Shown here: positions 1 to 64,000 of the stretch, piece after piece
Layout: every line of letters begins with the position of its first letter
How positions within the stretch are numbered: the stretch's first letter is position 1
Origin: an uncultured Pelagibacteraceae bacterium
GTDB taxonomy: Bacteria > Pseudomonadota > Alphaproteobacteria > Pelagibacterales > Pelagibacteraceae
Assembly: GCA_902594335.1 (NCBI GenBank)
Contig: CACJLY010000002.1
Span: 62,001-126,000, forward strand
DNA: 64,000 nt
Reading direction: 5' to 3'
Translations under genes and position numbers: made by a program
Notes under the pieces: generated by a model
What the model was told of the DNA's origin: nothing
What the model saw: the letters and a program-made list of their open reading frames with translations, nothing else
Database searches by the model: none

Positions 1-78
1 CAAGGAGTAAGAATTATTAAATTAACTGGTGATGAAAAGGTTGTCTCCTCAATTAAATTAGATGATAATTTGGTTTAA
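1..78 (+). CDS. gyrA: DNA gyrase subunit A, C-terminal tail (partial)
   Basis: The window opens inside a reading frame that gives 25 residues before a TAA stop. The tail contains GVRIIKL and KVVSSIKL, which look like strands of the last blade of the GyrA C-terminal beta-pinwheel, the part that wraps DNA during supercoiling. The stop overlaps the coaD start codon by one base, and gyrA directly before coaD is a common alphaproteobacterial order. The name rests on this short tail plus context, so it is likely but not certain. Confidence 0.6.
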   Translation, partial: QGVRIIKLTGDEKVVSSIKLDDNLV

Positions 79-581
79 TGAAAAATATAGCTATATATCC
101 AGGGACATTTGATCCAATAACAAACGGCCATGTTGATGTTATCAAAAAGGCTTTAAAATTGACAGATAAAATTATTGTTGGCATATCTGATGGTAATGAA
201 AAGAATTTTTTATTTCCAATAGATGAGAGATTAAAAATTGTTACTAAAGCTTTGTATGGAGACTTAAGACTTTCAAAAAATAGAATTCAAGTGATAAAAT
301 TTAACTCTCTAACAACAGAATTATGTAAAAAATATCAATCAAATCTAATTCTTAGAGGCTTGAGAGCAGTGTCAGATTTTGAATATGAGTTCCAACTAGC
401 GGGAATGAATAGAAAATTAAATAATAAAGTTGAAACAATTTTCCTTATGTCAGACGTTGAAAATCAGATCATTTCATCTAGATTCGTTAAAGAAATAGCT
501 TTACACAAAGGTGATTTAAGGAAATTTACAACTAAAAGCACTATTAAGTCACTGAAAGAAGTTTATGCTAAAAAAAATTAA
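78..581 (+). CDS. coaD: Phosphopantetheine adenylyltransferase
   Basis: Cytoplasmic enzyme that adenylates 4'-phosphopantetheine with ATP to dephospho-CoA, the penultimate step of CoA synthesis. The 167 residues match the usual family length. Visible signatures are the N-terminal nucleotidyltransferase motif YPGTFDPITNGH (residues 7-18, with the TNGH signature), RGLRAVSDFEYE at 93-104, and an ISSR motif at 132-135. The start codon overlaps the upstream gyrA stop and the 3' end overlaps the next gene by 17 bases, so translational coupling is likely. Nothing in the sequence suggests loss of function. Confidence 0.97.
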   Translation: MKNIAIYPGTFDPITNGHVDVIKKALKLTDKIIVGISDGNEKNFLFPIDERLKIVTKALYGDLRLSKNRIQVIKFNSLTTELCKKYQSNLILRGLRAVSDFEYEFQLAGMNRKLNNKVETIFLMSDVENQIISSRFVKEIALHKGDLRKFTTKSTIKSLKEVYAKKN

Positions 582-1122
582 TATTTTATTTTTATCAATA
601 TTTTTATTAACAACGGCTTTAAATGCAAAGGAGAATATAATGATACTTAAATTAAAAGATGGAGATTTAAAAATTGAATTATTTCCAGACGTGGCACCAA
701 ACCATGTAAAAAGAATAACCGAACTAGCTAATAGTGGAAAGTACGATGGAGTTGTTTTTCACAGAGTAATAGATGGTTTTATGGCTCAAACAGGAGATGT
801 TCAATTTGGAAATTCATCTTCTGAAAGTTTTAATCTAAGTAGAGCTGGTATGGGTGGTTCTGATATGCCAGATCTTAAGGAAGAGTTTAATGATTTACCT
901 CATGAAAGAGGAACGTTATCTATGGCAAGGTCTTCAGATCCAAATAGTGCAAATAGTCAATTCTTTATTTGTTTTGGTCCCACACCGCATCTAGATAGAC
1001 AATATACAGTATTTGGAAAAGTTATTGAGGGCATGGAGTTTGTTGACATGATTACAAAAGGGGATGGACCCAATGGATCTGTTTCTAATCCAGATAAAAT
1101 AATTAGCTTTAAATCTGAGTAG
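565..1122 (+). CDS. ppiA: Exported cyclophilin-type peptidyl-prolyl isomerase
   Basis: Cyclophilin that catalyses cis-trans isomerisation of prolyl bonds during protein folding. Residues 1-21 form a signal peptide (basic start, hydrophobic run, cleavage after LNA), pointing to the periplasm. The domain shows FHRVIDGFMAQTGD (65-78) with the active-site Arg, and ANSQFFI (119-125). It overlaps coaD by 17 bases. A start at the internal Met26 would give a cytoplasmic form; I prefer the upstream start because the first 21 codons make a clean signal peptide. In many alphaproteobacteria queA follows this gene, but here tgt follows after 10 bases. Confidence 0.93.
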   Translation: MLKKINILFLSIFLLTTALNAKENIMILKLKDGDLKIELFPDVAPNHVKRITELANSGKYDGVVFHRVIDGFMAQTGDVQFGNSSSESFNLSRAGMGGSDMPDLKEEFNDLPHERGTLSMARSSDPNSANSQFFICFGPTPHLDRQYTVFGKVIEGMEFVDMITKGDGPNGSVSNPDKIISFKSE

Positions 1123-1132
1123 AATTTAATGG

Positions 1133-2251
1133 ATGGAAGACATAAAAAAGAATTTTTCTTTTAGCGTAAAACATCAAAAAAAAAATTATCGTGTTGGATT
1201 AATTGAAACACATCGTGGAGAAATTAATACGCCTGCGTTTATGCCTGTTGGTACTCAAGCCACAGTTAAAGGTGTTTTTATTGACGATATTATTAAAACA
1301 GGTAGTGAAATAATACTTTCGAACACATATCACTTAATGATTAGGCCTGGAACTGAGCGGATAGAGGCAGTTGGTGGCCTGCACAGATTTATGAATTGTA
1401 AACTTCCTATTTTGACTGACTCTGGAGGTTATCAAGTAATGTCTTTATCGAAATTCAATAAAATAGATAGACATAAAGGAGCAATTTTTCAGTCACATAT
1501 AGATGGAAAAACTTTTATTTTAAGTCCTGAGGAAAGTATCAAAATTCAAAAAAAACTTAATTCAGACATCGTTATGGTAATGGATGAGTGTCCAAAAAAT
1601 ACTAATGATTATAGTGTAATTAAAACTTCTATGGATTTATCTACAGAGTGGGCTAGACGATCTAAGGAAGAATTTGGAACAAATCCGCAAAAAGCTTTAT
1701 TTGGTATTGTTCAAGGAGGATTATTCAAAGATTTAAGAAATGAATCTCTTAATAAGTTAATAGATATAGAATTCGACGGGTATGCTATTGGTGGTCTAGC
1801 AGTTGGAGAAACACAAAAAGAAATGTTTGATGTTTTAGATGGCATAAAAGATAACTTACCAATCGATAAACCAAGATATTTAATGGGAGTGGGAACTCCA
1901 TCCGATATATTAGGAGCAGTTAGGAGGGGAATTGATATGTTCGATTGTGTACTTCCAACAAGATCAGGAAGAACCGGATTAGCTTTTACCTGGGATGGCA
2001 GAATTCAAATAAGAAATTCTGAAAATAAACTAGATAATACACCTCTAGATAGTAGTGTTACTAAATTTGACTTAAACAAATACTCTAAGAATTATTTAAA
2101 CCACCTCCACAATACTAATGAGATGTTAGCTTCAATGATCTTAACATTAAATAATATAAACTTTTATCAAGAACTTATGTATGAAATTCGAAAAAATATC
2201 AAAATGGGAAGTTTTGAAGAATTTCATGACAAGTATATTAATATTTTGTAA
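1133..2251 (+). CDS. tgt: Queuine/preQ1 tRNA-guanine transglycosylase lacking its zinc ligands
   Basis: Exchanges guanine at position 34 of tRNAs with GUN anticodons for a 7-deazaguanine, in the queuosine pathway. Catalytic parts are intact: DSGGYQ at 96-101 with the general-base Asp, GGLAVGE around 220-226, and FDCVLPTRSGRTG with the nucleophile Asp271. The C-terminal structural zinc site (Cys-x-Cys-x2-Cys plus a distal His in E. coli and Zymomonas enzymes) is gone: aligning PLD...YS...NE places Val309, Lys311, Leu314 and Asn340 at the four ligand positions. The Val in GLAVGE is typical of bacterial preQ1-type enzymes. The 372-residue length is normal. queA is not adjacent, although it usually is. 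Confidence 0.95.
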   Translation: MEDIKKNFSFSVKHQKKNYRVGLIETHRGEINTPAFMPVGTQATVKGVFIDDIIKTGSEIILSNTYHLMIRPGTERIEAVGGLHRFMNCKLPILTDSGGYQVMSLSKFNKIDRHKGAIFQSHIDGKTFILSPEESIKIQKKLNSDIVMVMDECPKNTNDYSVIKTSMDLSTEWARRSKEEFGTNPQKALFGIVQGGLFKDLRNESLNKLIDIEFDGYAIGGLAVGETQKEMFDVLDGIKDNLPIDKPRYLMGVGTPSDILGAVRRGIDMFDCVLPTRSGRTGLAFTWDGRIQIRNSENKLDNTPLDSSVTKFDLNKYSKNYLNHLHNTNEMLASMILTLNNINFYQELMYEIRKNIKMGSFEEFHDKYINIL

Positions 2252-2261
2252 ATTTTAACCA

Positions 2262-2289
2262 TTGCCAAATTTCAAAAAATCAATATAAG
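2262..2289 (+). promoter_or_regulatory. Sigma70-type promoter for tRNA-Lys
   Basis: A -35 box TTGCCA (2262-2267) and a -10 box TATAAG (2284-2289) are separated by 16 bases, each one mismatch from consensus. The predicted start falls near 2296, six bases before the tRNA. This reads directly from sequence; no transcript evidence is available. Confidence 0.55.
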
Positions 2290-2301
2290 AATTTCCGTGT
2301 T

Positions 2302-2377
<76 letters not shown>

Positions 2378-2382
2378 ACTCA

Positions 2383-3204
2383 TCAGGCGATAGGTGGATA
2401 TTTTAGAATAATTTCGTTCATCCAATTATTAATTTGGTCAATTCTTCTGTCATTTGATGGATGTGTACTCATAAACTCAGGTGGTTCTTTGCCTTTGTTT
2501 GCTTTCTTCATTCTTTCCCATATTTTAGTAGTTTCTCTAATATCGTAACCAGACAAAGACGAAAAAATTAATCCTAAATAATCAGCTTCGCTTTCTTGTT
2601 TTCTTGTAAAAGGGTTCATTATTCCAATTTGGGATAACAAGCCAACTGTATTCATACCTGTTGTTCTATTAACTTGAGATAACTTTCCACCAGTAGCAAT
2701 ATCAATTATTCCAGTTGTTGTATTTAATAATACTGTTCTGCTTGCTCTTTCGACAGAATGTTTTGCAACAGCGTGAGCAATTTCATGACCCATTACAGCT
2801 GCCAAACCATCATCGTTTTTAGTAATATCTAGCATACCAGTATAAACAGCAATTTTTCCTCCAGGCATGCACCATGCATTTTTAATTTTTTTATTATCAA
2901 TTAAAATATACTCCCATGAAAAATTCACAGTCGGGTCATCCATATTATTCTTGTAAAAATACTCTGATATTGATGTTTCTATTTTCGATCCAATTCCAAT
3001 AATTTTATCTAAACTCTCTTTGTCATCACTTAATTTAGCTTTTTGTTTTACTTTTTCATACAATTGAGCAGCTTGAGCATTTAATTTTGATTCTGGAATT
3101 AATTTTAATTGCCTTCTATCTGTGATCGGAGCGTTAGTACATGCGTGTAAGCCTGCAGAAATACAGCCACAACCCATTAAATATATAAAATTTCTTCTAT
3201 TCAC
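2383..3204 (-). CDS. M48-family metalloprotease, outer-membrane lipoprotein type
   Basis: Predicted zinc endopeptidase of the LoiP/YcaL/BepA-like M48 group involved in envelope protein quality control. The N-terminus carries an NRR pair, a short hydrophobic run and a lipobox ending LHAC (Cys22), suggesting lipid attachment. The catalytic HEIAH motif is at 140-144, followed by an ExxAD-type downstream Glu in QESEADYLG. At 273 residues it has no C-terminal TPR domain, unlike BepA. It is divergent from the DUF502 gene, with only 46 bases between starts. The specific substrate is unknown. Confidence 0.88.
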   Translation of the reverse strand: MNRRNFIYLMGCGCISAGLHACTNAPITDRRQLKLIPESKLNAQAAQLYEKVKQKAKLSDDKESLDKIIGIGSKIETSISEYFYKNNMDDPTVNFSWEYILIDNKKIKNAWCMPGGKIAVYTGMLDITKNDDGLAAVMGHEIAHAVAKHSVERASRTVLLNTTTGIIDIATGGKLSQVNRTTGMNTVGLLSQIGIMNPFTRKQESEADYLGLIFSSLSGYDIRETTKIWERMKKANKGKEPPEFMSTHPSNDRRIDQINNWMNEIILKYPPIA

Positions 3205-3250
3205 TTTTCTTAATATTTATATTACATGTAATTTATAATCAATTAAAGAT

Positions 3251-3874
3251 ATGTCTAAACTAAGAAGAAAAAGAATCTCACTTATTGCAAGACTAAGAAA
3301 CTATTTTATTACAGGAATTGTTGTTTTAGTCCCTATAGGAATAACATTATATCTCACAACATTTTTTATAAAAATTTCATCAAAACTAATTCCACAAGGA
3401 ATAAATCCAAATAGCTATTTACCTTTTGCAATACCAGGTTTAGAAATCTTACTTTCGGTAATTTTTATTACTCTTGTAGGAGGTTTGTCACTTTCTTTTA
3501 TTGGTAAGAAGTTTTTACAGCTGTTCAACGATTTATTAAAAAAAATTCCAATTTTGAGAACTATATATTCTGCTATTGGACAAATGACAGAAACATTTGC
3601 TCCTAAAAAGGGTTCAAAAAAAAGTGTAGTTCTAATTCAATATCCACGAAAAGGTACATGGGCTGTTGGTTTTGCAACAAAAGAAAATAAAGGTGAAATT
3701 TCCAAAAAAACTAACACAGAATTAGTAAATGTTTTTGTCCCTACAACACCAAATCCAACTAGTGGTTTTTTATTAATGTTTCCTAAAAGTGAGATTGTAT
3801 ATCTAGATATGACATTTGAAGAGGCATCAAAATTTATTGTCTCTGCTGGAACATCAGATACTAAAACTAAATAG
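3251..3874 (+). CDS. DUF502 family inner-membrane protein
   Basis: Conserved membrane protein of unknown function. A basic N-terminus (RRKR, RLR) is followed by two hydrophobic helices around residues 17-38 and 58-80, then a soluble portion with the family-typical stretches GTWAVGFAT and VFVPTTPNPTSGFLLMFPKS. The length of 207 fits the family. The gene overlaps the convergent recG stop by eight bases. TATAAT at 3234-3239 could be its -10 box, giving a nearly leaderless transcript; no good -35 is visible. I do not assign a function. Confidence 0.85.
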   Translation: MSKLRRKRISLIARLRNYFITGIVVLVPIGITLYLTTFFIKISSKLIPQGINPNSYLPFAIPGLEILLSVIFITLVGGLSLSFIGKKFLQLFNDLLKKIPILRTIYSAIGQMTETFAPKKGSKKSVVLIQYPRKGTWAVGFATKENKGEISKKTNTELVNVFVPTTPNPTSGFLLMFPKSEIVYLDMTFEEASKFIVSAGTSDTKTK

Positions 3875-5909
3875 TCTCATTAATTACAGCAACTTTGTCA
3901 TAAAGTTTGATAAGTTTATTAAAGTTATTTATTTTAATGTTGTTTTTTTCAATTTTTTTAACCTCCTTTTCTGCAATATCGAAAAGTTCCTCATGTTGAA
4001 TAGGATCTGCTAGGTTATATTTTTTTAAACCACTTTGCTTAAATCCTAAAATATCGCCATATCCTCTTATTTTTAAGTCCTCTTCTGCAATTTTAAAGCC
4101 ATCATTAGTATTTTTGAGAATTTTTATTCTTTTGCGTGCATTTTCACTCAATCCTGCTTTAAACATAAGTATACACGATGACTCTTTGTTACCTCTGCCA
4201 ACTCGTCCTCTCAATTGATGTAGCTGAGATAAACCATATTTATTTGAATTTTCAATGACAATTACATTAGCATTTGGGAAATCGATACCAACTTCTATTA
4301 CTGTAGTTGAAACCAATATATCTATCTTTCTATCATTAAACTTATTTAATACTTTATCTTTTTCTTCCTTACTCATTGCTCCATGAACAATATCAACTTT
4401 ATCATCAAAAATTTTACTTAAATATTTATATTTTTCTATAGCTGACTGATGATCAATCTTTTTCGATTCTTTGATAAGTGGACAAACCCAAAAAACTTGA
4501 TTTTTTTTTGAAATTTCACTTTTAATAAAATTAAGAACTTCGTTAATTTTAGTCTCATTTTTACTATATGTTTTAATTGGCTTTCTATTTTTTGGTTTAG
4601 ATTTTATTAAGGAAATATCCATATCTCCATAAATAGTCATCATCATTGTTCTTGGAATAGGAGTTGCAGACATAACAAGTACATCGCAATTTTTGCCTCC
4701 TTTATCTGATAGTTTTTTTCTTTGATTCACACCAAATTTATGTTGTTCATCAATAATAATTAATCCCAAATTAAAGTAAGTAATTTTTTCTTGAAAAAGA
4801 GAATGGGTGCCAATTAATATATCAATTTTATTTTTTAGGAGATCATTTAAAATATTTTTCCTTTTTTTATACTCAGTTTTTCCGGTTAAAATTTCAGGAT
4901 TACAAAAGGTTTTAAAATTTTCTAATATAAATTTATAATGTTGAATAGCTAATATTTCAGTTGGAGCCATTATTGCAACTTGATACCCAGCTTTTATAGC
5001 GTTTAATGCAGCTATTACAGACACTATTGTTTTTCCAGATCCAACATCTCCTTGTAATAATCTAAACATTTTTTGTTTTGACTCCATATCTTTATTTATA
5101 TTTTTTAATGACGTTATTTGGTCAGTTGTAAGTTTAAATTTTAAACTGCTAATTAATTTATTTTGATACTTAAAGTCTAAAATCTTATTTTTTTTTTTTA
5201 TTTTTTTAATCTTATTTCTGATATCAGAAGAAAGTAAAAAATTTGCAAATATCTCATCAAAAACAAGTCTTTTAAAATATTTTGTATCTCTAATTTTTGT
5301 AATTTCCTCCTTATGAATTTTGATAATACATTCTCTCCATGATAAATTATCAAATAAAAACGATACTTCTTTTGGCAACCATTCTTCTAAGTCAGGTAAA
5401 TTTTGAAAAACACTATTTATTACCTGATTATATTTATTTAATGTTAAGCCATCAGAAAGACTATATTTACTATCTTCATTTATAATATTTAAATTATTTG
5501 TCTTTTTTGTTGTTGGATTTACAAATTGAAATTTATTTCTAAAATTATTTGCTTTTCCATGTATTATTATTTCTTCATTTAAGGGTAATAATTTTTTGAT
5601 ATATCCCTCATAACTATTAAAAAAAATACAGTCTAATTTTACTCCATTTTTTTCACATAATACTTTATTGGGCAAATTTCTAATTCGTGGAAAATTATAT
5701 TTAATTGGTATTACTTTTATGTTGTAATTTCTTCCTACTTGTAAATCATCAATTTCAGTATCTTCAGCAGTTTCAATTTTTGATATAGGTAAATGCCATA
5801 ACAGGTCAAAAATTGTAAAAATTTTTTTTTTGTTGAATGAACTTAATGTTTTTTTACCAACACCTTTAATTTTATTAATAGGTGACAATAAATATTCAAA
5901 ATTACTCAT
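3867..5909 (-). CDS. recG: ATP-dependent DNA helicase RecG
   Basis: Branch-migration helicase that remodels stalled replication forks and Holliday junctions. An N-terminal wedge/OB portion (GVGKKTLSSF near the start, a helix-hairpin-helix-like element) precedes the superfamily 2 motor: Walker A GDVGSGKT, DEQH box in IIDEQHKFG, SATPIPRT (motif III), and GRVGRG (motif VI). I start at the internal ATG (MSNFEYLL, 680 residues) rather than 12 codons upstream, because those codons encode an atypical hydrophobic string. The start lies 26 bases from the divergent sdhE start. Confidence 0.95.
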   Translation of the reverse strand: MSNFEYLLSPINKIKGVGKKTLSSFNKKKIFTIFDLLWHLPISKIETAEDTEIDDLQVGRNYNIKVIPIKYNFPRIRNLPNKVLCEKNGVKLDCIFFNSYEGYIKKLLPLNEEIIIHGKANNFRNKFQFVNPTTKKTNNLNIINEDSKYSLSDGLTLNKYNQVINSVFQNLPDLEEWLPKEVSFLFDNLSWRECIIKIHKEEITKIRDTKYFKRLVFDEIFANFLLSSDIRNKIKKIKKKNKILDFKYQNKLISSLKFKLTTDQITSLKNINKDMESKQKMFRLLQGDVGSGKTIVSVIAALNAIKAGYQVAIMAPTEILAIQHYKFILENFKTFCNPEILTGKTEYKKRKNILNDLLKNKIDILIGTHSLFQEKITYFNLGLIIIDEQHKFGVNQRKKLSDKGGKNCDVLVMSATPIPRTMMMTIYGDMDISLIKSKPKNRKPIKTYSKNETKINEVLNFIKSEISKKNQVFWVCPLIKESKKIDHQSAIEKYKYLSKIFDDKVDIVHGAMSKEEKDKVLNKFNDRKIDILVSTTVIEVGIDFPNANVIVIENSNKYGLSQLHQLRGRVGRGNKESSCILMFKAGLSENARKRIKILKNTNDGFKIAEEDLKIRGYGDILGFKQSGLKKYNLADPIQHEELFDIAEKEVKKIEKNNIKINNFNKLIKLYDKVAVINETI

Positions 5910-5935
5910 TAAATATATATATATGTTTATAAACA

Positions 5936-6181
5936 ATGAATTCAAATAAACAAAATTTAATTAATAAGATTATTTATAGATCTCAATATCGAGGCACAAA
6001 AGAAATGGACATATTTGTCAGTGGTTTTGTTAAATCTATAATTGATTCATTATCTTTTGATGATTTAGTTGACCTAGACATATTAGTTAATATGAATGAT
6101 GAAGACATTATCAAAATTTCAAGGAAAGAAATGATCTTTAAAAATTATAAAATATTAAAACTACTGATAGATTTTAAATGA
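5936..6181 (+). CDS. sdhE: Succinate dehydrogenase assembly factor (FAD flavinylation factor)
   Basis: Small cytoplasmic protein (81 residues) of the SdhE/SDH5 family that promotes covalent FAD attachment to SdhA. The conserved RGxxE motif is present as RGTKE at residues 19-23, followed by the expected acidic/hydrophobic helices (EMDIFVSGF; NMNDEDII). Length and position next to recG fit alphaproteobacterial order. The stop is one base from the 3' end of the opposite-strand tRNA-Ser. Confidence 0.88.
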   Translation: MNSNKQNLINKIIYRSQYRGTKEMDIFVSGFVKSIIDSLSFDDLVDLDILVNMNDEDIIKISRKEMIFKNYKILKLLIDFK

Positions 6182-6182
6182 A

Positions 6183-6272
6183 TGGCGGAGAGACTGGGAT
6201 TCGAACCCAGGAAAGAGTTGCCCCTTTGTCGGTTTTCAAGACCGATGCTTTCAACCGCTCAGCCATCTCTCC
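6183..6272 (-). tRNA. tRNA-Ser (anticodon UGA)
   Basis: A 90-base type II tRNA on the minus strand: acceptor GGAGAGA/TCTCTCC, D arm GCTGAGCGGTTGAAAGC, anticodon stem TCGGT/ACCGA with loop CTTGAAA (anticodon UGA), a long variable arm of about 17 bases, T loop TTCGAAT, discriminator G and encoded CCA. It lies between sdhE and the rarD-like gene. Confidence 0.97.
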
Positions 6273-6356
6273 GTTTGCAAGGTTTTATTATTATTAATAT
6301 ATATTTCAACAATAAAATGACTTAAGTAGTTAGTCAAAATATTCAGATATTTAAAA

Positions 6357-7238
6357 ATGAACAAAAAAAATTTTAATAAAGGAGTTTTGCTTACATCCTT
6401 TGGTTCGTTTTGGTGGGGTTTTTTTGGTGTTATTTACTTTAAATATATTTCCTTTGCAGGTCACGTAGAAGTATTAATTCATAGAAGTGTTTGGACAGCT
6501 TTTTTATTAATAGTTACTACTTTTTTCTTTTCTAAATGGAGTATTTTTAAAAAAATTGTTAATGATAGAAAGAAATTATTTATTCTCTTTATTTCTGGTT
6601 TTTTAATTTTTATTAATTGGGGTGTATGGATCTATGCGGTTAGTGTAGATAAAATAATTGATGCAAGTTTTGGCTATTTTATCATGCCAATTATAAGTGT
6701 TTTTCTAGGCAATTTTTTTTTTAAAGAACCTATTACTAAAAAAGGAAAAATTTCGGTCTTTGTAGTAATTATTTCTGTTAGTTATTTATTGATAATAGAT
6801 TTTAATTCAATTCCATGGGTAGGTTTAATAGTAGCTTTAAGTTGGAGTTTTTATAATCTATTTAGAAAAAAAATTAACGTTGAAACTGATATTGGGCTTC
6901 TTATAGAAAGCTTGTACATACTTCCTTTTGTATTAGTTGCATTTTATTTTATAACTATAAATAATTACAACGATTTCAGTTTATCAAATCCTTCTTTGAT
7001 GCCATTATTAATGTTGGCAGGACCAATGACGGTGATTCCTCTTTTTTTATATGTACGAGGAGTTGAGTTGGCGGGGCTAGGACCTGCTGGAATGATTTTC
7101 TATATTACTCCTACTTTGCAATTTATTCTTGGCTTTTTCATATATAAAGAGCAATTTAATATAAATCAGCTAGTTAGTTTTATTTTAATATGGATTGCTG
7201 TATTTATATATCTGAAAGATATTTATGAAAAAAATTAA
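6357..7238 (+). CDS. rarD: RarD-type EamA/DMT transporter
   Basis: Inner-membrane carrier with about ten hydrophobic helices in two EamA halves. The N-terminal stretch GSFWWGFFGVIYFKY followed by EVLIHRSVW is characteristic of the RarD (chloramphenicol-sensitive protein) subfamily. The C-terminal half has GPMTVIPLFLYVRGVE and GPAGMIFYITPTLQF. The substrate is unknown; relatives are named for a chloramphenicol phenotype but probably export small metabolites. The 3' end overlaps mltB by 14 bases. Confidence 0.88.
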   Translation: MNKKNFNKGVLLTSFGSFWWGFFGVIYFKYISFAGHVEVLIHRSVWTAFLLIVTTFFFSKWSIFKKIVNDRKKLFILFISGFLIFINWGVWIYAVSVDKIIDASFGYFIMPIISVFLGNFFFKEPITKKGKISVFVVIISVSYLLIIDFNSIPWVGLIVALSWSFYNLFRKKINVETDIGLLIESLYILPFVLVAFYFITINNYNDFSLSNPSLMPLLMLAGPMTVIPLFLYVRGVELAGLGPAGMIFYITPTLQFILGFFIYKEQFNINQLVSFILIWIAVFIYLKDIYEKN

Positions 7239-8223
7239 AATTTACGTTTTTTTTCTTTTTATTTTAACAAATTTTAAAGTCTATGCAAATGACTCTGAAT
7301 TTAATGAGTGGAAGAAAAATTTTAAATTAATTGCTTTAGAGAAAGGGGTGAGTTTAAAAATAATCGAAAGTACCATTGATAAATCTATTTTTTTAAAGAA
7401 TGTTATAAAATATGATAGATACCAACCAGAATTCTATGAAGACACTAAAACATATATTTCTAAAAGAGCTAATAATAAAAAAGTAAATTATGGTTTAAAA
7501 ATTTATAAAATTAACAAAACAAAAATTGATAAAATCACTCAAGAATTTTCTGTTGATAAGGATTTACTTTTATCACTTATGGGCATCGAAACAAATTTTG
7601 GTAATTATTTAGGCAAAATGGATATAGTCTCATCATTAGCAACTTTAAGTTATGATAAAAGAAGAAGTGAATTCTTCACATCTGAACTACTTACACTTTT
7701 AATTTTATTTGATAAAGGAATTATAAATCCAAATAATTATTTAGGGTCATGGGCAGGAGCCTTTGGTAATTTTCAATTTATGCCTTCTACAATTAAAAAT
7801 TATGCAATTGATTACAATGAAGATAAAATTATAAATTTGAAGAATATTGAAGATTCATTTGCTTCTGCTGCTAATTACTTAAATAAGATAGGGTGGGATA
7901 ATAAAACACCATGTTTTTACAAAGTTGAACTTGTCAACGAAACACCACATAAATATTTAAATACATCAGCAAAACAAATAAAACATAAAAACAAAATATC
8001 CTATTTAAAAAAATATATTAAAAATAGTGAAAAGCTTAATGAACTTGATAATTTGAAAGCTGCAATTGTGACCCCAGATTTTGACATTATACCTGACGCA
8101 CAAAAATTAACTCCAGCTTATTTAGTTTTTGATAATTATGAATTAATTTTAAAATGGAATAGATCTTTAAGATTTGCATTAGCTGTATGCACACTAAAAA
8201 ACAAATTTAAAAATGCAGTTTAA
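7225..8223 (+). CDS. mltB: Lytic murein transglycosylase B (GH103)
   Basis: Periplasmic enzyme that cleaves peptidoglycan glycan strands with 1,6-anhydro-MurNAc formation. A signal peptide spans roughly residues 1-21 (cleavage after VYA) with no lipobox, so it is probably soluble. The catalytic Glu lies in LMGIETNFG (Glu122), and GAFGNFQFMPST is the hallmark downstream motif. The gene is the first of three overlapping envelope genes (mltB, SPOR/RlpA-like lipoprotein, D,D-carboxypeptidase), which implies joint expression and a shared role in wall turnover. Confidence 0.93.
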   Translation: MKKIKIYVFFLFILTNFKVYANDSEFNEWKKNFKLIALEKGVSLKIIESTIDKSIFLKNVIKYDRYQPEFYEDTKTYISKRANNKKVNYGLKIYKINKTKIDKITQEFSVDKDLLLSLMGIETNFGNYLGKMDIVSSLATLSYDKRRSEFFTSELLTLLILFDKGIINPNNYLGSWAGAFGNFQFMPSTIKNYAIDYNEDKIINLKNIEDSFASAANYLNKIGWDNKTPCFYKVELVNETPHKYLNTSAKQIKHKNKISYLKKYIKNSEKLNELDNLKAAIVTPDFDIIPDAQKLTPAYLVFDNYELILKWNRSLRFALAVCTLKNKFKNAV

Positions 8224-9040
8224 ATATATTTTATTTCTTTTATTTTTAAATTTACTTGCCTGCGAGCATCATTCAAAAAATATAAATATTAAAAATAAAC
8301 CTGAAGAAAAAAAAAGTGTTGTTCAAAAAGATAAAATTAAAGTGTCATCAGACAAAAATGAACAAAAGGAAATAATTAATATTGTTTATTCTAATAAAGG
8401 TTTTGCATTGATATATGATGAGGAAGAAGATAACTTTTTGGAAAATAATTTAGATAATACATCAATAAACATATTAAGTCCTAACCTACCTAATGGTATA
8501 CCTGTTAGAATAACAAATATAATTAATGGAAAATCTTTAATGACTATTGTTAAAAATAAAACTGTTTTGCCTGTTTATTATAATTCAGTAATAACAAAGA
8601 GAATTGTTAGTGAACTATCAATTAATCCTAATGAACCTTATGTGTATATTGAAACTATCAATTCTAAAAATTTATATGTTGCAAATAATGTAAAAACATT
8701 TGATGAAGAAAAAGAAGTTGCTAATAAAGCTCCGGTTGATGATATAATGATTCAAAGTATAAGTTTAGAAAATGAAATTAAAGAATCTAAGACTAATAAT
8801 TTTGAAACAAATTTTAATTATATAATTAAATTTGCAGATTTTTATTTTGAAGATTCTGCTATTATGTTAAAAAATAGGTTATTTGAAGAGCATAATATTG
8901 AGAATATTCAAATCAAAAAGTTGTCACAAAATAATTTTAGAGTTTACAAAGGCCCTTATAAAGATTTTGAAAAATTAAAGAAAGGATTTCATAATATCGA
9001 AAATCTTGATTTTGATAGCATTGAAATAATTAAACTATGA
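8213..9040 (+). CDS. RlpA-like lipoprotein with degenerate barrel and C-terminal SPOR domain
   Basis: A lipobox ends LLAC (Cys17), so this is probably an outer-membrane lipoprotein. A charged, low-complexity linker follows (about residues 20-58). A middle segment with LPNGIPVRITNIINGKSL resembles the RlpA double-psi beta-barrel, but the DRGPF-type catalytic loop is replaced by a KNKTVLPVYYN stretch. The last 75 residues, from YIIKFADFYFEDSA to the end, have the length and pattern of a SPOR domain, which binds denuded glycan strands. It overlaps mltB by 11 bases and the carboxypeptidase by four. A septal or wall-scaffold role is inferred; enzymatic activity is doubtful. Confidence 0.72.
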   Translation: MQFKYILFLLFLNLLACEHHSKNINIKNKPEEKKSVVQKDKIKVSSDKNEQKEIINIVYSNKGFALIYDEEEDNFLENNLDNTSINILSPNLPNGIPVRITNIINGKSLMTIVKNKTVLPVYYNSVITKRIVSELSINPNEPYVYIETINSKNLYVANNVKTFDEEKEVANKAPVDDIMIQSISLENEIKESKTNNFETNFNYIIKFADFYFEDSAIMLKNRLFEEHNIENIQIKKLSQNNFRVYKGPYKDFEKLKKGFHNIENLDFDSIEIIKL

Positions 9041-10191
9041 AAATAAAAAATTTATCATTAATTTTAATATTTTTATCTTTTTCTATAAAACCAGTTTTTG
9101 CTAATTTCGATGTAAATGCGAGAACTGCTATCGTACAAGATTATTTATCTGGAAAAATATTGTATGAAAAGGATGCTGACCGACAAATTTTTCCTGCGTC
9201 TATGACAAAAATTATGACTTCGATTATTGCTTTTGATTTACTTAAAAGCGGTGAATTATCGTTAGATGATAAATTTTTAATCTCTGAGAATGCGTGGAGA
9301 TTGTCACAAGCAGGATATTCTTCTATGTTTATTATGGTTGGAGATGAAATAACTGTAGAAAATTTATTAAGAGGTATTATTGTTTCATCAGGAAATGATG
9401 CATGTATTGCCCTTGCCGAAGGTATTGCAGGAACAGAAGAAGAATTTGCTATTATGATGACTGAAAAGGCAAAAGAAATAGGTATGGTCAATACTAACTT
9501 TTCAAATTCATCAGGAATAAATGCTCCTGATAATTTATCAACAGTTAGAGATATATTAATTATGTCAAATTACTTGATAAAAAATTACCCAAATTATTAT
9601 GATTATTACAAAGAAACTGAATTTACCTGGGATAGAACAGGCGGAGACCCAATTAAACAAGGCAATAGAAATCCTTTACTTTATAAAAATATAGGAGTTG
9701 ATGGAATAAAGACAGGATATCTTGCTTATGAAAAATATTCACTTGCCTCAACAATCAAAAGAAATGATAGGCGAATAATTGCAGTCGGGAGTGGTTTTGT
9801 TTCGAAAAATCAAAGATCAAAACAGTCACTTAAATTACTAACATATGGATTAACAAATTTTGATACTATCAATATTGCAAAAAAAGAAGAAATATTTGAT
9901 GAATTAGATGTCTGGCAAGGAACACAAAAAAAAATTAAATCGTATATAAATGAAGATGTGTATCAAACAATTCCAAAAGCTAAAAAAAAATATTTAAAAG
10001 TATTAGTTAATTACCAAGGACCCATAAAAGCTCCAATATTAAAAAATGAAATAATAGGCAAAGTTAAAATATTATATAAAGACGAACAGATAGGAGAATA
10101 CGATTTATTAGCTTTTGAAGATGTAAAAAGACAAAATATTTTCTCTAGGTTTATTTCCTCTATTAATTTCCTAATCTGGGGTGATGTCTAA
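9037..10191 (+). CDS. dacC: D-alanyl-D-alanine carboxypeptidase (penicillin-binding protein 5/6 type)
   Basis: Periplasmic serine D,D-peptidase that trims the terminal D-Ala from peptidoglycan stem peptides. A signal peptide ends VFA (about residue 22). All three active-site motifs are present: SMTK at 55-58, SGN at 118-120 and KTG at 225-227. A C-terminal beta domain (about 275-360) and a short hydrophobic tail (FISSINFLIW) that could anchor the protein complete the PBP5 layout at 384 residues. It overlaps the SPOR lipoprotein by four bases and tmk by eight. The choice among dacA/C/F names is uncertain. Confidence 0.92.
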   Translation: MKIKNLSLILIFLSFSIKPVFANFDVNARTAIVQDYLSGKILYEKDADRQIFPASMTKIMTSIIAFDLLKSGELSLDDKFLISENAWRLSQAGYSSMFIMVGDEITVENLLRGIIVSSGNDACIALAEGIAGTEEEFAIMMTEKAKEIGMVNTNFSNSSGINAPDNLSTVRDILIMSNYLIKNYPNYYDYYKETEFTWDRTGGDPIKQGNRNPLLYKNIGVDGIKTGYLAYEKYSLASTIKRNDRRIIAVGSGFVSKNQRSKQSLKLLTYGLTNFDTINIAKKEEIFDELDVWQGTQKKIKSYINEDVYQTIPKAKKKYLKVLVNYQGPIKAPILKNEIIGKVKILYKDEQIGEYDLLAFEDVKRQNIFSRFISSINFLIWGDV

Positions 10192-10804
10192 ATATCCTAT
10201 AATTGTATTTGAAGGAATAGAGGCTTCTGGAAAATCCACTAGCTTAAAAAAAGTAATTAAATATTTAAAAAAAAACAAAATTAATTATTTATCCTTTAGA
10301 GAGCCAGGCGGCACAAATCTATCTGAGAAATTAAGATCTTTAATGCTAAATAAAAAATCAGTATTAAGCAATAAAACAGATTTATTTTTATTAATGGCTT
10401 CTAGATCGGAAAATATAGATAAAATTTTAAAAGAAAATTATAAAAAAAAAGTTATATTAATTGACAGATTTATAGACTCAACATTAGCTTATCAGCATTA
10501 TGGAATGAAACTAGATAAAGATTTAATTTTAAAAATGAACAATTTTTTATTAGGCAATTTAAGACCAAACTTTACTTTCTTAAGTATTGTAAATAAAAAA
10601 AATATGCTGAATAGACTAAAGTTGAGAAAAAATAAAAATAAATACGATAATTTTGATTATAATTTTTTTAACAAAGTTCAAAGGGGTTTTTTAACAATTG
10701 CTAATAAAAATAAATCTAAATATCTAATATTAGATACCAATAAAGATAATATAAAAATAATTGAAAATAAATTAATCGACAAAATTAAGAAAATTTTAAA
10801 GTAA
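10184..10804 (+). CDS. tmk: Thymidylate kinase
   Basis: Phosphorylates dTMP to dTDP in the cytoplasm. P-loop GIEASGKST at residues 11-19, FREPGGT dTMP-binding loop, and DRFIDSTLAYQ with the DR motif are all visible. I start at ATG 10184 rather than the GTG three bases upstream. The first codons overlap the carboxypeptidase stop by eight bases, and the stop is followed at once by holB, an order (tmk-holB-metG-tatD-MBL) widely conserved in alphaproteobacteria. Confidence 0.95.
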   Translation: MSKYPIIVFEGIEASGKSTSLKKVIKYLKKNKINYLSFREPGGTNLSEKLRSLMLNKKSVLSNKTDLFLLMASRSENIDKILKENYKKKVILIDRFIDSTLAYQHYGMKLDKDLILKMNNFLLGNLRPNFTFLSIVNKKNMLNRLKLRKNKNKYDNFDYNFFNKVQRGFLTIANKNKSKYLILDTNKDNIKIIENKLIDKIKKILK

Positions 10805-11725
10805 ATGAGTGAGATAAGTAAAATGATTGGTCATAAGTCTGTTTTTAATGAGTTTATTTATTTCGATCAGATACAAAAATTTCCTAATAAAATTTTATTA
10901 AATGGTCCAAAAGGAATTGGAAAAAAATTATTTGTAAATCACTTTTTAAATTATTTTTATTTAAAAGATAATAAAGAATTTTATAATTTAAAAAATTATG
11001 AATATAATTTGAGTAATAATATATCTAAACTTATATCCTCTAACGCTCATCCCAATGTTTTCAGGATTTATAAAAAAAATGATAAAAAAATAATTGATAT
11101 AGATCAAATTAGAGAGATGATACAATTCACTAATCAAACCTCTTTCAATAATGATAGAAGGTTTATAATCATTGAAAATGTTAATCTATTGGGAATTAAT
11201 TCTGCTAATGCTTTATTAAAATCAATTGAAGAACCTAATAACAAAATATACTTTATTTTAATCAATAATTCAGAATTTAGAACTTTGGAAACTCTTAAAT
11301 CAAGATGTTTAGAATTTAAACTAAATTTACTAAATTCAGAAGTAATGGAGATTGTGAATTACCACTTTAATAATGATATATATAAAGATATTAATTTAGA
11401 TTTTATTAACAATTATAACTCTCCATCTTTTTTAATATCATTAATAAACTTTTTAGAAAATAACGATTTATCAATTAAAGACAACTCTATAGAGGATCTA
11501 TTGTCTTATATTATTAAAAATAAATCATATACATCTAATGATTTTATAAAAGAATATTTGAATTTATTTATTGAACTTTTTTTCTATAAAAATATAAGCA
11601 TCTCTAAGAAAATTTCATTTAAAATAAAAAAATATTTTTACCTAAAACTTTCTTTTGTTAAAAAATATAACTTAGATTTTGAATCTTTTTTTCTAGAATT
11701 TAATGATAAATTATTAAGTGAATAA
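10805..11725 (+). CDS. holB: DNA polymerase III subunit delta-prime
   Basis: Clamp-loader AAA+ subunit. A P-loop-like GPKGIGKK lies near residue 34, and the highly characteristic NSANALLKSIEEP and LKSRCLEFKL (sensor/SRC region) follow. The cysteine zinc module found in E. coli delta-prime is not visible. The C-terminal half is very AT-driven (Lys/Asn/Ile rich) and poorly conserved. The start follows the tmk stop directly, and the end overlaps metG by eight bases. Confidence 0.88.
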   Translation: MSEISKMIGHKSVFNEFIYFDQIQKFPNKILLNGPKGIGKKLFVNHFLNYFYLKDNKEFYNLKNYEYNLSNNISKLISSNAHPNVFRIYKKNDKKIIDIDQIREMIQFTNQTSFNNDRRFIIIENVNLLGINSANALLKSIEEPNNKIYFILINNSEFRTLETLKSRCLEFKLNLLNSEVMEIVNYHFNNDIYKDINLDFINNYNSPSFLISLINFLENNDLSIKDNSIEDLLSYIIKNKSYTSNDFIKEYLNLFIELFFYKNISISKKISFKIKKYFYLKLSFVKKYNLDFESFFLEFNDKLLSE

Positions 11726-13256
11726 AAATTACTACATTACAACACCAATTTATTATCCATCTGCAAAACCGCATATGGGTCATGCTTATTCAAGCATTAT
11801 TGCTGATTTTTTTGCAAGATTAAAAAGAATACAGGGCTTTAAAGTCTATTTTTTAACCGGCACAGATGAGCATGGACAAAAAATACAACGAGCAGCTGAA
11901 GAAAAAAAAATGGATCCTTTATTATTCTGTGATAAAATTAGTAAAACCTTTAGAGATTTATCTTACACATTAAACTTATCTAATAATGATTTCATAAGAA
12001 CCACTGAGAAAAGACATGCAAAATCTGTTGAAAATCTCTGGAATATTTTAGAAAAAAAAGATGAAATTTACTTATCTAAATACTCTGGTTGGTATTCAGT
12101 ATCAGATGAAGCATTTTATGCAGAGAGTGAAATTGAAGACTTAGATGGTATAAAAAAATCAATTAGTTCAGGTTCAAAAGTAGAGTGGGTAGAAGAAGAG
12201 TCTTATTTTTTTAAATTATCAAATTGGCAAGACAAATTAATTGATTTTTATAATAAAAATCCAGATTTTATACTACCTGAAACAAGAAAAAATGAAGTTA
12301 TCAGTTTTGTTAAATCAGGATTAAAAGATTTATCCGTAAGTAGAAAATCTTTTAATTGGGGTATAAAAGTTCCATCTAATAAAGACCATGTTATTTATGT
12401 TTGGTTGGATGCTTTAACAAATTATCTAAGTGCTTTAAATTACCCAAATGAAAAAGATGATTTATACAAATCTTTTTGGCCTGCAGATCTACATCTAATC
12501 GGAAAAGATATATTAAGATTTCATGCTATTTATTGGCCGGCTTTCTTATTGGCTGCAGATATAGAGCCTCCAAAAAGAGTATTTGGCCACGGATGGATAC
12601 TTTCTGGTGATGAAAAAATGTCTAAATCCAAAGGTAACATTTTAGACCCACTTGAGATTATAGAAAATTATGGTCTAGACCCTTTAAGATATTATTTGAT
12701 CAAAGAAGTTTCATTTGGTAATGATGGAAATATTTCACAAGATAAATTAGAGTCTTGTATTAATAGTGATTTAGCTAATAATTATGGAAATTTGTGTCAA
12801 AGAGTTTTGGCATTTTGTGATAAGAATGCTAACTTAAAAGTTCCTAATAAATATAATTTAACAGAGGACGATAAGATTATTTTGGATCAATACTCTAAAT
12901 ATTATAATGATTTAGTTAAGTATTCAGATAATCAAGATGTAAACTCATACATAAATTTTATTGTTGAGCAACTATTTTCAGCAAATAAGTATTTTAATGA
13001 TCAAGAACCTTGGAAAAAAAAGAATGATAAATTAAGAATGAATACAATTATTTATGTTGCTTTGGAACTAATAAGAAAAGTAACCATATTACTTTATCCT
13101 ATTATACCATCATCATCTCTTAAAGTTTTAGGTATATTTAGTATAAACGAGGATAAAATTAATTTTGAAACTTTAAAAGAAAACAATTATCTAAAAAAAG
13201 GTCTCAAATTGAATAAATTAGATATTTTATTTAGAAAGATTGAAAAAAATGATTGA
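11718..13256 (+). CDS. metG: Methionyl-tRNA synthetase
   Basis: Charges tRNA-Met. Class I signatures are clear: HMGH in PSAKPHMGHAYSS near the N-terminus and KMSKSKGN near residue 300. TGTDEHGQKI is also typical. At 512 residues it is the short form without the C-terminal dimerisation/tRNA-binding domain, and the connecting peptide shows no CxxC zinc knuckles. Start codon is GTG at 11718, overlapping holB by eight bases. Confidence 0.96.
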   Translation: MNKNYYITTPIYYPSAKPHMGHAYSSIIADFFARLKRIQGFKVYFLTGTDEHGQKIQRAAEEKKMDPLLFCDKISKTFRDLSYTLNLSNNDFIRTTEKRHAKSVENLWNILEKKDEIYLSKYSGWYSVSDEAFYAESEIEDLDGIKKSISSGSKVEWVEEESYFFKLSNWQDKLIDFYNKNPDFILPETRKNEVISFVKSGLKDLSVSRKSFNWGIKVPSNKDHVIYVWLDALTNYLSALNYPNEKDDLYKSFWPADLHLIGKDILRFHAIYWPAFLLAADIEPPKRVFGHGWILSGDEKMSKSKGNILDPLEIIENYGLDPLRYYLIKEVSFGNDGNISQDKLESCINSDLANNYGNLCQRVLAFCDKNANLKVPNKYNLTEDDKIILDQYSKYYNDLVKYSDNQDVNSYINFIVEQLFSANKYFNDQEPWKKKNDKLRMNTIIYVALELIRKVTILLYPIIPSSSLKVLGIFSINEDKINFETLKENNYLKKGLKLNKLDILFRKIEKND

Positions 13257-14010
13257 TTCACATTGTCATCTAGATCACGAACCTTTAGCTCAAAATATTC
13301 AAGATGTTTTATCAAGATGCAAAAGAGAAGGAATTAAAAAAGTATTAACAATTTCTACAACATTAAGTGGTTTCCCAAAAATTTTGGAGATTATTGATAA
13401 AGATGAAATGATATTTGGAACCTTTGGTATACATCCTCACGAAACAAACACTGATCAAGTTTCAAAAGACGAAATAATAAGTAAAATTAAATCTAATAGT
13501 AAAATTATTGGTGTTGGAGAGACAGGTTTGGACTTTTATTACAACAATAGTGATAAAGATAAACAAATCACAAGTTTCAAAAATCATATCAATGCTGCAT
13601 TAGAATTAAACTTTCCTTTAATTGTTCATTCTAGAAATGCTGAAGATGAAACTTATGAAATATTAAAAAATTCAGACAAGAATTTAAAAATACTGATGCA
13701 TTGTTTCACAGGTTCACTTCCATTTGCCTTAAAATTAATGGAGCTTAATTCTTATTTTTCAGCCAGCGGTATTATTACATTTAAAAATAGTAATGATCTT
13801 CAATATACATTTAAACAATTGCCATTAGAAAGATTACTAATTGAGACAGATAGTCCTTTTTTAGCGCCTGAGCCAATGAGAGGCAAGAAAAATGAACCAT
13901 CTTTTGTGCGGTATACCTTAAAAAAACTTTCAGAATTAAAAAATATTACTCCCAAAGAGCTTGATAAAATAACAACACAAAATTTTAATAGATTATTTAT
14001 TAGCCAATGA
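13249..14010 (+). CDS. tatD: TatD-family metal-dependent DNase
   Basis: YcfH/TatD-type amidohydrolase-fold nuclease. Metal ligands are visible as HCH in IDSHCHLD at the N-terminus, the HPHE motif, GETGLDFYY, HSRNAEDE, HCFTGS and ETDSPFLAP. I use the ATG at 13249, which gives the canonical MIDSHCHLD start; a TTG three codons earlier is possible. It overlaps metG by eight bases and the next gene by four. Function in DNA degradation or repair is known for relatives only. Confidence 0.93.
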   Translation: MIDSHCHLDHEPLAQNIQDVLSRCKREGIKKVLTISTTLSGFPKILEIIDKDEMIFGTFGIHPHETNTDQVSKDEIISKIKSNSKIIGVGETGLDFYYNNSDKDKQITSFKNHINAALELNFPLIVHSRNAEDETYEILKNSDKNLKILMHCFTGSLPFALKLMELNSYFSASGIITFKNSNDLQYTFKQLPLERLLIETDSPFLAPEPMRGKKNEPSFVRYTLKKLSELKNITPKELDKITTQNFNRLFISQ

Positions 14011-14780
14011 GCTTAAAATTTACTATTTTAGGATGTGGTAGTTCCCTAGGTATACCTAGAATTGATGGTTATTATGGGAACTGTGATCCCAATAATAAGA
14101 AAAATACACGATCAAGATGCTCAGCCTTAATAAGATCTAAAAATTTAAATATTCTTTTTGATACATCGCCAGATCTAAAATCACAATTACTTGTAAATAA
14201 AGTTAAGAATATTGATAAAGTATTTTACACTCATTTGCATGCTGATCAAACTCATGGAATTAATGAATTAAGAGTTTTTTCATTAAAGAATAAAAAGAAA
14301 ATACCAATTTATGCAGATGTAATTACAAAGAAATATCTTAAAAATACTTTTGGTTATTGTTTTAAAAATTATAAAAATTATCCATCAATTCTTGATGCGA
14401 ATACTTTAAAGTCTAAACATATATTAAAAGATAGAAATACAAAAATTGTAATAAAATCTTTAAAAGTTCATCATGGTTCAATAAAAAGTATTTGCTATAT
14501 AATTAATGATAAATGCGCTTATGCACCAGATGTAAATAAAATAGATAATAAAGATTTAAAATATTTAAAAAATTTAAAATACTTAATTGTTGATTGTTTA
14601 AGATATAATTATCATTCGACTCATTTTAATTTAGATGATGTACTAAATTTAATTAGAAAAATTAAACCTAAAAAATCGATTCTTACAAATTTGAGTAATG
14701 AAATTGATTACAATGAAATAAAAAAAATATTGCCAAAAAATGTAACGCCCGCCTATGATGGGTTAACTGTTTTAATTTAA
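14007..14780 (+). CDS. PhnP-like metallo-beta-lactamase-fold hydrolase
   Basis: Cytoplasmic MBL-fold phosphodiesterase-like protein. The signature HxHxDxxHG is present as THLHADQTHG, preceded by the family opening FTILGCGSSLGIPRI and a CDP...RCSA segment with two cysteines. Later His (HHGS), Asp (YAPD) and a terminal LTNLSNEID segment complete the metal site, although the final motif has Asn where many homologues have His. It partners tatD in most alphaproteobacteria; its physiological substrate is unknown. Stop overlaps the convergent peroxidase gene by nine bases. Confidence 0.85.
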   Translation: MSLKFTILGCGSSLGIPRIDGYYGNCDPNNKKNTRSRCSALIRSKNLNILFDTSPDLKSQLLVNKVKNIDKVFYTHLHADQTHGINELRVFSLKNKKKIPIYADVITKKYLKNTFGYCFKNYKNYPSILDANTLKSKHILKDRNTKIVIKSLKVHHGSIKSICYIINDKCAYAPDVNKIDNKDLKYLKNLKYLIVDCLRYNYHSTHFNLDDVLNLIRKIKPKKSILTNLSNEIDYNEIKKILPKNVTPAYDGLTVLI

Positions 14781-15320
14781 TAAACTTTCTATTTTATTTA
14801 TAATTTTTCTTGAGGTTGGATTTGTTAAAGATGCGTAAGTTTCTTCAATTTTACCTTCCTTGTTAATTAATATTTTGTAAAAATTCCACTTTGGTACTGC
14901 AGATTTCCCATAGTTATCTTTTGCCCATTTATAAATTTCATGAGCATTATTACCTCTTACATTAGTTATTTCAGTGAGTGGAAAGTTAATATTAAAGTTA
15001 ACCTTACAAAATTCTTTTACTTCACTATTGTTTTTTTTTTCTTGATTAAAGGAATTTGATGGTACTCCTAATACAATCAAGCCTTTATCTTTATATTTTT
15101 CCCATAACTCTTGCATGTCGTCATATTGCTTAGTAAATCCGCAATAACTTGCTGTATTTACAACTAAAACAGGCTTACCTCGGAAGTCGTTTAAATCTAT
15201 AAGCTCACCGGAAATACTATTTATTTTAAAGTCATAAAAGATTTTTTTATAATCTGCATGAGATGAACTTTTAGAAAAAAACATAATTATAGTTAATCCA
15301 ATTATTAGTAGGTTTTTCAT
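14772..15320 (-). CDS. Exported glutathione-peroxidase-family thiol peroxidase
   Basis: Peroxidase of the GPx/BtuE family that reduces (lipid) hydroperoxides. A signal peptide ends about SHA (residue 22), so it acts in the periplasm. The peroxidatic residue is Cys60 in NTASYCGFT (Cys, not selenocysteine), and the family motifs GVPSNSFNQ and KWNFYK (the catalytic Gln and Trp) are present. A second Cys (EFCKV) could be the resolving residue of a thioredoxin-dependent enzyme. It is eight bases downstream of nhaA, so the two are probably co-transcribed. Confidence 0.92.
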   Translation of the reverse strand: MKNLLIIGLTIIMFFSKSSSHADYKKIFYDFKINSISGELIDLNDFRGKPVLVVNTASYCGFTKQYDDMQELWEKYKDKGLIVLGVPSNSFNQEKKNNSEVKEFCKVNFNINFPLTEITNVRGNNAHEIYKWAKDNYGKSAVPKWNFYKILINKEGKIEETYASLTNPTSRKIINKIESLLN

Positions 15321-15328
15321 TATATTAA

Positions 15329-16501
15329 TTATTTATTTGGTGTAAGTAATATTAAAAAGTAACCAAATAAAGTGGATAATAATGACCCAGTTAAAACTCC
15401 AATTTTTACACCATCCATGTATTGCATACTTTCAGCAAATGCTAAATTTCCAACAAATAAACTCATAGTGAAACCAATTCCAGTTAAAACACCGACACCA
15501 TAAAAATTATACCAGCTAGTATTACTTGGCATTTGGGCAATTTTTAATTTAATTGATATGTATGAAAAAACAAAAACTCCTAATTGTTTTCCAACAAATA
15601 AACCTAAAACTATTCCTAATGGAACTTTATCTAACAATGATGAAAAAGATAAACCTTCCAATGATACGCCTGCATTTGCAAAGGCAAATATAGGCATAAT
15701 TCCAAAAGCAACATAAGGACTTATTGCATGTTCAACTTTAATTAAGAGTGAGAAATCTTTATCTTTTTTTCTATGAGGGATTGTCATTGCAAGTAACACA
15801 CCAGCGATAGTTGCATGAATTCCTGAGTTATGAGTAAAATCCCATAAGAAAATTCCCACTATCAGATAGGGTAAAAATTTTTTTATATTGAATTTATTTA
15901 TAACTAATAAAATAATAAACGCTAACAACATCAGAGATAAATATTTGATACTTAAATCACCAGAGTAAAACAAAGCTATTATAACTATTGCTCCCAAATC
16001 ATCTATAATTGCTAAAGCTGTTAAAAATACTTTTAGTGAGAGTGGGACTCTCTTACCCAATAACGATAATACACCTAATGAAAAGGCTATATCGGTAGCT
16101 GATGGTATTGCCCAACCTTTTAATGTTTCTCCATCTCCTAAGTTTATAAAAACATATATTAATGCAGGAACTACCATTCCACCAACTGCCGCAATTATAG
16201 GAAGCAAAGCTTGTTTAATATTAGATAATTCTCCTTGTAAAAACTCTCTTTTAATTTCAAGTGTTACAAAAAAGAAAAAGATTGCCATTAGCGCATCATT
16301 TATCCAATGCAAAACAGAAAGCTTAAGGCCAAATTTGTTTATCCCAATAAATAAATATCTCTCTAATGTTGAAAAATAAAGATTAGATAATTCAGAATTA
16401 CTTATAACCAGTGCTATTACTGCTGCAAAAAGAAGAACTATTCCACTTGCGGCTTCAAGTTTAAAAAATGATGTAAACCCTTTTGTAATTTTTTGAATCA
16501 T
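15329..16501 (-). CDS. nhaA: Na+/H+ antiporter NhaA
   Basis: Inner-membrane antiporter that expels Na+ in exchange for H+. The 390 residues form about 12 hydrophobic segments. The paired ion-binding aspartates lie in ALAIIDDLGAI, and IPSATDIAFSLGVLSLLG is the unwound TM4 motif of the family. The start is three bases from the zinc-ribbon gene's stop, suggesting one minus-strand unit: zinc-ribbon protein, nhaA, peroxidase. Confidence 0.95.
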   Translation of the reverse strand: MIQKITKGFTSFFKLEAASGIVLLFAAVIALVISNSELSNLYFSTLERYLFIGINKFGLKLSVLHWINDALMAIFFFFVTLEIKREFLQGELSNIKQALLPIIAAVGGMVVPALIYVFINLGDGETLKGWAIPSATDIAFSLGVLSLLGKRVPLSLKVFLTALAIIDDLGAIVIIALFYSGDLSIKYLSLMLLAFIILLVINKFNIKKFLPYLIVGIFLWDFTHNSGIHATIAGVLLAMTIPHRKKDKDFSLLIKVEHAISPYVAFGIMPIFAFANAGVSLEGLSFSSLLDKVPLGIVLGLFVGKQLGVFVFSYISIKLKIAQMPSNTSWYNFYGVGVLTGIGFTMSLFVGNLAFAESMQYMDGVKIGVLTGSLLSTLFGYFLILLTPNK

Positions 16502-16503
16502 AT

Positions 16504-17028
16504 TTAGTTAGTAAGATCCTTTATAAAAAGCTTGAAATCTAAAAGAGTTTCGTAAAAACTATCAAAAAAAGGGTTTATGCTTGGAAACATACTAAATAAA
16601 TAAGACTTAAATGTATCTAATAAAAATATAAGACCTAATAGAGAAATAATAACTACAACAATATAAACTAATACCATCTTTATTTTTCCTTGATTTTTAT
16701 CATTTTTTATTTCATCTTTTGTATCATCTTTGTCGTTTTCTTCATCTTCCTCATCTTCTGTGCTGTCTTCAGATAGAACTCCTTGATTTATATCAGTTAA
16801 ATTCTCAACATTTGTTTCTTTATTATGCTCGTCTTCTTTTTTTTCTATTTCTGAAGTATTAGTATTTTTGTTTTCAGATATTTCTAGATCATCAACACTC
16901 TTAGTTATTGTTATCTTATAATGCCATATATGATCACAATTGCTACATTTAAGAGTTCTACCATTTTCTGGTATTAATTTTTTATCAAGACTGAATTTTT
17001 TATTACAATTTGGACATTCTATGATCAT
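16504..17028 (-). CDS. MJ0042-type zinc-ribbon membrane protein
   Basis: N-terminal zinc ribbon with two CxxC knuckles (MIIECPNCNKKF and LKCSNCDHIW), then a very acidic linker (Glu/Asp/Asn rich, about residues 50-115), one transmembrane helix (VLVYIVVVIISLLGLIFLL) and a short C-terminal tail. This is the alphaproteobacterial MJ0042/DUF3426-like layout; function unknown. I start at 17028 because a longer frame would read into tRNA-Pro and the protein begins naturally with the zinc ribbon. It is notable for keeping its zinc cysteines while other proteins in this window lost theirs. Confidence 0.82.
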   Translation of the reverse strand: MIIECPNCNKKFSLDKKLIPENGRTLKCSNCDHIWHYKITITKSVDDLEISENKNTNTSEIEKKEDEHNKETNVENLTDINQGVLSEDSTEDEEDEENDKDDTKDEIKNDKNQGKIKMVLVYIVVVIISLLGLIFLLDTFKSYLFSMFPSINPFFDSFYETLLDFKLFIKDLTN

Positions 17029-17086
17029 AAAATCTTTTATAGCATTAAATACCAAATTTATTATAAATTTGTAACCAATATAACCT

Positions 17087-17114
17087 TTGAATTTTCTTTT
17101 ATCTGCTGTATTAG
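17087..17114 (+). promoter_or_regulatory. Candidate promoter for tRNA-Pro
   Basis: TTGAAT (17087-17092) and TATTAG (17109-17114) with a 16-base spacer; the predicted start at about 17121 is three bases before the tRNA. It would also serve the NDUFS4-like gene six bases after the tRNA. Confidence 0.45.
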
Positions 17115-17123
17115 TACAGCAAT

Positions 17124-17200
<77 letters not shown>

Positions 17201-17206
17201 TTAATT

Positions 17207-17488
17207 ATGAAAAAAGCTAAAATTTACAAACCCTCTAAAACTGCTATGCAATCAGGTTTAAAAAAATTTGATAAATGGATTATACAATTTATAACAGAAG
17301 ATCCTGGTAAAAACCCACTTATGGGATGGGAAAGTTCTTCAGACACCTCCTCAGAATTAAACTTGGAATTTAAATCGAAAGATTTGGCAATAGAGTATGC
17401 TAAAAAAAATAATATTCTTTTTGAAGTTATAGAACCACAAAAAAGAAAGATAATTAAAAAATCTTATGCAGATAATTTTATAAAATAA
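17207..17488 (+). CDS. NADH dehydrogenase accessory subunit (NDUFS4-like, ETC complex I family)
   Basis: A 93-residue protein with the ETC_C1 pattern: AKIYKPSKTAMQSG at the N-terminus, then WIIQF, MGWESSSDTSSELNLEFKSKDLAIEYAKKN. This is the bacterial counterpart of the 18-kDa mitochondrial complex I subunit, found in alphaproteobacteria away from the nuo operon. It probably stabilises the peripheral arm. The gene lies directly behind tRNA-Pro and its stop overlaps the next start by one base. No membrane segment is seen. Confidence 0.9.
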   Translation: MKKAKIYKPSKTAMQSGLKKFDKWIIQFITEDPGKNPLMGWESSSDTSSELNLEFKSKDLAIEYAKKNNILFEVIEPQKRKIIKKSYADNFIK

Positions 17489-18483
17489 TGTTTAGATTTT
17501 TTACTATAAAAAAGTGGTATCTATGGTCTTGGTTCGGGTCATTAATTATTTTATCATCACTTTGGGTACAAGTAAAAATTGATGTTAAAATTAATGAATG
17601 GTTTGGTGAATTTTACGACATGATACAAAAAGCACTTGGTAAACCAAATGCTATTACTATCGAAGAATATTGGGCAAGTCTGTTTTCATTTATTGTCCTA
17701 GCAGCAATGTATGTTGGTGTAGCTGTTATTGTAAGCTACTTTACATCTCATTATTTATTCAGATGGAGAACTGCTATGGTTGAATATTATCACAGTGTAT
17801 ATGAAAAGGCTCGTAAGATTGAGGGAGCATCTCAAAGAGTTCAGGAAGATACAATAAAATTTTCAAGAATAATGGAGTCCCTTGGTACAAGTCTAATAGA
17901 AGCAATTATGATACTAGTTGAGTTTATGCCTATCCTATTTGGTTTAAGTATAGGTATTCCAATATTTTTTTTTGGTGACTGGGAGTATGGTTTAATTGTA
18001 GGTGCATTGATTTGGTCTATAGGTGGAACGATTTTTTTAATTATTTTAGGTTTAATTTTAAGATTAGTAGGTGTTGAATATGATCTTCAAAAAAAAGAGG
18101 CAGCTTATAGAAAAATTCTAGTTATTGCAGAGGATGATGGAACAGTAAGACCTAAATCAATTGAGGAATTATTTGATGATGTCAGAAATATTCATTTTTT
18201 AAGTTATATCAGGTATCTTTATTTTAATATTGGCAGAATAGCTTATTTGCAGGCTAATGTATTATCAGCGTATGTTTTTCTTGCTCCTGCAATAGTAGCA
18301 GGAGCTGTTACACTAGGTGTGATGCAACAAATTATTAGAGCATTTGGACGAGTAGAAGGTTCAATGCAGTATATTCTTAAAGCATGGCCCACAATTATAG
18401 AACTAGCAAGTGTTTATAAAAGATTAAGAGAATTTGAATATAAATTACAAATCAAAGATTCTGAAAGTGAGATCAAAACATAG
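17488..18483 (+). CDS. SbmA/BacA-like peptide transporter
   Basis: A membrane protein of 331 residues with about seven to eight hydrophobic segments; stretches such as VKINEWFGEFYDMIQKAL, LFRWRTAMVEYY and GASQRVQEDTIKFSRIMESLG match the SbmA/BacA family, which imports peptides and modified thiazole peptides by proton coupling and lacks an ATPase domain. The QRVQED segment corresponds to the QRIxED hallmark. It could supply peptides or support envelope lipid remodelling as BacA does; this is inferred. It overlaps the complex I gene by one base and glpX follows after three bases. Confidence 0.9.
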   Translation: MFRFFTIKKWYLWSWFGSLIILSSLWVQVKIDVKINEWFGEFYDMIQKALGKPNAITIEEYWASLFSFIVLAAMYVGVAVIVSYFTSHYLFRWRTAMVEYYHSVYEKARKIEGASQRVQEDTIKFSRIMESLGTSLIEAIMILVEFMPILFGLSIGIPIFFFGDWEYGLIVGALIWSIGGTIFLIILGLILRLVGVEYDLQKKEAAYRKILVIAEDDGTVRPKSIEELFDDVRNIHFLSYIRYLYFNIGRIAYLQANVLSAYVFLAPAIVAGAVTLGVMQQIIRAFGRVEGSMQYILKAWPTIIELASVYKRLREFEYKLQIKDSESEIKT

Positions 18484-18486
18484 TTA

Positions 18487-19431
18487 ATGAAATTATCTAC
18501 AGAATTATTAAATAATCTTATTGAAATTACCTCGAATTCCGCAATAGCTTGTTATCCATACATAGGCAAAAATGAAAAAAAATTAGCTGATAAAGCTGCA
18601 ACTGATGTGATGAGATATCAATTAAATAAATTAAACATAAATGGAAAAGTTGTAATAGGTGAAGGTGAACTTGACGAGGCCCCTATGCTATACATAGGTG
18701 AAACTCTTGGCAATGGTAATGGACCCGATATAGATATAGCTGTAGATCCTGTTGAGGGGACAAACTTTGTTGCAAAAAATTTACCTGGTTCAATGTCTGT
18801 ATTAGCGGTTGCAGAAAAGGGAAATTTACTTAATGCACCAGAAACATACATGGATAAAATTGTTACTGGTAATCATATTCCAAGAGGATCTCTAGATATA
18901 GATTTTACAGTTGAAAAAAACATTAATATTTACTCAGATATTACAAAAAAGAAAAATTCAGACATAACAGTATGTATCCTTAATAGACCCAGACATAATA
19001 AAATTATAAGCGAATTAAGAAGGCTGGATGTAAATATAAAATTTATAACAGATGGTGATGTTTCTGGGGCTTTGCTTGTTTCAGATAAAAAATTTAACGT
19101 AGATATTTTTATGGGTATTGGCGGAGGTCCAGAAGGTGTTATTGCAGCTGCGGCTTTAGATACTTTAAATTGTAATTTTCAAGGAAGATTCTTATTCAAA
19201 ACAACGGATGATAAAAATCGAGCCTATAAAATGGGAATAAAAGATTTAAACAAAAAATATGAAATTTATGAAATAGTCAAGGGTGAAAGTATTTTCTGCG
19301 CAACTGGTATTACATCTGGAGATTTAATGAAGGGTGTAATTAAGCAAAACAATAAGTACATTACTGAGACAATTATCACTCATAATAAATCTGAATTAAA
19401 GCTGATAAAAAAAGAGGTTTCACTTACTTGA
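18487..19431 (+). CDS. glpX: Class II fructose-1,6-bisphosphatase
   Basis: Gluconeogenic phosphatase of the GlpX (Li+-sensitive, inositol-phosphatase fold) family. Metal-site motifs GEGELDEAPMLYIGE and DPVEGTN are intact, along with a GGGPEGVIAAAAL segment near residue 215. At 314 residues it is close to the usual 320-335. GlpX is the FBPase type used by many alphaproteobacteria. The gene starts three bases after the transporter stop. Confidence 0.96.
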   Translation: MKLSTELLNNLIEITSNSAIACYPYIGKNEKKLADKAATDVMRYQLNKLNINGKVVIGEGELDEAPMLYIGETLGNGNGPDIDIAVDPVEGTNFVAKNLPGSMSVLAVAEKGNLLNAPETYMDKIVTGNHIPRGSLDIDFTVEKNINIYSDITKKKNSDITVCILNRPRHNKIISELRRLDVNIKFITDGDVSGALLVSDKKFNVDIFMGIGGGPEGVIAAAALDTLNCNFQGRFLFKTTDDKNRAYKMGIKDLNKKYEIYEIVKGESIFCATGITSGDLMKGVIKQNNKYITETIITHNKSELKLIKKEVSLT

Positions 19432-19456
19432 TTATTTGAAAAAATTACAATAAAAG
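19428..19456 (+). promoter_or_regulatory. Candidate promoter for tRNA-Glu
   Basis: TTGATT (19428-19433), a 17-base spacer and TAAAAG (19451-19456), with initiation expected near 19463, four bases before the tRNA. The -35 box overlaps the end of glpX. The -10 box is weak, so the call is tentative. Confidence 0.35.
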
Positions 19457-19466
19457 ACCCTCCACT

Positions 19467-19541
19467 GGTCCCTTCGTCTATCGGTTAGGACACATGGTTT
19501 TCATCCATGAAAGAGAGGTTCGATTCCCCTAGGGACCGCCA
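19467..19541 (+). tRNA. tRNA-Glu (anticodon UUC)
   Basis: A 75-base tRNA: acceptor GGTCCCT/AGGGACC, D arm GTCTATCGGTTAGGAC, anticodon stem CATGG/CCATG with loop TTTTCAT (UUC), T loop TTCGATT, discriminator G and encoded CCA. One T-stem pair appears mismatched (A-C), which is tolerated. It abuts the convergent bamE stop. Confidence 0.95.
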
Positions 19542-19542
19542 T

Positions 19543-19995
19543 CTATTTTTTTTGTCTACTTGGAGCATTTATTTTCTCCCTAACTGTACTAAGTATGTTG
19601 TAAAGAGTGTTGTTCTGGCTAAATTTCTTCTCAGTTATTTTTTCAGCAATTTTTATATCATTCATATCCTTAAGAGATAAAAATTCTTTTTTTGATACAA
19701 TACCCATATTATTAAATTCTAGTATAATTATATTATTATGGGAAATTTTTTGTTTACCTAATTTAAAAATTGATTGTGCTTCTTTTTTTCTTTCAATATA
19801 AAACCAAATATTATTGAATTTACTTTTTGATGATGGTGGCCCAACTATTTTTCTAACATCATTTTTGTTAGTGTTGTTTATAACGATTTCATCATATTTT
19901 TTTTCTGTGAACCTAATGCCGTGAGTATTAGAAACTTTATTTATTGAACAATTCAGTGTAAATAAAAACAGTAAAATTAAAAATATATATTTCAT
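19543..19995 (-). CDS. bamE: Outer-membrane assembly lipoprotein BamE (SmpA/OmlA)
   Basis: Small lipoprotein of the BAM complex that helps insert outer-membrane beta-barrels. Lipobox LFTLNC gives Cys16 as the acylated residue. The SmpA/OmlA core is visible as a helix (NKNDVRKIVGPPSSKS) followed by IWFYIERKK and an ILEFNNMGIVSKKEF strand pair. At 150 residues it includes a basic C-terminal tail. Its start codon abuts that of the divergent next gene with no spacer. Confidence 0.85.
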   Translation of the reverse strand: MKYIFLILLFLFTLNCSINKVSNTHGIRFTEKKYDEIVINNTNKNDVRKIVGPPSSKSKFNNIWFYIERKKEAQSIFKLGKQKISHNNIIILEFNNMGIVSKKEFLSLKDMNDIKIAEKITEKKFSQNNTLYNILSTVREKINAPSRQKK

Positions 19996-20469
19996 ATGAA
20001 TAATGAATACTTAAATATTTACAATAATTTAATTAGATTAACTAGAAATAAAAACATTTATTTAAACCTAAAAAATACTGATACATTTTCAGATCGTTTA
20101 GTAATCCTTCTGTTTCATTTTGGTTTTTTCTTAAAACTTTACAAAGATCAGTTATCTAAAAATAAATCTCAAGATTTATTTGATTTTATAGTGAGACAAA
20201 TAGAATTATCCATAAGAGAGATTGGTTATGGCGATGTAGCTGTAAATAAAAAAATGAAAGATTACGTTAACTTATTTTATTTAATTTTGGAAAAAATAGA
20301 AAAATGGGAAAACCTCGATAAATATAAAAAATTTGATCTGATGGCTGAATTTTTGAAAATTCAAGAGGATAATGTTTTTTTTAGCAGTTATTTTGACAAA
20401 TATAGAGATTTTCTTTTAAAAAACTCTTTTAAAATCTTTACAAAAGATATATTAAACCTTAAATTTTAA
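19996..20469 (+). CDS. Cbp3-type ubiquinol-cytochrome c chaperone protein
   Basis: The 157 residues show the Ubiq_cyt_C_chap pattern: [22 protein letters not shown], then [37 protein letters not shown]. The Gly-Asp-x-x-Val-xx-KMK signature is conserved from mitochondria to alphaproteobacteria. It is thought to assist cytochrome b / bc1 complex assembly. The gene starts immediately next to the bamE start on the other strand, and rpmF follows two bases after the stop, as in many alphaproteobacteria. Confidence 0.87.
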
Positions 20470-20471
20470 TT

Positions 20472-20651
20472 ATGGCTGTACCTAAACGTAAAACTACAAA
20501 ATCTAGATCTGGTAAAAGACGTTCTCATATAAAAGTGTCATCTAAAAATATTATTGAGGATAAGAAATCTGGTGAATATAGATTGTCTCATCATTTAGAT
20601 TTAAAAACTGGTTTTTACAAAGGTAGACAAGTTTTAGATCCAAAAGAGTAG
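20472..20651 (+). CDS. rpmF: 50S ribosomal protein L32
   Basis: A 59-residue protein beginning [19 protein letters not shown], the L32 hallmark, then [18 protein letters not shown]. It is the C-minus form: no zinc-binding cysteines. The position before plsX (rpmF-plsX) is the standard bacterial arrangement. Six bases separate it from plsX. Confidence 0.97.
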
Positions 20652-20657
20652 TTTTTT

Positions 20658-21665
20658 ATGAGTAACCCAATAATTATTGCTATTGATGCAATGGGTGGTG
20701 ATGATTCTCCAAATAAAGTTATCGAAGGTATAAGTTTACATTCTAATATTTCAGAGGATGTAAAATATAAGATTTTTGGAGATAAAAATTTGATTACACC
20801 CCTGATTAAAAAATATAATTTATTCACTGAAAAATTTGAAATTATTCACACTAACAATTATATATCTGGTGAAGACACACCTTTATCTGCAGCAAAGAGA
20901 GGTAAAGATACTAGTTTGTGGCTTGCGATAGAGACTTTAAAAAAAAACGATGCACATGCAATTGTATCTGCAGGTAATACTGGCGCTCTTTTTTTAATTT
21001 CAAAATTAAATTTAAAAATGATTGAAAATATTGATAAGCCTGCATTATCTGCTTTATGGCCAAGTAAAAAAGGCATGAATGTAGTTTTGGATTTAGGAGC
21101 AAATATTGAATGCAATTCAAAGAATTTAATAGATTTTTCAATAATGGGATCAGCATTATTAAATGCATTATTTAAAAATGTTAGACCAAAAGTTGCTTTG
21201 CTTAATATTGGTTCAGAAGAATTAAAAGGTAATGCTATAATTAAAGATACTTTTCAAATACTTAATGATCAAAAATATTCTATATTTGATTTTAAGGGTT
21301 ATATAGAGGGGAACCATTTAATGGATGGTGATGTTAACGTAATTGTTGCAGATGGATTTACTGGTAATATTGCTCTTAAAACTGCTGAGGGCACATCGAA
21401 TTTTATAATAGATGAATTAAAAAAAGCATTAACAACTTCAATAATTGGTAAATTTTCATCCCTGTTAAATTTTAATAATTTAAAAAAGTTTAAGAATAAA
21501 CTTGATCCCAGACTTTACAATGGTGCAATATTACTTGGTTTAGACAAGCCAGTGATCAAAAGTCATGGATCTACAGACTCAATTGGTTTTGCGAATTCAC
21601 TAAAAGTTTGTGAGCAAACAATTAAAGGAAAATTAATAGATAAAATCAAAGAAAACATTAGATAG
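20658..21665 (+). CDS. plsX: Phosphate acyltransferase PlsX
   Basis: Peripheral membrane enzyme making acyl-phosphate from acyl-ACP for phospholipid synthesis. The N-terminal IAIDAMGGDDSPNKVIEG signature, SAGNTGAL, LDLGANIEC and VADGFTGNIALKTAEG segments are all present in 335 residues. The stop overlaps the following ihfA start by one base. In many alphaproteobacteria fabH sits between plsX and ihfA; it is missing here. Confidence 0.97.
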   Translation: MSNPIIIAIDAMGGDDSPNKVIEGISLHSNISEDVKYKIFGDKNLITPLIKKYNLFTEKFEIIHTNNYISGEDTPLSAAKRGKDTSLWLAIETLKKNDAHAIVSAGNTGALFLISKLNLKMIENIDKPALSALWPSKKGMNVVLDLGANIECNSKNLIDFSIMGSALLNALFKNVRPKVALLNIGSEELKGNAIIKDTFQILNDQKYSIFDFKGYIEGNHLMDGDVNVIVADGFTGNIALKTAEGTSNFIIDELKKALTTSIIGKFSSLLNFNNLKKFKNKLDPRLYNGAILLGLDKPVIKSHGSTDSIGFANSLKVCEQTIKGKLIDKIKENIR

Positions 21666-21961
21666 TGACTAGAATAAATTTAACAAAAAAAGATATAATA
21701 AATTCTATTTATATGCAGATTGGATTTTCAAAAAAGATTAGTGAGACATTGCTTGAAGATATTTTGCAGCTTATATTAATTAATATTGTTCAGAAAAATA
21801 AGGTAAAAATTGCTAAGTTTGGAACTTTTACTTTGAGACAAAAAAAGCAAAGAATAGGTAGAAATCCAAAAACTAGAGAGAGTAAAGTTATTTCTAAAAG
21901 AAATGTAATTCTTTTTAAACCTTCAAAAGATTTTAAAAAATATATAAATAATAATGAATAA
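21665..21961 (+). CDS. ihfA: Integration host factor alpha subunit
   Basis: DNA-bending nucleoid protein of the HU/IHF family; 98 residues. N-terminal LTKKDIINSIYMQIGFSKK, then VKIAKFGTFTLRQKKQRIGRNPKT, where the GRNPKT turn at the tip of the DNA-gripping arm is diagnostic, and a C-terminal helix with FKPSKDFKKYI. The start is GTG, overlapping the plsX stop by one base. Context before a MerR regulator identifies it as IHF-alpha rather than HU. Confidence 0.93.
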   Translation: MTRINLTKKDIINSIYMQIGFSKKISETLLEDILQLILINIVQKNKVKIAKFGTFTLRQKKQRIGRNPKTRESKVISKRNVILFKPSKDFKKYINNNE

Positions 21962-22325
21962 TTCAAAAGAGAATAGTAAATATAAAACAATTGGAGAAGT
22001 TGCCAAAATATTAAATCTTGTAGATAAACAAAGAGGTACATTGTCAACCCACACTATTCGTTTTTGGGAAAAAGAGTTCAGACAAGTTAAGCCAAAAATT
22101 TTTACAGGTAAAAGAAGGTATTATGATGAAAATACTATTAACATTTTAAAAAAAATTAAATTTTTGTTAAAAGACAAGGGAATGACATTAAATGGTGCAA
22201 AAAAAGTTTTAAATTCTATGGACTCAGATATTGACGTATTATACAATACCTCTATAAAACAAAAAGATATTATTAAATCAAAACTTATAAAAATTAAAAA
22301 ATTAATTACAGAATTTAAGAACTAA
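21954..22325 (+). CDS. MerR-family transcriptional regulator
   Basis: N-terminal winged helix of MerR type (YKTIGEVAKIL, TIRFWEKEF, GKRRYYDENTINILKKIKFLL) followed by a short helix ending at residue 123. No effector-binding domain or metal-binding cysteines are present. This short regulator follows ihfA across alphaproteobacteria, but its targets are unknown. It overlaps ihfA by eight bases. Confidence 0.88.
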   Translation: MNNSKENSKYKTIGEVAKILNLVDKQRGTLSTHTIRFWEKEFRQVKPKIFTGKRRYYDENTINILKKIKFLLKDKGMTLNGAKKVLNSMDSDIDVLYNTSIKQKDIIKSKLIKIKKLITEFKN

Positions 22326-22326
22326 A

Positions 22327-22518
22327 ATGGCAAAGAAAACACATGTAAAAGTTAGATTAGTCCCTGAAGCTAAACCTGACAGCCCTTTCTTTTATTATGT
22401 TAAAAAACCTGCTGGTGGAGAAAAAGCTAAAGTTAAATTAAAAGCAAAAAAATATAATCCAGCGACTAGAAAACATGAAGTTTTCGTGGAAAAAAAATTA
22501 CCTCCACACAGTAAATAA
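22327..22518 (+). CDS. rpmG: 50S ribosomal protein L33
   Basis: A 63-residue basic protein with the L33 pattern (KVRLVPEA, FFYYVKK, KLKAKKYNPATRKHEVFVE). It is slightly longer than usual because of an inserted PAGGEKAK stretch and a PPHSK tail, and it is the Cys-free form. It follows the MerR gene by one base and ends one base before the convergent chorismate mutase stop. Confidence 0.88.
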   Translation: MAKKTHVKVRLVPEAKPDSPFFYYVKKPAGGEKAKVKLKAKKYNPATRKHEVFVEKKLPPHSK

Positions 22519-22519
22519 T

Positions 22520-22813
22520 TTATTTTTTTTTATTAAAATTTCTTCTTTCAAAATCTATATATGCATAGATCATATTTTTCCATATTTTATTTGTAATTTT
22601 TGGATCAATTTTATTTTTAATTGATTTTTTTTTTATATTTTTAAGGATTAAATTAATTCTTTTTTGGTCAACGATTTGGTTCTTTTTTTCTTTAAGTGCC
22701 AAAACTCTTTTAACCAAGTTAGTTCTTTTCTTGATTATTTTTATTAATATATTATCTAAAATATCCAGTTCTTTTCGTATTTTACTTAATTTTTGTTTTT
22801 TTAATGGCGACAT
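22520..22813 (-). CDS. Chorismate mutase (AroQ type)
   Basis: All-helical 97-residue protein with the AroQ pattern: KIRKELDILDNILIKIIKKRTNLVKRVLALK, later VDQKRINLILKNI, and a last helix. The first-helix Arg, the Lys of the KRVLALK helix and the QKR segment correspond to the active site that converts chorismate to prephenate in Phe/Tyr synthesis. It stands alone, not fused to a dehydratase or dehydrogenase. ctaA is divergent from it, with starts 43 bases apart. Confidence 0.85.
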   Translation of the reverse strand: MSPLKKQKLSKIRKELDILDNILIKIIKKRTNLVKRVLALKEKKNQIVDQKRINLILKNIKKKSIKNKIDPKITNKIWKNMIYAYIDFERRNFNKKK

Positions 22814-22856
22814 TTATATATTTGGATAATTGAAAAATTATTATATTTATCCATTT

Positions 22857-23888
22857 ATGTATAGTGAAAATCTAAGGGTTAATAATCAAATATCAACATG
22901 GCTTATAATCATGTTTTGGATAATTTCAGCGATGATTATAGTTGGAGGTTTAACTAGATTAACTGATTCTGGATTATCAATTACTCAATGGCAATTATTC
23001 TCTGGTTTCTTTCCACCACTTAATGATTCTCAATGGATTATGTATTTTGATTTATATAAAGAGATACCCGAATTTAAATTGCAAAATTACGATATGACCA
23101 TGCAAGAATTTAAAGTAATTTTTTGGTGGGAATGGGCTCATAGATTTATGGGAAGGTTAATAGGCTTAGCTTTTCTAATTCCACTAATATATTTCACTTT
23201 CAAAATAAAATTTAAGAAATTAATAAATCTTTATTTCATTTTTGCTTTAATATGCTTTCAAGGATTTATAGGTTGGTATATGGTAAGTAGCGGCCTAATT
23301 GATAGGGTTGATGTTAGTCATTATAGATTATCTATACATTTATTAGTAGCTTTTCTTATTTTATCTTTAATTTTTTGGAATTATTTAAAAATAAAAGTTA
23401 AAAACAACTTTCAAAATACTATAAGTATAATATTCCCATTGAGTTTTCTTTTTTTAGTCTTTTTACAAATTTCTATTGGTGCTTTTGTCTCAGGAATGGA
23501 TGCAGGTAAAATTTATAATTCCTGGCCATTAATGGGTGACTCAATTTTTCCAAATGATAATAATGTTGTTAATCTATTTAAATTATCTGCCTTTAGCGAT
23601 CCTTCTCTTGTTCAATTTATACATAGAAAATTAGCTTATTTAATAGGATTATTTTATCTGTATTTATTATTTTATATTTACAGGAATAAAAAAACTGACT
23701 TATATAAATCAGTTAACGTTTTAGGAATTTTTATAATTTTGCAGATTGTCTTAGGAATATTTACTTTATTATATGGTGCACAGATATTAATTGCATCTAT
23801 GCACCAAATAAGTTCTATATTTTTAGTAGCTTCTTGTATCTATTTTTTATTCATAAATACAAGATCTAACTTACAGCTTTCAAATTAG
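22857..23888 (+). CDS. ctaA: Heme A synthase
   Basis: Inner-membrane CtaA/Cox15 that oxidises the C8 methyl of heme O to make heme A for cytochrome aa3. Eight hydrophobic segments; heme-ligand histidines sit in WAHRFMGRLIG, HYRLSIHLLVAF, FIHRKLAYLIG and SMHQISS. GGLTRLTDSGLSITQW is the family opening. I use the ATG at 22857 (MYSENLRVNN); a TTG nine codons upstream is possible. The 3' end overlaps the convergent metY gene by 23 bases. Confidence 0.95.
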   Translation: MYSENLRVNNQISTWLIIMFWIISAMIIVGGLTRLTDSGLSITQWQLFSGFFPPLNDSQWIMYFDLYKEIPEFKLQNYDMTMQEFKVIFWWEWAHRFMGRLIGLAFLIPLIYFTFKIKFKKLINLYFIFALICFQGFIGWYMVSSGLIDRVDVSHYRLSIHLLVAFLILSLIFWNYLKIKVKNNFQNTISIIFPLSFLFLVFLQISIGAFVSGMDAGKIYNSWPLMGDSIFPNDNNVVNLFKLSAFSDPSLVQFIHRKLAYLIGLFYLYLLFYIYRNKKTDLYKSVNVLGIFIILQIVLGIFTLLYGAQILIASMHQISSIFLVASCIYFLFINTRSNLQLSN

Positions 23889-25191
23889 GTTTTCCAGAAG
23901 CTCCTAAAGCTTGTTCTAGATCAGCTATAATATCATCCGGGTGTTCAATACCTATAGACAATCTTACATATCCTGGTGTTACACCAGCAGCTAAAAGTTC
24001 CTCTTCAGTCAATTGACTGTGAGTAGTTGTTGCTGGGTGAATAGCTAAACTTCTTGCATCCCCAATATTTGCCACGTGATAAAACATTTTTAATGACTCA
24101 ATAAATTTTTTACCTGCTTCAACACCTCCTTTAACTTCGATACCTACAAGCGCTCCATTTCCTCCCTTAAGGTATTTTTTAGATCTTTCACCAACTTCTC
24201 CCTCATGAAGACTAGGGTAGATAACTCTTTCAACATTTTTATGTTTTTTCAAAAAATCAACTGCTTTTTGAGCATTAGAACAATGTTGTTTCATTCTTAA
24301 CGGAACAGTTTCAAGACCTTGTATTATTCCCCATGCGTTATCAGGCGCTAATGGAGCACCCAGATCTCTTAATAGACACACACGAGCTCTAACTACAAAC
24401 GAGACATTTGCTCCAGTTAATTGTGGAACAACTTGACCCCACACAGCTCCACCATAACTAGCATCTGGCTCATTAAACAAAGGTTGTCTTTTTGGATCTT
24501 TAGTCCAATCAAAATTGCCTCCATCTACAACGCAACCTCCAATAACTGTACCATGTCCTCCAATAAATTTAGTAAGGGAGTGAACAACTACTGCTGCACC
24601 ATGTTCAAGTGGTTTGCAGATTACTGGAGAAGCAGTATTATCCATTATTAGTGGAATACTATACTTTCTACCTATATCTGAAACTTCTTTTATCGGAAAT
24701 ACTCTTAAATAAGGATTTGGTAAAGTTTCTGCATAAAAACATCTTGTTTTATCATCAATTAATTTTTCAAAATTACTTGGATCCGATGGATCAGCATATC
24801 TGCACTCAATACCTAATTTTTTAAGTGTGTGAGTGAATAGATTTACCGTTCCACCATATAAATCAGTTGAACTAATAAAGTTATCTCCTGATTGACAACA
24901 GTTTAAAATTGCAAATGTAGATGCAGCTTGTCCTGATCCTACACTAACACATGCTAAACCACCCTCTAATGCTGCTACTCTTTTTTCTAGTACATCATTA
25001 GTTGGGTTCATCATTCTTGTATAAATGTTACCGAATTCTTTTAGTGCAAATAAATTTGCTGCATGATCTGTATCATTAAATTGAAACGAAGTTGTTCTAT
25101 AAACAGGAACAGCTACTGCTGTAGTTGCAGGATCACTTCTATAATCTCCTCCATGCAACGCTATTGTTTCCGGATTTTTATTTTTGCTCAT
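23866..25191 (-). CDS. metY: O-acetylhomoserine sulfhydrylase (distal copy)
   Basis: PLP-dependent Cys/Met-metabolism enzyme that makes homocysteine from O-acetylhomoserine and sulfide (or methionine from methanethiol). The PLP lysine is in VHSLTKFIGGHG, with LYGGTVNLF upstream and NIGDARSLAIHPATTTHSQL near the C-terminus, the usual MetY pattern. It is the third gene of a minus-strand unit metY-hydrolase-metY and is clearly paralogous to the first copy. A 65-base leader separates it from the hydrolase gene and can form a start-codon-masking hairpin. Substrate split between the copies is unknown. Confidence 0.93.
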   Translation of the reverse strand: MSKNKNPETIALHGGDYRSDPATTAVAVPVYRTTSFQFNDTDHAANLFALKEFGNIYTRMMNPTNDVLEKRVAALEGGLACVSVGSGQAASTFAILNCCQSGDNFISSTDLYGGTVNLFTHTLKKLGIECRYADPSDPSNFEKLIDDKTRCFYAETLPNPYLRVFPIKEVSDIGRKYSIPLIMDNTASPVICKPLEHGAAVVVHSLTKFIGGHGTVIGGCVVDGGNFDWTKDPKRQPLFNEPDASYGGAVWGQVVPQLTGANVSFVVRARVCLLRDLGAPLAPDNAWGIIQGLETVPLRMKQHCSNAQKAVDFLKKHKNVERVIYPSLHEGEVGERSKKYLKGGNGALVGIEVKGGVEAGKKFIESLKMFYHVANIGDARSLAIHPATTTHSQLTEEELLAAGVTPGYVRLSIGIEHPDDIIADLEQALGASGKPNLKAVS

Positions 25192-25245
25192 TTTTTCCCC
25201 TATATTGTTTTTTATTCATATTAAACTAAAAGGAAAAAATACAAT
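25189..25245 (-). promoter_or_regulatory. Metastable leader of the second metY gene
   Basis: Read on the minus strand, ATTTTTTCC (25240-25232) is perfectly complementary to GGAAAAAAT (25198-25190), which covers the ribosome-binding purines and the first bases of the start codon. The same U tract, as ATTGTATTTTTT (25245-25234), can instead pair with AAAAAACAAT (25212-25203). The two pairings exclude each other. This could be a regulatory switch, but A/T tracts make chance pairing likely. I could not match it to a known SAM riboswitch class. Confidence 0.3.
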
Positions 25246-25256
25246 CAAGCTTTTTT

Positions 25257-26075
25257 TTAACTTGATAATGGGGGGTAATTAGATGTTATAAACTTTTTTA
25301 GAACTGTTAAAACTCTATCTGCTTCTTCTAACAACATCATATGTCCGCAATTATCTATAATATCAACTTGACTACCATCAATTAAAGAAGCAAGTTTTTT
25401 TCCCTCTTTAACAGGGCACATTTTGTCATCTGTTGCTAAAATTGATAGAGTAGGGCATTTAATTTTTTTAGCTGCCTCAAATCCGTTCTTGTAATTATCA
25501 CAAGCTCTAAAATCTACACCTAATGTATTCTGTATGGTTCTAGATTTTGCAAGCATTGTTCCTGTGTTGATATGGTAAAGACCAGGTACTGGATGACCAC
25601 CAAAGTGACCGGCAGGACCATGGGCCCAATCCATCATTAAATCTACTGCTTTTGGATCGTTATTTTCAGCTAATGAAAGTAGTTCGGGATTCATAGGTAT
25701 AGCACCAGCTCCACCCATTAAACTCAAAGTTTTAATTTTGTTAGGATATCTTGATGTGCATTCTACAGTTACTAAACATCCCTGCGAGTGTCCTACCAAT
25801 GAAGCTGCTTTATGACCAACAGCATCAATAACAGAACTTACCCAATCAGCCATTTCTTCAATTGATTTAAGACTTTTGCCACTTGACAATCCATGTCCAG
25901 GAAGGTCAACAGCTAAAGAGTTATAGCCATGAAAAGCAAAGTATCTTGTTTGAAGAACCCAAGTCATGTGTGTTAAACCACTTCCATGAACAAAGATTAT
26001 CAAAGGTTTTTTTTTATCAAAAGGTCTTCCGCCGGTAGAGGCAAAAACCTCATGACCATTTACTTCAAATTTCAT
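25257..26075 (-). CDS. Alpha/beta hydrolase between the metY copies
   Basis: A 272-residue alpha/beta-hydrolase fold protein without signal peptide. Oxyanion region HGSGLTHMTW, nucleophile Ser in GHSQGC, acid Asp in ATDDKMCP and catalytic His in NCGHMMLLEE are visible. It overlaps the first metY by four bases, so the pair is translationally coupled. It does not look like MetX homoserine acetyltransferase, which is longer. A role in acyl-ester or thioester chemistry linked to sulfur assimilation is only inferred from context. Confidence 0.8.
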   Translation of the reverse strand: MKFEVNGHEVFASTGGRPFDKKKPLIIFVHGSGLTHMTWVLQTRYFAFHGYNSLAVDLPGHGLSSGKSLKSIEEMADWVSSVIDAVGHKAASLVGHSQGCLVTVECTSRYPNKIKTLSLMGGAGAIPMNPELLSLAENNDPKAVDLMMDWAHGPAGHFGGHPVPGLYHINTGTMLAKSRTIQNTLGVDFRACDNYKNGFEAAKKIKCPTLSILATDDKMCPVKEGKKLASLIDGSQVDIIDNCGHMMLLEEADRVLTVLKKFITSNYPPLSS

Positions 26076-27403
26076 TGATTTGAAACAAGTCTTGGTTTTC
26101 TTGCAGCTCTAAAACCAATCTCGAAATCGTTTTTAATATCATCTATATCTTCCATGCCGACGGACAACCTAATCATATCATGTGATAATCCTGCAAACTT
26201 TAATGTAGCTTCGTCCATTTGTGAATGTGTTCCTGATGCTGGATGAATTACTAATGTTCTTGTATCACCAACATTGGCTAAGTGAGATGCTAATTTTACA
26301 TTATTTATAAATGCTACCCCAGCATCTTTTCCTCCTTTTATTCCAAATGCAATCATAGAACCTTTCCCATTTGGAAGTAACTTATTGGCAAGTTCTGCAT
26401 CTGGGTGATTTGGTGCACTTGGATGAGACACCCATGCAACGCTTTCATGATTAGATAAATATTTAACCATTTCCTCAGCATTTTCACAGTGCTTTTTCAT
26501 CCTTACTGACAATGTTTCTAATCCTTGAAGAACATTCCAAGCATTTTGAGGACTTAAACATGGACCAAAATCTCTCATTCCTTCAGCTCTAGCTTTCATT
26601 GTGAATGCAGTAGGACCAAACTCTTCTGCAAATGACAATCCATGGTATCCTTCATATGGCTTTGTCATTGTTGGAAATTTTTCATTTTGCATCCAATCAA
26701 AATTTCCACCTTCAACTAATATTCCTGCCATAGAGGAACCATGACCAGCCATCCATTTTGTCAAAGAATGTATTACAATGTCAGCTCCATGCTCAAACGG
26801 TTTGCATAGATAAGGTGTTTGATAAGTAGAGTCAACGATTAGTGGAATTCCAGCCTCATGAGCAATGTTAGCGATCTCTGGCATATTCATAAGTTCATTT
26901 CCAGGATTACCAACTAATTCACCATAAATACCTTTTGTATTTTTTTTAATTGCTTTTTTAAAACCTTCTGTGTCTCTTGGCTTAACAAAAGTACATGTAA
27001 TGCCAAATTTAGGTAGAGTAAGTCTAAACAAGTTAACGGTACCTCCATAAAGTTGTGATGATACAACTAAGTGGTCGCCAGCTTCACACAATGTCATAAT
27101 TGTTAAAAATATTGCGCTCATGCCTGAGGATGTTGCCAGTGCTGCAGTTCCACCTTCTAATGAAGCAACTCTCTCTTCTAACACACCAACTGTAGGGTTA
27201 GAAATTCTACTATAAATATGTCCACCTCTTTCTAAATTAAAAAGAGCAGCTGCATGATCGACATCATCAAAAAGGTATGATGTGGTTTGATAAATTGGTA
27301 CTTGTCTTGCTCCTGCATTTTTGTGTGGTTGATAACCGGCATGTAAACTGAGAGTATCAAATTTATAAGTATTTGGTTTTAATTCTTTTTTTTTATCACT
27401 CAT
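26072..27403 (-). CDS. metY: O-acetylhomoserine sulfhydrylase (proximal copy)
   Basis: First gene of the metY-hydrolase-metY unit; 443 residues. PLP lysine in IHSLTKWMAGHGSSMAG, LYGGTVNLFRLTL, and NVGDTRTLVIHPASGTHSQM near the end define the MetY group. A strong ribosome-binding sequence AAAGGAG lies seven bases upstream of the ATG, better than most genes here, suggesting high expression. It is divergent from rplM with a 145-base shared intergenic region. Confidence 0.93.
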   Translation of the reverse strand: MSDKKKELKPNTYKFDTLSLHAGYQPHKNAGARQVPIYQTTSYLFDDVDHAAALFNLERGGHIYSRISNPTVGVLEERVASLEGGTAALATSSGMSAIFLTIMTLCEAGDHLVVSSQLYGGTVNLFRLTLPKFGITCTFVKPRDTEGFKKAIKKNTKGIYGELVGNPGNELMNMPEIANIAHEAGIPLIVDSTYQTPYLCKPFEHGADIVIHSLTKWMAGHGSSMAGILVEGGNFDWMQNEKFPTMTKPYEGYHGLSFAEEFGPTAFTMKARAEGMRDFGPCLSPQNAWNVLQGLETLSVRMKKHCENAEEMVKYLSNHESVAWVSHPSAPNHPDAELANKLLPNGKGSMIAFGIKGGKDAGVAFINNVKLASHLANVGDTRTLVIHPASGTHSQMDEATLKFAGLSHDMIRLSVGMEDIDDIKNDFEIGFRAARKPRLVSNQ

Positions 27404-27509
27404 AAGGCTCCTTTAAATAAATATTGTGAATTCGTTTTTACGATGTCTATTATTACTAATAAATGGTCATAATTCAATCAACCATTCAGTCCAACTAAAA
27501 TATAATAAT

Positions 27510-27538
27510 TTGACAATATATGTAATTATAAGTATTAA
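27510..27538 (+). promoter_or_regulatory. Candidate promoter for rplM-rpsI
   Basis: A perfect -35 box TTGACA (27510-27515), a 17-base spacer and TATTAA (27533-27538). Initiation near 27545 would leave a leader of about four bases, matching the absence of a ribosome-binding sequence before the rplM ATG. TATAAT at 27501-27506 is an alternative -10 with a poor -35. The metY promoter must lie in the same 145-base interval on the other strand. Confidence 0.4.
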
Positions 27539-27548
27539 TCCCGCATTC

Positions 27549-28007
27549 ATGACAAAGTTTGTTAAAAAAGATGAGATAAATAGCGAGTGGTTTGAAATTG
27601 ATGCTACAGGAGCTGTAGTTGGTAGACTAGCAACGGTTGTATCAAAAATTATAAGAGGGAAGAACAAAACAACATATACTCCTCACATGGATCACGGAGA
27701 TTTTGTAGTTATTAAAAATGTAGATCAAATAAAATTTACAGGCAATAAATTTCAAAATAAAAAATATTACAGACACACTGGATATCCAGGGGGGATTAAA
27801 GAAATAACACCTGAAAAATTAAGTGAAAAAAAACCTGGTGAAGTATTAAAGTTAGCTGTTAAAAGAATGTTGCCCTCTGGTGCGCTAGGAAAAAAACAAT
27901 TAACAAAACTTAAAATTTATTCTGGAGAGGACCATCCCCACACTGCTCAAAATCCAAAAATAATTGAAATCGGTAAACTTAATCAAAAAAATATTGTAAG
28001 AAATTAA
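27549..28007 (+). CDS. rplM: 50S ribosomal protein L13
   Basis: 152 residues beginning MTKFVKKDEINSEWFEID, with ATGAVVGRLATVVSKIIRGKNK, YYRHTGYPGG and VKRMLPSGALGKKQLTKLKIYSGEDHPH, all classic L13 segments. An in-frame extension 41 codons upstream is rejected because it does not resemble L13 and runs through the promoter region. It forms the standard rplM-rpsI pair, one base apart. Confidence 0.97.
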   Translation: MTKFVKKDEINSEWFEIDATGAVVGRLATVVSKIIRGKNKTTYTPHMDHGDFVVIKNVDQIKFTGNKFQNKKYYRHTGYPGGIKEITPEKLSEKKPGEVLKLAVKRMLPSGALGKKQLTKLKIYSGEDHPHTAQNPKIIEIGKLNQKNIVRN

Positions 28008-28008
28008 T

Positions 28009-28440
28009 ATGGAATCTACCCAAACATCTTCACCAAAAATAAAGTTAGATTTTAAAGATAGCAAATACGCAACTGGAAGAAGAAAAAAATCTGTAGCTAA
28101 AGTTTGGTTAAAAAAAGGTTCAGGTAAATTTTATGTAAATGGTAAATCTTTAAACGACTATTTTCCAAGAGCTAATCATGTAATGCAAATTTTAAGACCT
28201 TTTGAAATAATAAATCAGTCAACTGATTATGATGTTAGATCTAAAGTTGTAGGTGGGGGACAAACTGGTCAAGCTGGTGCCTTGGTACATGGTATTTCAA
28301 GAGCTTTACTAAAATTTGATGAAACTTTAAAATCAACCTTACGTAAAGAAAAACTCACAACAAGAGATTCAAGATCTGTAGAGAGAAAGAAACCTGGTAG
28401 AGCAAAAGCTAGAAAAAGCTACCAGTTTTCTAAAAGATAA
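28009..28440 (+). CDS. rpsI: 30S ribosomal protein S9
   Basis: 143 residues. A short non-conserved N-terminal extension is followed by YATGRRKKSVAKVWLKKGSGKFYVNGK and the C-terminal RDSRSVERKKPGRAKARKSYQFSKR tail that reaches the P site, ending in the invariant SKR. The gene begins one base after rplM and ends 33 bases before argC. Confidence 0.97.
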   Translation: MESTQTSSPKIKLDFKDSKYATGRRKKSVAKVWLKKGSGKFYVNGKSLNDYFPRANHVMQILRPFEIINQSTDYDVRSKVVGGGQTGQAGALVHGISRALLKFDETLKSTLRKEKLTTRDSRSVERKKPGRAKARKSYQFSKR

Positions 28441-28473
28441 TTTCTTTTTAAATTTCAACTGTTATATTAAATT

Positions 28474-29499
28474 ATGGGCAAGAAAAATGTTCTTATATGT
28501 GGTGCTACTGGATATATAGGATTACAATTAACTAAACTTTTATGCACACATAAAAAAATAAATATTAAATATTTGTGTGGAAGTACTTCTGTCGGAAAAA
28601 AAATAGATTCCTATGAACAAGAATTAAAAAAATATAAACTACCAAAAATATCAAAATTTAAAAAAGAATATTTATCAAATGTGGATATAATATTTACAGC
28701 ATTGCCAAATGGTGAGGCACAATATATTTCAAAATTTTTAAATAAAAATAATTTATTAATAGATCTAGCGGCTGATTTTAGACTTAATAATAAAAAAGAT
28801 TATGAAAAATGGTATAAAATTAAACATAAAGCATTAAATCAAATCAAAAAAAGTATTTACTCTATACCTGAAATTAGTGGTAAATTAATTAAAAAATTTC
28901 CAATAGTATCTTGCCCTGGATGCTACCCTACATCTGTATTAATTCCATTAATCCCGTTAATAAAAAAAAACTTAATTAATAATCAAACAATTATTATTGA
29001 CTCGAAATCTGGTTATTCAGGAGCTGGTAGAGGAGTACATAAAAAATATAAAGATAAAAATTTATACGAGTCTTTGAGTGCTTATGGATTAGCAAATCAT
29101 AGACATAATTCTGAAATTCAACAAGAGCTAGATCTTAAAACTGGCAAAAAAAATAAATTTCATTTTACACCTCATCTTACACCGATGTTTAGAGGAATTT
29201 TAAGCACTATTTATGTTGATTTAAAAAAGGGCATAAACATAAACAAAATAATTAATGTTCTAAATGTTCAATATAAGAATTATAAATTTATAAAAATCTG
29301 TAAAATAAATACTTTCTTAAGTACTAATGATGTTATCGATACCAATAATTGCTTTATTTCTGTATGTAAAAGCAAATATAAAGATAAAATAATAATATTG
29401 TCTGTAATTGATAATTTGATTAAAGGTGGTGGAGGTCAAGCTGTACAAAATATGAATAATTACTATGGATTTAATCAGAGCGAGGGTCTAAATGTATAG
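28474..29499 (+). CDS. argC: N-acetyl-gamma-glutamyl-phosphate reductase
   Basis: NADPH-dependent reductase of arginine synthesis. The Rossmann motif GATGYIGLQL is at the N-terminus; the catalytic Cys is in SCPGCYPTS near residue 150, and a LANHRHNSEI segment carries the active-site His. The 341-residue length fits the type 1 ArgC. The 3' end overlaps the next small gene by eight bases. Confidence 0.95.
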   Translation: MGKKNVLICGATGYIGLQLTKLLCTHKKINIKYLCGSTSVGKKIDSYEQELKKYKLPKISKFKKEYLSNVDIIFTALPNGEAQYISKFLNKNNLLIDLAADFRLNNKKDYEKWYKIKHKALNQIKKSIYSIPEISGKLIKKFPIVSCPGCYPTSVLIPLIPLIKKNLINNQTIIIDSKSGYSGAGRGVHKKYKDKNLYESLSAYGLANHRHNSEIQQELDLKTGKKNKFHFTPHLTPMFRGILSTIYVDLKKGININKIINVLNVQYKNYKFIKICKINTFLSTNDVIDTNNCFISVCKSKYKDKIIILSVIDNLIKGGGGQAVQNMNNYYGFNQSEGLNV

Positions 29500-29698
29500 A
29501 TATATTTTTTTAATTTTATTAATATTTTCATTATCACATTGTTCAATAAATCATCCTGTCTCTATGTGGAATATTGAGGACGACAGTACTGACAAAGATA
29601 TTTCGAAATTAAACTTTGAAAATGAAACATCTTTTGACGAATTTAAAAAAAATGTTATCCAATATGGTAAGATCAGCGACTTTCCTAAATTAGATTAA
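29492..29698 (+). CDS. Small predicted lipoprotein of unknown function
   Basis: 68 residues: a hydrophobic leader with lipobox LSHC (Cys17), then a short acidic, hydrophilic mature part (about 50 residues) with no recognised domain. It is sandwiched between argC (eight-base overlap) and hom (four-base gap), so it is expressed with amino-acid synthesis genes although its product is probably in the envelope. The clean signal and tight packing argue that it is real. Function unknown. Confidence 0.65.
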   Translation: MYRYIFLILLIFSLSHCSINHPVSMWNIEDDSTDKDISKLNFENETSFDEFKKNVIQYGKISDFPKLD

Positions 29699-29702
29699 TT
29701 TA

Positions 29703-30992
29703 ATGAATAAAAATATAAATATTGCTGTTATTGGACTTGGTCAAATTGGATCATATATTCTAAATGAGTTAAATACAAAAAAGAAAGATATTGAAACTAA
29801 AACTGGAAAGAGAATTAAGGTTATAGCTATATCGGCAAAAAATAAAAATAAGAATAGAAAATTTAGAATTAATAAGAAAATTTTTTATTCAAATCCACTA
29901 GATATTTTGAAGATTAAAAACTTAGATATAGTAATCGAAGCTATAGGTTTATCAGATGGTATTTCAAAAAAAATTATTGAGACAGCTCTTAAAAATAAAA
30001 TTCATGTTATAACTCCAAATAAAGCATTAATTTCAAAACATGGTGATATACTGGGAGAATTAGCTGAAAAAAATAAAGTTAATTTAGAATTTGAGGCATC
30101 TGTTGCAGGCGGTATTCCTATTGTAAGAACAATCAAAGAAGGTTTGGCTACAAATAAAATCACAAAAGTTTATGGAATACTTAACGGTACTTGTAACTAC
30201 ATAATGTCAGAAATGGAGAGAACTAAAGATAGTTTCAAAAATGTTCTGAAGATGGCACAGATATTAGGTTATGCTGAACCTGGAAATCCAAAGTTAGATC
30301 TTAACGGTTATGATGCGTTAGCTAAAATAAAAATTTTGACATCATTAGCTTTCAATAAGAAAATTTCAAAATCTGAATGTTTAATGGAAGGTATTGAAAA
30401 CATCGATTATGCAGATATTAAAATTGCTGATCAGTTAGATTTTAGAATAAAATTATTAGGTATAACTGAGATTATAAATAATAGTATTTTTGAAAGAGTT
30501 CATCCATGTTTAGTTAAAAAAGACTCTTATATAGGAAATGTAGATGGTGTAATGAATGCTGTTATATTAAATGGTTCACCTATTGGAGAGTCTGTATTGC
30601 AAGGGGAGGGGGCTGGACCAGGACCAACATCCTCTGCTTTGATGTCTGATTTATTATCTATATTGAGAGGAAATATAAAATATCCTTTTGGTATATCTAA
30701 AAATAAAAGATTAAAACCTAAAATATTTAATAAAGACCAATCATCAAATTCTCTTTATTTAAGATTAGAAGTTAAGGATAAACCAGGTGTTTTATCTTCT
30801 ATAACAAAGATTCTTGCAAAGTATAAAATTTCTATTCAAAGATTAATACAAATACCTGATCATAAGAGTAAGACAGCTTCGATTGTTCTTATTACTCATA
30901 ATGCAAATGAATTAGACGCACAAAGATGTATTAAATCATTTAAATCAAATAAAAATATTATTAAAAATCCTGTTCTTATTCGATTATTTTAA
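29703..30992 (+). CDS. hom: Homoserine dehydrogenase
   Basis: Reduces aspartate semialdehyde to homoserine, the branch point for Thr and Met. N-terminal Rossmann motif VIGLGQIGSYI, GILNGTCNYIMSEM and the GYAEPGNPKLDLNGYDALAKI catalytic region, then a C-terminal ACT domain from LYLRLEVKDKPGVLSSI, which usually gives Thr feedback control. The 429 residues are typical. Homoserine made here would feed the metY enzymes nearby. The stop overlaps the next start by one base. Confidence 0.96.
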   Translation: MNKNINIAVIGLGQIGSYILNELNTKKKDIETKTGKRIKVIAISAKNKNKNRKFRINKKIFYSNPLDILKIKNLDIVIEAIGLSDGISKKIIETALKNKIHVITPNKALISKHGDILGELAEKNKVNLEFEASVAGGIPIVRTIKEGLATNKITKVYGILNGTCNYIMSEMERTKDSFKNVLKMAQILGYAEPGNPKLDLNGYDALAKIKILTSLAFNKKISKSECLMEGIENIDYADIKIADQLDFRIKLLGITEIINNSIFERVHPCLVKKDSYIGNVDGVMNAVILNGSPIGESVLQGEGAGPGPTSSALMSDLLSILRGNIKYPFGISKNKRLKPKIFNKDQSSNSLYLRLEVKDKPGVLSSITKILAKYKISIQRLIQIPDHKSKTASIVLITHNANELDAQRCIKSFKSNKNIIKNPVLIRLF

Positions 30993-31891
30993 TGGAACTT
31001 TATATAAAATTATTTGAAGTTCTTTTTCCAGTTTTTTTTATAGTTGGTATTGGATATTTTTTAGGTAAAAAAAATCCAAATTTTGATACATCATTTATAA
31101 CTACTTATTCTGCTAATTTTGGAACGCCATCTATAGTAATATTCTCTATTTCGGCAAGTGGTGTAACTTTTGCAATGTTTTCAGAGTATTTTTTATATGC
31201 AGTAATTCTTTTATCCTCTTTTTTAATTGTTGGGCTAATTTTTTTAATTTTGATGAAGAAAGATTATTTGCGAGAACTACCAACATTTTTTTTACCTAAT
31301 ACAGGCAATATGGGTATTCCAATATGCTTGTTTGCATATGGTAAATTGGGTATGGGTATTGCGGCAGCTATATCTTCTTTGGTCGTTCTTCTTCATTTTA
31401 CTCTTAATATTTTTTTAGCTAAACGTGAGTTTGATTTAAAGGTTATAATAAAAAGTCCATCATTTTATGCAATAATTGCTACCATTATTTTTCTATATTA
31501 CGAAATACCTTTGCCAATATTTGTATTGAATACTGTTATGCTTCTAGCTTATGGAATGATAGTAATGATTTTAATGTCTTTAGGAGTTTCATTAACACAA
31601 ATGAAAGTTTTTTCCTTTAAGGATGCTCTAATTACATCTATCGGAAGAGTTATTATAGGGCCACTAATTGGCTTTTCGCTGATCTCTTTTTTTAACCTAT
31701 CTGGGTTTGCTGCTGGTGTTCTTTTAATTCAGTCATCTATGCCAAGTGCTATACTTTGTTATCTTGTTGCTTCAATGTATTCGCCTAAGGAAATTGTTGA
31801 TAACATATCTAGCACAATAGTTGTTTCAACTTTAATGTCTCTTGTAACTATACCCATAACTGTATTCTTTGCTTTAAAATACTTTAATTAA
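30992..31891 (+). CDS. AEC-family (auxin efflux carrier) transporter
   Basis: 299 residues, almost entirely hydrophobic, with about ten transmembrane helices. The segments PNTGNMGIPICLFAYG and QSSMPSAILCYLVASMY correspond to the two conserved crossover motifs of the AEC/BASS fold. Such carriers move organic acids or amino-acid-like anions. It overlaps hom by one base, so a link to homoserine or threonine export is possible but unproven. Confidence 0.85.
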   Translation: MELYIKLFEVLFPVFFIVGIGYFLGKKNPNFDTSFITTYSANFGTPSIVIFSISASGVTFAMFSEYFLYAVILLSSFLIVGLIFLILMKKDYLRELPTFFLPNTGNMGIPICLFAYGKLGMGIAAAISSLVVLLHFTLNIFLAKREFDLKVIIKSPSFYAIIATIIFLYYEIPLPIFVLNTVMLLAYGMIVMILMSLGVSLTQMKVFSFKDALITSIGRVIIGPLIGFSLISFFNLSGFAAGVLLIQSSMPSAILCYLVASMYSPKEIVDNISSTIVVSTLMSLVTIPITVFFALKYFN

Positions 31892-31907
31892 AAGATAAGA
31901 TTTTCAT

Positions 31908-32768
31908 ATGAAGGCTGTTATTCTCAATGCATCAGCTTGGATGATTGTTCCATTTATGGATGCTTTGGCAAAATATTTAAGTTCATCTATGGATGTTTTA
32001 CAAATTACTTGGGCTAGATATTTTTTTACAGTTGTCTTTGCACTCTCAATAATGCTTTTTTTTGATAGAAAATCCATGGTTTGGAGTAAAAAACCTATGC
32101 TTCAATTGATAAGAGGATTGATTTTTGTATTTTCAACATATTTATTTTTTTTTGCTATATCTGAGATTTCTTTACCCAAGGCCTTAACTCTAGCATTTGT
32201 TGCCCCAATTTGTGTAACTGCAATGTCCCCCTTTTTTTTAAACGAAAAAGTAGGCTTAAGAAGGTGGACAGCAGTATCCATGGGTTTTATTGGTACCTTA
32301 ATTGTTATTAGACCTGGATTTATAGAGATTAATTTGGCTACATTAGCAGCCCTAGGCAATGGTATTTGCTATGGTTTTTACTTAATTATTACAAGAAAAT
32401 TAAGTAGCTCTGATAACTCTCTATTAACTTTATTATTTGCTGGCACAGTAGGGACTATTGTCATGTCTTTATTTATGCCCGGTGTTTGGATACAGCCATC
32501 AAATAGTCAGTGGATTATGATGGCTTTAATTGGCTTCATAGCAGCTATTGCCCATCTTTTTATCATTTTGTCTCTCAAATACGCTGATGCTTCTAAATTA
32601 GCTCCCCTTGGCTATACTGAAATTATTACTAATATATTACTTAGTTATTATATATTTCAAGAATTGCCAGATAATTGGACATATTTAGGTCTTTCTTTAA
32701 TAGTCCTTTGTGGTATTTATATATCTAGGAGAGAGTATTATTTATCACGAATTTATCTAGGTAAGTAA
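31908..32768 (+). CDS. EamA/DMT-family transporter
   Basis: 286 residues, ten predicted transmembrane helices in two EamA repeats (PFMDALAKYLSSS and ITWARYFFTVVF in the first, GFYLIITRKLS in the second). This is a common SAR11 drug/metabolite-type exporter; substrate unknown. It is the last conserved core gene before a long stretch without genes that opens the accessory island. Confidence 0.85.
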   Translation: MKAVILNASAWMIVPFMDALAKYLSSSMDVLQITWARYFFTVVFALSIMLFFDRKSMVWSKKPMLQLIRGLIFVFSTYLFFFAISEISLPKALTLAFVAPICVTAMSPFFLNEKVGLRRWTAVSMGFIGTLIVIRPGFIEINLATLAALGNGICYGFYLIITRKLSSSDNSLLTLLFAGTVGTIVMSLFMPGVWIQPSNSQWIMMALIGFIAAIAHLFIILSLKYADASKLAPLGYTEIITNILLSYYIFQELPDNWTYLGLSLIVLCGIYISRREYYLSRIYLGK

Positions 32769-33294
32769 TACTTACTAATATATTAATGTAATACTTTAAG
32801 TTTATATAATATATAATTGTAATTTAATGCTTTTTTAAATAAAATTAATTATTTAATGTTTTTTCATTTTTTTATCTTAATAATTAATATCGTAAAAAAA
32901 AGTCTTATTTTTAATGAATTAATTTATAATTTTTTCCTAATTAGACTAGATCTGATGAGAATAGAGTGGAGAATAAATACCAGTTTATAAATAAAATTAG
33001 AATTACAAAAACTTAGTGATAAATAACTTAAAAAATAAGCAAATATAGCAATATTTTGATAATTATATGTTTCAAGGACATATTATTAAAGTTTTTTCAA
33101 AAAATTATAATTAAATTTTTAGGAGAAAAAAGGTGATTTTGAAATAGCTCTGCAGTATTCGAATATACCGTTTAAAAGCCCATAAGAGTGTCTATTTTAA
33201 GTGTTTGTAATTTTACAGTGCAACTTATAGATGATATTAAAAAATAAATACCAAATATTGTATATTAATCAAAAAACGTTGATATTTAACATTT
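32769..33294. other. Long intergenic stretch without genes at the island's left edge
   Basis: 526 bases with no convincing open frame on either strand, unusual for this compact genome. An inverted repeat GTAAGTA/TACTTAC (32761-32775) overlaps the preceding stop. AGGAG at 33121 followed by GTG opens only a four-codon frame, possibly a decayed gene start. The palindrome TATTCGAATA lies at 33156-33165, and the 10-base word GAATATACCG at 33161-33170 recurs at 33811-33820, bracketing ogt and the structured RNA. Otherwise it is featureless AT-rich sequence. Confidence 0.5.
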
Positions 33295-33570
33295 TTAGAT
33301 CGAAATACTCTCTAATTTTAGTAATTTTTTTTTGGTATTTATGCCACCTCTACCCGAATAGCCCCCTAAGGAGCCATCTGATCTTATTACCCGATGACAA
33401 GGTATTTTAGGAGCATAAGGATTTTTTCCTATGGCGTTAGCTACAGCTCTTACTGCTTTTGGCTTTTTAATTGCTTTTGCTACTTCAGAATAGGTTCTAG
33501 TTTGACCTTTAGGTATAGTTTTTAAATATTTCCATACTTTTAATTGAAATTTTGTGCCCTTAAGGATCAT
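33295..33570 (-). CDS. ogt: Methylated-DNA-protein cysteine methyltransferase, catalytic domain only
   Basis: DNA repair protein of the Ogt/MGMT family, 91 residues from the ATG at 33570. The active site PCHRVI is intact (Cys present, so a true methyltransferase rather than an ATL protein), with the helix-turn-helix AKAIKKPKAVRAVANAIGKNP and the GGYSGR segment. The N-terminal ribonuclease-like domain of full-length Ogt is missing, a common short form. A frame extending 31 codons upstream is rejected because those codons coincide with the RNA hairpins and terminator. No clear ribosome-binding site is free upstream. Confidence 0.85.
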   Translation of the reverse strand: MILKGTKFQLKVWKYLKTIPKGQTRTYSEVAKAIKKPKAVRAVANAIGKNPYAPKIPCHRVIRSDGSLGGYSGRGGINTKKKLLKLESISI

Positions 33571-33576
33571 ATATAG

Positions 33577-33618
33577 AAAAACCCTGTTTCCTTGCACCTT
33601 TTCAGGTACAAAGAACAG
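33577..33618 (-). terminator. Intrinsic terminator at the end of the structured RNA
   Basis: On the minus strand, CTGTT (33618-33614) pairs with AACAG (33588-33584), and inside it TTGTACC (33611-33605) pairs with GGTGCAA (33598-33592), giving a long stem with a short loop. GGG and a run of five T (33581-33577) follow. The ogt ATG lies only six bases beyond the T run. Confidence 0.65.
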
Positions 33619-33795
33619 TAGTTTTTGGCACGTCGTTGTATGCGCTACCGCCATGCCGTCCACCCTACAATTTTAGCGCTACTCTGCAGAGCTTTCTGCC
33701 CTCTAGGCTTGAACCTCTCGGTTTTTCCCTAGCTGGTCAGTTAAGAGTTGCCTCTTAATTCATTTAAGACAATATCAGATAGAGTAGGTTGTATG
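33577..33795 (-). ncRNA. Structured noncoding RNA of unrecognised family
   Basis: About 220 bases, visibly GC-richer than surroundings and without a plausible ORF of its own. Minus-strand order of hairpins: TTAAGAG-GCAA-CTCTTAA (33758-33741); CTAGG/CCTAG enclosing AACC-GAGA-GGTT (33732-33703); GCAGA-AAGC-TCTGC (33699-33686); GGCATG/CGTGCC (33657-33627); and a terminator. CAACCTAC (33791-33784) can pair with GTAGGGTG (33668-33661), seven of eight, closing the first three hairpins into a multi-branch. Two GNRA tetraloops occur only on the minus strand, which sets the sense. It is not RNase P, SRP, 6S or tmRNA as far as I can tell. It may be a free sRNA or a leader for ogt. Confidence 0.6.
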
Positions 33796-33865
33796 TATCA
33801 CTTTATCGTTGAATATACCGAGTTTTTAACAGGGATGAATAGTGGGGATAACTTAATCTAAAGCT

Positions 33866-34339
33866 TTAAGTAAACCATCTAAAACCCTCGTACATTGCAA
33901 TTCCGTAAATTGAGTGTCTGATTAAAAACATAACTGATGTTTTAATAGGTATTCCAGTCTTATTTGCAAAAATTCCTTGTCCTGTAAAAGGAAGAAATAT
34001 CAATAATGGAGCTAATGTTGTAAGAGCTCCAAATATAAAGCCTGAAAAATATGTCATTTTTAGACCTACCATTAAAAAACAAAAATAATAGATTACAGCC
34101 CAACAAATCGATACATAATAGTGAAAAATCCAACCAAAAATGACCTCATACCTAACATTGGGCATTTGAGCAATATTTGGGTTATAAAAAGTAGCATTTT
34201 TAAGCATATAATAGGTCCATCTTCCAACAATTCCCCAAGATGGTTCCGGAATACCCATCAATTTGAGTAAATAACCCAGAATATCAAGAATTATGCACGA
34301 AAATATTCCAGCAACTAAAATACTAATTATATCTACCAA
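33866..34339 (-). CDS. DUF2938-like integral membrane protein
   Basis: 157 residues with about four transmembrane helices. The pattern (opening ILDILGYLLK, GRWTYYM, a GWIFHYYVSICWAVIYY helix, GALTTLAPLLIFLP and a terminal RHSIYGIAMYEGFRW) fits the DUF2938/YagU-like family of unknown function. It follows a 54-residue membrane protein by six bases, suggesting a two-gene unit. The structured RNA lies just downstream on the same strand. Confidence 0.75.
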   Translation of the reverse strand: MVDIISILVAGIFSCIILDILGYLLKLMGIPEPSWGIVGRWTYYMLKNATFYNPNIAQMPNVRYEVIFGWIFHYYVSICWAVIYYFCFLMVGLKMTYFSGFIFGALTTLAPLLIFLPFTGQGIFANKTGIPIKTSVMFLIRHSIYGIAMYEGFRWFT

Positions 34340-34345
34340 ATAACC

Positions 34346-34510
34346 TCAAAACATTAATAAAAATAGTAAAACAAATATGCTTATAAAAAATATTCCAAAA
34401 ATAACCATTAAAATTCTATTTTTGATTTGTTCTTTCAGTTTTGGCCAATAATTCATAATAAGGAATGTTCCAACAACAACTATTAGACCAATTAAAACAT
34501 ATTTAGGCAT
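34346..34510 (-). CDS. Small two-helix membrane protein, hypothetical
   Basis: 54 residues starting MPKYVLIGLIVVV. Two hydrophobic helices (about 4-20 and 36-53) flank a basic, polar loop (NYWPKLKEQIKNR). It ends six bases before the DUF2938-like gene on the same strand. No family recognised. The Met start, membrane topology and tight spacing support a real gene; without homologues this remains moderate. Confidence 0.55.
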   Translation of the reverse strand: MPKYVLIGLIVVVGTFLIMNYWPKLKEQIKNRILMVIFGIFFISIFVLLFLLMF

Positions 34511-34533
34511 TAGGAATCTTTTACATTAAATAC

Positions 34534-34562
34534 TTGACTTATAAAATGTGTTATATTATATT
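34534..34562 (+). promoter_or_regulatory. Candidate promoter of the tyrosine recombinase
   Basis: TTGACT (34534-34539), a 17-base spacer and TATATT (34557-34562), each one mismatch from consensus. Transcription would start about 34569, inside the left arm of the inverted repeat. A repressor or the recombinase itself binding that repeat would be well placed to block this promoter. Confidence 0.45.
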
Positions 34563-34588
34563 TCCGATAATTAATGGTTATCGGAAAT
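34560..34588. repeat. 11-7-11 inverted repeat resembling a tyrosine-recombinase core site
   Basis: Left arm ATTTCCGATAA (34560-34570), spacer TTAATGG, right arm TTATCGGAAAT (34578-34588): perfect 11-base inverted arms around a seven-base centre, ending two bases before the recombinase ATG. The geometry (two 11-base arms, 6-8 base overlap region) and the inner ends ATAA...TTAT match Xer/dif core sites; the right arm agrees with the E. coli XerD arm at 8 of 11 positions from memory. It could also be an operator or an mRNA hairpin. Confidence 0.6.
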
Positions 34589-34590
34589 TT

Positions 34591-35508
34591 ATGAAAGATC
34601 TTATTACAGATGTTAAAAAGCTAGAAATTGAAACACTCGAAAATCTTAAGAATTCAAAGTCTAATAACACAATACGTGCATATGATGCCGATTTTAAAGA
34701 TTTTACATTATTTTGTAGAAATAATGGTCTAAGTCCACTTCCAACTGAACCTAAAGTATTATCTATATACTTAACTCATTTGTCTAAAACTTGCAAATTT
34801 AGTACTTTAAAGAGAAGAATTGCCTCAATTAAAGTAGTTCATAAAATGAAAGGTCATTACTTAGACTCAAAACACCCAATAATTATGGAAAATCTCTTAG
34901 GGATAAAGAGAATTAATGGCTCACATCAGAAAGCAAAAAAACCATTACTAATCAATGATTTAAAATTATTAATTAATGTAATAGATGAATATGAAACTAA
35001 AGATTTATTAAAAATTAGAAACAAATCATTGATACTAATAGGATTTTCAGGAGGCTTCAGAAGATCTGAGCTTGTAAATATAGACTACGAAGATGTTGAA
35101 TTTGTTCCCGAAGGTTTAAAAATATTTATTCAAAAATCGAAAACGGATCAATCTGGAGAGGGACATCTAAAAGCAATCCCCTATTTTAAAAATTCTGAAT
35201 ATTGCCCAGTAATAAATCTGAAACAATGGTTTAATTTTAAAAATATTCAAAAAGGTAAGATTTTTGATATATCTGACAAATCAGTTGCGCTGATAATAAA
35301 AAAATACATATCAATAGCAGGTCTAGATCCAAATAAATATAGTGGTCACAGCCTAAGATCAGGTTTCGCTACTTCGACAGCAGAAGCAGGTGCAGAAGAA
35401 CGGAATATCATGGCTATGACTGGTCATAAAACTACTCAGATGGTAAGAAGATATATACAGGAGGCAAATTTATTTAAAAATAATGCTTTAAATAAAATTA
35501 AAATTTAA
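34591..35508 (+). CDS. Tyrosine recombinase / phage-type integrase
   Basis: A 305-residue site-specific recombinase from ATG 34591 (a longer frame from a TTG would read through the promoter and repeat). An N-terminal SAM-like core-binding domain (NTIRAYDADFKDFTLFCRNN) precedes the catalytic domain: Arg I in GGFRRSELVNI, a Lys in SKTDQSGEG, H-x-x-R as HSLRSG, His in TGHKTT and the nucleophile Tyr in VRRYIQEA. All catalytic residues look intact. No excisionase or phage genes are near. It overlaps the convergent FkbM gene by 11 bases. It may act on the adjacent inverted repeat and promote island turnover; this is inference. Confidence 0.9.
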   Translation: MKDLITDVKKLEIETLENLKNSKSNNTIRAYDADFKDFTLFCRNNGLSPLPTEPKVLSIYLTHLSKTCKFSTLKRRIASIKVVHKMKGHYLDSKHPIIMENLLGIKRINGSHQKAKKPLLINDLKLLINVIDEYETKDLLKIRNKSLILIGFSGGFRRSELVNIDYEDVEFVPEGLKIFIQKSKTDQSGEGHLKAIPYFKNSEYCPVINLKQWFNFKNIQKGKIFDISDKSVALIIKKYISIAGLDPNKYSGHSLRSGFATSTAEAGAEERNIMAMTGHKTTQMVRRYIQEANLFKNNALNKIKI

Positions 35509-36253
35509 CATTTAGTAAATTTGATCCACCTCTTACAAAAATACAGTCAAACTGTAAAAGAAATGACCTATTATTACCAAGTCTTTTTAAATCAAATATA
35601 TCATATAGCCTATAATCTTTTTTTTTCATGTAATTCATTACTTCGTTAAAAAGAGGTGAGCCTTTATTATAATTATGAATTGATACTTCTAATATAATTA
35701 CCTCAAAATAGTTTAAATAGCTTTTTAAACCATCAATTACTTTTAATTCTGCTCCTTGTACATCAATTTTAATCAAATTATTTGAATAATTTTTTAATTC
35801 TAAAGGTAACTCATTGTCTAAAGTAGATGATTTTATCATCTCTTTTTTTCTGGCATGGCTAGTATTTTCCTCAAATATTGAAGAACCATATCCCATATTA
35901 TAAAAAGTATAATATTCATCACTATTAGTTAAAAGACAGATTTTATAATTTAGGTTTTTATATTTTAATTTTAATTTTTCTAAACTAGGTTTATTATTTG
36001 TATCAGCATCAAATAAAAAATATTTTGAAGAAGGATAGACCTCAAGAAGTTTATTTGTCCACTGACCATAACCACTACCAACATCAATAATATAGTTAGG
36101 TATAAATTTATTATATTTGAGTAATCTTAAAACAGTATTAGAATTTGTAACTTGGTTTTTATTTTGATACTTGTGATTAAGAGTAAAATCATAAGTAATA
36201 AAATGTCTAAATAGCCTACTAAGTCTTTCTAAAGATTTATTAATGAAAAACAT
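35498..36253 (-). CDS. FkbM-family SAM-dependent methyltransferase
   Basis: 251 residues. The SAM-binding glycine motif is IIDVGSGYGQW near residue 55, with an acidic residue in YFLFDAD; later LIKIDVQGAELKVIDGL is the FkbM signature. Such enzymes O-methylate sugars or glycans. It is the distal gene of a minus-strand glycosyltransferase series, so surface polysaccharide methylation is the likely role. Confidence 0.88.
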   Translation of the reverse strand: MFFINKSLERLSRLFRHFITYDFTLNHKYQNKNQVTNSNTVLRLLKYNKFIPNYIIDVGSGYGQWTNKLLEVYPSSKYFLFDADTNNKPSLEKLKLKYKNLNYKICLLTNSDEYYTFYNMGYGSSIFEENTSHARKKEMIKSSTLDNELPLELKNYSNNLIKIDVQGAELKVIDGLKSYLNYFEVIILEVSIHNYNKGSPLFNEVMNYMKKKDYRLYDIFDLKRLGNNRSFLLQFDCIFVRGGSNLLNVKF

Positions 36254-36258
36254 TTTAA

Positions 36259-37284
36259 TTAAATATGCTTATAAATTTTCCTCGCAGATTTTACTATATC
36301 ATTATTTAAAAATGAAAAAGTAAAATTCATTCCTTTACACCATTCAGAATAACTTATTTTTTGGTGATAAACATCTTTTTTAGTTTTAATGTCAAAGTTA
36401 AATAAATTATGACATTTTTTTTGATGAAAAAATGATAAATGACCAACTATACCCTCTTTGGCTACATTTATCTTGGACTCTTTTAAAATGTAAAATAAAT
36501 TAAGTGCATTTACTTTTTCAAGATAAAAAGTTTTTTGATTAATTGAATTTTTAGTGTGTATATAATTTTTTGTATCTATAATTGAGTAATTTTGTTTAAA
36601 ATAAAGATTAAAATTATCAGAAATCTTATTACTTTCTAAGTCAGAAGAAAACAAAACATATTCGTATTTTTTATGGAGTACAGACATAAGATAATCAAAT
36701 TCCTTAATACCCCAACCTAATTTATTAAAAAATAGATATCTAAATTGAAAGAAAATAAATTTTTTAGGTAGAATATTTTTAAGTTTTTTATTTATTTTGG
36801 GAATATTTAGGGATAAATAATCGTTATCATATATATCATTATTTTCTAACAGATCTAATTGTAAATCACGATAACTTTTTGAATTTATTTTATTTCTATA
36901 AATAATTTTGTATTTGTATAAATATTTTCTAAGATATTTTGATGGTCGTAATTTTTTTTCACTATCATAAACAATCGAATAAAATTTAATATTTCTAAAT
37001 ATAAATGGTAAAATGAAATAAAAACTCTTTGGTGTTAATATATAAACTTTTTTGTAATTATTTAATAAAATATCAAGAAAAATAAATAATTTATCAATAA
37101 TAGTTAAATTAAAATTAACCACTTTGATTTTTTTATTTATAAAAAAAAAAGAAAAGCCTGCATTTAATTCTGATAAATATATTTTTATAGAACTGTATCT
37201 ACTAATCAATGAAGATATTAGTTTTAAGGATGTAAATAGATCTCCTGCTCTATCATTTTTTAATATTAAAATCTTATCGCTCAT
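36259..37284 (-). CDS. Glycosyltransferase, GT9 (heptosyltransferase)-like
   Basis: 341 residues. The N-terminus KILILKNDRAGDLFTSLKLISSL matches the GT9 nucleotide-sugar-fold opening (xRxGDxxxxxP type), and KFIFFQFRYLF / GWGIKEFDYLM begins the second Rossmann half. A conserved GIVGHLSFF near the C-terminus replaces the usual GPxH donor loop. The middle is extremely Lys/Ile/Asn rich. It overlaps the preceding glycosyltransferase by 11 bases. Donor and acceptor are unknown. Confidence 0.65.
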   Translation of the reverse strand: MSDKILILKNDRAGDLFTSLKLISSLISRYSSIKIYLSELNAGFSFFFINKKIKVVNFNLTIIDKLFIFLDILLNNYKKVYILTPKSFYFILPFIFRNIKFYSIVYDSEKKLRPSKYLRKYLYKYKIIYRNKINSKSYRDLQLDLLENNDIYDNDYLSLNIPKINKKLKNILPKKFIFFQFRYLFFNKLGWGIKEFDYLMSVLHKKYEYVLFSSDLESNKISDNFNLYFKQNYSIIDTKNYIHTKNSINQKTFYLEKVNALNLFYILKESKINVAKEGIVGHLSFFHQKKCHNLFNFDIKTKKDVYHQKISYSEWCKGMNFTFSFLNNDIVKSARKIYKHI

Positions 37285-38266
37285 TATTTGTTATTTTTTG
37301 TAAAAACTTTTTTGAGGCGTTATGCCATGTCTTTGTCCCTCTCTTAGATAGAAGGTTTTTTCTCAAAGTCATCCATAAATCATCATTTGAAAAAATATCC
37401 ATAATATAATTACTAAATTTTTCTCTATTATTTGCAATTAATCCAGTAATATTATGTTCTACTCTTTCTGATAAAGATCCAATACCCATTGTAACTATTG
37501 GTATGCATAGTTCTTGAGCTTCTGAAGCAGCAAGACAATATAATTCAGCCTTATGACCTGGAAGTATGATAACTCTGGATTTAATTATTTGATTTATATA
37601 TTCATTTTTATCAACAAAATTCCTATTAAATATTCTAAAATTTTTTAGATTTTCATTTATAGGACTAATGTAAAGTTTTAACTCTTTCTTCTTTGGAAAA
37701 ATATTTGATTTCCAAACATCTATTAATATATCAAGATTTCGATCAGTTCTTGAAGTAAACATACCAAGCTCATTGTCAACATTATCTTGAATGGATTTAT
37801 TAATAATGAGTTCATCTAATCCATAATCTAAAATTATGGTTCCATATATAGAAAAGAGCTTTGACATTTTAGCTTTATGATAATTACCAAGTAATAAGTA
37901 TGTAGGTTTATTCTTTAAGTACGATTTTAACTGTTTTTTTCTTATAAACTTTTCAATATTTTGTAAGCTGTGCGATAGAACATATTTTCTAATTGCTGAT
38001 ACTTTGTCAAGAAGACGTGTATCGTTATTTGAAATAGCAATATCAAAATGAAAGTCATTGATATTAACTCTGTTAATATTTAACCATGAATAATTTTTAA
38101 TTTTATTTTCTTTTGAGCAATTATTAAAAACAAATACCTCGTGACCTAATTTACTTAAATTTACTGACAGATTTATTAAAACATTCTCTGCCCCACGTAT
38201 AAATGGTTTATTGATATCATTATAATTATATTGAAATTCTGTTTTATCTAAAAAACAAATTTTCAT
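37274..38266 (-). CDS. Glycosyltransferase, GT4-like
   Basis: 330 residues with a GT-B architecture. The N-terminal half has FIRGAENVLINLSVNLSKLGHEVFVF, the acceptor-side GAE motif of GT4 enzymes. The C-terminal half has IILPGHKAELYCLAASEAQELCIPIVTMGIGSLSERV, with the E-x7-E donor-binding pattern. No membrane segment. It sits one base after the larger fused glycosyltransferase and overlaps the GT9-like gene, forming one transcription unit for glycan assembly. Confidence 0.82.
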   Translation of the reverse strand: MKICFLDKTEFQYNYNDINKPFIRGAENVLINLSVNLSKLGHEVFVFNNCSKENKIKNYSWLNINRVNINDFHFDIAISNNDTRLLDKVSAIRKYVLSHSLQNIEKFIRKKQLKSYLKNKPTYLLLGNYHKAKMSKLFSIYGTIILDYGLDELIINKSIQDNVDNELGMFTSRTDRNLDILIDVWKSNIFPKKKELKLYISPINENLKNFRIFNRNFVDKNEYINQIIKSRVIILPGHKAELYCLAASEAQELCIPIVTMGIGSLSERVEHNITGLIANNREKFSNYIMDIFSNDDLWMTLRKNLLSKRGTKTWHNASKKFLQKITNNER

Positions 38267-38267
38267 G

Positions 38268-40382
38268 TTACTTTTCCCAATAAAACTTTGAATTTATGCC
38301 TAGTGTTTTTTCAATAATAAATTTTGCAACAATGTTTGAATTGAAATATTTATGATATTTATTCCAGCCATTTTTTGCAATTATTCTTCGTTGTTTGTCA
38401 TCATTTTTATATTTTTTTAATTTTTCAGATAAATCTAATATATCATTATAAAAAATAATTTCCTTATTTGAAAAAAAATTATCATATTTTGTGTCTTTAT
38501 GAATAAAAGTGAGAATACCGTTACCTATTAATTGAGCCATTCTATCACTACTGTAATACTTTACTGGCTTGCCTCTACTTAAATTTAGTCCCATTTTTGA
38601 ATTTGATAAATTACTCAAGAATTCCTCACCCCATACGGGTTGTATATTGAACATTCCATAAATATCAAAATTTATATCTTTACAGTACCGTAATAATTTT
38701 TTAATAAATAATTCTCTTTCATCCAACTTACCCTCTCTCAAAATACCCCTGTGGACTCCATGACTAATTGCATAAAAAACGTCATTTTGAGGAGTTTTAT
38801 TAAAAATTTTTAAATTATCTAATGCTGAGTCACAGGGATTTGGCATAAAAAAAGAATTTTTAATATTAAAATCTAAAGCATCAGGGTCAGTTGTAATAAA
38901 AGATGCATCAATTAATTTATCTTTATCTAAAATTCTAGATTTATTTTTAAAATAATCTGGTCCTTTTTTTGATAATGGATCCAGGAACCATTGTGCGATT
39001 TTCAATCTATTATATTTTGATTTCATATCGTCTAACATTTGACTATTTATTTTATCTGCATGACCAAAGATGACTAGATCAGGTTTAAAATTATTTATTG
39101 TTTTTTCAATTAGATTGTTAAGAAAATTTGCACCAGAATAGTCTTTAATGGATTTTGCAAAGGTTATTAGATCTCGATCAGATAAACTTAAAATGTTATG
39201 TCCCAATCTAATTAGACCGTTATTAATTCGTGTACCAGTGTTAAAATGTAACCTACCAAAATATCTTTGGTTAAAATTAGTTATATGAATTATTTTAAGT
39301 TTACTTTTTCTATCAACATTGAAATGAAAAGTTTTATTGATCATTAATCTAACTTTATCAATTTTTTTTGTAATTATTTTATGATCTAATTTAAAATTCT
39401 TAATTGATAAAATTTGTAATTTTCTTCTTAAAATTTTATTATCTATTAAAATTTGAATTTGCTTAAAGAGTTCATTCTCATCTAATTTTTTTAAAATTAT
39501 TCCATTAGTAATAGTTTCAGGTAAACCTCCCCTATTACTGACAATTGTTGCACATCCTCTACTAGAAGCTTCAAGTCCTGTTCTACCTAAAGGCTCTTCC
39601 CACCTTGAAGGAACAACTGCTATACTAGATTTTTCAAATAGTTTAATAACTTTGTTATGTTCAATAAAACCTTTTACATCAAGACGGGGGTGATCAAAAA
39701 AATGTTTTTCTCTTTCTTCATCACCAACTACAATACTTTGCCAATTTACATTTTTATTAAGAATTTTAATTATTACTTTTCCAAAAATATCATAACCTTT
39801 TTGAGAATTTAACTTTCCAACAAATATAATAATTTTCTTTTTTTTATTAACTATGTCTAAACTTTTAATTTTATTTGTTGAATGAGGTATAACGATAATC
39901 TTTTTTAATAAGACATCATTTATTTTTAAATCTTTTATAAATCTATTTTTAATCCATTCACTAATTACAATAATAAATCTACATTTACTCAATAAAAACA
40001 ATCTATCATCATCTGATTTGGAACCACTCATAGATAATGGATCATTATGATAATATAATATTAAATTTGTATTGATTTCTTTATGTATGTGTCTTGCATA
40101 TAAAGGTCTATTATGTATCTCAATCAAATCTGATTTTCTTTTCTTTTCAACATCTAAAAAACTTTGAACATATAATTTACTAGTACTATTCAAAAATTTT
40201 TTTTTAAGATTTAAATTGTAATATTTAATATTGAAACCTTTTTTATAACTAGTATTACCAAAAACAGTAATATTTTTTTTAAACGAACTTATTTTTACTG
40301 TATCTTTTACAAATAATGAAACAGCCCCAGCATATTCTGGTGAGAAATTTTCTTTATATGGAAGTAATATTGATATTTTCAT
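38268..40382 (-). CDS. Double glycosyltransferase: GT4 domain fused to a CgeB/DUF3880-like domain
   Basis: 704 residues in two GT-B modules. Residues about 1-340 are GT4: ILLPYKENFSPEYAGAVSLFV, KKIIIFVGKLNSQKGYDIF, and VVPSRWEEPLGRTGLEASSRGCATIVSNRGG with the E-x7-E pattern. From about 360, KIIHITNFNQRYFGRLHF opens a second module resembling CgeB/DUF3880 glycosyltransferases, with KPDLVIFGHAD, AQWFLDP and a C-terminal KYYSSDRMAQLIGNG. Two sequential sugar transfers by one polypeptide are plausible. It overlaps the GIY-YIG gene by 29 bases. Confidence 0.8.
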   Translation of the reverse strand: MKISILLPYKENFSPEYAGAVSLFVKDTVKISSFKKNITVFGNTSYKKGFNIKYYNLNLKKKFLNSTSKLYVQSFLDVEKKRKSDLIEIHNRPLYARHIHKEINTNLILYYHNDPLSMSGSKSDDDRLFLLSKCRFIIVISEWIKNRFIKDLKINDVLLKKIIVIPHSTNKIKSLDIVNKKKKIIIFVGKLNSQKGYDIFGKVIIKILNKNVNWQSIVVGDEEREKHFFDHPRLDVKGFIEHNKVIKLFEKSSIAVVPSRWEEPLGRTGLEASSRGCATIVSNRGGLPETITNGIILKKLDENELFKQIQILIDNKILRRKLQILSIKNFKLDHKIITKKIDKVRLMINKTFHFNVDRKSKLKIIHITNFNQRYFGRLHFNTGTRINNGLIRLGHNILSLSDRDLITFAKSIKDYSGANFLNNLIEKTINNFKPDLVIFGHADKINSQMLDDMKSKYNRLKIAQWFLDPLSKKGPDYFKNKSRILDKDKLIDASFITTDPDALDFNIKNSFFMPNPCDSALDNLKIFNKTPQNDVFYAISHGVHRGILREGKLDERELFIKKLLRYCKDINFDIYGMFNIQPVWGEEFLSNLSNSKMGLNLSRGKPVKYYSSDRMAQLIGNGILTFIHKDTKYDNFFSNKEIIFYNDILDLSEKLKKYKNDDKQRRIIAKNGWNKYHKYFNSNIVAKFIIEKTLGINSKFYWEK

Positions 40383-40635
40383 GTTCTAAATATTTTCTTT
40401 TAATATTACATCTTAATTTATAGTTTTTTTTAAGTTTATATTCTTCTCTCATTGCAATACTCTTTGAATTATAAGATTTATGATAAATTAGATACCATTT
40501 ATTTCCTTTTGTGAATTTAGCTCCTTTTGAAGTGTTGTGTAAGACTAATCTATTTTTAAGATTTTTTGTATAACCTACATAAGAAATATGTCTATTCTTT
40601 TTTTTTGCTATTATAATATATACATGAAATTTCAT
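40354..40635 (-). CDS. GIY-YIG nuclease-domain protein (UPF0213/YhbQ-like)
   Basis: 93 residues: HVYIIIAKKKNRHISYVGYTKNLKNRLVLHN has the GIY-YIG-like VYI/YVGYT strands and catalytic Arg, followed by GAKFTKGNKWYLIYHKS and the Glu in AMREEYKLKK. Free-standing proteins of this type are abundant and of unclear function; some act on nucleic acids. It leads the minus-strand glycosyltransferase genes, overlapping the first by 29 bases. It may be a passenger of the island. Confidence 0.85.
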   Translation of the reverse strand: MKFHVYIIIAKKKNRHISYVGYTKNLKNRLVLHNTSKGAKFTKGNKWYLIYHKSYNSKSIAMREEYKLKKNYKLRCNIKRKYLEHENINITSI

Positions 40636-40700
40636 ATTGTAGATAAACCATATAAATATAATTAATATAAATAAAATGTTAAATTTGAAAATATTTAGTA

Positions 40701-41672
40701 ATGTTCACTCGAAAAATCAATAAACAAAGTAAAATTAAAAGAATCATATTAAAGCTTCTTAATGTTTACGCATATGACAAAGAAACATTAAATATTATAA
40801 ATCCTGATTATAAAAATGTGAATGGTAATCTTGTTGCTTTAAATGATAAATCTTTTAATTTTTCTCGTGGATATTTGGAACTAACAAGAAAAATAAAAAA
40901 ACTTGATATTTATTATAGATATTCACCAAATAATAGTTTGTGGAATTCAACTGGATCCTGGAAAAGGATTATACCTGATATAGATAAACAAGTATTAATT
41001 TCAGTATGTCTAATCAGTCTAAAAAAATCTATTTTATATTTCCTAGATAACAACAACCTTGATATCACTATTAATCTAATCGCAGACAAATCAAATTCAG
41101 TATTTAACGAAAAAATTTTTAATATTTTAAAATCCGATAAAATTAAAGTAAAAAAAATTGACTCTAAAATTAATGGTAATAGAGGGTCTTATCTTGAATG
41201 CTGTGATCAAGCTGAGAAAGCAGATGATCTGATTTTTTTTATTGAAGATGATTATTTGTTTGAAAATAATTGCATAGATGAAATGATTCATACATACGCA
41301 AGAGTGTCATCATCTATAAAAAAGGATATAATCATTTGTCCAAGCGATTACCCATTTTTTTACGATTCACTTTACCAAACAACTTTGTTTATTGGTAAAA
41401 AATTAAAATGGAGGAAAGTTAATGAATCATTATTAACATTTATGTTTAGTAAAGAAATATACACGTTACATAAAAAAAATATTAGAAAAGTTGGCGATAC
41501 AATAAATGAGCCATTTGAAAAGCCATTACATGAGATTTATAGAAATGTAAATTGTTTGGCACCTATAAATTCACTATGTCATCATCTATCAAGATCTGTA
41601 CCAGCAATCCACGAAGACTGGAAAAAAACCTGGTCTGAAAATTATAATAACTATCTTAAAGATATTTATTAA
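40701..41672 (+). CDS. GT-A-type glycosyltransferase-like protein
   Basis: 323 residues. A central segment [34 protein letters not shown] contains an EDDY acidic motif typical of the DxD metal/nucleotide-sugar site of GT-A enzymes. A basic N-terminus and a Trp/His-rich C-terminal part ([19 protein letters not shown]) may shape the acceptor site. No membrane helix. It faces the opposite way from the other island transferases and ends overlapping hppA by four bases. Family 2-like assignment is tentative. Confidence 0.65.
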
Positions 41673-43774
41673 CCTGCTATTACTGCTAATAATAACAAAG
41701 CAACAATATTAGTTATTTTGATCATTGGATTTACTGCCGGTCCAGCTGTATCTTTATAAGGGTCTCCAACAGTGTCACCAGTTACTGCTGCCTTATGAGC
41801 TTCAGAACCTTTTCCACCAAATTTGCCATCTTCAATGTATTTTTTGGCATTATCCCAAGCACCACCACCAGCTGTCATCGAAACAGCAACAAATAGACCT
41901 GTAATAATAACACCCAATAACATTGCACCAAGTGAAGATAATGCAGCAACTTGGCCACCAATAAAATAAATTACAATATATAAAACTATAGGCGACAAAA
42001 TTGGCAATAATGAGGGTATTATCATTTCTTTAATTGCAGCTCTAGTAAGTAAATCGACAAGCTTACCATAATCAGGTTTAGCCTTTCTTTTCATTATTCC
42101 AGGAATTTTTTTAAATTGTCTCCTTACTTCAATAACAACTTCACCACCTGCTCTACCAACAGCCTGCATGCCCATAGATCCAAATAAATAAGGGAGCATC
42201 CCACCTATTAGTAAGCCAACAACTACATAAGGATTAGATAAGTCAAAAGTAACTGCTATACCTTCTAAATTTGAACCTGCAACTTTTGAAAAATGTTTTA
42301 TATCTTCTGTATATGCTGCAAAAAGGACTAAGGCTCCAAGACCTGCAGATCCTATTGCATAACCTTTAGTAACAGCTTTTGTAGTATTGCCAACTGCATC
42401 AAGAGCATCCGTTGTTTTACGAACATTTTTTGGGAGATTTGACATTTCAGCTATACCACCAGCATTATCTGTAACGGGGCCGTAAGCATCCAACGCAACA
42501 ACCATACCGGCAAGGGCGAGCATAGTAGTTACAGCTATGGCAATACCATAAAGACCAGCTATATGATTAGTCCATAAAATTCCACCAACGATTATTAATG
42601 CTGGAACTGCAGTTGCCTCCATAGATACTGCTAAACCTTGAATTACATTTGTTCCATGTCCTGTAGTTGATGATTTAGCTACACTTTTAACTGGTCTATA
42701 ATCAGTGCCTGTATAATATTCTGTTATCCAAATTATCAAACCTGTGATTATTAAACCTATAATTCCACAAAAGTATAGATTCAAACCATTAAATGTCTTT
42801 CCATTTGCAACATATTCAGTGGTAAAACCTATAACATGTTTTGTAATTGGAAATAAGATAACTAAAGAACTGATTGCTGTGATTACAAAACCTTTATACA
42901 TAGCTTTCATGATATTTTTATCGCTACCAAGAGTAACAAAAAAAGTTCCAAGAATAGATGTTAAAATGCAAGCTCCACCAATAGCCAGTGGATAGATCAT
43001 CATATTTAAATCATTTACGAAGAAAATTGATGAAAGAACCATTGTAGCTACAATAGTGACAGCATAAGTTTCAAAAAGGTCAGCAGCCATACCTGCGCAA
43101 TCCCCAACATTATCGCCAACATTGTCAGCAATTACCGCAGGGTTTCTTGGGTCGTCTTCTGGAATACCAGCTTCAACTTTTCCAACTAGATCAGCTCCTA
43201 CATCAGCACCTTTTGTAAAAATTCCACCACCCAGTCTTGCAAAAATAGAAATAAGTGATGCACCAAAACCTAAAGCAACAAGAGCATTAACAATTTCTCT
43301 CTCTTCAATTCCTGTTTTAACTAAAAAATAATAATATACTGCAATTGAGAGTAATGCTAAACCAGCAACCAACATTCCAGTTACTGCCCCTGATTTAAAA
43401 GCTATTGACAAACCACTTGCTAAACTTTTTCTTGAAGCTTCAGCTGTTCTTACATTTGCTTGAACAGAAACAAGCATTCCAACATAACCTGCAATTCCAG
43501 ATAAAGTAGCACCAATTAAGTAACCCAATCCAACCAACGGACTAAATAAAATTGTTATAATTATAAGGACCACTAAACCAACTATTGCAATTGTTTTATA
43601 TTGTCTGTTTAAATAAGCTCTAGCCCCTTCTTGAATTGCAGATGCAATTTCTAACATTTTTGCATTACCTGAGCTTGAATTTAAAATATTTCTACCTGTT
43701 ATAAAACCATAAACGATGGATAATATTCCAGCCGCTATAATATAATACATTATTGTTTCAGTTGATGTGTTCAT
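41669..43774 (-). CDS. hppA: K+-independent proton-translocating pyrophosphatase
   Basis: Inner-membrane pump that couples PPi hydrolysis to H+ export; 701 residues, about 16 helices. The signature [44 protein letters not shown] region is intact (quoted here as consecutive motifs [11 protein letters not shown] and DNVGDNVGD). The [10 protein letters not shown] segment has Lys at the position that makes the enzyme K+-independent. A ribosome-binding AAAGGA precedes the start. It probably conserves energy from biosynthetic PPi, useful in an oligotroph. Confidence 0.96.
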
Positions 43775-43848
43775 TGGTTCCTTTGTTTATTAAAGTTTTG
43801 AAAAATATGTAATACAAAATATGATATAAAACGCAATATTTAACTTTT

Positions 43849-44808
43849 TTAAAAATTGTGGGAATATCCCTCATTATACGCATGTTTTAATCTCTTATCA
43901 CACTCAACAATCTCATTCTTTTTTGCATCTTTAGTTAAATAGCCTATTAAAGTTACTTTTTGATTCATCTTTTTAAAAAATTTTTTAATATAACTTCTCT
44001 TCGTTTTCGGGGATGTAAATATAATTTGATAATCATCGCCTTTTGATATGAAATTGATCTTCTTTTTTTTCGAATTTATAAGATAATTTCTCAAATGTAT
44101 TGAAATTGGAATTTTATTTAGTTCAACTTTATAAAATAATTCACTTTTATTAGTTAACTTGCTCAAATCTCCAAATAAACCATCTGAAATATCTATTGAG
44201 GAATTTGCAAAGTTTAAAAGGTTTGAGCTGATCTTTATTGGCAAGTCGGGTAAATAGTATTTTTTAACAAAATAGTTATAGCTTTTTCTATTTAATAAAA
44301 CTTTTCCTTTTAGTATTTGTAGTCCCAAATAGCTATCGCCCATGTTTCCAGTTACATATATATCATCACCATTCTTACACTTATTTCTTTGCACTATTCT
44401 TTTTGAATAACCTAATGAAATTATTGTAAAGATTGTTTTGTTTGATTTTGTTGTGTCGCCACCTGATAATTTAATACCATATTTCTTTTGCTCCTCTTTA
44501 AGACTTTTAGAAATAATATTAAGATTTTTTTTTGAAAAAGAATTATTGTTCCCACTAGCACCTATAAAAATAAATTTTGGTTTTACACCCTTGCAATACA
44601 AGTCTGAAATTGAAGATCTTACAATTTTTTTAATTACTAAATCAGGATTTTTAAAATTAAGAAAATGAACGCCCTCTACATAAGTATCAGCAGAAACAAC
44701 AACATTATGTTTTTTATCAAAAAAAACATCATCATTTAAGTCTAATGCTGATGGATTGTTATAGGTTAATTTTTTAAAGTACTTTTGAATTAAAGCAAAC
44801 TCATTCAT
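43849..44808 (-). CDS. thiL: Thiamine-monophosphate kinase
   Basis: Phosphorylates ThMP to ThDP. The N-terminal DLNDDVFF and VVSADTYVEGVHFL segments carry the Asp metal ligands; KLSGGDTTKS and VTGNMGDSYLGLQIL are AIR-synthase-superfamily motifs; SIDISDGLFGDLSKL and SKGDDYQIIFT complete the site. 319 residues, normal. It follows nusB with an eight-base overlap, a standard nusB-thiL pair. Confidence 0.94.
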   Translation of the reverse strand: MNEFALIQKYFKKLTYNNPSALDLNDDVFFDKKHNVVVSADTYVEGVHFLNFKNPDLVIKKIVRSSISDLYCKGVKPKFIFIGASGNNNSFSKKNLNIISKSLKEEQKKYGIKLSGGDTTKSNKTIFTIISLGYSKRIVQRNKCKNGDDIYVTGNMGDSYLGLQILKGKVLLNRKSYNYFVKKYYLPDLPIKISSNLLNFANSSIDISDGLFGDLSKLTNKSELFYKVELNKIPISIHLRNYLINSKKKKINFISKGDDYQIIFTSPKTKRSYIKKFFKKMNQKVTLIGYLTKDAKKNEIVECDKRLKHAYNEGYSHNF

Positions 44809-45205
44809 TGCTTATTCTAATTTTTTTTGAAATTTTATCTAATAAAGCATTTAAGTATTTAGTTTGTGAGTCATCAATAAAAAAATTTGATGCTCTCAGA
44901 TATTCATTAATAATAATTTTGATTGAAGTATTTGGTTTATATAGGAATTCAAAAATTGCACTTTTAATTATAATTTGAAAAACTTTGTCCATATTTTTAA
45001 TTTTTAAATCTCGTTCTAAATGATTATTAATTTCTGTATTTATTAACTCTTCTCTCTCGATAGTTCCATTCACAATATCTTTTATAAACTTTTTAAATCT
45101 ATGCTTAGGAAAAGTTATATTTTCCTCATTGTTAAAAAGTTTTCCATAGAGTTTTTGTATTATAATTACTCTAGGATTTCTTTGTGGTGAAAATTGAACT
45201 GTCAT
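44801..45205 (-). CDS. nusB: Transcription antitermination factor NusB
   Basis: All-helical 134-residue protein of rRNA antitermination complexes. The N-terminal Arg-rich PQRNPRVIIIQKLYGKLF and C-terminal IIINEYLRASNFFIDDSQTKYLNALLDKISKKI match the family. Placed between ribH and thiL, as in most alphaproteobacteria. The sequence is diverged and AT-driven, but helix periodicity and position are convincing. Confidence 0.9.
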   Translation of the reverse strand: MTVQFSPQRNPRVIIIQKLYGKLFNNEENITFPKHRFKKFIKDIVNGTIEREELINTEINNHLERDLKIKNMDKVFQIIIKSAIFEFLYKPNTSIKIIINEYLRASNFFIDDSQTKYLNALLDKISKKIRISNE

Positions 45206-45208
45206 AAT

Positions 45209-45595
45209 TTATTGATATAGAACAGATAAAACTGCTTCTGCGGCCTCTGCACCTTTCTTATCACGAGCAATAGCTTGTTTTTTGTTTAAACAGGTAATTA
45301 CACCGTTACCCACAGGCTTCTTAGATGATATTGATAATGTCATCAATGCATCAGTAGTTGCTTTAGATATAAAATCAAAATGAGGCGTTTGACCTTTAAT
45401 CACACAACCTAAAGCAATAAAACCATCAAATTTTTTTAAATTTTTTGATATAGTTACAGGTATCTCAAATACACCAGGTACGTTAATTACCTTTATTTTG
45501 CATCTATTTTTAATTTTACTTTTTGCACTTTTTAACAAAGATCTGGCAATATTTTCATAATAACCTGCAACAATAATTAAAATTTTTTTTTTCAC
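45209..45595 (-). CDS. ribH: 6,7-dimethyl-8-ribityllumazine synthase
   Basis: Condenses the pyrimidine intermediate with dihydroxybutanone phosphate. VPGVFEIPVTI, ALGCVIKGQTPHFDFI (with the catalytic His) and PVGNGVITCLNKKQA are diagnostic. At 128 residues it is somewhat short at both ends. It overlaps ribB by four bases. Confidence 0.95.
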   Translation of the reverse strand: MKKKILIIVAGYYENIARSLLKSAKSKIKNRCKIKVINVPGVFEIPVTISKNLKKFDGFIALGCVIKGQTPHFDFISKATTDALMTLSISSKKPVGNGVITCLNKKQAIARDKKGAEAAEAVLSVLYQ

Positions 45596-46707
45596 TTTAT
45601 TATTTCCTGTTTTTTAATTTTAATTCCATAACCTTCTAAACCTATGACTTTTTTTTTTGATCTTGTAACAAGTATCATATTTTTAATGTTTAATGATTTA
45701 ATAATTTGAGCCCCAATACCATAGTTTCTGATCAATTTATCATGACCTTTTTTATAAAAAGTTTTACTTTTATACTGTTTAAGTGTTTGAGTTACTGATT
45801 TTAAATTAGGGTCCCTTATAAATACAAGAACACAATTATTATATTTTTTAAAATATGAGATTGTTTTATCGAATGAATTTGGGAGTTTTTGATTAATTAG
45901 ATAATTTTGAACTACATTAGATGATATTACTCTTAATCTAGGGACAACTCCTTTCTTTAAGGTTCCTTTAATCAATGCAAAATTTTCAGATCCATCAAGC
46001 ATATTTTCAAATACTTTTATTTTAAATTTTTGTTTTTGAACAATTATTGAAGAAGTTTTTTTTAGTTTAATAAGTTTTTCTCTCTTTAACCTATAAGCAA
46101 TTAAGTCCTCGATCTTGCCTATTTTAAGTTTATGTTTTTTTGCAAAATTAAATAATGTTTTGCCTGTTGCCATTTTTCCATCATCTGCCATGATTTCACA
46201 AATAACAGCTGAATTATTTTTTTTAGCAAGTTTTGATATATCAACTGAAGCCTCAGTATGCCCTGCTCTAACAAGAACACCACCATCTCTCGCTATCACT
46301 GGAAATACATGACCTGGTGACACAATATCATTTTTTTTTGCGTTTTTATTTGATGCAGCTTTAATTGTTTTAGCACGATCATAAGCTGATATACCTGTTG
46401 TAACACCTTTTTTAGCTTCTATAGAGTATGTGAAAGCAGTTTTGCTTCTTGATTGATTGATTGGTGAAGCCAAAGTTAATCCAATTTTTTTTGACTGTGC
46501 ATTATCCATTGCCAAACAAATTAATCCTCTTGCATGCTTAGCCATAAAATTAATAAGTTTTGGATTAACAGCTGATGTGGAAATTACTAAATCTCCTTCA
46601 TTCTCCATTTCTTCATGTTTACTCTCATCGTCAACAAGAATATACATTCCATTTTTCTTAACTGTCTTAATTATACTTTCTATTGAGCTAAAATTACTTT
46701 TCTTCAT
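45592..46707 (-). CDS. ribB: 3,4-dihydroxy-2-butanone-4-phosphate synthase with degenerate RibA-like domain (RibBX type)
   Basis: Residues about 1-205 are a full RibB: VDDESKHEEMENEGDLVI with the acidic metal loop, FMAKHARGLICLAM, RAGHTEASVD. Residues about 215-371 resemble GTP cyclohydrolase II, but the zinc cysteines and the RQEGRGIGL loop are missing (the corresponding parts read SSNVVQNYL and FIRDPNLKSV), leaving only the RNYGIGAQII and GLEGYGIKI structural motifs. This matches the RibBX arrangement known in Proteobacteria, in which RibX is not a cyclohydrolase. A separate RibA would be needed. Confidence 0.93.
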   Translation of the reverse strand: MKKSNFSSIESIIKTVKKNGMYILVDDESKHEEMENEGDLVISTSAVNPKLINFMAKHARGLICLAMDNAQSKKIGLTLASPINQSRSKTAFTYSIEAKKGVTTGISAYDRAKTIKAASNKNAKKNDIVSPGHVFPVIARDGGVLVRAGHTEASVDISKLAKKNNSAVICEIMADDGKMATGKTLFNFAKKHKLKIGKIEDLIAYRLKREKLIKLKKTSSIIVQKQKFKIKVFENMLDGSENFALIKGTLKKGVVPRLRVISSNVVQNYLINQKLPNSFDKTISYFKKYNNCVLVFIRDPNLKSVTQTLKQYKSKTFYKKGHDKLIRNYGIGAQIIKSLNIKNMILVTRSKKKVIGLEGYGIKIKKQEIIK

Positions 46708-47287
46708 TGATAAATTTTTTTACATATTTTGACATAATGTCAATCTCTACATTAACCAAATCATCTTTTTTTAATTTGATTAAATTGGTTAGTTTTAATG
46801 TGTGAGGGATAATCCATATTTCAAAAGAATTCTTTTTTATTTTTGATATTGTTAGTGATACTCCATTTATTAATATAGAAGCTTTTTCTACTAATTGCTT
46901 CTTAAGTAATTTTGTTATTTTAAATTCAAAAATATTTGATTTATCAACTTTCTTAATACTTTTTACAGAACAAACTGTATCAACATGACCCTGGCAGATA
47001 TGTCCAGAAATATTGTCACCAAATTTTAAGGGTTTTTCTAAATTAATTTCATCACCAATTTTAATATTTCTAAATTTCGATTTAACCAATGTTTCATTTG
47101 ATAGATAGAATTCTAAAGTCTTATTCTTGTAAGAAATTAAAGTAAGACAAACTCCATCACAAGAAATTGAAATCCCAAGATTTTTATTTGAAAGTTTCAA
47201 TGAAGATTTTATAAATAAATTAATTCCTTTTGACCTTTTTTTAATACTATTAATTATTCCTTTATTAAATATAATTCCATTAAACAT
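46694..47287 (-). CDS. ribE: Riboflavin synthase alpha chain
   Basis: Dismutates two lumazines to riboflavin. Begins MFNGII (normally MFTGII), with two barrel repeats: SISCDGVCLTL in the first and GHICQGHVDTV / SILINGVSLTI in the second. 197 residues, normal. It overlaps ribB by 14 bases and follows ribD by one base. Confidence 0.95.
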   Translation of the reverse strand: MFNGIIFNKGIINSIKKRSKGINLFIKSSLKLSNKNLGISISCDGVCLTLISYKNKTLEFYLSNETLVKSKFRNIKIGDEINLEKPLKFGDNISGHICQGHVDTVCSVKSIKKVDKSNIFEFKITKLLKKQLVEKASILINGVSLTISKIKKNSFEIWIIPHTLKLTNLIKLKKDDLVNVEIDIMSKYVKKFINEEK

Positions 47288-47288
47288 T

Positions 47289-48386
47289 TTAATAGTAGTG
47301 AGTAAGTATATCTTTATTTAAATATGTGTTTATTTTTTTTTTATTTTTATAGTTTTTATTAATCATTTTTACTAATGAAGATATATTAATTTTATCTTTA
47401 TTAGAGATTAATTTGTCGCTTTTAAAAAAATAGAATTCATTTAATAAATTTGCATGAAGGAAATTAGTCATTAGATCCTTACCAGTTTCTATTAAAATCC
47501 TGTGTAGACCAAGTGTATAAATTGTTTGTGTTATCTTTTTAAGGTTAAAGTTAGTCTTATTATCTAGTTTTTGATAAATAAGTTTAACACCTCTATTTTT
47601 TAAAAATTTAATTTTTGAGATATTTTTAGAACAGTGAAATATAATTAATTTACTACATTTTGAATTTTTAATCACGTAGGAGTTATTTTTTATTTTTAAA
47701 TTCTTATCTATTACAACTACAGTAGGTGAATATTTCTCTAATCCATTTAATCTACAATTAAGCTGAGGGTTGTCTGTATTTATTGTTTTATAAGAAGTTA
47801 GTATTGCGTGATTTTGAAATCTTAAAATATGTGAAACTCTTCTTGAATGTTCATTTGTTATAAAAGAATTGTTTCTTAAAATATTTAAATTTGATGAACT
47901 TGCAATTTTTCCAATTACAAAAGGTGCTTTATTAGATCTTATATAATTATATTCTTTATAAAGGTTCTTAACGTTTCGTTTTTGAAGTCCTGATATTGCA
48001 ACTATTTTTTTAGAATTTAAAATCTTTTTAGTTTTATTAAATGTTCGTAAATCTTGATCCTCAATTGAGTAATACACTCTCTTAACTTTATTTTTTATTA
48101 TTGCATTTGTGCATGGAGGTGTTACACCGTGGTGAGAACAGGGCTCAAGTGTCGTGTAAAGCGATGTTCCTTTATTATATTTATTTTTACTTAAGGCAAT
48201 GCTTTCTGCATGAGGCCTACCACCAAAGTTAGTAGTTGCATAAGATAAGATTTTATTATTTTTTACAATTACACAGCCAACTGATGGATTTGTTCCAGTT
48301 AAATACTTATTATTCTCTGCTAAGTTTATAGCAAAGTTCATAATTTTTTTATCTAATGATTTAAAATTATCTTTTTTTAAAGACAT
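47289..48386 (-). CDS. ribD: Bifunctional riboflavin deaminase/reductase RibD
   Basis: N-terminal deaminase domain with [10 protein letters not shown], the zinc/active site HAES and [15 protein letters not shown] (one His and two Cys), then a C-terminal reductase domain ([19 protein letters not shown]; a late [15 protein letters not shown]). I start at [10 protein letters not shown] (48386), overlapping nrdR by 20 bases; the longer frame is atypical. A shorter start at [11 protein letters not shown] (48341) is also possible. The deaminase retains its zinc ligands. Confidence 0.92.
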
Positions 48387-48825
48387 CAATTCTATCCACA
48401 AATTGAACAAAGTCTTTTTCTTCTCTGAAGTTTCTATAGACTGATGCAAATCGGACATATGCGACAGGGTCTAGTTCTTTTAGTCCCTCCATAACCATTG
48501 TACCGATTGTATTTGATAATATTTCACTTTGACCTAATTCCTCAAGAGATCTACTAATTTTAGAGATAAATTTTTCAGTTGTTTCTGTATCTATAGGTCT
48601 TTTCTTTAAAGCAACATAAATGGATTTTGAAAGTTTTTCTCTGTCAAAAGTTGACTTTCTTCCGTTCTTTTTTATTACTGTTAATTCTCTAAATTGTACT
48701 CTTTCAAAAGTAGTAAACCTTTGTCCACATGTACAAAGTCTTCTTCTTCTAATTGTTGTACCATCTTCTGTTGGTCTTGAATCGACAACCGATGTGTCGC
48801 CTTTTTTACATATAGGACATAACAT
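48367..48825 (-). CDS. nrdR: Ribonucleotide-reductase repressor NrdR
   Basis: Zinc-ribbon / ATP-cone regulator of nrd genes. [18 protein letters not shown] and [16 protein letters not shown] give the four zinc cysteines, followed by the ATP-cone starting [14 protein letters not shown]. 152 residues. Placed glyA-nrdR-ribD, the usual proteobacterial order. It binds NrdR boxes; none were identified in this window. Confidence 0.96.
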
Positions 48826-48834
48826 AAGCTTAAG

Positions 48835-50145
48835 CTAACCTAAGTGCTTATATATAGGAAAATTTGAACACAGGCTAACAACTTCTTTTCTTACTTCATC
48901 CTCTGTTTTAGAGTTATCTTGAGGATTTTCTGCCAATCCTTTTATTGTTTTTGTTATTAAATCACCTACTATTTGAAATTCTTTTAACCCAAAACCTCTT
49001 GTTGTGGCAGCCTGCGATCCAAGTCTTATTCCTGAAGTTATCATTGGGCTTTCACTGTCAAATGGAATACCATTTTTATTACATGTAATGTTAGCTCTAG
49101 AAAGGCTTTCCGCAGCAACATTGCCTTTAACATTAAAAGGTCTTAAGTCAACTAACATCAGATGTGTATCTGTCCCACCTGAATAGATTTTAAAACCATT
49201 ATTTTTTAATGTTTCAGCTAAAATTTTTGCGTTTGCTAAAACAGTTTTTATATAATCTTTAAACTCAGGTTTTAATGCCTCTTTAAATCCAACTGCTTTA
49301 GCAGCTATAATATGCATAAGTGGTCCTCCTTGGTATCCGGGGAAAACTGCTGTATTAAATTTTTTAGATAAGTCTTCGTGATTAGTTAATATAATTCCAC
49401 CTCTTGCACTTCTAAAAACTTTATGAGTAGTTGATGTAACTACATGAGCATAGTCACAAGGATTTGGATATCCCTTACCAGCAACCAAACCAGAAAAATG
49501 AGCCATATCAACCATTAAATATGCTCCAACTTTATCAGCAATTTCTCTAAATCTTTTAAAATCAATTACTCTTGAATAAGCGCTTCCACCAGCAATAATA
49601 AGTTTAGGTTTATGTTCAAGTGCAAGTTTTTCAACATTGTCATAATCAATAAGTTCAGACTCTTTATCAACCTCATAGCCAATTGCATTAAACCATTTAC
49701 CTGACATAGAAATTTTTAAACCATGAGTAATGTGTCCTCCTGAATTCAAACTCATTCCCATAAAAGTATCACCCGGTTTTAACAAAGCTAAAAACACAGC
49801 ACCGTTTGCCTGAGCACCAGAGTGTGGTTGAGCGTTAGCAAATTTACAGTTGAATAATTCTTTAAGTCTATCTATGGCTAATTGTTCAGCAACATCGACA
49901 TGTTCACAACCATTATAGTATCTTTTGCCTGGATAGCCTTCGGCATACTTATTTGTTAATACAGAACCTTGAGCTTCAAGGACTGCTTGAGATACAATAT
50001 TTTCAGATGCAATTAGTTCAATATGATTTTGTTGTCTTACTAACTCATCATTAATAGCTTTATAAATTTCTGGATCACTATCTAGTAAACTTTTTTCAAA
50101 AAACTCTTTGTACTCATTATTTAAATATTTTGTTTCACTTGACAT
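48835..50145 (-). CDS. glyA: Serine hydroxymethyltransferase
   Basis: PLP enzyme that interconverts serine and glycine with tetrahydrofolate, the main one-carbon source. PLP lysine in [15 protein letters not shown], with [25 protein letters not shown] and GYQGGPLMH motifs. 436 residues, with a short N-terminal extension. It starts four bases after rpiB. It connects with sarcosine/glycine oxidation encoded at the right edge. Confidence 0.97.
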
Positions 50146-50149
50146 AGTT

Positions 50150-50569
50150 CTATATTTTTTTAACTCTTTTTAAGTGTCTTCCACCCTCAAATTTAGTATT
50201 TAAGAATGCATTTATACATTTAAAGGCTAAATTTTTACTAATCAACCTTTCTCCTAATGTAATAACATTTGCATCATTATGCAATCTAGATAATTTAGCG
50301 TTTTTTACCGAATAACATAATGCCGCTCTTATATTTTTATGCTTATTAGCAGTCATTGCCATACCCATTCCTGATCCACATACTAAAATGCCTATATTCT
50401 CTTTTTTTATTTTTTTTGATAATTTATGGGCATAATCTGGATAGTTTACAGATTTTTTTGAATGCTTTGGACCTAAGTCTAAAACATCAAACTTTGTAGA
50501 AAAATTTTTTTTAATACTTTCTTTTAATTTAAAACCAGCGTGATCAGATGCGATATAGATTTTTTTCAA
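50150..50569 (-). CDS. rpiB: Ribose-5-phosphate isomerase B
   Basis: 139 residues: [15 protein letters not shown] at the N-terminus, [26 protein letters not shown] with the active-site Cys/Gly loop, and [12 protein letters not shown], all RpiB hallmarks. It interconverts ribose-5-P and ribulose-5-P, the latter being a riboflavin precursor. It lies one base after a 2-oxoglutarate hydroxylase-like gene. Confidence 0.96.
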
Positions 50570-50570
50570 A

Positions 50571-51215
50571 TTAATTAAATTTATAATCTAAAACACATGC
50601 AACTAGGTGTATTCTGTTTTCTTCTCCACCATTAAATGCATTATGATATTTTGTATTGTTAGTAACCCAAACTGATCCATCAGCAGGCATATGCTTGGCA
50701 ACATTATCGATAACCATAAGGCACCCTGGATTTGTTATAATTGGTATATGTAATCTAGGTTCTGGATCTCTATGCCAGCTTAAAGTTGATCTTGGTTCTT
50801 TTAACAAAATTCTTACTCTGCCTAATTTATATTTAGATGAAAGAACATCATACACTTCTTTAAAATAAGTATTTTCGTAATCTCTTATGAATTCACTATA
50901 TTTAGATTCATCTATATCTACATCCCTTGAAACTTCTTTCCCAGATTTATCTGGTTTAGTCCAATAAACACCTCGAGCCTTACTACCTTTTATTGAGTCT
51001 GGGTCACCTGGTATTTGTGTTAATGAAATTGCTCCAAAATTAGTTACACCACCTCCATCATCAAATTTTTTAATTTGTATGATTTGGTTATATGCATCTT
51101 GAAGCTTACCAATATCAAAATGTATAGTTTGTTTTTGAAAATCACTAAAGTCTAAAATTCTATCAGTCTGATTATGTAAATTTAAATTTACGATTTTATT
51201 TATATTGTCAATCAT
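50571..51215 (-). CDS. Aspartyl/asparaginyl beta-hydroxylase-like oxygenase
   Basis: 214 residues with a cupin jelly-roll pattern: SWHRDPEPRLHIPIITNPG supplies the first His-x-Asp metal pair and the 2-oxoglutarate region, and the distal His is in YHNAFNGGEENRIHLV with the 2OG-binding Arg. Family members are Fe(II)/2-oxoglutarate dioxygenases acting on proteins or small molecules; substrate unknown here. Common in marine bacteria and phages. Divergent from hemB with 68 bases between starts. Confidence 0.8.
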   Translation of the reverse strand: MIDNINKIVNLNLHNQTDRILDFSDFQKQTIHFDIGKLQDAYNQIIQIKKFDDGGGVTNFGAISLTQIPGDPDSIKGSKARGVYWTKPDKSGKEVSRDVDIDESKYSEFIRDYENTYFKEVYDVLSSKYKLGRVRILLKEPRSTLSWHRDPEPRLHIPIITNPGCLMVIDNVAKHMPADGSVWVTNNTKYHNAFNGGEENRIHLVACVLDYKFN

Positions 51216-51283
51216 GGAGATTGTTTTCTACCCATTTATATATATATTTGTATAATAGATTTTGTCGCATAATAAAATACAAT

Positions 51284-52264
51284 ATGATTACAGGAAAATA
51301 CCCAAATTTAAGGCTTAGAAGATCAAGAAAACATGCTTGGTCTAGAAAATTAGTTCAAGAAAGTTCGTTATCCTACAGTGATTTGATCCTGCCAATTTTT
51401 TTGATTGAGGGAAAAAATAAAAAAGAATCAATAAAATCTATGCCAAATGTATTTAGATATAGTGTAGACAGACTAAATACAGTTGTAAGTAATGCAATAA
51501 AAAAAGGAATACCAATGGTTGCTTTATTCCCATACACAAGTCCAACAAAAAAAGATAAAAAAGGTTCTGAAGCTTTAAATCCAGACAATTTAGTTTGTAG
51601 AGGAATAAAGTTCATAAAAAAGAAATTTAAGAATAAAATTGGTATTATGTGTGATGTGGCCCTAGACCCTTACACTTCTCATGGCCATGATGGATTATTA
51701 AAGAAAAACAATATTCTAAATGATAAAACTTTAGAAATACTTGCCAAACAAGCGGTGCTACAAGCAAAAATGGGATGCGATGTTATCGCACCTTCGGATA
51801 TGATGGATGGCAGAATTGGTAAAATTCGATCAGCTTTAGATAAAAGTAATTTACATGATGTCCAAATATTGTCATATGCTGTTAAATTTTCATCCAGTTT
51901 TTACGGACCATTTAGAGATGCTGTTGGATCAAAAAAATTATTAAAAGGTGATAAAAAAACATACCAAATGGATTTTAGAAATTCAGATGAGTCTTTGAGA
52001 GAAGTTTCATTAGATATAAAAGAAGGTGCTGATATGGTTATGGTTAAACCCGGTATGCCCTATCTTGATATAATAAAAAGAGTAAAAGATAATTTCAAAA
52101 TACCAATATTTGCATATCAAGTTTCTGGTGAATACAGTTTAATAATGAATGGAATTAATAAAAAATTAATAGATAAAGCTTCAATAAAAGAGACTCTTAT
52201 TTCATTTAAAAGAGCCGGAGCAAACAGTATTGTAACTTATTTTGCTGATCAAATTGATCTTTAA
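51284..52264 (+). CDS. hemB: Delta-aminolevulinic acid dehydratase (porphobilinogen synthase)
   Basis: Condenses two ALA molecules to porphobilinogen for heme. RLRRSRKHAW opening, DVALDPYTSHGHDGLL, APSDMMDGRIG, YGPFRDA, MVKPGMPYLDI with the Schiff-base Lys, and AYQVSGEYS are present. The catalytic zinc Cys triplet is replaced by Asp/Ala/Asp, the Mg2+/K+-type active site. I choose ATG 51284 (326 residues); a longer in-frame start adds 21 atypical residues. It is the only plus-strand gene in a long minus-strand block. Confidence 0.95.
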   Translation: MITGKYPNLRLRRSRKHAWSRKLVQESSLSYSDLILPIFLIEGKNKKESIKSMPNVFRYSVDRLNTVVSNAIKKGIPMVALFPYTSPTKKDKKGSEALNPDNLVCRGIKFIKKKFKNKIGIMCDVALDPYTSHGHDGLLKKNNILNDKTLEILAKQAVLQAKMGCDVIAPSDMMDGRIGKIRSALDKSNLHDVQILSYAVKFSSSFYGPFRDAVGSKKLLKGDKKTYQMDFRNSDESLREVSLDIKEGADMVMVKPGMPYLDIIKRVKDNFKIPIFAYQVSGEYSLIMNGINKKLIDKASIKETLISFKRAGANSIVTYFADQIDL

Positions 52265-52939
52265 CTATTTCAATAAATTAACAAAATCATTCCTTGAAGA
52301 TGGATAATTCTTGTTATTAGGTTTGATAATTGTTTTATCCAAAAAATCTCCAACTATTGAAAAGCCACTATATATATCTTTCAAATTTTCAGGACTGATT
52401 TTCTTATCTATAAGAAAATTGGGGATGATTTTTTGACTTGAGTTTACAATATATTTAGTTTGACCATTAATACTTTTATCAACTACATAATCTTTAAAGT
52501 TAATATCATATCCAATAGACTTTAATATATTTAGTTCTAAATACAAAAATTCAACAAGCCAATTTTCAAGTTCAATGATTTTGAAAAATTTTTTTAAAAG
52601 ATTATATATCTCAATATTATTTTCATTTTCAACCGTAAGAATTTTAATCAAATTCATGCAATAGATAATACAAAATAATTTTTTTTTATTTTCTAAATAA
52701 ACTGGTGTTTTAATTTCATCTATTTCAACCTTTAGATATCCAAGTCTACCATCCTCTCTTAGTTTTGAATTTATGTGAAATTTATTACCTATTAATAAAT
52801 AGCTCTTAATCCTTTTTGATGTAGAGCCAAAAATTACACCCACTATTTTTCCGTTATTTTCAGTGTAGAATTCAGCTATTGATGAATTTTCATTGTATTT
52901 GTTTAAAGATAATAAATATCCTTTATCTTGCCAATTCAT
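52265..52939 (-). CDS. recO: DNA repair protein RecO
   Basis: RecA-loading mediator. Opens WQDKGYLLSLNKYNENSSIAEFYT (OB-fold strand pattern), GVIFGSTSKR, then a helical domain. No CxxC zinc knuckle is visible; RecO of alphaproteobacteria often has a weak one. The start overlaps the rnc stop by four bases. Stop abuts the convergent hemB stop. 224 residues. Confidence 0.88.
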   Translation of the reverse strand: MNWQDKGYLLSLNKYNENSSIAEFYTENNGKIVGVIFGSTSKRIKSYLLIGNKFHINSKLREDGRLGYLKVEIDEIKTPVYLENKKKLFCIIYCMNLIKILTVENENNIEIYNLLKKFFKIIELENWLVEFLYLELNILKSIGYDINFKDYVVDKSINGQTKYIVNSSQKIIPNFLIDKKISPENLKDIYSGFSIVGDFLDKTIIKPNNKNYPSSRNDFVNLLK

Positions 52940-53601
52940 TTTTGATTAATTTTTTTAAGAAGTTCTGAAGCTGCAGATTGTTCAGCATTTTTCTTTGAAG
53001 ATCCTATTGCGTAAACATATTTACTATTTTTAAGTTTAACCCCAACTTTAAAATTTGGTTTATGTCTTGGACCTGTATTAGAGATTAATTTATAGATAGG
53101 CAATATTTTATAATTTTTTAAAGAGTATTCTTGAAGTTGTGTTTTAGCATCAATAAAAGTAGTTTCTGCATCGTTTATTAAATTTTTCCAAAGTTTAAGA
53201 ATAAAACTTTTAGAAGCTTCAAATCCTTTATCTAAATAAATTGCTCCAATTATTGCTTCACAGCAATCTGATATAATTTTATTTTCAACTATATTTTTGC
53301 TCGACTTAGAGTTACCTGTAATAACAAATTCTTGAAGATTTAGTAAATTGCCAATTTCTAAACATTTATTTTTATTGACTAAAGAAGCTAATTTTTTATC
53401 TAAAGATCCTACTTTTTCATTTGGATAAAGTTCATATAATTTTTTAGAAACAACGAGTCCTAGTACCCTATCTCCTAAAAATTCGAGATTTTCATAGTTA
53501 TTAATTAGATCAAAGCTTTTATGAGTAATAGCTTGTAAAAGGATTTGCTCATTTTTGAAATTTATCTTAATCTTTTTTTGAAGGTTTTTAAGAATGTTCA
53601 T
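52936..53601 (-). CDS. rnc: Ribonuclease III
   Basis: Double-stranded RNA endonuclease for rRNA and mRNA processing. The nuclease signature NYENLEFLGDRVLGLVVS is intact with catalytic Glu/Asp, a second acidic motif CEAIIGAIYLDKG, and a C-terminal dsRNA-binding domain from DAKTQLQEYSLKN. 221 residues. It follows lepB by two bases (lepB-rnc-recO order). Confidence 0.96.
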   Translation of the reverse strand: MNILKNLQKKIKINFKNEQILLQAITHKSFDLINNYENLEFLGDRVLGLVVSKKLYELYPNEKVGSLDKKLASLVNKNKCLEIGNLLNLQEFVITGNSKSSKNIVENKIISDCCEAIIGAIYLDKGFEASKSFILKLWKNLINDAETTFIDAKTQLQEYSLKNYKILPIYKLISNTGPRHKPNFKVGVKLKNSKYVYAIGSSKKNAEQSAASELLKKINQK

Positions 53602-53603
53602 AA

Positions 53604-54332
53604 TTAATTAATAAATTTAAAAAATCTACTTAATCTCAATATTTCAGTCCAATTCCAAAATTTAACAATACTTCCTACAAAAGGATCTGATGAAAAAAAT
53701 AATATTTGAGCTTTGCCCACAAGATTATTTTTATGGACATATCCAACTTCAGACAAAAATCTACTATCTTTTGAGCAATCTCTATTGTCTCCTAGAAAAA
53801 ATAAATGATCTTTTGGAACTAAGTATTTATCTGAATTAGCAAAAGTAATATCTGTTCTATAAGAAGCCAAATAAACTTTACCATTTGGGAGTTTTTCCTC
53901 AAATGTGTTAACTTTTATTTTTGATTTACCACAATAATTAGTGATATTTTTTGATTTAATTATTTTTAAAATTTGATTTCCATTGAGGTAAAGATCACCA
54001 TTAATAAATTGAATTGTATCGCCAGGTAGACCAATAACACGCTTTATATAGTCAGTTCTATTATCTGCTGGAGTTTTAAAAACAGCTACATCACCTCTAT
54101 CAGGATTATCGGTAAAAATACGATTTTTAAAAATGGGTGGGCTAAATGGGAATGAATGTTTACTATAACCATATGAAAATTTAGTTACAAAAAGTCTGTC
54201 TCCAACTAATAAATTTGGTTCCATTGACGAAGATGGAATATAAAAAGGTTGCAGCAATATAGATCTAATTACAACTGCAATAATAAGAGCATAAATTATA
54301 GTTTTAATATTATCTATTATTATTTTTTTCAT
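53604..54332 (-). CDS. lepB: Signal peptidase I
   Basis: Inner-membrane serine/lysine protease that removes signal peptides. One N-terminal membrane helix, catalytic Ser in IPSSSMEPNLLVGD, catalytic Lys in DYIKRVIGLPGD, and FFLGDNRDCSKDSR. 242 residues. Four-base overlap with acpS. Confidence 0.96.
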   Translation of the reverse strand: MKKIIIDNIKTIIYALIIAVVIRSILLQPFYIPSSSMEPNLLVGDRLFVTKFSYGYSKHSFPFSPPIFKNRIFTDNPDRGDVAVFKTPADNRTDYIKRVIGLPGDTIQFINGDLYLNGNQILKIIKSKNITNYCGKSKIKVNTFEEKLPNGKVYLASYRTDITFANSDKYLVPKDHLFFLGDNRDCSKDSRFLSEVGYVHKNNLVGKAQILFFSSDPFVGSIVKFWNWTEILRLSRFFKFIN

Positions 54333-54718
54333 TTTTTTTTATCTATAACCACAAAAGCTATTGAATAATCCTTTTCATCTGAAAGAGATAAAAAAACTTT
54401 ATAGTTTTGTATTTTAAATTTTTTTTTTAGAAAATTATTTAATTTTTTTGATAACGAAATATACGGTTTTCCATTACTGTAATTCCTGATTTCAATATCT
54501 ATAAAATTAATATCAGATCTAAAGCCAGTTCCAATTGCTTTAACAAATGCCTCTTTTGCTGCAAATCTTTTTGCGTAAAAATTAATTTTATTTTTGAATT
54601 TTTTTCCTTGTTTAATTTCTTTTTTAGTAAAAATTCTATTTAAAAAACCTTTAATTTTTAAAGAACTACTAATTCTTCTGTTTTTGATAATATCAACTCC
54701 ATTGCCTATTATATCCAT
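54329..54718 (-). CDS. acpS: Holo-[acyl-carrier-protein] synthase
   Basis: Transfers phosphopantetheine from CoA to ACP. IIGNGVDIIKNRRI at the N-terminus with the metal Asp, RFAAKEAFVKAIGTG with the second acidic ligand, and a final SLSDEKDYSIAFVVI. 129 residues. It overlaps pdxJ by one base and lepB by four. Confidence 0.95.
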   Translation of the reverse strand: MDIIGNGVDIIKNRRISSSLKIKGFLNRIFTKKEIKQGKKFKNKINFYAKRFAAKEAFVKAIGTGFRSDINFIDIEIRNYSNGKPYISLSKKLNNFLKKKFKIQNYKVFLSLSDEKDYSIAFVVIDKKK

Positions 54719-55437
54719 TATTTTAATATTTTCATAAATTGTTTAACTACTTTTGAAATGCCATGCGAAACAGACTCTCCAATAATGAAATGTCCTATAT
54801 TAAATTCTTCAATTTGTTTTATCTTGTTAAGTATTTTAGTCGTCTTGTAATCCATTCCATGACCAGCGTGGACTTCTAGGCCTATATTTTTTGCGTAAGA
54901 GGCACATTTTTTAATTTTTTTTAGTTCATCAGAATAATTTTTTTTCTGTTTTATTTGATTTGAAATTTTACCAGTATGTATTTCTACACATTTGCTTCCT
55001 AAGATTTTTGATAATTTTATGTCTTGCAAAGATGGATTAATAAATAAGCTAGTTCTAATGTCATTTTTATTAAATACATTTAATATTTTTTTGATTTTAT
55101 TCTTATTTTTTTTTAAATCTAAACCACCTTCTGTAGTAATTTCATTTCTTTTTTCAGGAACAAGACAAATGAAGGAAGGCTTATTTTTAAGTGCAATATT
55201 AATCATTTTTGGGTCAGAAGCTATTTCTAAGTTAATAGGGATTAATTTATTAGATGTGAGGATTTTTAAATCATTATCTTTAATGTGCCTTCTATCCTCT
55301 CTTAAATGAACAGTAATAGAGTCTGCTCCAGATTTTAAAGCATCCAAAGCCACAGTGTAAGGATCTGGATGTTTTTCACCTCTTGCATTTCTCAAAGTTG
55401 CAACATGATCTATATTAACCCCTAGTCTCTTTTTCAT
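54718..55437 (-). CDS. pdxJ: Pyridoxine 5'-phosphate synthase
   Basis: Final step of DXP-dependent vitamin B6 synthesis. GVNIDHVATLRNARGEKHPDP, HLREDRRHI, NLEIA, GLEVHAGHGMDYKT and NIGHFIIGESV are all diagnostic. 239 residues. Four-base overlap with pyrE and one base with acpS. Confidence 0.97.
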   Translation of the reverse strand: MKKRLGVNIDHVATLRNARGEKHPDPYTVALDALKSGADSITVHLREDRRHIKDNDLKILTSNKLIPINLEIASDPKMINIALKNKPSFICLVPEKRNEITTEGGLDLKKNKNKIKKILNVFNKNDIRTSLFINPSLQDIKLSKILGSKCVEIHTGKISNQIKQKKNYSDELKKIKKCASYAKNIGLEVHAGHGMDYKTTKILNKIKQIEEFNIGHFIIGESVSHGISKVVKQFMKILK

Positions 55438-56024
55438 TTTAAAAATCGACTTCCAGGTTTGGTTATTGGTATTTTTTTCAAACTTATAGGTATATTTTTT
55501 TCTTTAAAAGTTGGAATATTTAATTTTATCTGTGAAATAATTTTTTTTCTTTTTATTTTTAAAGTTTGCTTGTCGGATCTATCTATTAAGCAAGCAAATC
55601 CAAGTAGAATTGCACTAGATCTTTTTATTAATTTTGCACACTCTAAACTAGATTTTCCTGTAGTGATGACATCTTCAATAATTAGAACTCTTGATTTTTT
55701 TTTTATATTAAACCCTCTTCTTAATTTAAAATTTCCATCGACACGCTCACAAAAAATTGTTTCTTTTTTTAAAACTCTGCCAATTTCATAACCAATTACA
55801 ATTCCACCCATTGCCGGTGAAAGAATTAAATCAATATTTTTAAAAGTTTTTTTTATTTTACTTGCTAAAGATTTTGTAAATTTTTCACATTTATTTGGAA
55901 AGCTTAGTAATTTTGCACATTGTACATAAGAAGGTGAATGTAGCCCAGACGATAATACAAAATGACCGTCTAACAAAGCATTAGTTTTTCTTAAAACTGC
56001 TAAAGAGTTTTTTAAAGAAAGCAT
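55434..56024 (-). CDS. pyrE: Orotate phosphoribosyltransferase
   Basis: Pyrimidine synthesis enzyme. PRPP-binding motif VLIIEDVITTGKSSLE near residue 110, SGLHSPSYVQCAKLL at the N-terminus and AMGGIVIGYEIGR are typical. 196 residues. The start lies 44 bases inside the end of the RSH gene, an unusually long overlap; no better internal start is evident. Confidence 0.92.
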   Translation of the reverse strand: MLSLKNSLAVLRKTNALLDGHFVLSSGLHSPSYVQCAKLLSFPNKCEKFTKSLASKIKKTFKNIDLILSPAMGGIVIGYEIGRVLKKETIFCERVDGNFKLRRGFNIKKKSRVLIIEDVITTGKSSLECAKLIKRSSAILLGFACLIDRSDKQTLKIKRKKIISQIKLNIPTFKEKNIPISLKKIPITKPGSRFLK

Positions 56025-57723
56025 ATTTTTTATTTTTGTGTCTAATAATTTTAAATTTATATTCTTTTTGTTTTAGTTCACTTATCAATTTTGTAAAGTT
56101 CTTAAGGTCATGTATGATTAAATTAAATTTAAAATTAATCCTTCCATTGAGTTTTTCTACCATTTCTACACTTGAAATATTAACAAAGTTTTCACCAATC
56201 ATTGTTGTTACATCACCCATTTTTCCAGGTTCGTCTGGAAGGGAAATCCAAAGAGTAGTATTATATCTTTTTTCCTTAATCGGTTTACTATTTTCTCGGT
56301 ATTGCCAATAACGTCTAATTGCAGCTCGTGCTTTTCCTGTTTTTGTGCTTGTTAACCAATGTAATGAAGGGGAAGCTTTTTTTGAGGTGATAATCTTAAC
56401 CACATCACCATTTCTTAATATAGATTGTAAAGCACTTTCGTTTCCGTTTATTTCGCAACCTACTGCGGCATCTCCAATTTGAGTATGAACTGCATAAGCA
56501 AAATCTATCGGTGTAGCATTTTTAGGTAATTTTATAATTGATCCTTTTGGCGTAAAGCAAAAAGCATTTTCTTGGAACATTTGAAGTTTTGTATATTCAT
56601 AGCTATCATCTGGATTCTCGTTTTTATCTATAATCTCTACTAAATCTGCTAACCAATCATACTCCTTCCATGTCAATGAATTAAATTTTTCTGATGATTT
56701 ATATTTCCAGTGAGATGCAATACCTCTTTCTGCGAACTCATGCATTTGCTTTGTTCTTAATTGAATTTCAATTGGTCTTTTATTAGGTCCTATAATAGCT
56801 GTATGTAATGATTGATATTTATTGATTTTAGGTGATGAAATATAATCTTTAAATTTACCTGGTATACAATTCCATTTACTATGGAAAACTCCTAAAGCTT
56901 TATAACAATCTTCAATATTATCTAAAATAATTCTAAAACCAATTATATCGGTTATTTGTTCAAGAGAAGTTCTTTTTTTTTGAATTTTTCTCCAAATTGA
57001 GAAAGGAGTTTTCTCTCTTCCAACTATTTTTGGTTCTATATTTTTGACTTTAAGTATTTCAAAAAACTCATCAGAAATATTATTAAAGTTAATAAGATTA
57101 TTTTCTTTAATTTTATCTAATCTATCTTTTATCAATTTTCTTGCATCTTCATTTAAAACTTCAAAAGAAAGGTCTTCTAATTCATCTCTTATACGATGCA
57201 TACCCATCCTATCTGCAAGTGGTGCATAAATTTCCATAGTTTCTTTTGCTTTTCTAATTTGCTTTTCTTTTTCAACAACTTTGATGGTTCGCATATTGTG
57301 TAGTCTATCTGCAAGTTTAACTAGTAAAACTCTAATATCTTTCGAAGTTGCTAATATTAATTTTCTAAAATTTTCTGCTTTAGAGTTTGATATTGCCTGA
57401 TTTTCAAACTCTGAAATTTTTGTTACACCATCAACTAAATCAGCAACTTCTTTTCCAAATTCTGCTTCTATTGTGTTATAAGTTGCATGAGTATCTTCTA
57501 TTGTGTCATGAAGTAAACCAGTTGCTATAGTTGCACTATCCAGTTTTAGTTCAGTTAAAATATTTGCTACTGCAATTGGATGAATGATATACGGAGAGCC
57601 TTCATCTCTTTTTTGCTTTTCATGAGCCTTTAAAGCAAAATCATAGGCTTTTGACAAAGTTTCTGGATTAAGAAACTTGTTATAATTTTTTACCTTATTA
57701 ATTAATTCTTCAGATTTAAGCAT
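55981..57723 (-). CDS. Bifunctional (p)ppGpp synthetase/hydrolase (short RSH)
   Basis: Stringent-response alarmone enzyme. Hydrolase HD motif in HPIAVANIL / LLHDTIEDT, synthetase motifs KFKDYISSPKINKYQSLHT and EIQLRTKQMHEFAERG, TGS domain (IIKLPKNATPIDFAYAVHT), and a C-terminal ACT domain (LPDEPGKMGDVTTMIG). At 580 residues it is much shorter than usual (about 700-750): only about 40 residues separate TGS from ACT, so the helical and zinc-finger regulatory part seems deleted. Both catalytic sites appear intact. RelA/SpoT naming avoided because it is bifunctional. Confidence 0.93.
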   Translation of the reverse strand: MLKSEELINKVKNYNKFLNPETLSKAYDFALKAHEKQKRDEGSPYIIHPIAVANILTELKLDSATIATGLLHDTIEDTHATYNTIEAEFGKEVADLVDGVTKISEFENQAISNSKAENFRKLILATSKDIRVLLVKLADRLHNMRTIKVVEKEKQIRKAKETMEIYAPLADRMGMHRIRDELEDLSFEVLNEDARKLIKDRLDKIKENNLINFNNISDEFFEILKVKNIEPKIVGREKTPFSIWRKIQKKRTSLEQITDIIGFRIILDNIEDCYKALGVFHSKWNCIPGKFKDYISSPKINKYQSLHTAIIGPNKRPIEIQLRTKQMHEFAERGIASHWKYKSSEKFNSLTWKEYDWLADLVEIIDKNENPDDSYEYTKLQMFQENAFCFTPKGSIIKLPKNATPIDFAYAVHTQIGDAAVGCEINGNESALQSILRNGDVVKIITSKKASPSLHWLTSTKTGKARAAIRRYWQYRENSKPIKEKRYNTTLWISLPDEPGKMGDVTTMIGENFVNISSVEMVEKLNGRINFKFNLIIHDLKNFTKLISELKQKEYKFKIIRHKNKKYAFFKKLFSSFKKN

Positions 57724-57739
57724 TATTGTTTATATCATT

Positions 57740-58270
57740 TTATTGAGCAATTTTAATACCCAATAACTGATCTGAGGTTAAATTTGACATTAAAATGACT
57801 ATATTTTTATTAAGTCTAGGGTGAACCCAATTTTTATCTAACTCATATAAAGGAAACAGAACAAAATTTCTATTATGCATTCTTTTATGAGGAGTATTTA
57901 GTTTATGTTTTCCGAGTTTTCTATGGACTATTTCTCCATTATAATCAATTATATCAATATCACAAACTCTTGGATGATTTCTTTTTGACTTAGTTCTACC
58001 TAATTTTTTTTCAATTATTTTAATTTTTAAAAATAATTCGGTAATATTTAATTTTGTCTCAACCTGTACGATGGCATTAATAAAATTTGGATAATTTTCA
58101 TTTGGCCAAGATTTTGTGCTATAAAATTTTGATCTTTTCTTTATAAAAATTCCCTCCTTTTGGATTAAATCTATACTGTTATTTAGATTATTTTTCTTAT
58201 CTCCTAAATTAGAACCTAATGCCAGATATACTAAATTAACTTGATTTTCTAATATATCTTGCTTTTTCAC
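57740..58270 (-). CDS. folK: 2-amino-4-hydroxy-6-hydroxymethyldihydropteridine pyrophosphokinase
   Basis: Folate pathway kinase. [16 protein letters not shown] opening, [36 protein letters not shown] (metal Asp pair) and [21 protein letters not shown] motifs. 176 residues. The first 12 codons overlap the smpB end by 35 bases; these codons are not conserved-looking, and a downstream non-ATG start is possible. Confidence 0.93.
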
Positions 58271-58706
58271 GGTTCCAATCTCTTGTTTTTTTTGTCAATC
58301 TTTTATCAAATTGTTTTTTACCTTTGGCTACTGCGATTTCTAATTTTGCCTTCCCTTTTTTGAAATACATTTTTGTTGGTACAATAGTTAAACCGTCTTC
58401 ATGAATTCTACCAATGATTTTATTAATTTCTCTTTTATTCAATAAAAGCTTCCTATCAGAGTAAGGATTATGGTTTGAATAACTAGCTTGTTTATAAATA
58501 GGTATATGAGAATTAATCAAAAAAATTTCTCCATCTTTATCTACAGCATAAGAATCTGCGATATTAATTTTACCTGATCGTACAGATTTTATTTCAGAAC
58601 CTCTTAAAACAATACCTGCTTCAAATATCTCTTTAAAAAAATAATTAAAAGATGCCTTTCTATTAATTGTTATAATTTTTAAACCAGAAAAGGTTTTTTT
58701 ATTCAT
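58236..58706 (-). CDS. smpB: SsrA-binding protein SmpB
   Basis: tmRNA partner in trans-translation. Key segments: [53 protein letters not shown] and a basic tail. 156 residues. The tmRNA gene itself was not found in this window. Eight-base overlap with dapA. Confidence 0.96.
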
Positions 58707-59586
58707 TAATTAATTCAGCAGATATGAGAGCTTTTTTTACCTCAGCTTTTGTCTCATCTAAAACTGTTACTAAAGGTAATCTCACATTATCATCACATAG
58801 ACCAATCAATTTGGCCGCATATTTAACTGGTGATGGGTTGCTCTCAATAAATAAAGATTTATGAACAGGTTGAAGTTTTTTATCTATCTCCTCAGCTTTT
58901 TCTTGGTCATTTTTATCTTGCGATTTTGAAAATTTTTGCATATCAGAACACATTTTAGGAGCTATGTTGGCTGTAACAGAAATACACCCTACGCCCCCTC
59001 TTTTATTATATTCATAAGCAAGTCCGTCTTCTCCTGTTAGCTGGATAAATTCTTTTCCAATTTTTTTGAAAGTCTCATCTACTCTATTCAAATCACCAGT
59101 TGCATCCTTCACTCCAACTATGTTCTTCAGCTCAAATAACCTTGCCATAGTATCTACCGTCATATCAATAACTGATCTGCCAGGAATATTATAAATTATG
59201 ATTGGTATGCTGCATTTGTCATTTATAGCCTTGTAATGCTGATATAAGCCCTCCTGAGTGGGTTTGTTATAATATGGTGTTACTATTAACGATCCATCTG
59301 CCCCAGCCTTTTCAGCGTGCTGTGTGAGTGATATAGCTTCTGATGTAGAGTTTGATCCTGTGCCTGCAATTACTGGAATTTTCCCTTTAGCTTCTTGTAT
59401 GCATAACTCTATAACTTTTTCATGTTCTTTATGCGAGAGAGTTGGAGACTCGCCTGTTGTACCTGCTGGTACAAGTCCATTTGTTCCATTTTCTAAATGA
59501 AAATTAATAATTTTTATATAAGTTTCTTCATCAAGACTATTGCCTTTAAATGGTGTTACTAAAGCTACATTTGAACCTTTAAACAT
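58699..59586 (-). CDS. dapA: 4-hydroxy-tetrahydrodipicolinate synthase
   Basis: Condenses pyruvate with aspartate semialdehyde for lysine and peptidoglycan DAP synthesis. [51 protein letters not shown] (catalytic Tyr) and [10 protein letters not shown] (Schiff-base Lys). 295 residues. First gene of the smpB-folK series; divergent from slt with 26 bases between starts. Confidence 0.97.
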
Positions 59587-59612
59587 AAATATTTATATCA
59601 TAAGTTATTAAA

Positions 59613-61799
59613 ATGATTTTTAGAAAATCTAAATTACTACTAACAATTATATTTTTTTTAAGCTTTTTTCAATCATCATATTCAAATGAAATAATAATAC
59701 CTAAGAAAAAACCTGAGTTTAAAAGTCAAGTAGTAGTTCCTCCCCTTAAACCTGGAACATTTAATGAAAAACAAAGTTTGAAGGATGATAAAGATTTACC
59801 TAAAGAGATCTTTGGAATTTTGTTACCCCTTAAAAAGCCTCTTATTGTAAAAAAACAATCGTTAAGAACTGTTAAAAAAACTAGATATTATAGTGAAAGA
59901 GATTTTGAATTTGCAAAACAAGCAATTAGATTTATGGAAAAATCTAATTGGAAAGATGCAAAAAATACTGCAAAAAAAGCAAGGGCCAAATCAATATATG
60001 ACTTTATAGAGTGGAGACATCTACTTACATCGGGAAATAAAGCAACCTTTTCTGAATATAAAAGATTTATCGAAAGAGTTAAAGATTATCCAAGATTTGA
60101 TAGAATTAAATATCTTGGTGAACACAAAATAAATTTACAAAACTATTCTCCAACAGAAATAATTAAATGGTTTCAAAGTAATGAACCATTAAGTGGATAT
60201 GGTAAAATGATGTTGGGTGAGAGTTTAATTAAAACTGGAAAGTCTGGTGATGGGATAAGATTAATAAAAGAAGGTTTTATAAGTGCAGATTTAAATACAA
60301 ATAATTTAAAATATTTCAGAAAAAAATTTAAAAATATTCTAGATACTTCTGATTATATAAATAGAGCAGATTACTATGCTTGGGAGGGTAAACATTGGGA
60401 TCTTAAAAGGGTTATTAGATATCTGCCTATTGAGTATCAATTACTTTATACTGCAAGGCAAATACTAATAAGTAGAGGATATGGGGTTGATGAAGCGATC
60501 AAAAAAGTACCAAAAAAATTTAAGAATGATGCTGGTTTAAATTATGATCGATTAAAATGGAGAAGAAAAAAAGGACGTGTAGATAGTTCATTAGAAATTT
60601 TAAATAAAATAAAAAACACTGAAGAATATTTAGTAAGACCAGATAAATGGTGGAAAGAAAGGTCAATAATTGGAAGATCTTTAATTTATAAAAAAAAATA
60701 TAAAACGGCATATAGGATTGTTTCAAGTCACGCAATGACAGAAGGTCCAGACTATGCTGAAGCAGAATGGATGAGTGGATGGATAGCACTTAGTTTTTTA
60801 AAAGATGCTCTACAAGCAGAAAATCATTTTTTAAATTTTTACAAAAATGTTAGCTATCCAATTAGCTTATCTAGAGGTGCGTATTGGTTGGGAAAAACAT
60901 ATGAAAAAATTGGGGATATAGAAAGCTCAAATAAATGGTTCTTGGAGGGATCAAAATATTTAACAACCTACTATGGTCAACTCTCACATATGAAAGTAAA
61001 ACCTCAAGAGAAATTTGAACTAGATAAATTAATGTTTGTAGATGATGATTATGAACAAGAGTTTTACTCAAAAAAACTTGTCGCAATTGTTGATTTACTT
61101 GATTATTTAAATAAAGATAAATACACAAAACATATCTTAAGGTTTTTAGCAAATGATAATGTAGAAAAAGGCAGTGAGGCTTTAGCTGCTAAATTAGCTT
61201 CTGATATATCACGTTTTGATTTTGCTATACAAGTCTCTAAAATTGCCTCATATCAAAAAAGATTTCACAACCAATTTAATTATCCAATAATGAGTGTACC
61301 AAAATTTGTTGGTGGAAGAAAAATTCCTGATCCAGCATTAATATTATCTATTATCAGACAAGAAAGTGAATTTGATACCTCTGCTAGGAGTAGAGTTGGA
61401 GCTCAAGGATTAATGCAACTTATGCCTTATACGGCTAAGACTGTATCGAAACAAGCTAAGTTAGGATACTCGAAGTCTAAATTAACGACTGACCCCGAAT
61501 ATAATATTAATTTAGGATCTCATTATATTGCTGGTTTAATCAATCAGTATAAAGGATCCTACCCTTTTGCTACAGCCGCTTATAATGCTGGGCCTAAGAG
61601 AGTAAAGTATTGGAAAAAAATTAATAAGGATCCTCAAAAAAAACAGATTGACTATGTTGATTGGGTTGAGCTTATTAAATTTAAAGAAACTAGAAATTAC
61701 GTGCAAAGAGTTTTAGAAAATTACAACGTTTACAGGTACATTTTGTCTCAAAAGCCAATTTATCTAAAAGATTTCTTTAAAAATCAGAACCTTTATTAA
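59613..61799 (+). CDS. slt: Soluble lytic murein transglycosylase (Slt family)
   Basis: Periplasmic GH23 enzyme. A signal peptide (to about residue 24) is followed by a Pro/Lys-rich linker, a long superhelical alpha domain, and a C-terminal catalytic domain: IIRQESEFDTSARSRVGAQGLMQLMP carries the catalytic Glu and the GAQGLMQLMP motif (written here as overlapping family motifs), and AAYNAGPKRV is the third motif. 728 residues. Adjacent to dapA as in other alphaproteobacteria. Confidence 0.94.
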   Translation: MIFRKSKLLLTIIFFLSFFQSSYSNEIIIPKKKPEFKSQVVVPPLKPGTFNEKQSLKDDKDLPKEIFGILLPLKKPLIVKKQSLRTVKKTRYYSERDFEFAKQAIRFMEKSNWKDAKNTAKKARAKSIYDFIEWRHLLTSGNKATFSEYKRFIERVKDYPRFDRIKYLGEHKINLQNYSPTEIIKWFQSNEPLSGYGKMMLGESLIKTGKSGDGIRLIKEGFISADLNTNNLKYFRKKFKNILDTSDYINRADYYAWEGKHWDLKRVIRYLPIEYQLLYTARQILISRGYGVDEAIKKVPKKFKNDAGLNYDRLKWRRKKGRVDSSLEILNKIKNTEEYLVRPDKWWKERSIIGRSLIYKKKYKTAYRIVSSHAMTEGPDYAEAEWMSGWIALSFLKDALQAENHFLNFYKNVSYPISLSRGAYWLGKTYEKIGDIESSNKWFLEGSKYLTTYYGQLSHMKVKPQEKFELDKLMFVDDDYEQEFYSKKLVAIVDLLDYLNKDKYTKHILRFLANDNVEKGSEALAAKLASDISRFDFAIQVSKIASYQKRFHNQFNYPIMSVPKFVGGRKIPDPALILSIIRQESEFDTSARSRVGAQGLMQLMPYTAKTVSKQAKLGYSKSKLTTDPEYNINLGSHYIAGLINQYKGSYPFATAAYNAGPKRVKYWKKINKDPQKKQIDYVDWVELIKFKETRNYVQRVLENYNVYRYILSQKPIYLKDFFKNQNLY

Positions 61800-61800
61800 A

Positions 61801-61891
61801 TGGCGGAAGAGAAGGGATTCGAACCCTTGGAAGGATTGCTCCTTCGGCAATTTAGCAAACTGCTGGTTTAAGCCAACTCACCCACTCTTCC
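61801..61891 (-). tRNA. tRNA-Ser (anticodon GCU)
   Basis: A 91-base type II tRNA: acceptor GGAAGAG/CTCTTCC, D arm GGTGAGTTGGCTTAAACC, anticodon stem GCAGT/ATTGC with loop TTGCTAA (anticodon GCU, reads AGY), long variable arm GAAGGAGCAATCCTTC, T loop TTCGAAT, discriminator G and encoded CCA. The long variable arm could suggest tRNA-Leu, but the anticodon is serine. Confidence 0.96.
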
Positions 61892-61908
61892 GTTGATACA
61901 TGTGTAAC

Positions 61909-61935
61909 TTGAAATCATTGAATATTCAATATTAA
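61909..61935 (+). promoter_or_regulatory. Palindrome and candidate promoter upstream of soxB
   Basis: ATTGAATATTCAAT (61917-61930) is a perfect 14-base palindrome. It lies between TTGAAA (61909-61914) and TATTAA (61930-61935), a promoter-like pair with a short 15-base spacer. It may be an operator for the sarcosine oxidase operon. AT-rich palindromes arise easily by chance. Confidence 0.3.
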
Positions 61936-61955
61936 TCAAGTAATTTCTTGCAAAT

Positions 61956-63209
61956 ATGAAAAACAAATATTCAATTTTTTCACTGATAAAAAATGCTTTT
62001 TCGCAGCATGAAAACTGGAAACAAGCCTGGGGCAATCCTGAGCCTAGAAAAGAATATGAAGCAGTAATTGTTGGAGGTGGTGGGCATGGATTAGCAACAG
62101 CTTACTATCTTGCAAAAAAACATAACATGAAAAATATTGCGGTTTTAGAAAAAGGTTGGATTGGTGGAGGTAATACCGGGAGAAATACAACAATCATAAG
62201 ATCAAATTATTTATGGGATGCTAGCGCTGGATTGTATGACCATGCTTTAAAAATTTGGGAAAATTTATCTCAAGAGTTAAATTATAATATAATGTTTAGT
62301 CAACGTGGAGTAATGAACTTAGCTCATAACCTTCAAGATGTTAGAGATTTAAAAAGAAGAACTCATGCAAATAGGTTAAATGGTATTGATGCTGTTTGGT
62401 TAGACACAAAACAAGTTAAGGAATTTTGTCCAATAATAAATATTTCTCAAGATATTAGATATCCTGTACTTGGTGGAACTTTACAAAGAAGAGCTGGAAC
62501 TGCAAGACATGATGCTGTTGCATGGGGTTATGCAAGAGGTGCAGATGCAATGGGTGTAGATATAATTCAAAATTGTGAAGTTAAAGGAATAAAAAGAAAT
62601 GGAGACCAAGTTGAAGGACTTGATACTACAAAAGGATTTATCAAAACAAAAAAAATTGGTGTAGTAGCCGCAGGTCATTCAAGTGTAATTGCTAATATGG
62701 CAGGCTTAAAATTACCACTTGAAAGTAAACCATTACAGGCATTAGTCTCAGAACCAGTCAAACCAATAATAGATACAGTTGTAATGTCTAATGCTGTCCA
62801 TGCATATGTTAGTCAATCTGATAAAGGTGAATTAGTAATTGGTGCTGGAACAGATGCTTACATATCTTATACACAAAGAGGAAGTCATGATGTAGTAGAA
62901 GGTACCTTAAAAGCTATATTAGAGCTGTACCCTATTTTTAGTAGAATGAAGATGTTAAGACAATGGGGTGGTATTGTTGATATTTGCCCGGATGCAAGTC
63001 CGATCATTAGCAAAACAAATATAAAAGGTCTTTATTTTAACTGTGGATGGGGAACAGGAGGATTTAAAGCAACGCCTGGATCTGGTGATTTATTTGCTCA
63101 CACAATTGCTAATGATGAGCCACATAAATTAAATGCAGCATTTAATCTTAACAGATTTGTAAGTGGAGATCTTGTTGATGAACATGGTGCAGCTGCTGTA
63201 GCACACTAA
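61956..63209 (+). CDS. soxB: Sarcosine oxidase beta subunit
   Basis: Flavoprotein subunit of heterotetrameric sarcosine oxidase, which demethylates sarcosine to glycine and feeds formaldehyde to tetrahydrofolate. FAD-binding [41 protein letters not shown] and a late [15 protein letters not shown] match SoxB; an [14 protein letters not shown] segment is also typical. 417 residues. First of soxB-soxD-soxA, with a one-base overlap to soxD. Central to glycine-betaine-derived carbon use in SAR11. Confidence 0.95.
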
Positions 63210-63484
63210 TGTTTGTAATAAATTGCCCGTATTGTGGAGAAAGAGACCAAAGTGAGTTTTCATGTGGTGGTGAAGCTCACATTGTAAGACCAAAACAACC
63301 TACAGAGCTAAGTGATGATGAATGGGCAGAATATTTATTTATGAGAAAGAATATTAAAGGTGTTCAGTTTGAAAGATGGAACCATGCTCATGGATGTAGA
63401 AAATGGTTTAATATGGTTAGGGATACATCAAATGATAAAATACATGCAGTTTACAAAATGGGTGAAAAACCTCCTGTAATTTAA
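63209..63484 (+). CDS. soxD: Sarcosine oxidase delta subunit
   Basis: 91-residue zinc-binding subunit: INCPYCGERDQSEFSCGGEAH and a later HAHGCRKWFNMVRDT supply the Cys/His zinc ligands typical of SoxD. It overlaps soxB by one base and ends directly before soxA. Confidence 0.94.
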   Translation: MFVINCPYCGERDQSEFSCGGEAHIVRPKQPTELSDDEWAEYLFMRKNIKGVQFERWNHAHGCRKWFNMVRDTSNDKIHAVYKMGEKPPVI

Positions 63485-64000
63485 ATGACAAAATATAGAA
63501 TTAATAAAACAAGATTTGTTGATCAAACAAAAACTGTTTCATTTACTTTTGATGGTAAAAAATATCATGGTTTTGAGGGTGATACTTTAGCCTCAGCACT
63601 TCTTTCAAATGGCATTCATTTAATTGGTAGAAGTTTTAAGTATCATCGTCCAAGAGGTATAATGTCATGTGGATCTGAAGAGCCAAACGCAATATGCCAA
63701 ATAAATGATAATACTGATTTAACAGAGCCTAATGTAAGAGCTACAGAAATAGAACTTTATGAAGGATTGAAAGCATCTAGTCAAAATTGTTGGCCAAGTC
63801 TTAACTTTGATATAGGTGGAATTAATAACTTAATATCACCATTTATACCAGCAGGTTTTTATTATAAGACTTTTATGTGGCCTAAAAGTTTTTGGAAAAA
63901 AATTTATGAACCATTAATAAGATTGTCCGCAGGCCTTGGCAAATCACCCACACAACCAGATCCAGACATTTATGATCATAAACATGAACATTGTGATGTA
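63485..64000 (+). CDS. soxA: Sarcosine oxidase alpha subunit (partial, N-terminal)
   Basis: The frame opens with ATG right after the soxD stop and runs 172 codons to the window edge without a stop. TVSFTFDGKKYHGFEGDTLASALLSNG, FKYHRPRGIMSCGSEEPNA and QNCWPSLNFD are the N-terminal 2Fe-2S-ferredoxin-like and adjoining segments of SoxA (a full protein is about 1000 residues). SoxA carries NAD and folate-domain functions of the complex. Confidence 0.93.
   Translation, partial: MTKYRINKTRFVDQTKTVSFTFDGKKYHGFEGDTLASALLSNGIHLIGRSFKYHRPRGIMSCGSEEPNAICQINDNTDLTEPNVRATEIELYEGLKASSQNCWPSLNFDIGGINNLISPFIPAGFYYKTFMWPKSFWKKIYEPLIRLSAGLGKSPTQPDPDIYDHKHEHCDV

Follow-up and report, generated by a model that had tools for sequence, protein, structure and literature searches.

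An IMES-2 RNA gene in a Pelagibacteraceae genome: conserved hairpins, a loop-loop contact and a DnaA-box-like upstream element

Results

Genomic Setting of a GC-Rich Structured Element

The window, by which we mean the whole analyzed stretch of 64,000 nucleotides of Pelagibacteraceae DNA, contains a tyrosine recombinase gene (PF00589, plus strand, 34534–35508) and a gene for a 6-O-methylguanine DNA methyltransferase (MGMT; PF01035, E 7.8e-34, minus strand, 33298–33570), with a structured RNA encoded on the minus strand between them. MGMT is the downstream neighbor of this RNA and not part of it, as its ATG at 33570 lies six bases past the terminal U run. A longer, mechanically predicted MGMT frame (33295–33663, minus strand) begins at a GTG inside the RNA; because the frame is extended in this way, automatic annotation may hide part of the RNA, and the true start is likely the ATG. 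On the far side of MGMT, approximately 500 bases (32770–33290) are very AT-rich and hold neither an open reading frame of 60 codons nor an Rfam match. Within 28474–40382, the main open reading frames are on the plus strand left of approximately 33 kb and on the minus strand from 35.5 to 40.4 kb, and near 34 kb the cumulative GC skew begins to fall, a pattern compatible with a replication terminus.

The first-pass annotation, made from the sequence alone, had described a GC-richer block that folds as a structured RNA on the minus strand, and both observations hold. The GC content of 0.445 at 33600–33799 is the highest of any 200-base window in 32000–35499, windows further off ranging from 0.145 to 0.37. 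For the minus strand of 33577–33795 the folding energy is −76.7 kcal/mol (z −5.96), a value that none of 200 shuffles reached, against a z of −2.49 for the plus strand (2 of 200 shuffles as low). The putative transcript (33765–33577, see below) gives −69.2 (z −5.87, 0 of 200 shuffles as low).

The Element Is a Copy of IMES-2

A cmscan of the window against all 4227 Rfam families returned five tRNAs and one IMES-2 (RF02035), and no other match. The IMES-2 match runs on the minus strand from 33765 to 33625, covers model positions 1–141 and scores 159.3 bits (E 6.7e-42), approximately 105 bits above the family cut-off of 54.7. The element is a complete copy of a catalogued SAR11 RNA that already has its name in Rfam. 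IMES and similar marine motifs had been listed as candidates at first pass, correctly, and the Rfam search proposed there leads to this known family; the accompanying view of the element as the strongest candidate for an undescribed one was wrong. The window copy resembles RF02035 in its full-length match, in its nested helices, which form and covary in relatives, and in its marine SAR11-type host, the hosts being known from sequence titles and a class-wide sample. The Rfam model ends before the last hairpin (P5), and its nested structure line has no loop-loop contact.

IMES-1 and IMES-2 are sister names derived from marine sequences; high abundance in marine RNA pools is ascribed to the IMES-2 family, and the SAR11 bacteria that carry it count among the most abundant cells of the ocean. 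A search for IMES-1 (RF02034) matched 0 of 247 Pelagibacterales genomes, and no control matched either. In the literature searched we found no study of IMES-2 function. The accessible portions of PMC5069720 and PMC2864571 contain the name IMES 0 times, and a squid genome paper, in its accessible part, names IMES-2 among possible environmental contamination.

Other RNA classes were considered as well. The cmscan gave no match in the window to RNase P RNA, SRP RNA, alpha-type tmRNA or 6S RNA (RF00013), in line with the first reading of the motifs. A tmRNA is further rejected by the separate tmRNA locus present in 16 of 16 relatives, and 6S RNA by the lack of a match in any of 58 Pelagibacterales genomes, in a search with stricter filters whose controls were detected. 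IMES-2 and 6S RNA (187 model positions) are both stand-alone structured RNAs of similar length, but IMES-2 is a row of hairpins whereas 6S RNA is a single long bulged hairpin. A degraded protein gene is likewise rejected: the longest open reading frame wholly within the RNA has a median of 17 codons (range 1–37).

Four Covarying Hairpins and a Conserved 3′ Hairpin

Relatives were aligned with covariance models built in the present analysis. Among 89 distinct rows and 45 pairs, loop-loop pairs included, 95.1% of the cells are standard pairs and 31 of the 45 pairs show double changes. Double-changed cells number 466, whereas shuffling gives 139 on average and reached the observed number in none of 500 runs, and all five covariation measures lie above 500 of 500 shuffles and above slid controls. 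In a smaller set of 25 rows, 93.8% of the cells of the 39 nested pairs are paired, with double changes in 28 pairs. This covariation check, suggested at first pass, supports all of P1, P2, P3 and P4.

P1 (33741–33758, minus strand, as are all RNA features below) is capped by a GCAA loop; 100% of its cells are paired, double changes occur in 5 of 7 pairs (89 rows), and the loop reads GCAA in 87 of 87 rows that have letters there. P2 (33696–33740) has an internal loop and a GAGA cap, with double changes in 7 of 11 pairs of the outer and 4 of 4 pairs of the inner helix; its loop is GAGA in 84 of the 89 distinct rows and GCGA in one, four rows having no letters there. Both caps are of the GNRA type and occur on the minus strand, as had been argued when they were first used to set the polarity. 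Of the two caps, the divergent genus g2 copies (L032, L033) have retained only GCAA. P3 (33662–33692) shows double changes in 8 of 8 pairs with 95.5% of cells paired, and P4 (33627–33657) in 5 of 9 pairs with 88.8% paired; one of the modeled P4 pairs, which reads G-A in the window, is non-standard throughout the 89 rows.

The core is followed by P5, a terminal hairpin with a U run (33577–33624) that lies outside the Rfam model, ends in GGGUUUUU and is likely a terminator. Folding of 125 loci gave a strong hairpin here each time (median −22.9 kcal/mol, −18.2 at the weakest), which bears out the terminal hairpin with U run described at first pass. Between groups its sequence is altered while its shape remains similar, and compensatory changes are visible. 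At least four T directly follow P5 in 98 of 126 loci and are absent in 28; in ten listed loci of those 28 the hairpin is present and is followed by an interrupted T run or by no such run. These 126 loci include near-copies and some genomes taken twice, and the flank counts exclude the partial rows L096 and L149. A strict terminator scan reported none for the window copy at P5. One subgroup (L109, L130) carries a differently built P5 hairpin.

Based on conservation of its ends, the RNA gene would give a transcript of approximately 189 nt, with the 5′ end near 33765 and the 3′ end within the U run at 33577–33581. Of the extent first assigned to the element (33577–33795), the core (33625–33765) and P5 are thus retained, and 33766–33795 is most likely promoter. 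A possible closing long-range helix, also proposed at first pass, did not hold up. In the minimum-energy fold its partner for the 3′ strand of P3 is a stretch that precedes the predicted RNA start and is flanked by the conserved AAAGTGATA and the −10-like TGATAT. Of 95 distinct copies, 30 can form such a helix of 7 bp, fewer than in both controls (means of 35.2 copies when partners are exchanged among copies and 40.5 when the letters are shuffled); as it is no commoner than chance, we do not regard it as a conserved part of IMES-2.

A Six-Pair Contact Joins the Loops of P3 and P4

The loops of P3 and P4 can pair with each other over six positions, GCGCUA (33679–33674) with UAGCGC (33647–33642) in the window, and this contact covaries in three lineages. 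Joint variants are GCACUA/UAGUGC (L046) and GUACUA/UAGUAC (L049), and the genus g2 copies (L032, L033) have GCACUU/UAGUGC with one end mismatch; one-sided changes occur in L045, L118 and L131. The loop-loop cells are paired at 99.3% in 23 rows, 98.0% in 25 rows and 99.1% in 89 rows, with double changes in 2 of 6 pairs in the last set. Rows L075–L152 of alignment A4 come from a pattern search in which the P4 loop is fixed, and part of the invariance of that loop in A4 is therefore due to selection; the 98.0% comes from alignment A3, whose 25 rows were found by the model and are free of this selection. The contact might already be in print in the original description of IMES-2.

Comparison among relatives shows an IMES-2 core with four hairpins, GNRA loops capping two of these, together with the contact between P3 and P4 and a 3′ hairpin that a T run follows in most loci.

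Distribution Among Genomes

Of the 247 Pelagibacterales genomes searched, 108 carry IMES-2, always as a single copy; the match in G230 is cut by a contig end. It was found in 75 of the 149 genomes that are at least 90% complete, and in four of ten genera. Two genus g2 copies score 62–69 bits and the other full-length copies 136–166. In the remaining 139 genomes no copy was detectable; as these are more than half of the genomes sampled, IMES-2 looks like an accessory RNA, not a universal housekeeping one. The absence may be overstated, since models may miss very divergent copies. When 18 genomes without a match were searched with our model R1 at a lenient limit, weak matches (E 0.57–9.1) appeared in seven, and model R2, which includes the g2 copies, added one weak match among the same 247 genomes. 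The latter (G225:C20:584–729, 16.6 bits, E 0.019) may be a very divergent IMES-2 or a chance match.

Across 289 genomes sampled from the whole class there were two matches, in the window's own genome and in G001, both from the family Pelagibacteraceae. A pattern search matched at least 118 stretches, of which 78 were used (L075–L152) and L153–L192 left out; the 80 titles listed are all Pelagibacteraceae or Pelagibacterales.

IMES-2 Occurs at Three Gene Locations

Long neighborhoods were mapped for 20 of the 108 carrier genomes and for the window. The order in genus g1 is tyrosine recombinase, IMES-2, MGMT. In genera g5 and g6 the RNA follows mnmA (Pfam tRNA_Me_trans) and is itself followed by a convergent gene in 6 of 7 loci mapped (L047 being the exception), and in genus g2 transglycosylase (SLT_4) and SNase genes lie upstream and a convergent SRAP gene downstream. 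Judged by motif, the 126 loci have MGMT downstream in 85, mnmA upstream in 38 and neither in three; of these three, L051 has MGMT by long mapping and the other two are the genus g2 loci.

Two of the three locations are also seen empty in genomes without the RNA. In seven genus g1 genomes without a match, the recombinase and MGMT persist, separated by other genes or by a short gap, and G003 and G026 have mnmA followed by the same convergent gene (46–47% identity to that of g5) with no IMES-2. In G038, IMES-2 is located at mnmA while the recombinase and MGMT stand side by side without it. Given three locations, two of them seen empty, we regard IMES-2 as a stand-alone RNA gene and not as a leader of MGMT. 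A cis-acting attenuator or riboswitch of MGMT would agree with the tight spacing in the window and with the 85 loci in which MGMT follows, but elsewhere the RNA is followed mostly by a convergent gene instead of a conserved one on the same strand, SNase and SRAP genes are the neighbors in both genus g2 loci, and other genomes keep MGMT without the RNA; we hold such a leader to be highly improbable. The stand-alone RNA gene is not tied to one downstream gene, and the unit has been gained, lost or moved. On a tree of the recombinase, presence and absence of IMES-2 require three changes over 48 labeled rows, against a shuffled mean of 5.8; this quick tree has 26 of 44 inner branches open, and the fragment from G013, which is too short, was left out.

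The recombinase adjoins the RNA in the genus g1 loci mapped, and this neighborhood, together with the occurrence of the unit at three places, would fit a mobile element, moved by that recombinase, of which IMES-2 is a remnant or the attachment site. However, a close homologue of the recombinase (63–66% identity) is present in 12 of 14 genomes whether the RNA is nearby or not, the exceptions being G002 (weak matches at 26%) and G032 (none). The recombinase also has a dif-like site of its own, an inverted repeat near 34561–34587 at the start of the gene (TTTCCGATAA-TTAATGG-TTATCGGAAA in the window; in relatives the arms are of either the TTTCCG or the TTACTA type). In the two genomes sampled, each by 20 stretches of 20 kb (approximately 29% and 33% of the genome), the recombinase gene lies close to the maximum of the cumulative GC skew. 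The repeat and this position suggest that the recombinase may be a single Xer/dif system for chromosome resolution at the terminus. An exact pattern search of viral contigs and a blastn search of phages both gave no match, so that a phage or viral origin was rejected, and we consider the mobile-element explanation the least credible of those weighed here.

A Conserved Upstream Element With Tandem DnaA-Box-Like Sites

Aligned upstream regions keep, in order, TTATCCAC..ATTCACA, AAAGTGATA and a TGAT at the place of a −10 element. In the window, the conserved AAAGTGATAC (33795–33804, minus strand) is a phylogenetic footprint that includes a −35-like GTGATA (33796–33801), and a putative −10-like TGATAT, with the conserved TGAT, is located at 33772–33777. 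A scan for consensus promoters found nothing at the window copy.

Further upstream, at 33834–33851 on the minus strand, two 9-mers abut each other, TTATCCCCA (one mismatch) and then the degenerate CTATTCATC (three mismatches), scored against the DnaA box consensus TTWTNCACA. When 26 mutually divergent upstream regions were scored for two abutting 9-mers, 16 had a pair with at most three mismatches 74–88 bases upstream, compared with 0.6% of 2883 control stretches, and the other 10 had a pair with four to six mismatches. A spacing of 0 between the 9-mers is best, with a mean of 3.19 mismatches against 4.69–4.88 at spacings of 1–5. The window pair has four mismatches in total, a level reached by 3.9% of control stretches. 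Across 864 kb of SAR11 sequence, both strands, there were 0 pairs with at most one mismatch and nine with two. Single DnaA boxes are not enriched across the window as a whole. Two perfect boxes are present in L130 and one in L103.

In the mnmA group, inspection by eye places the upstream element over the end of the mnmA frame in part of the loci and after the stop codon in others. Because it accompanies the RNA at three gene locations, the element is probably part of the IMES-2 gene. A conserved, switch-like DNA element stands in front of the RNA. Judged from the box sequence, the tandem sites are candidates for DnaA binding.

The conservation of these 9-mers at all three locations also fits a locus whose main role is at the DNA level, as a site where DnaA is bound or titrated, the RNA being secondary. 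Against it, the covariation is at the level of the RNA, the boxes are often degenerate, in the window too, and in the coarse skew sampling neither the G015 copy, near the skew maximum, nor the G001 copy lies at the minimum; we think this a very unlikely account. The same two positions led us to reject a replication origin at IMES-2, and DnaA-box clusters in the sampled stretches gave no pointer to an origin.

A Probable Trans-Acting RNA

Of the readings weighed, we favor, as reasonably probable, a stand-alone non-coding RNA gene whose product acts in trans by virtue of its fold, probably with a protein, and whose transcription is possibly tied to DnaA. Transcription would start from a promoter just upstream of 33765 and run to approximately 33577, and the RNA would fold into a compact body held by the P3-P4 contact. 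Its action would depend on this shape, with a protein as the most likely binding partner, or else a larger assembly, for instance RNA polymerase or the ribosome. As the tandem DnaA-box-like sites suggest, transcription may follow DnaA activity, that is, the replication cycle.

A small RNA that regulates mRNAs in trans by base pairing, through exposed conserved stretches, would also be stand-alone and hairpin-ended, and conserved unpaired stretches exist, for example CAGAAA between P2 and P3. Yet conservation extends across the whole fold with no single seed, and the most conserved loop bases are occupied by the P3-P4 contact. No Hfq (PF17209) turned up in a search of 58 genomes of the order, while the controls in Caulobacter and E. 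coli were detected. This result weakens a classical Hfq-dependent antisense role. Such pairing is therefore unlikely in our judgment, and in its Hfq-dependent form less likely for IMES-2 than protein binding.

A more specific version of the trans-acting, fold-dependent RNA can be put forward tentatively, as a possibility on the doubtful side: a relocatable, self-contained RNA gene with a promoter controlled by DnaA through the tandem abutting boxes, yielding a replication-coupled kissing-loop RNA that works on a protein partner in cells without Hfq or recognizable 6S RNA. If control by DnaA is true, it would provide a structured RNA tied to replication in cells that apparently do without Hfq. 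The putative transcript, the loop-loop contact, the candidate regulator DnaA and the matched locations with and without the RNA make the function of IMES-2 directly testable.

Small RNAs tied to the cell cycle are described for Alphaproteobacteria in the accessible parts of two reports, on CcnA and EcpR1 (PMC8959179, PMC4414408). IMES-2 may share such a tie, as its DnaA-box-like sites hint.
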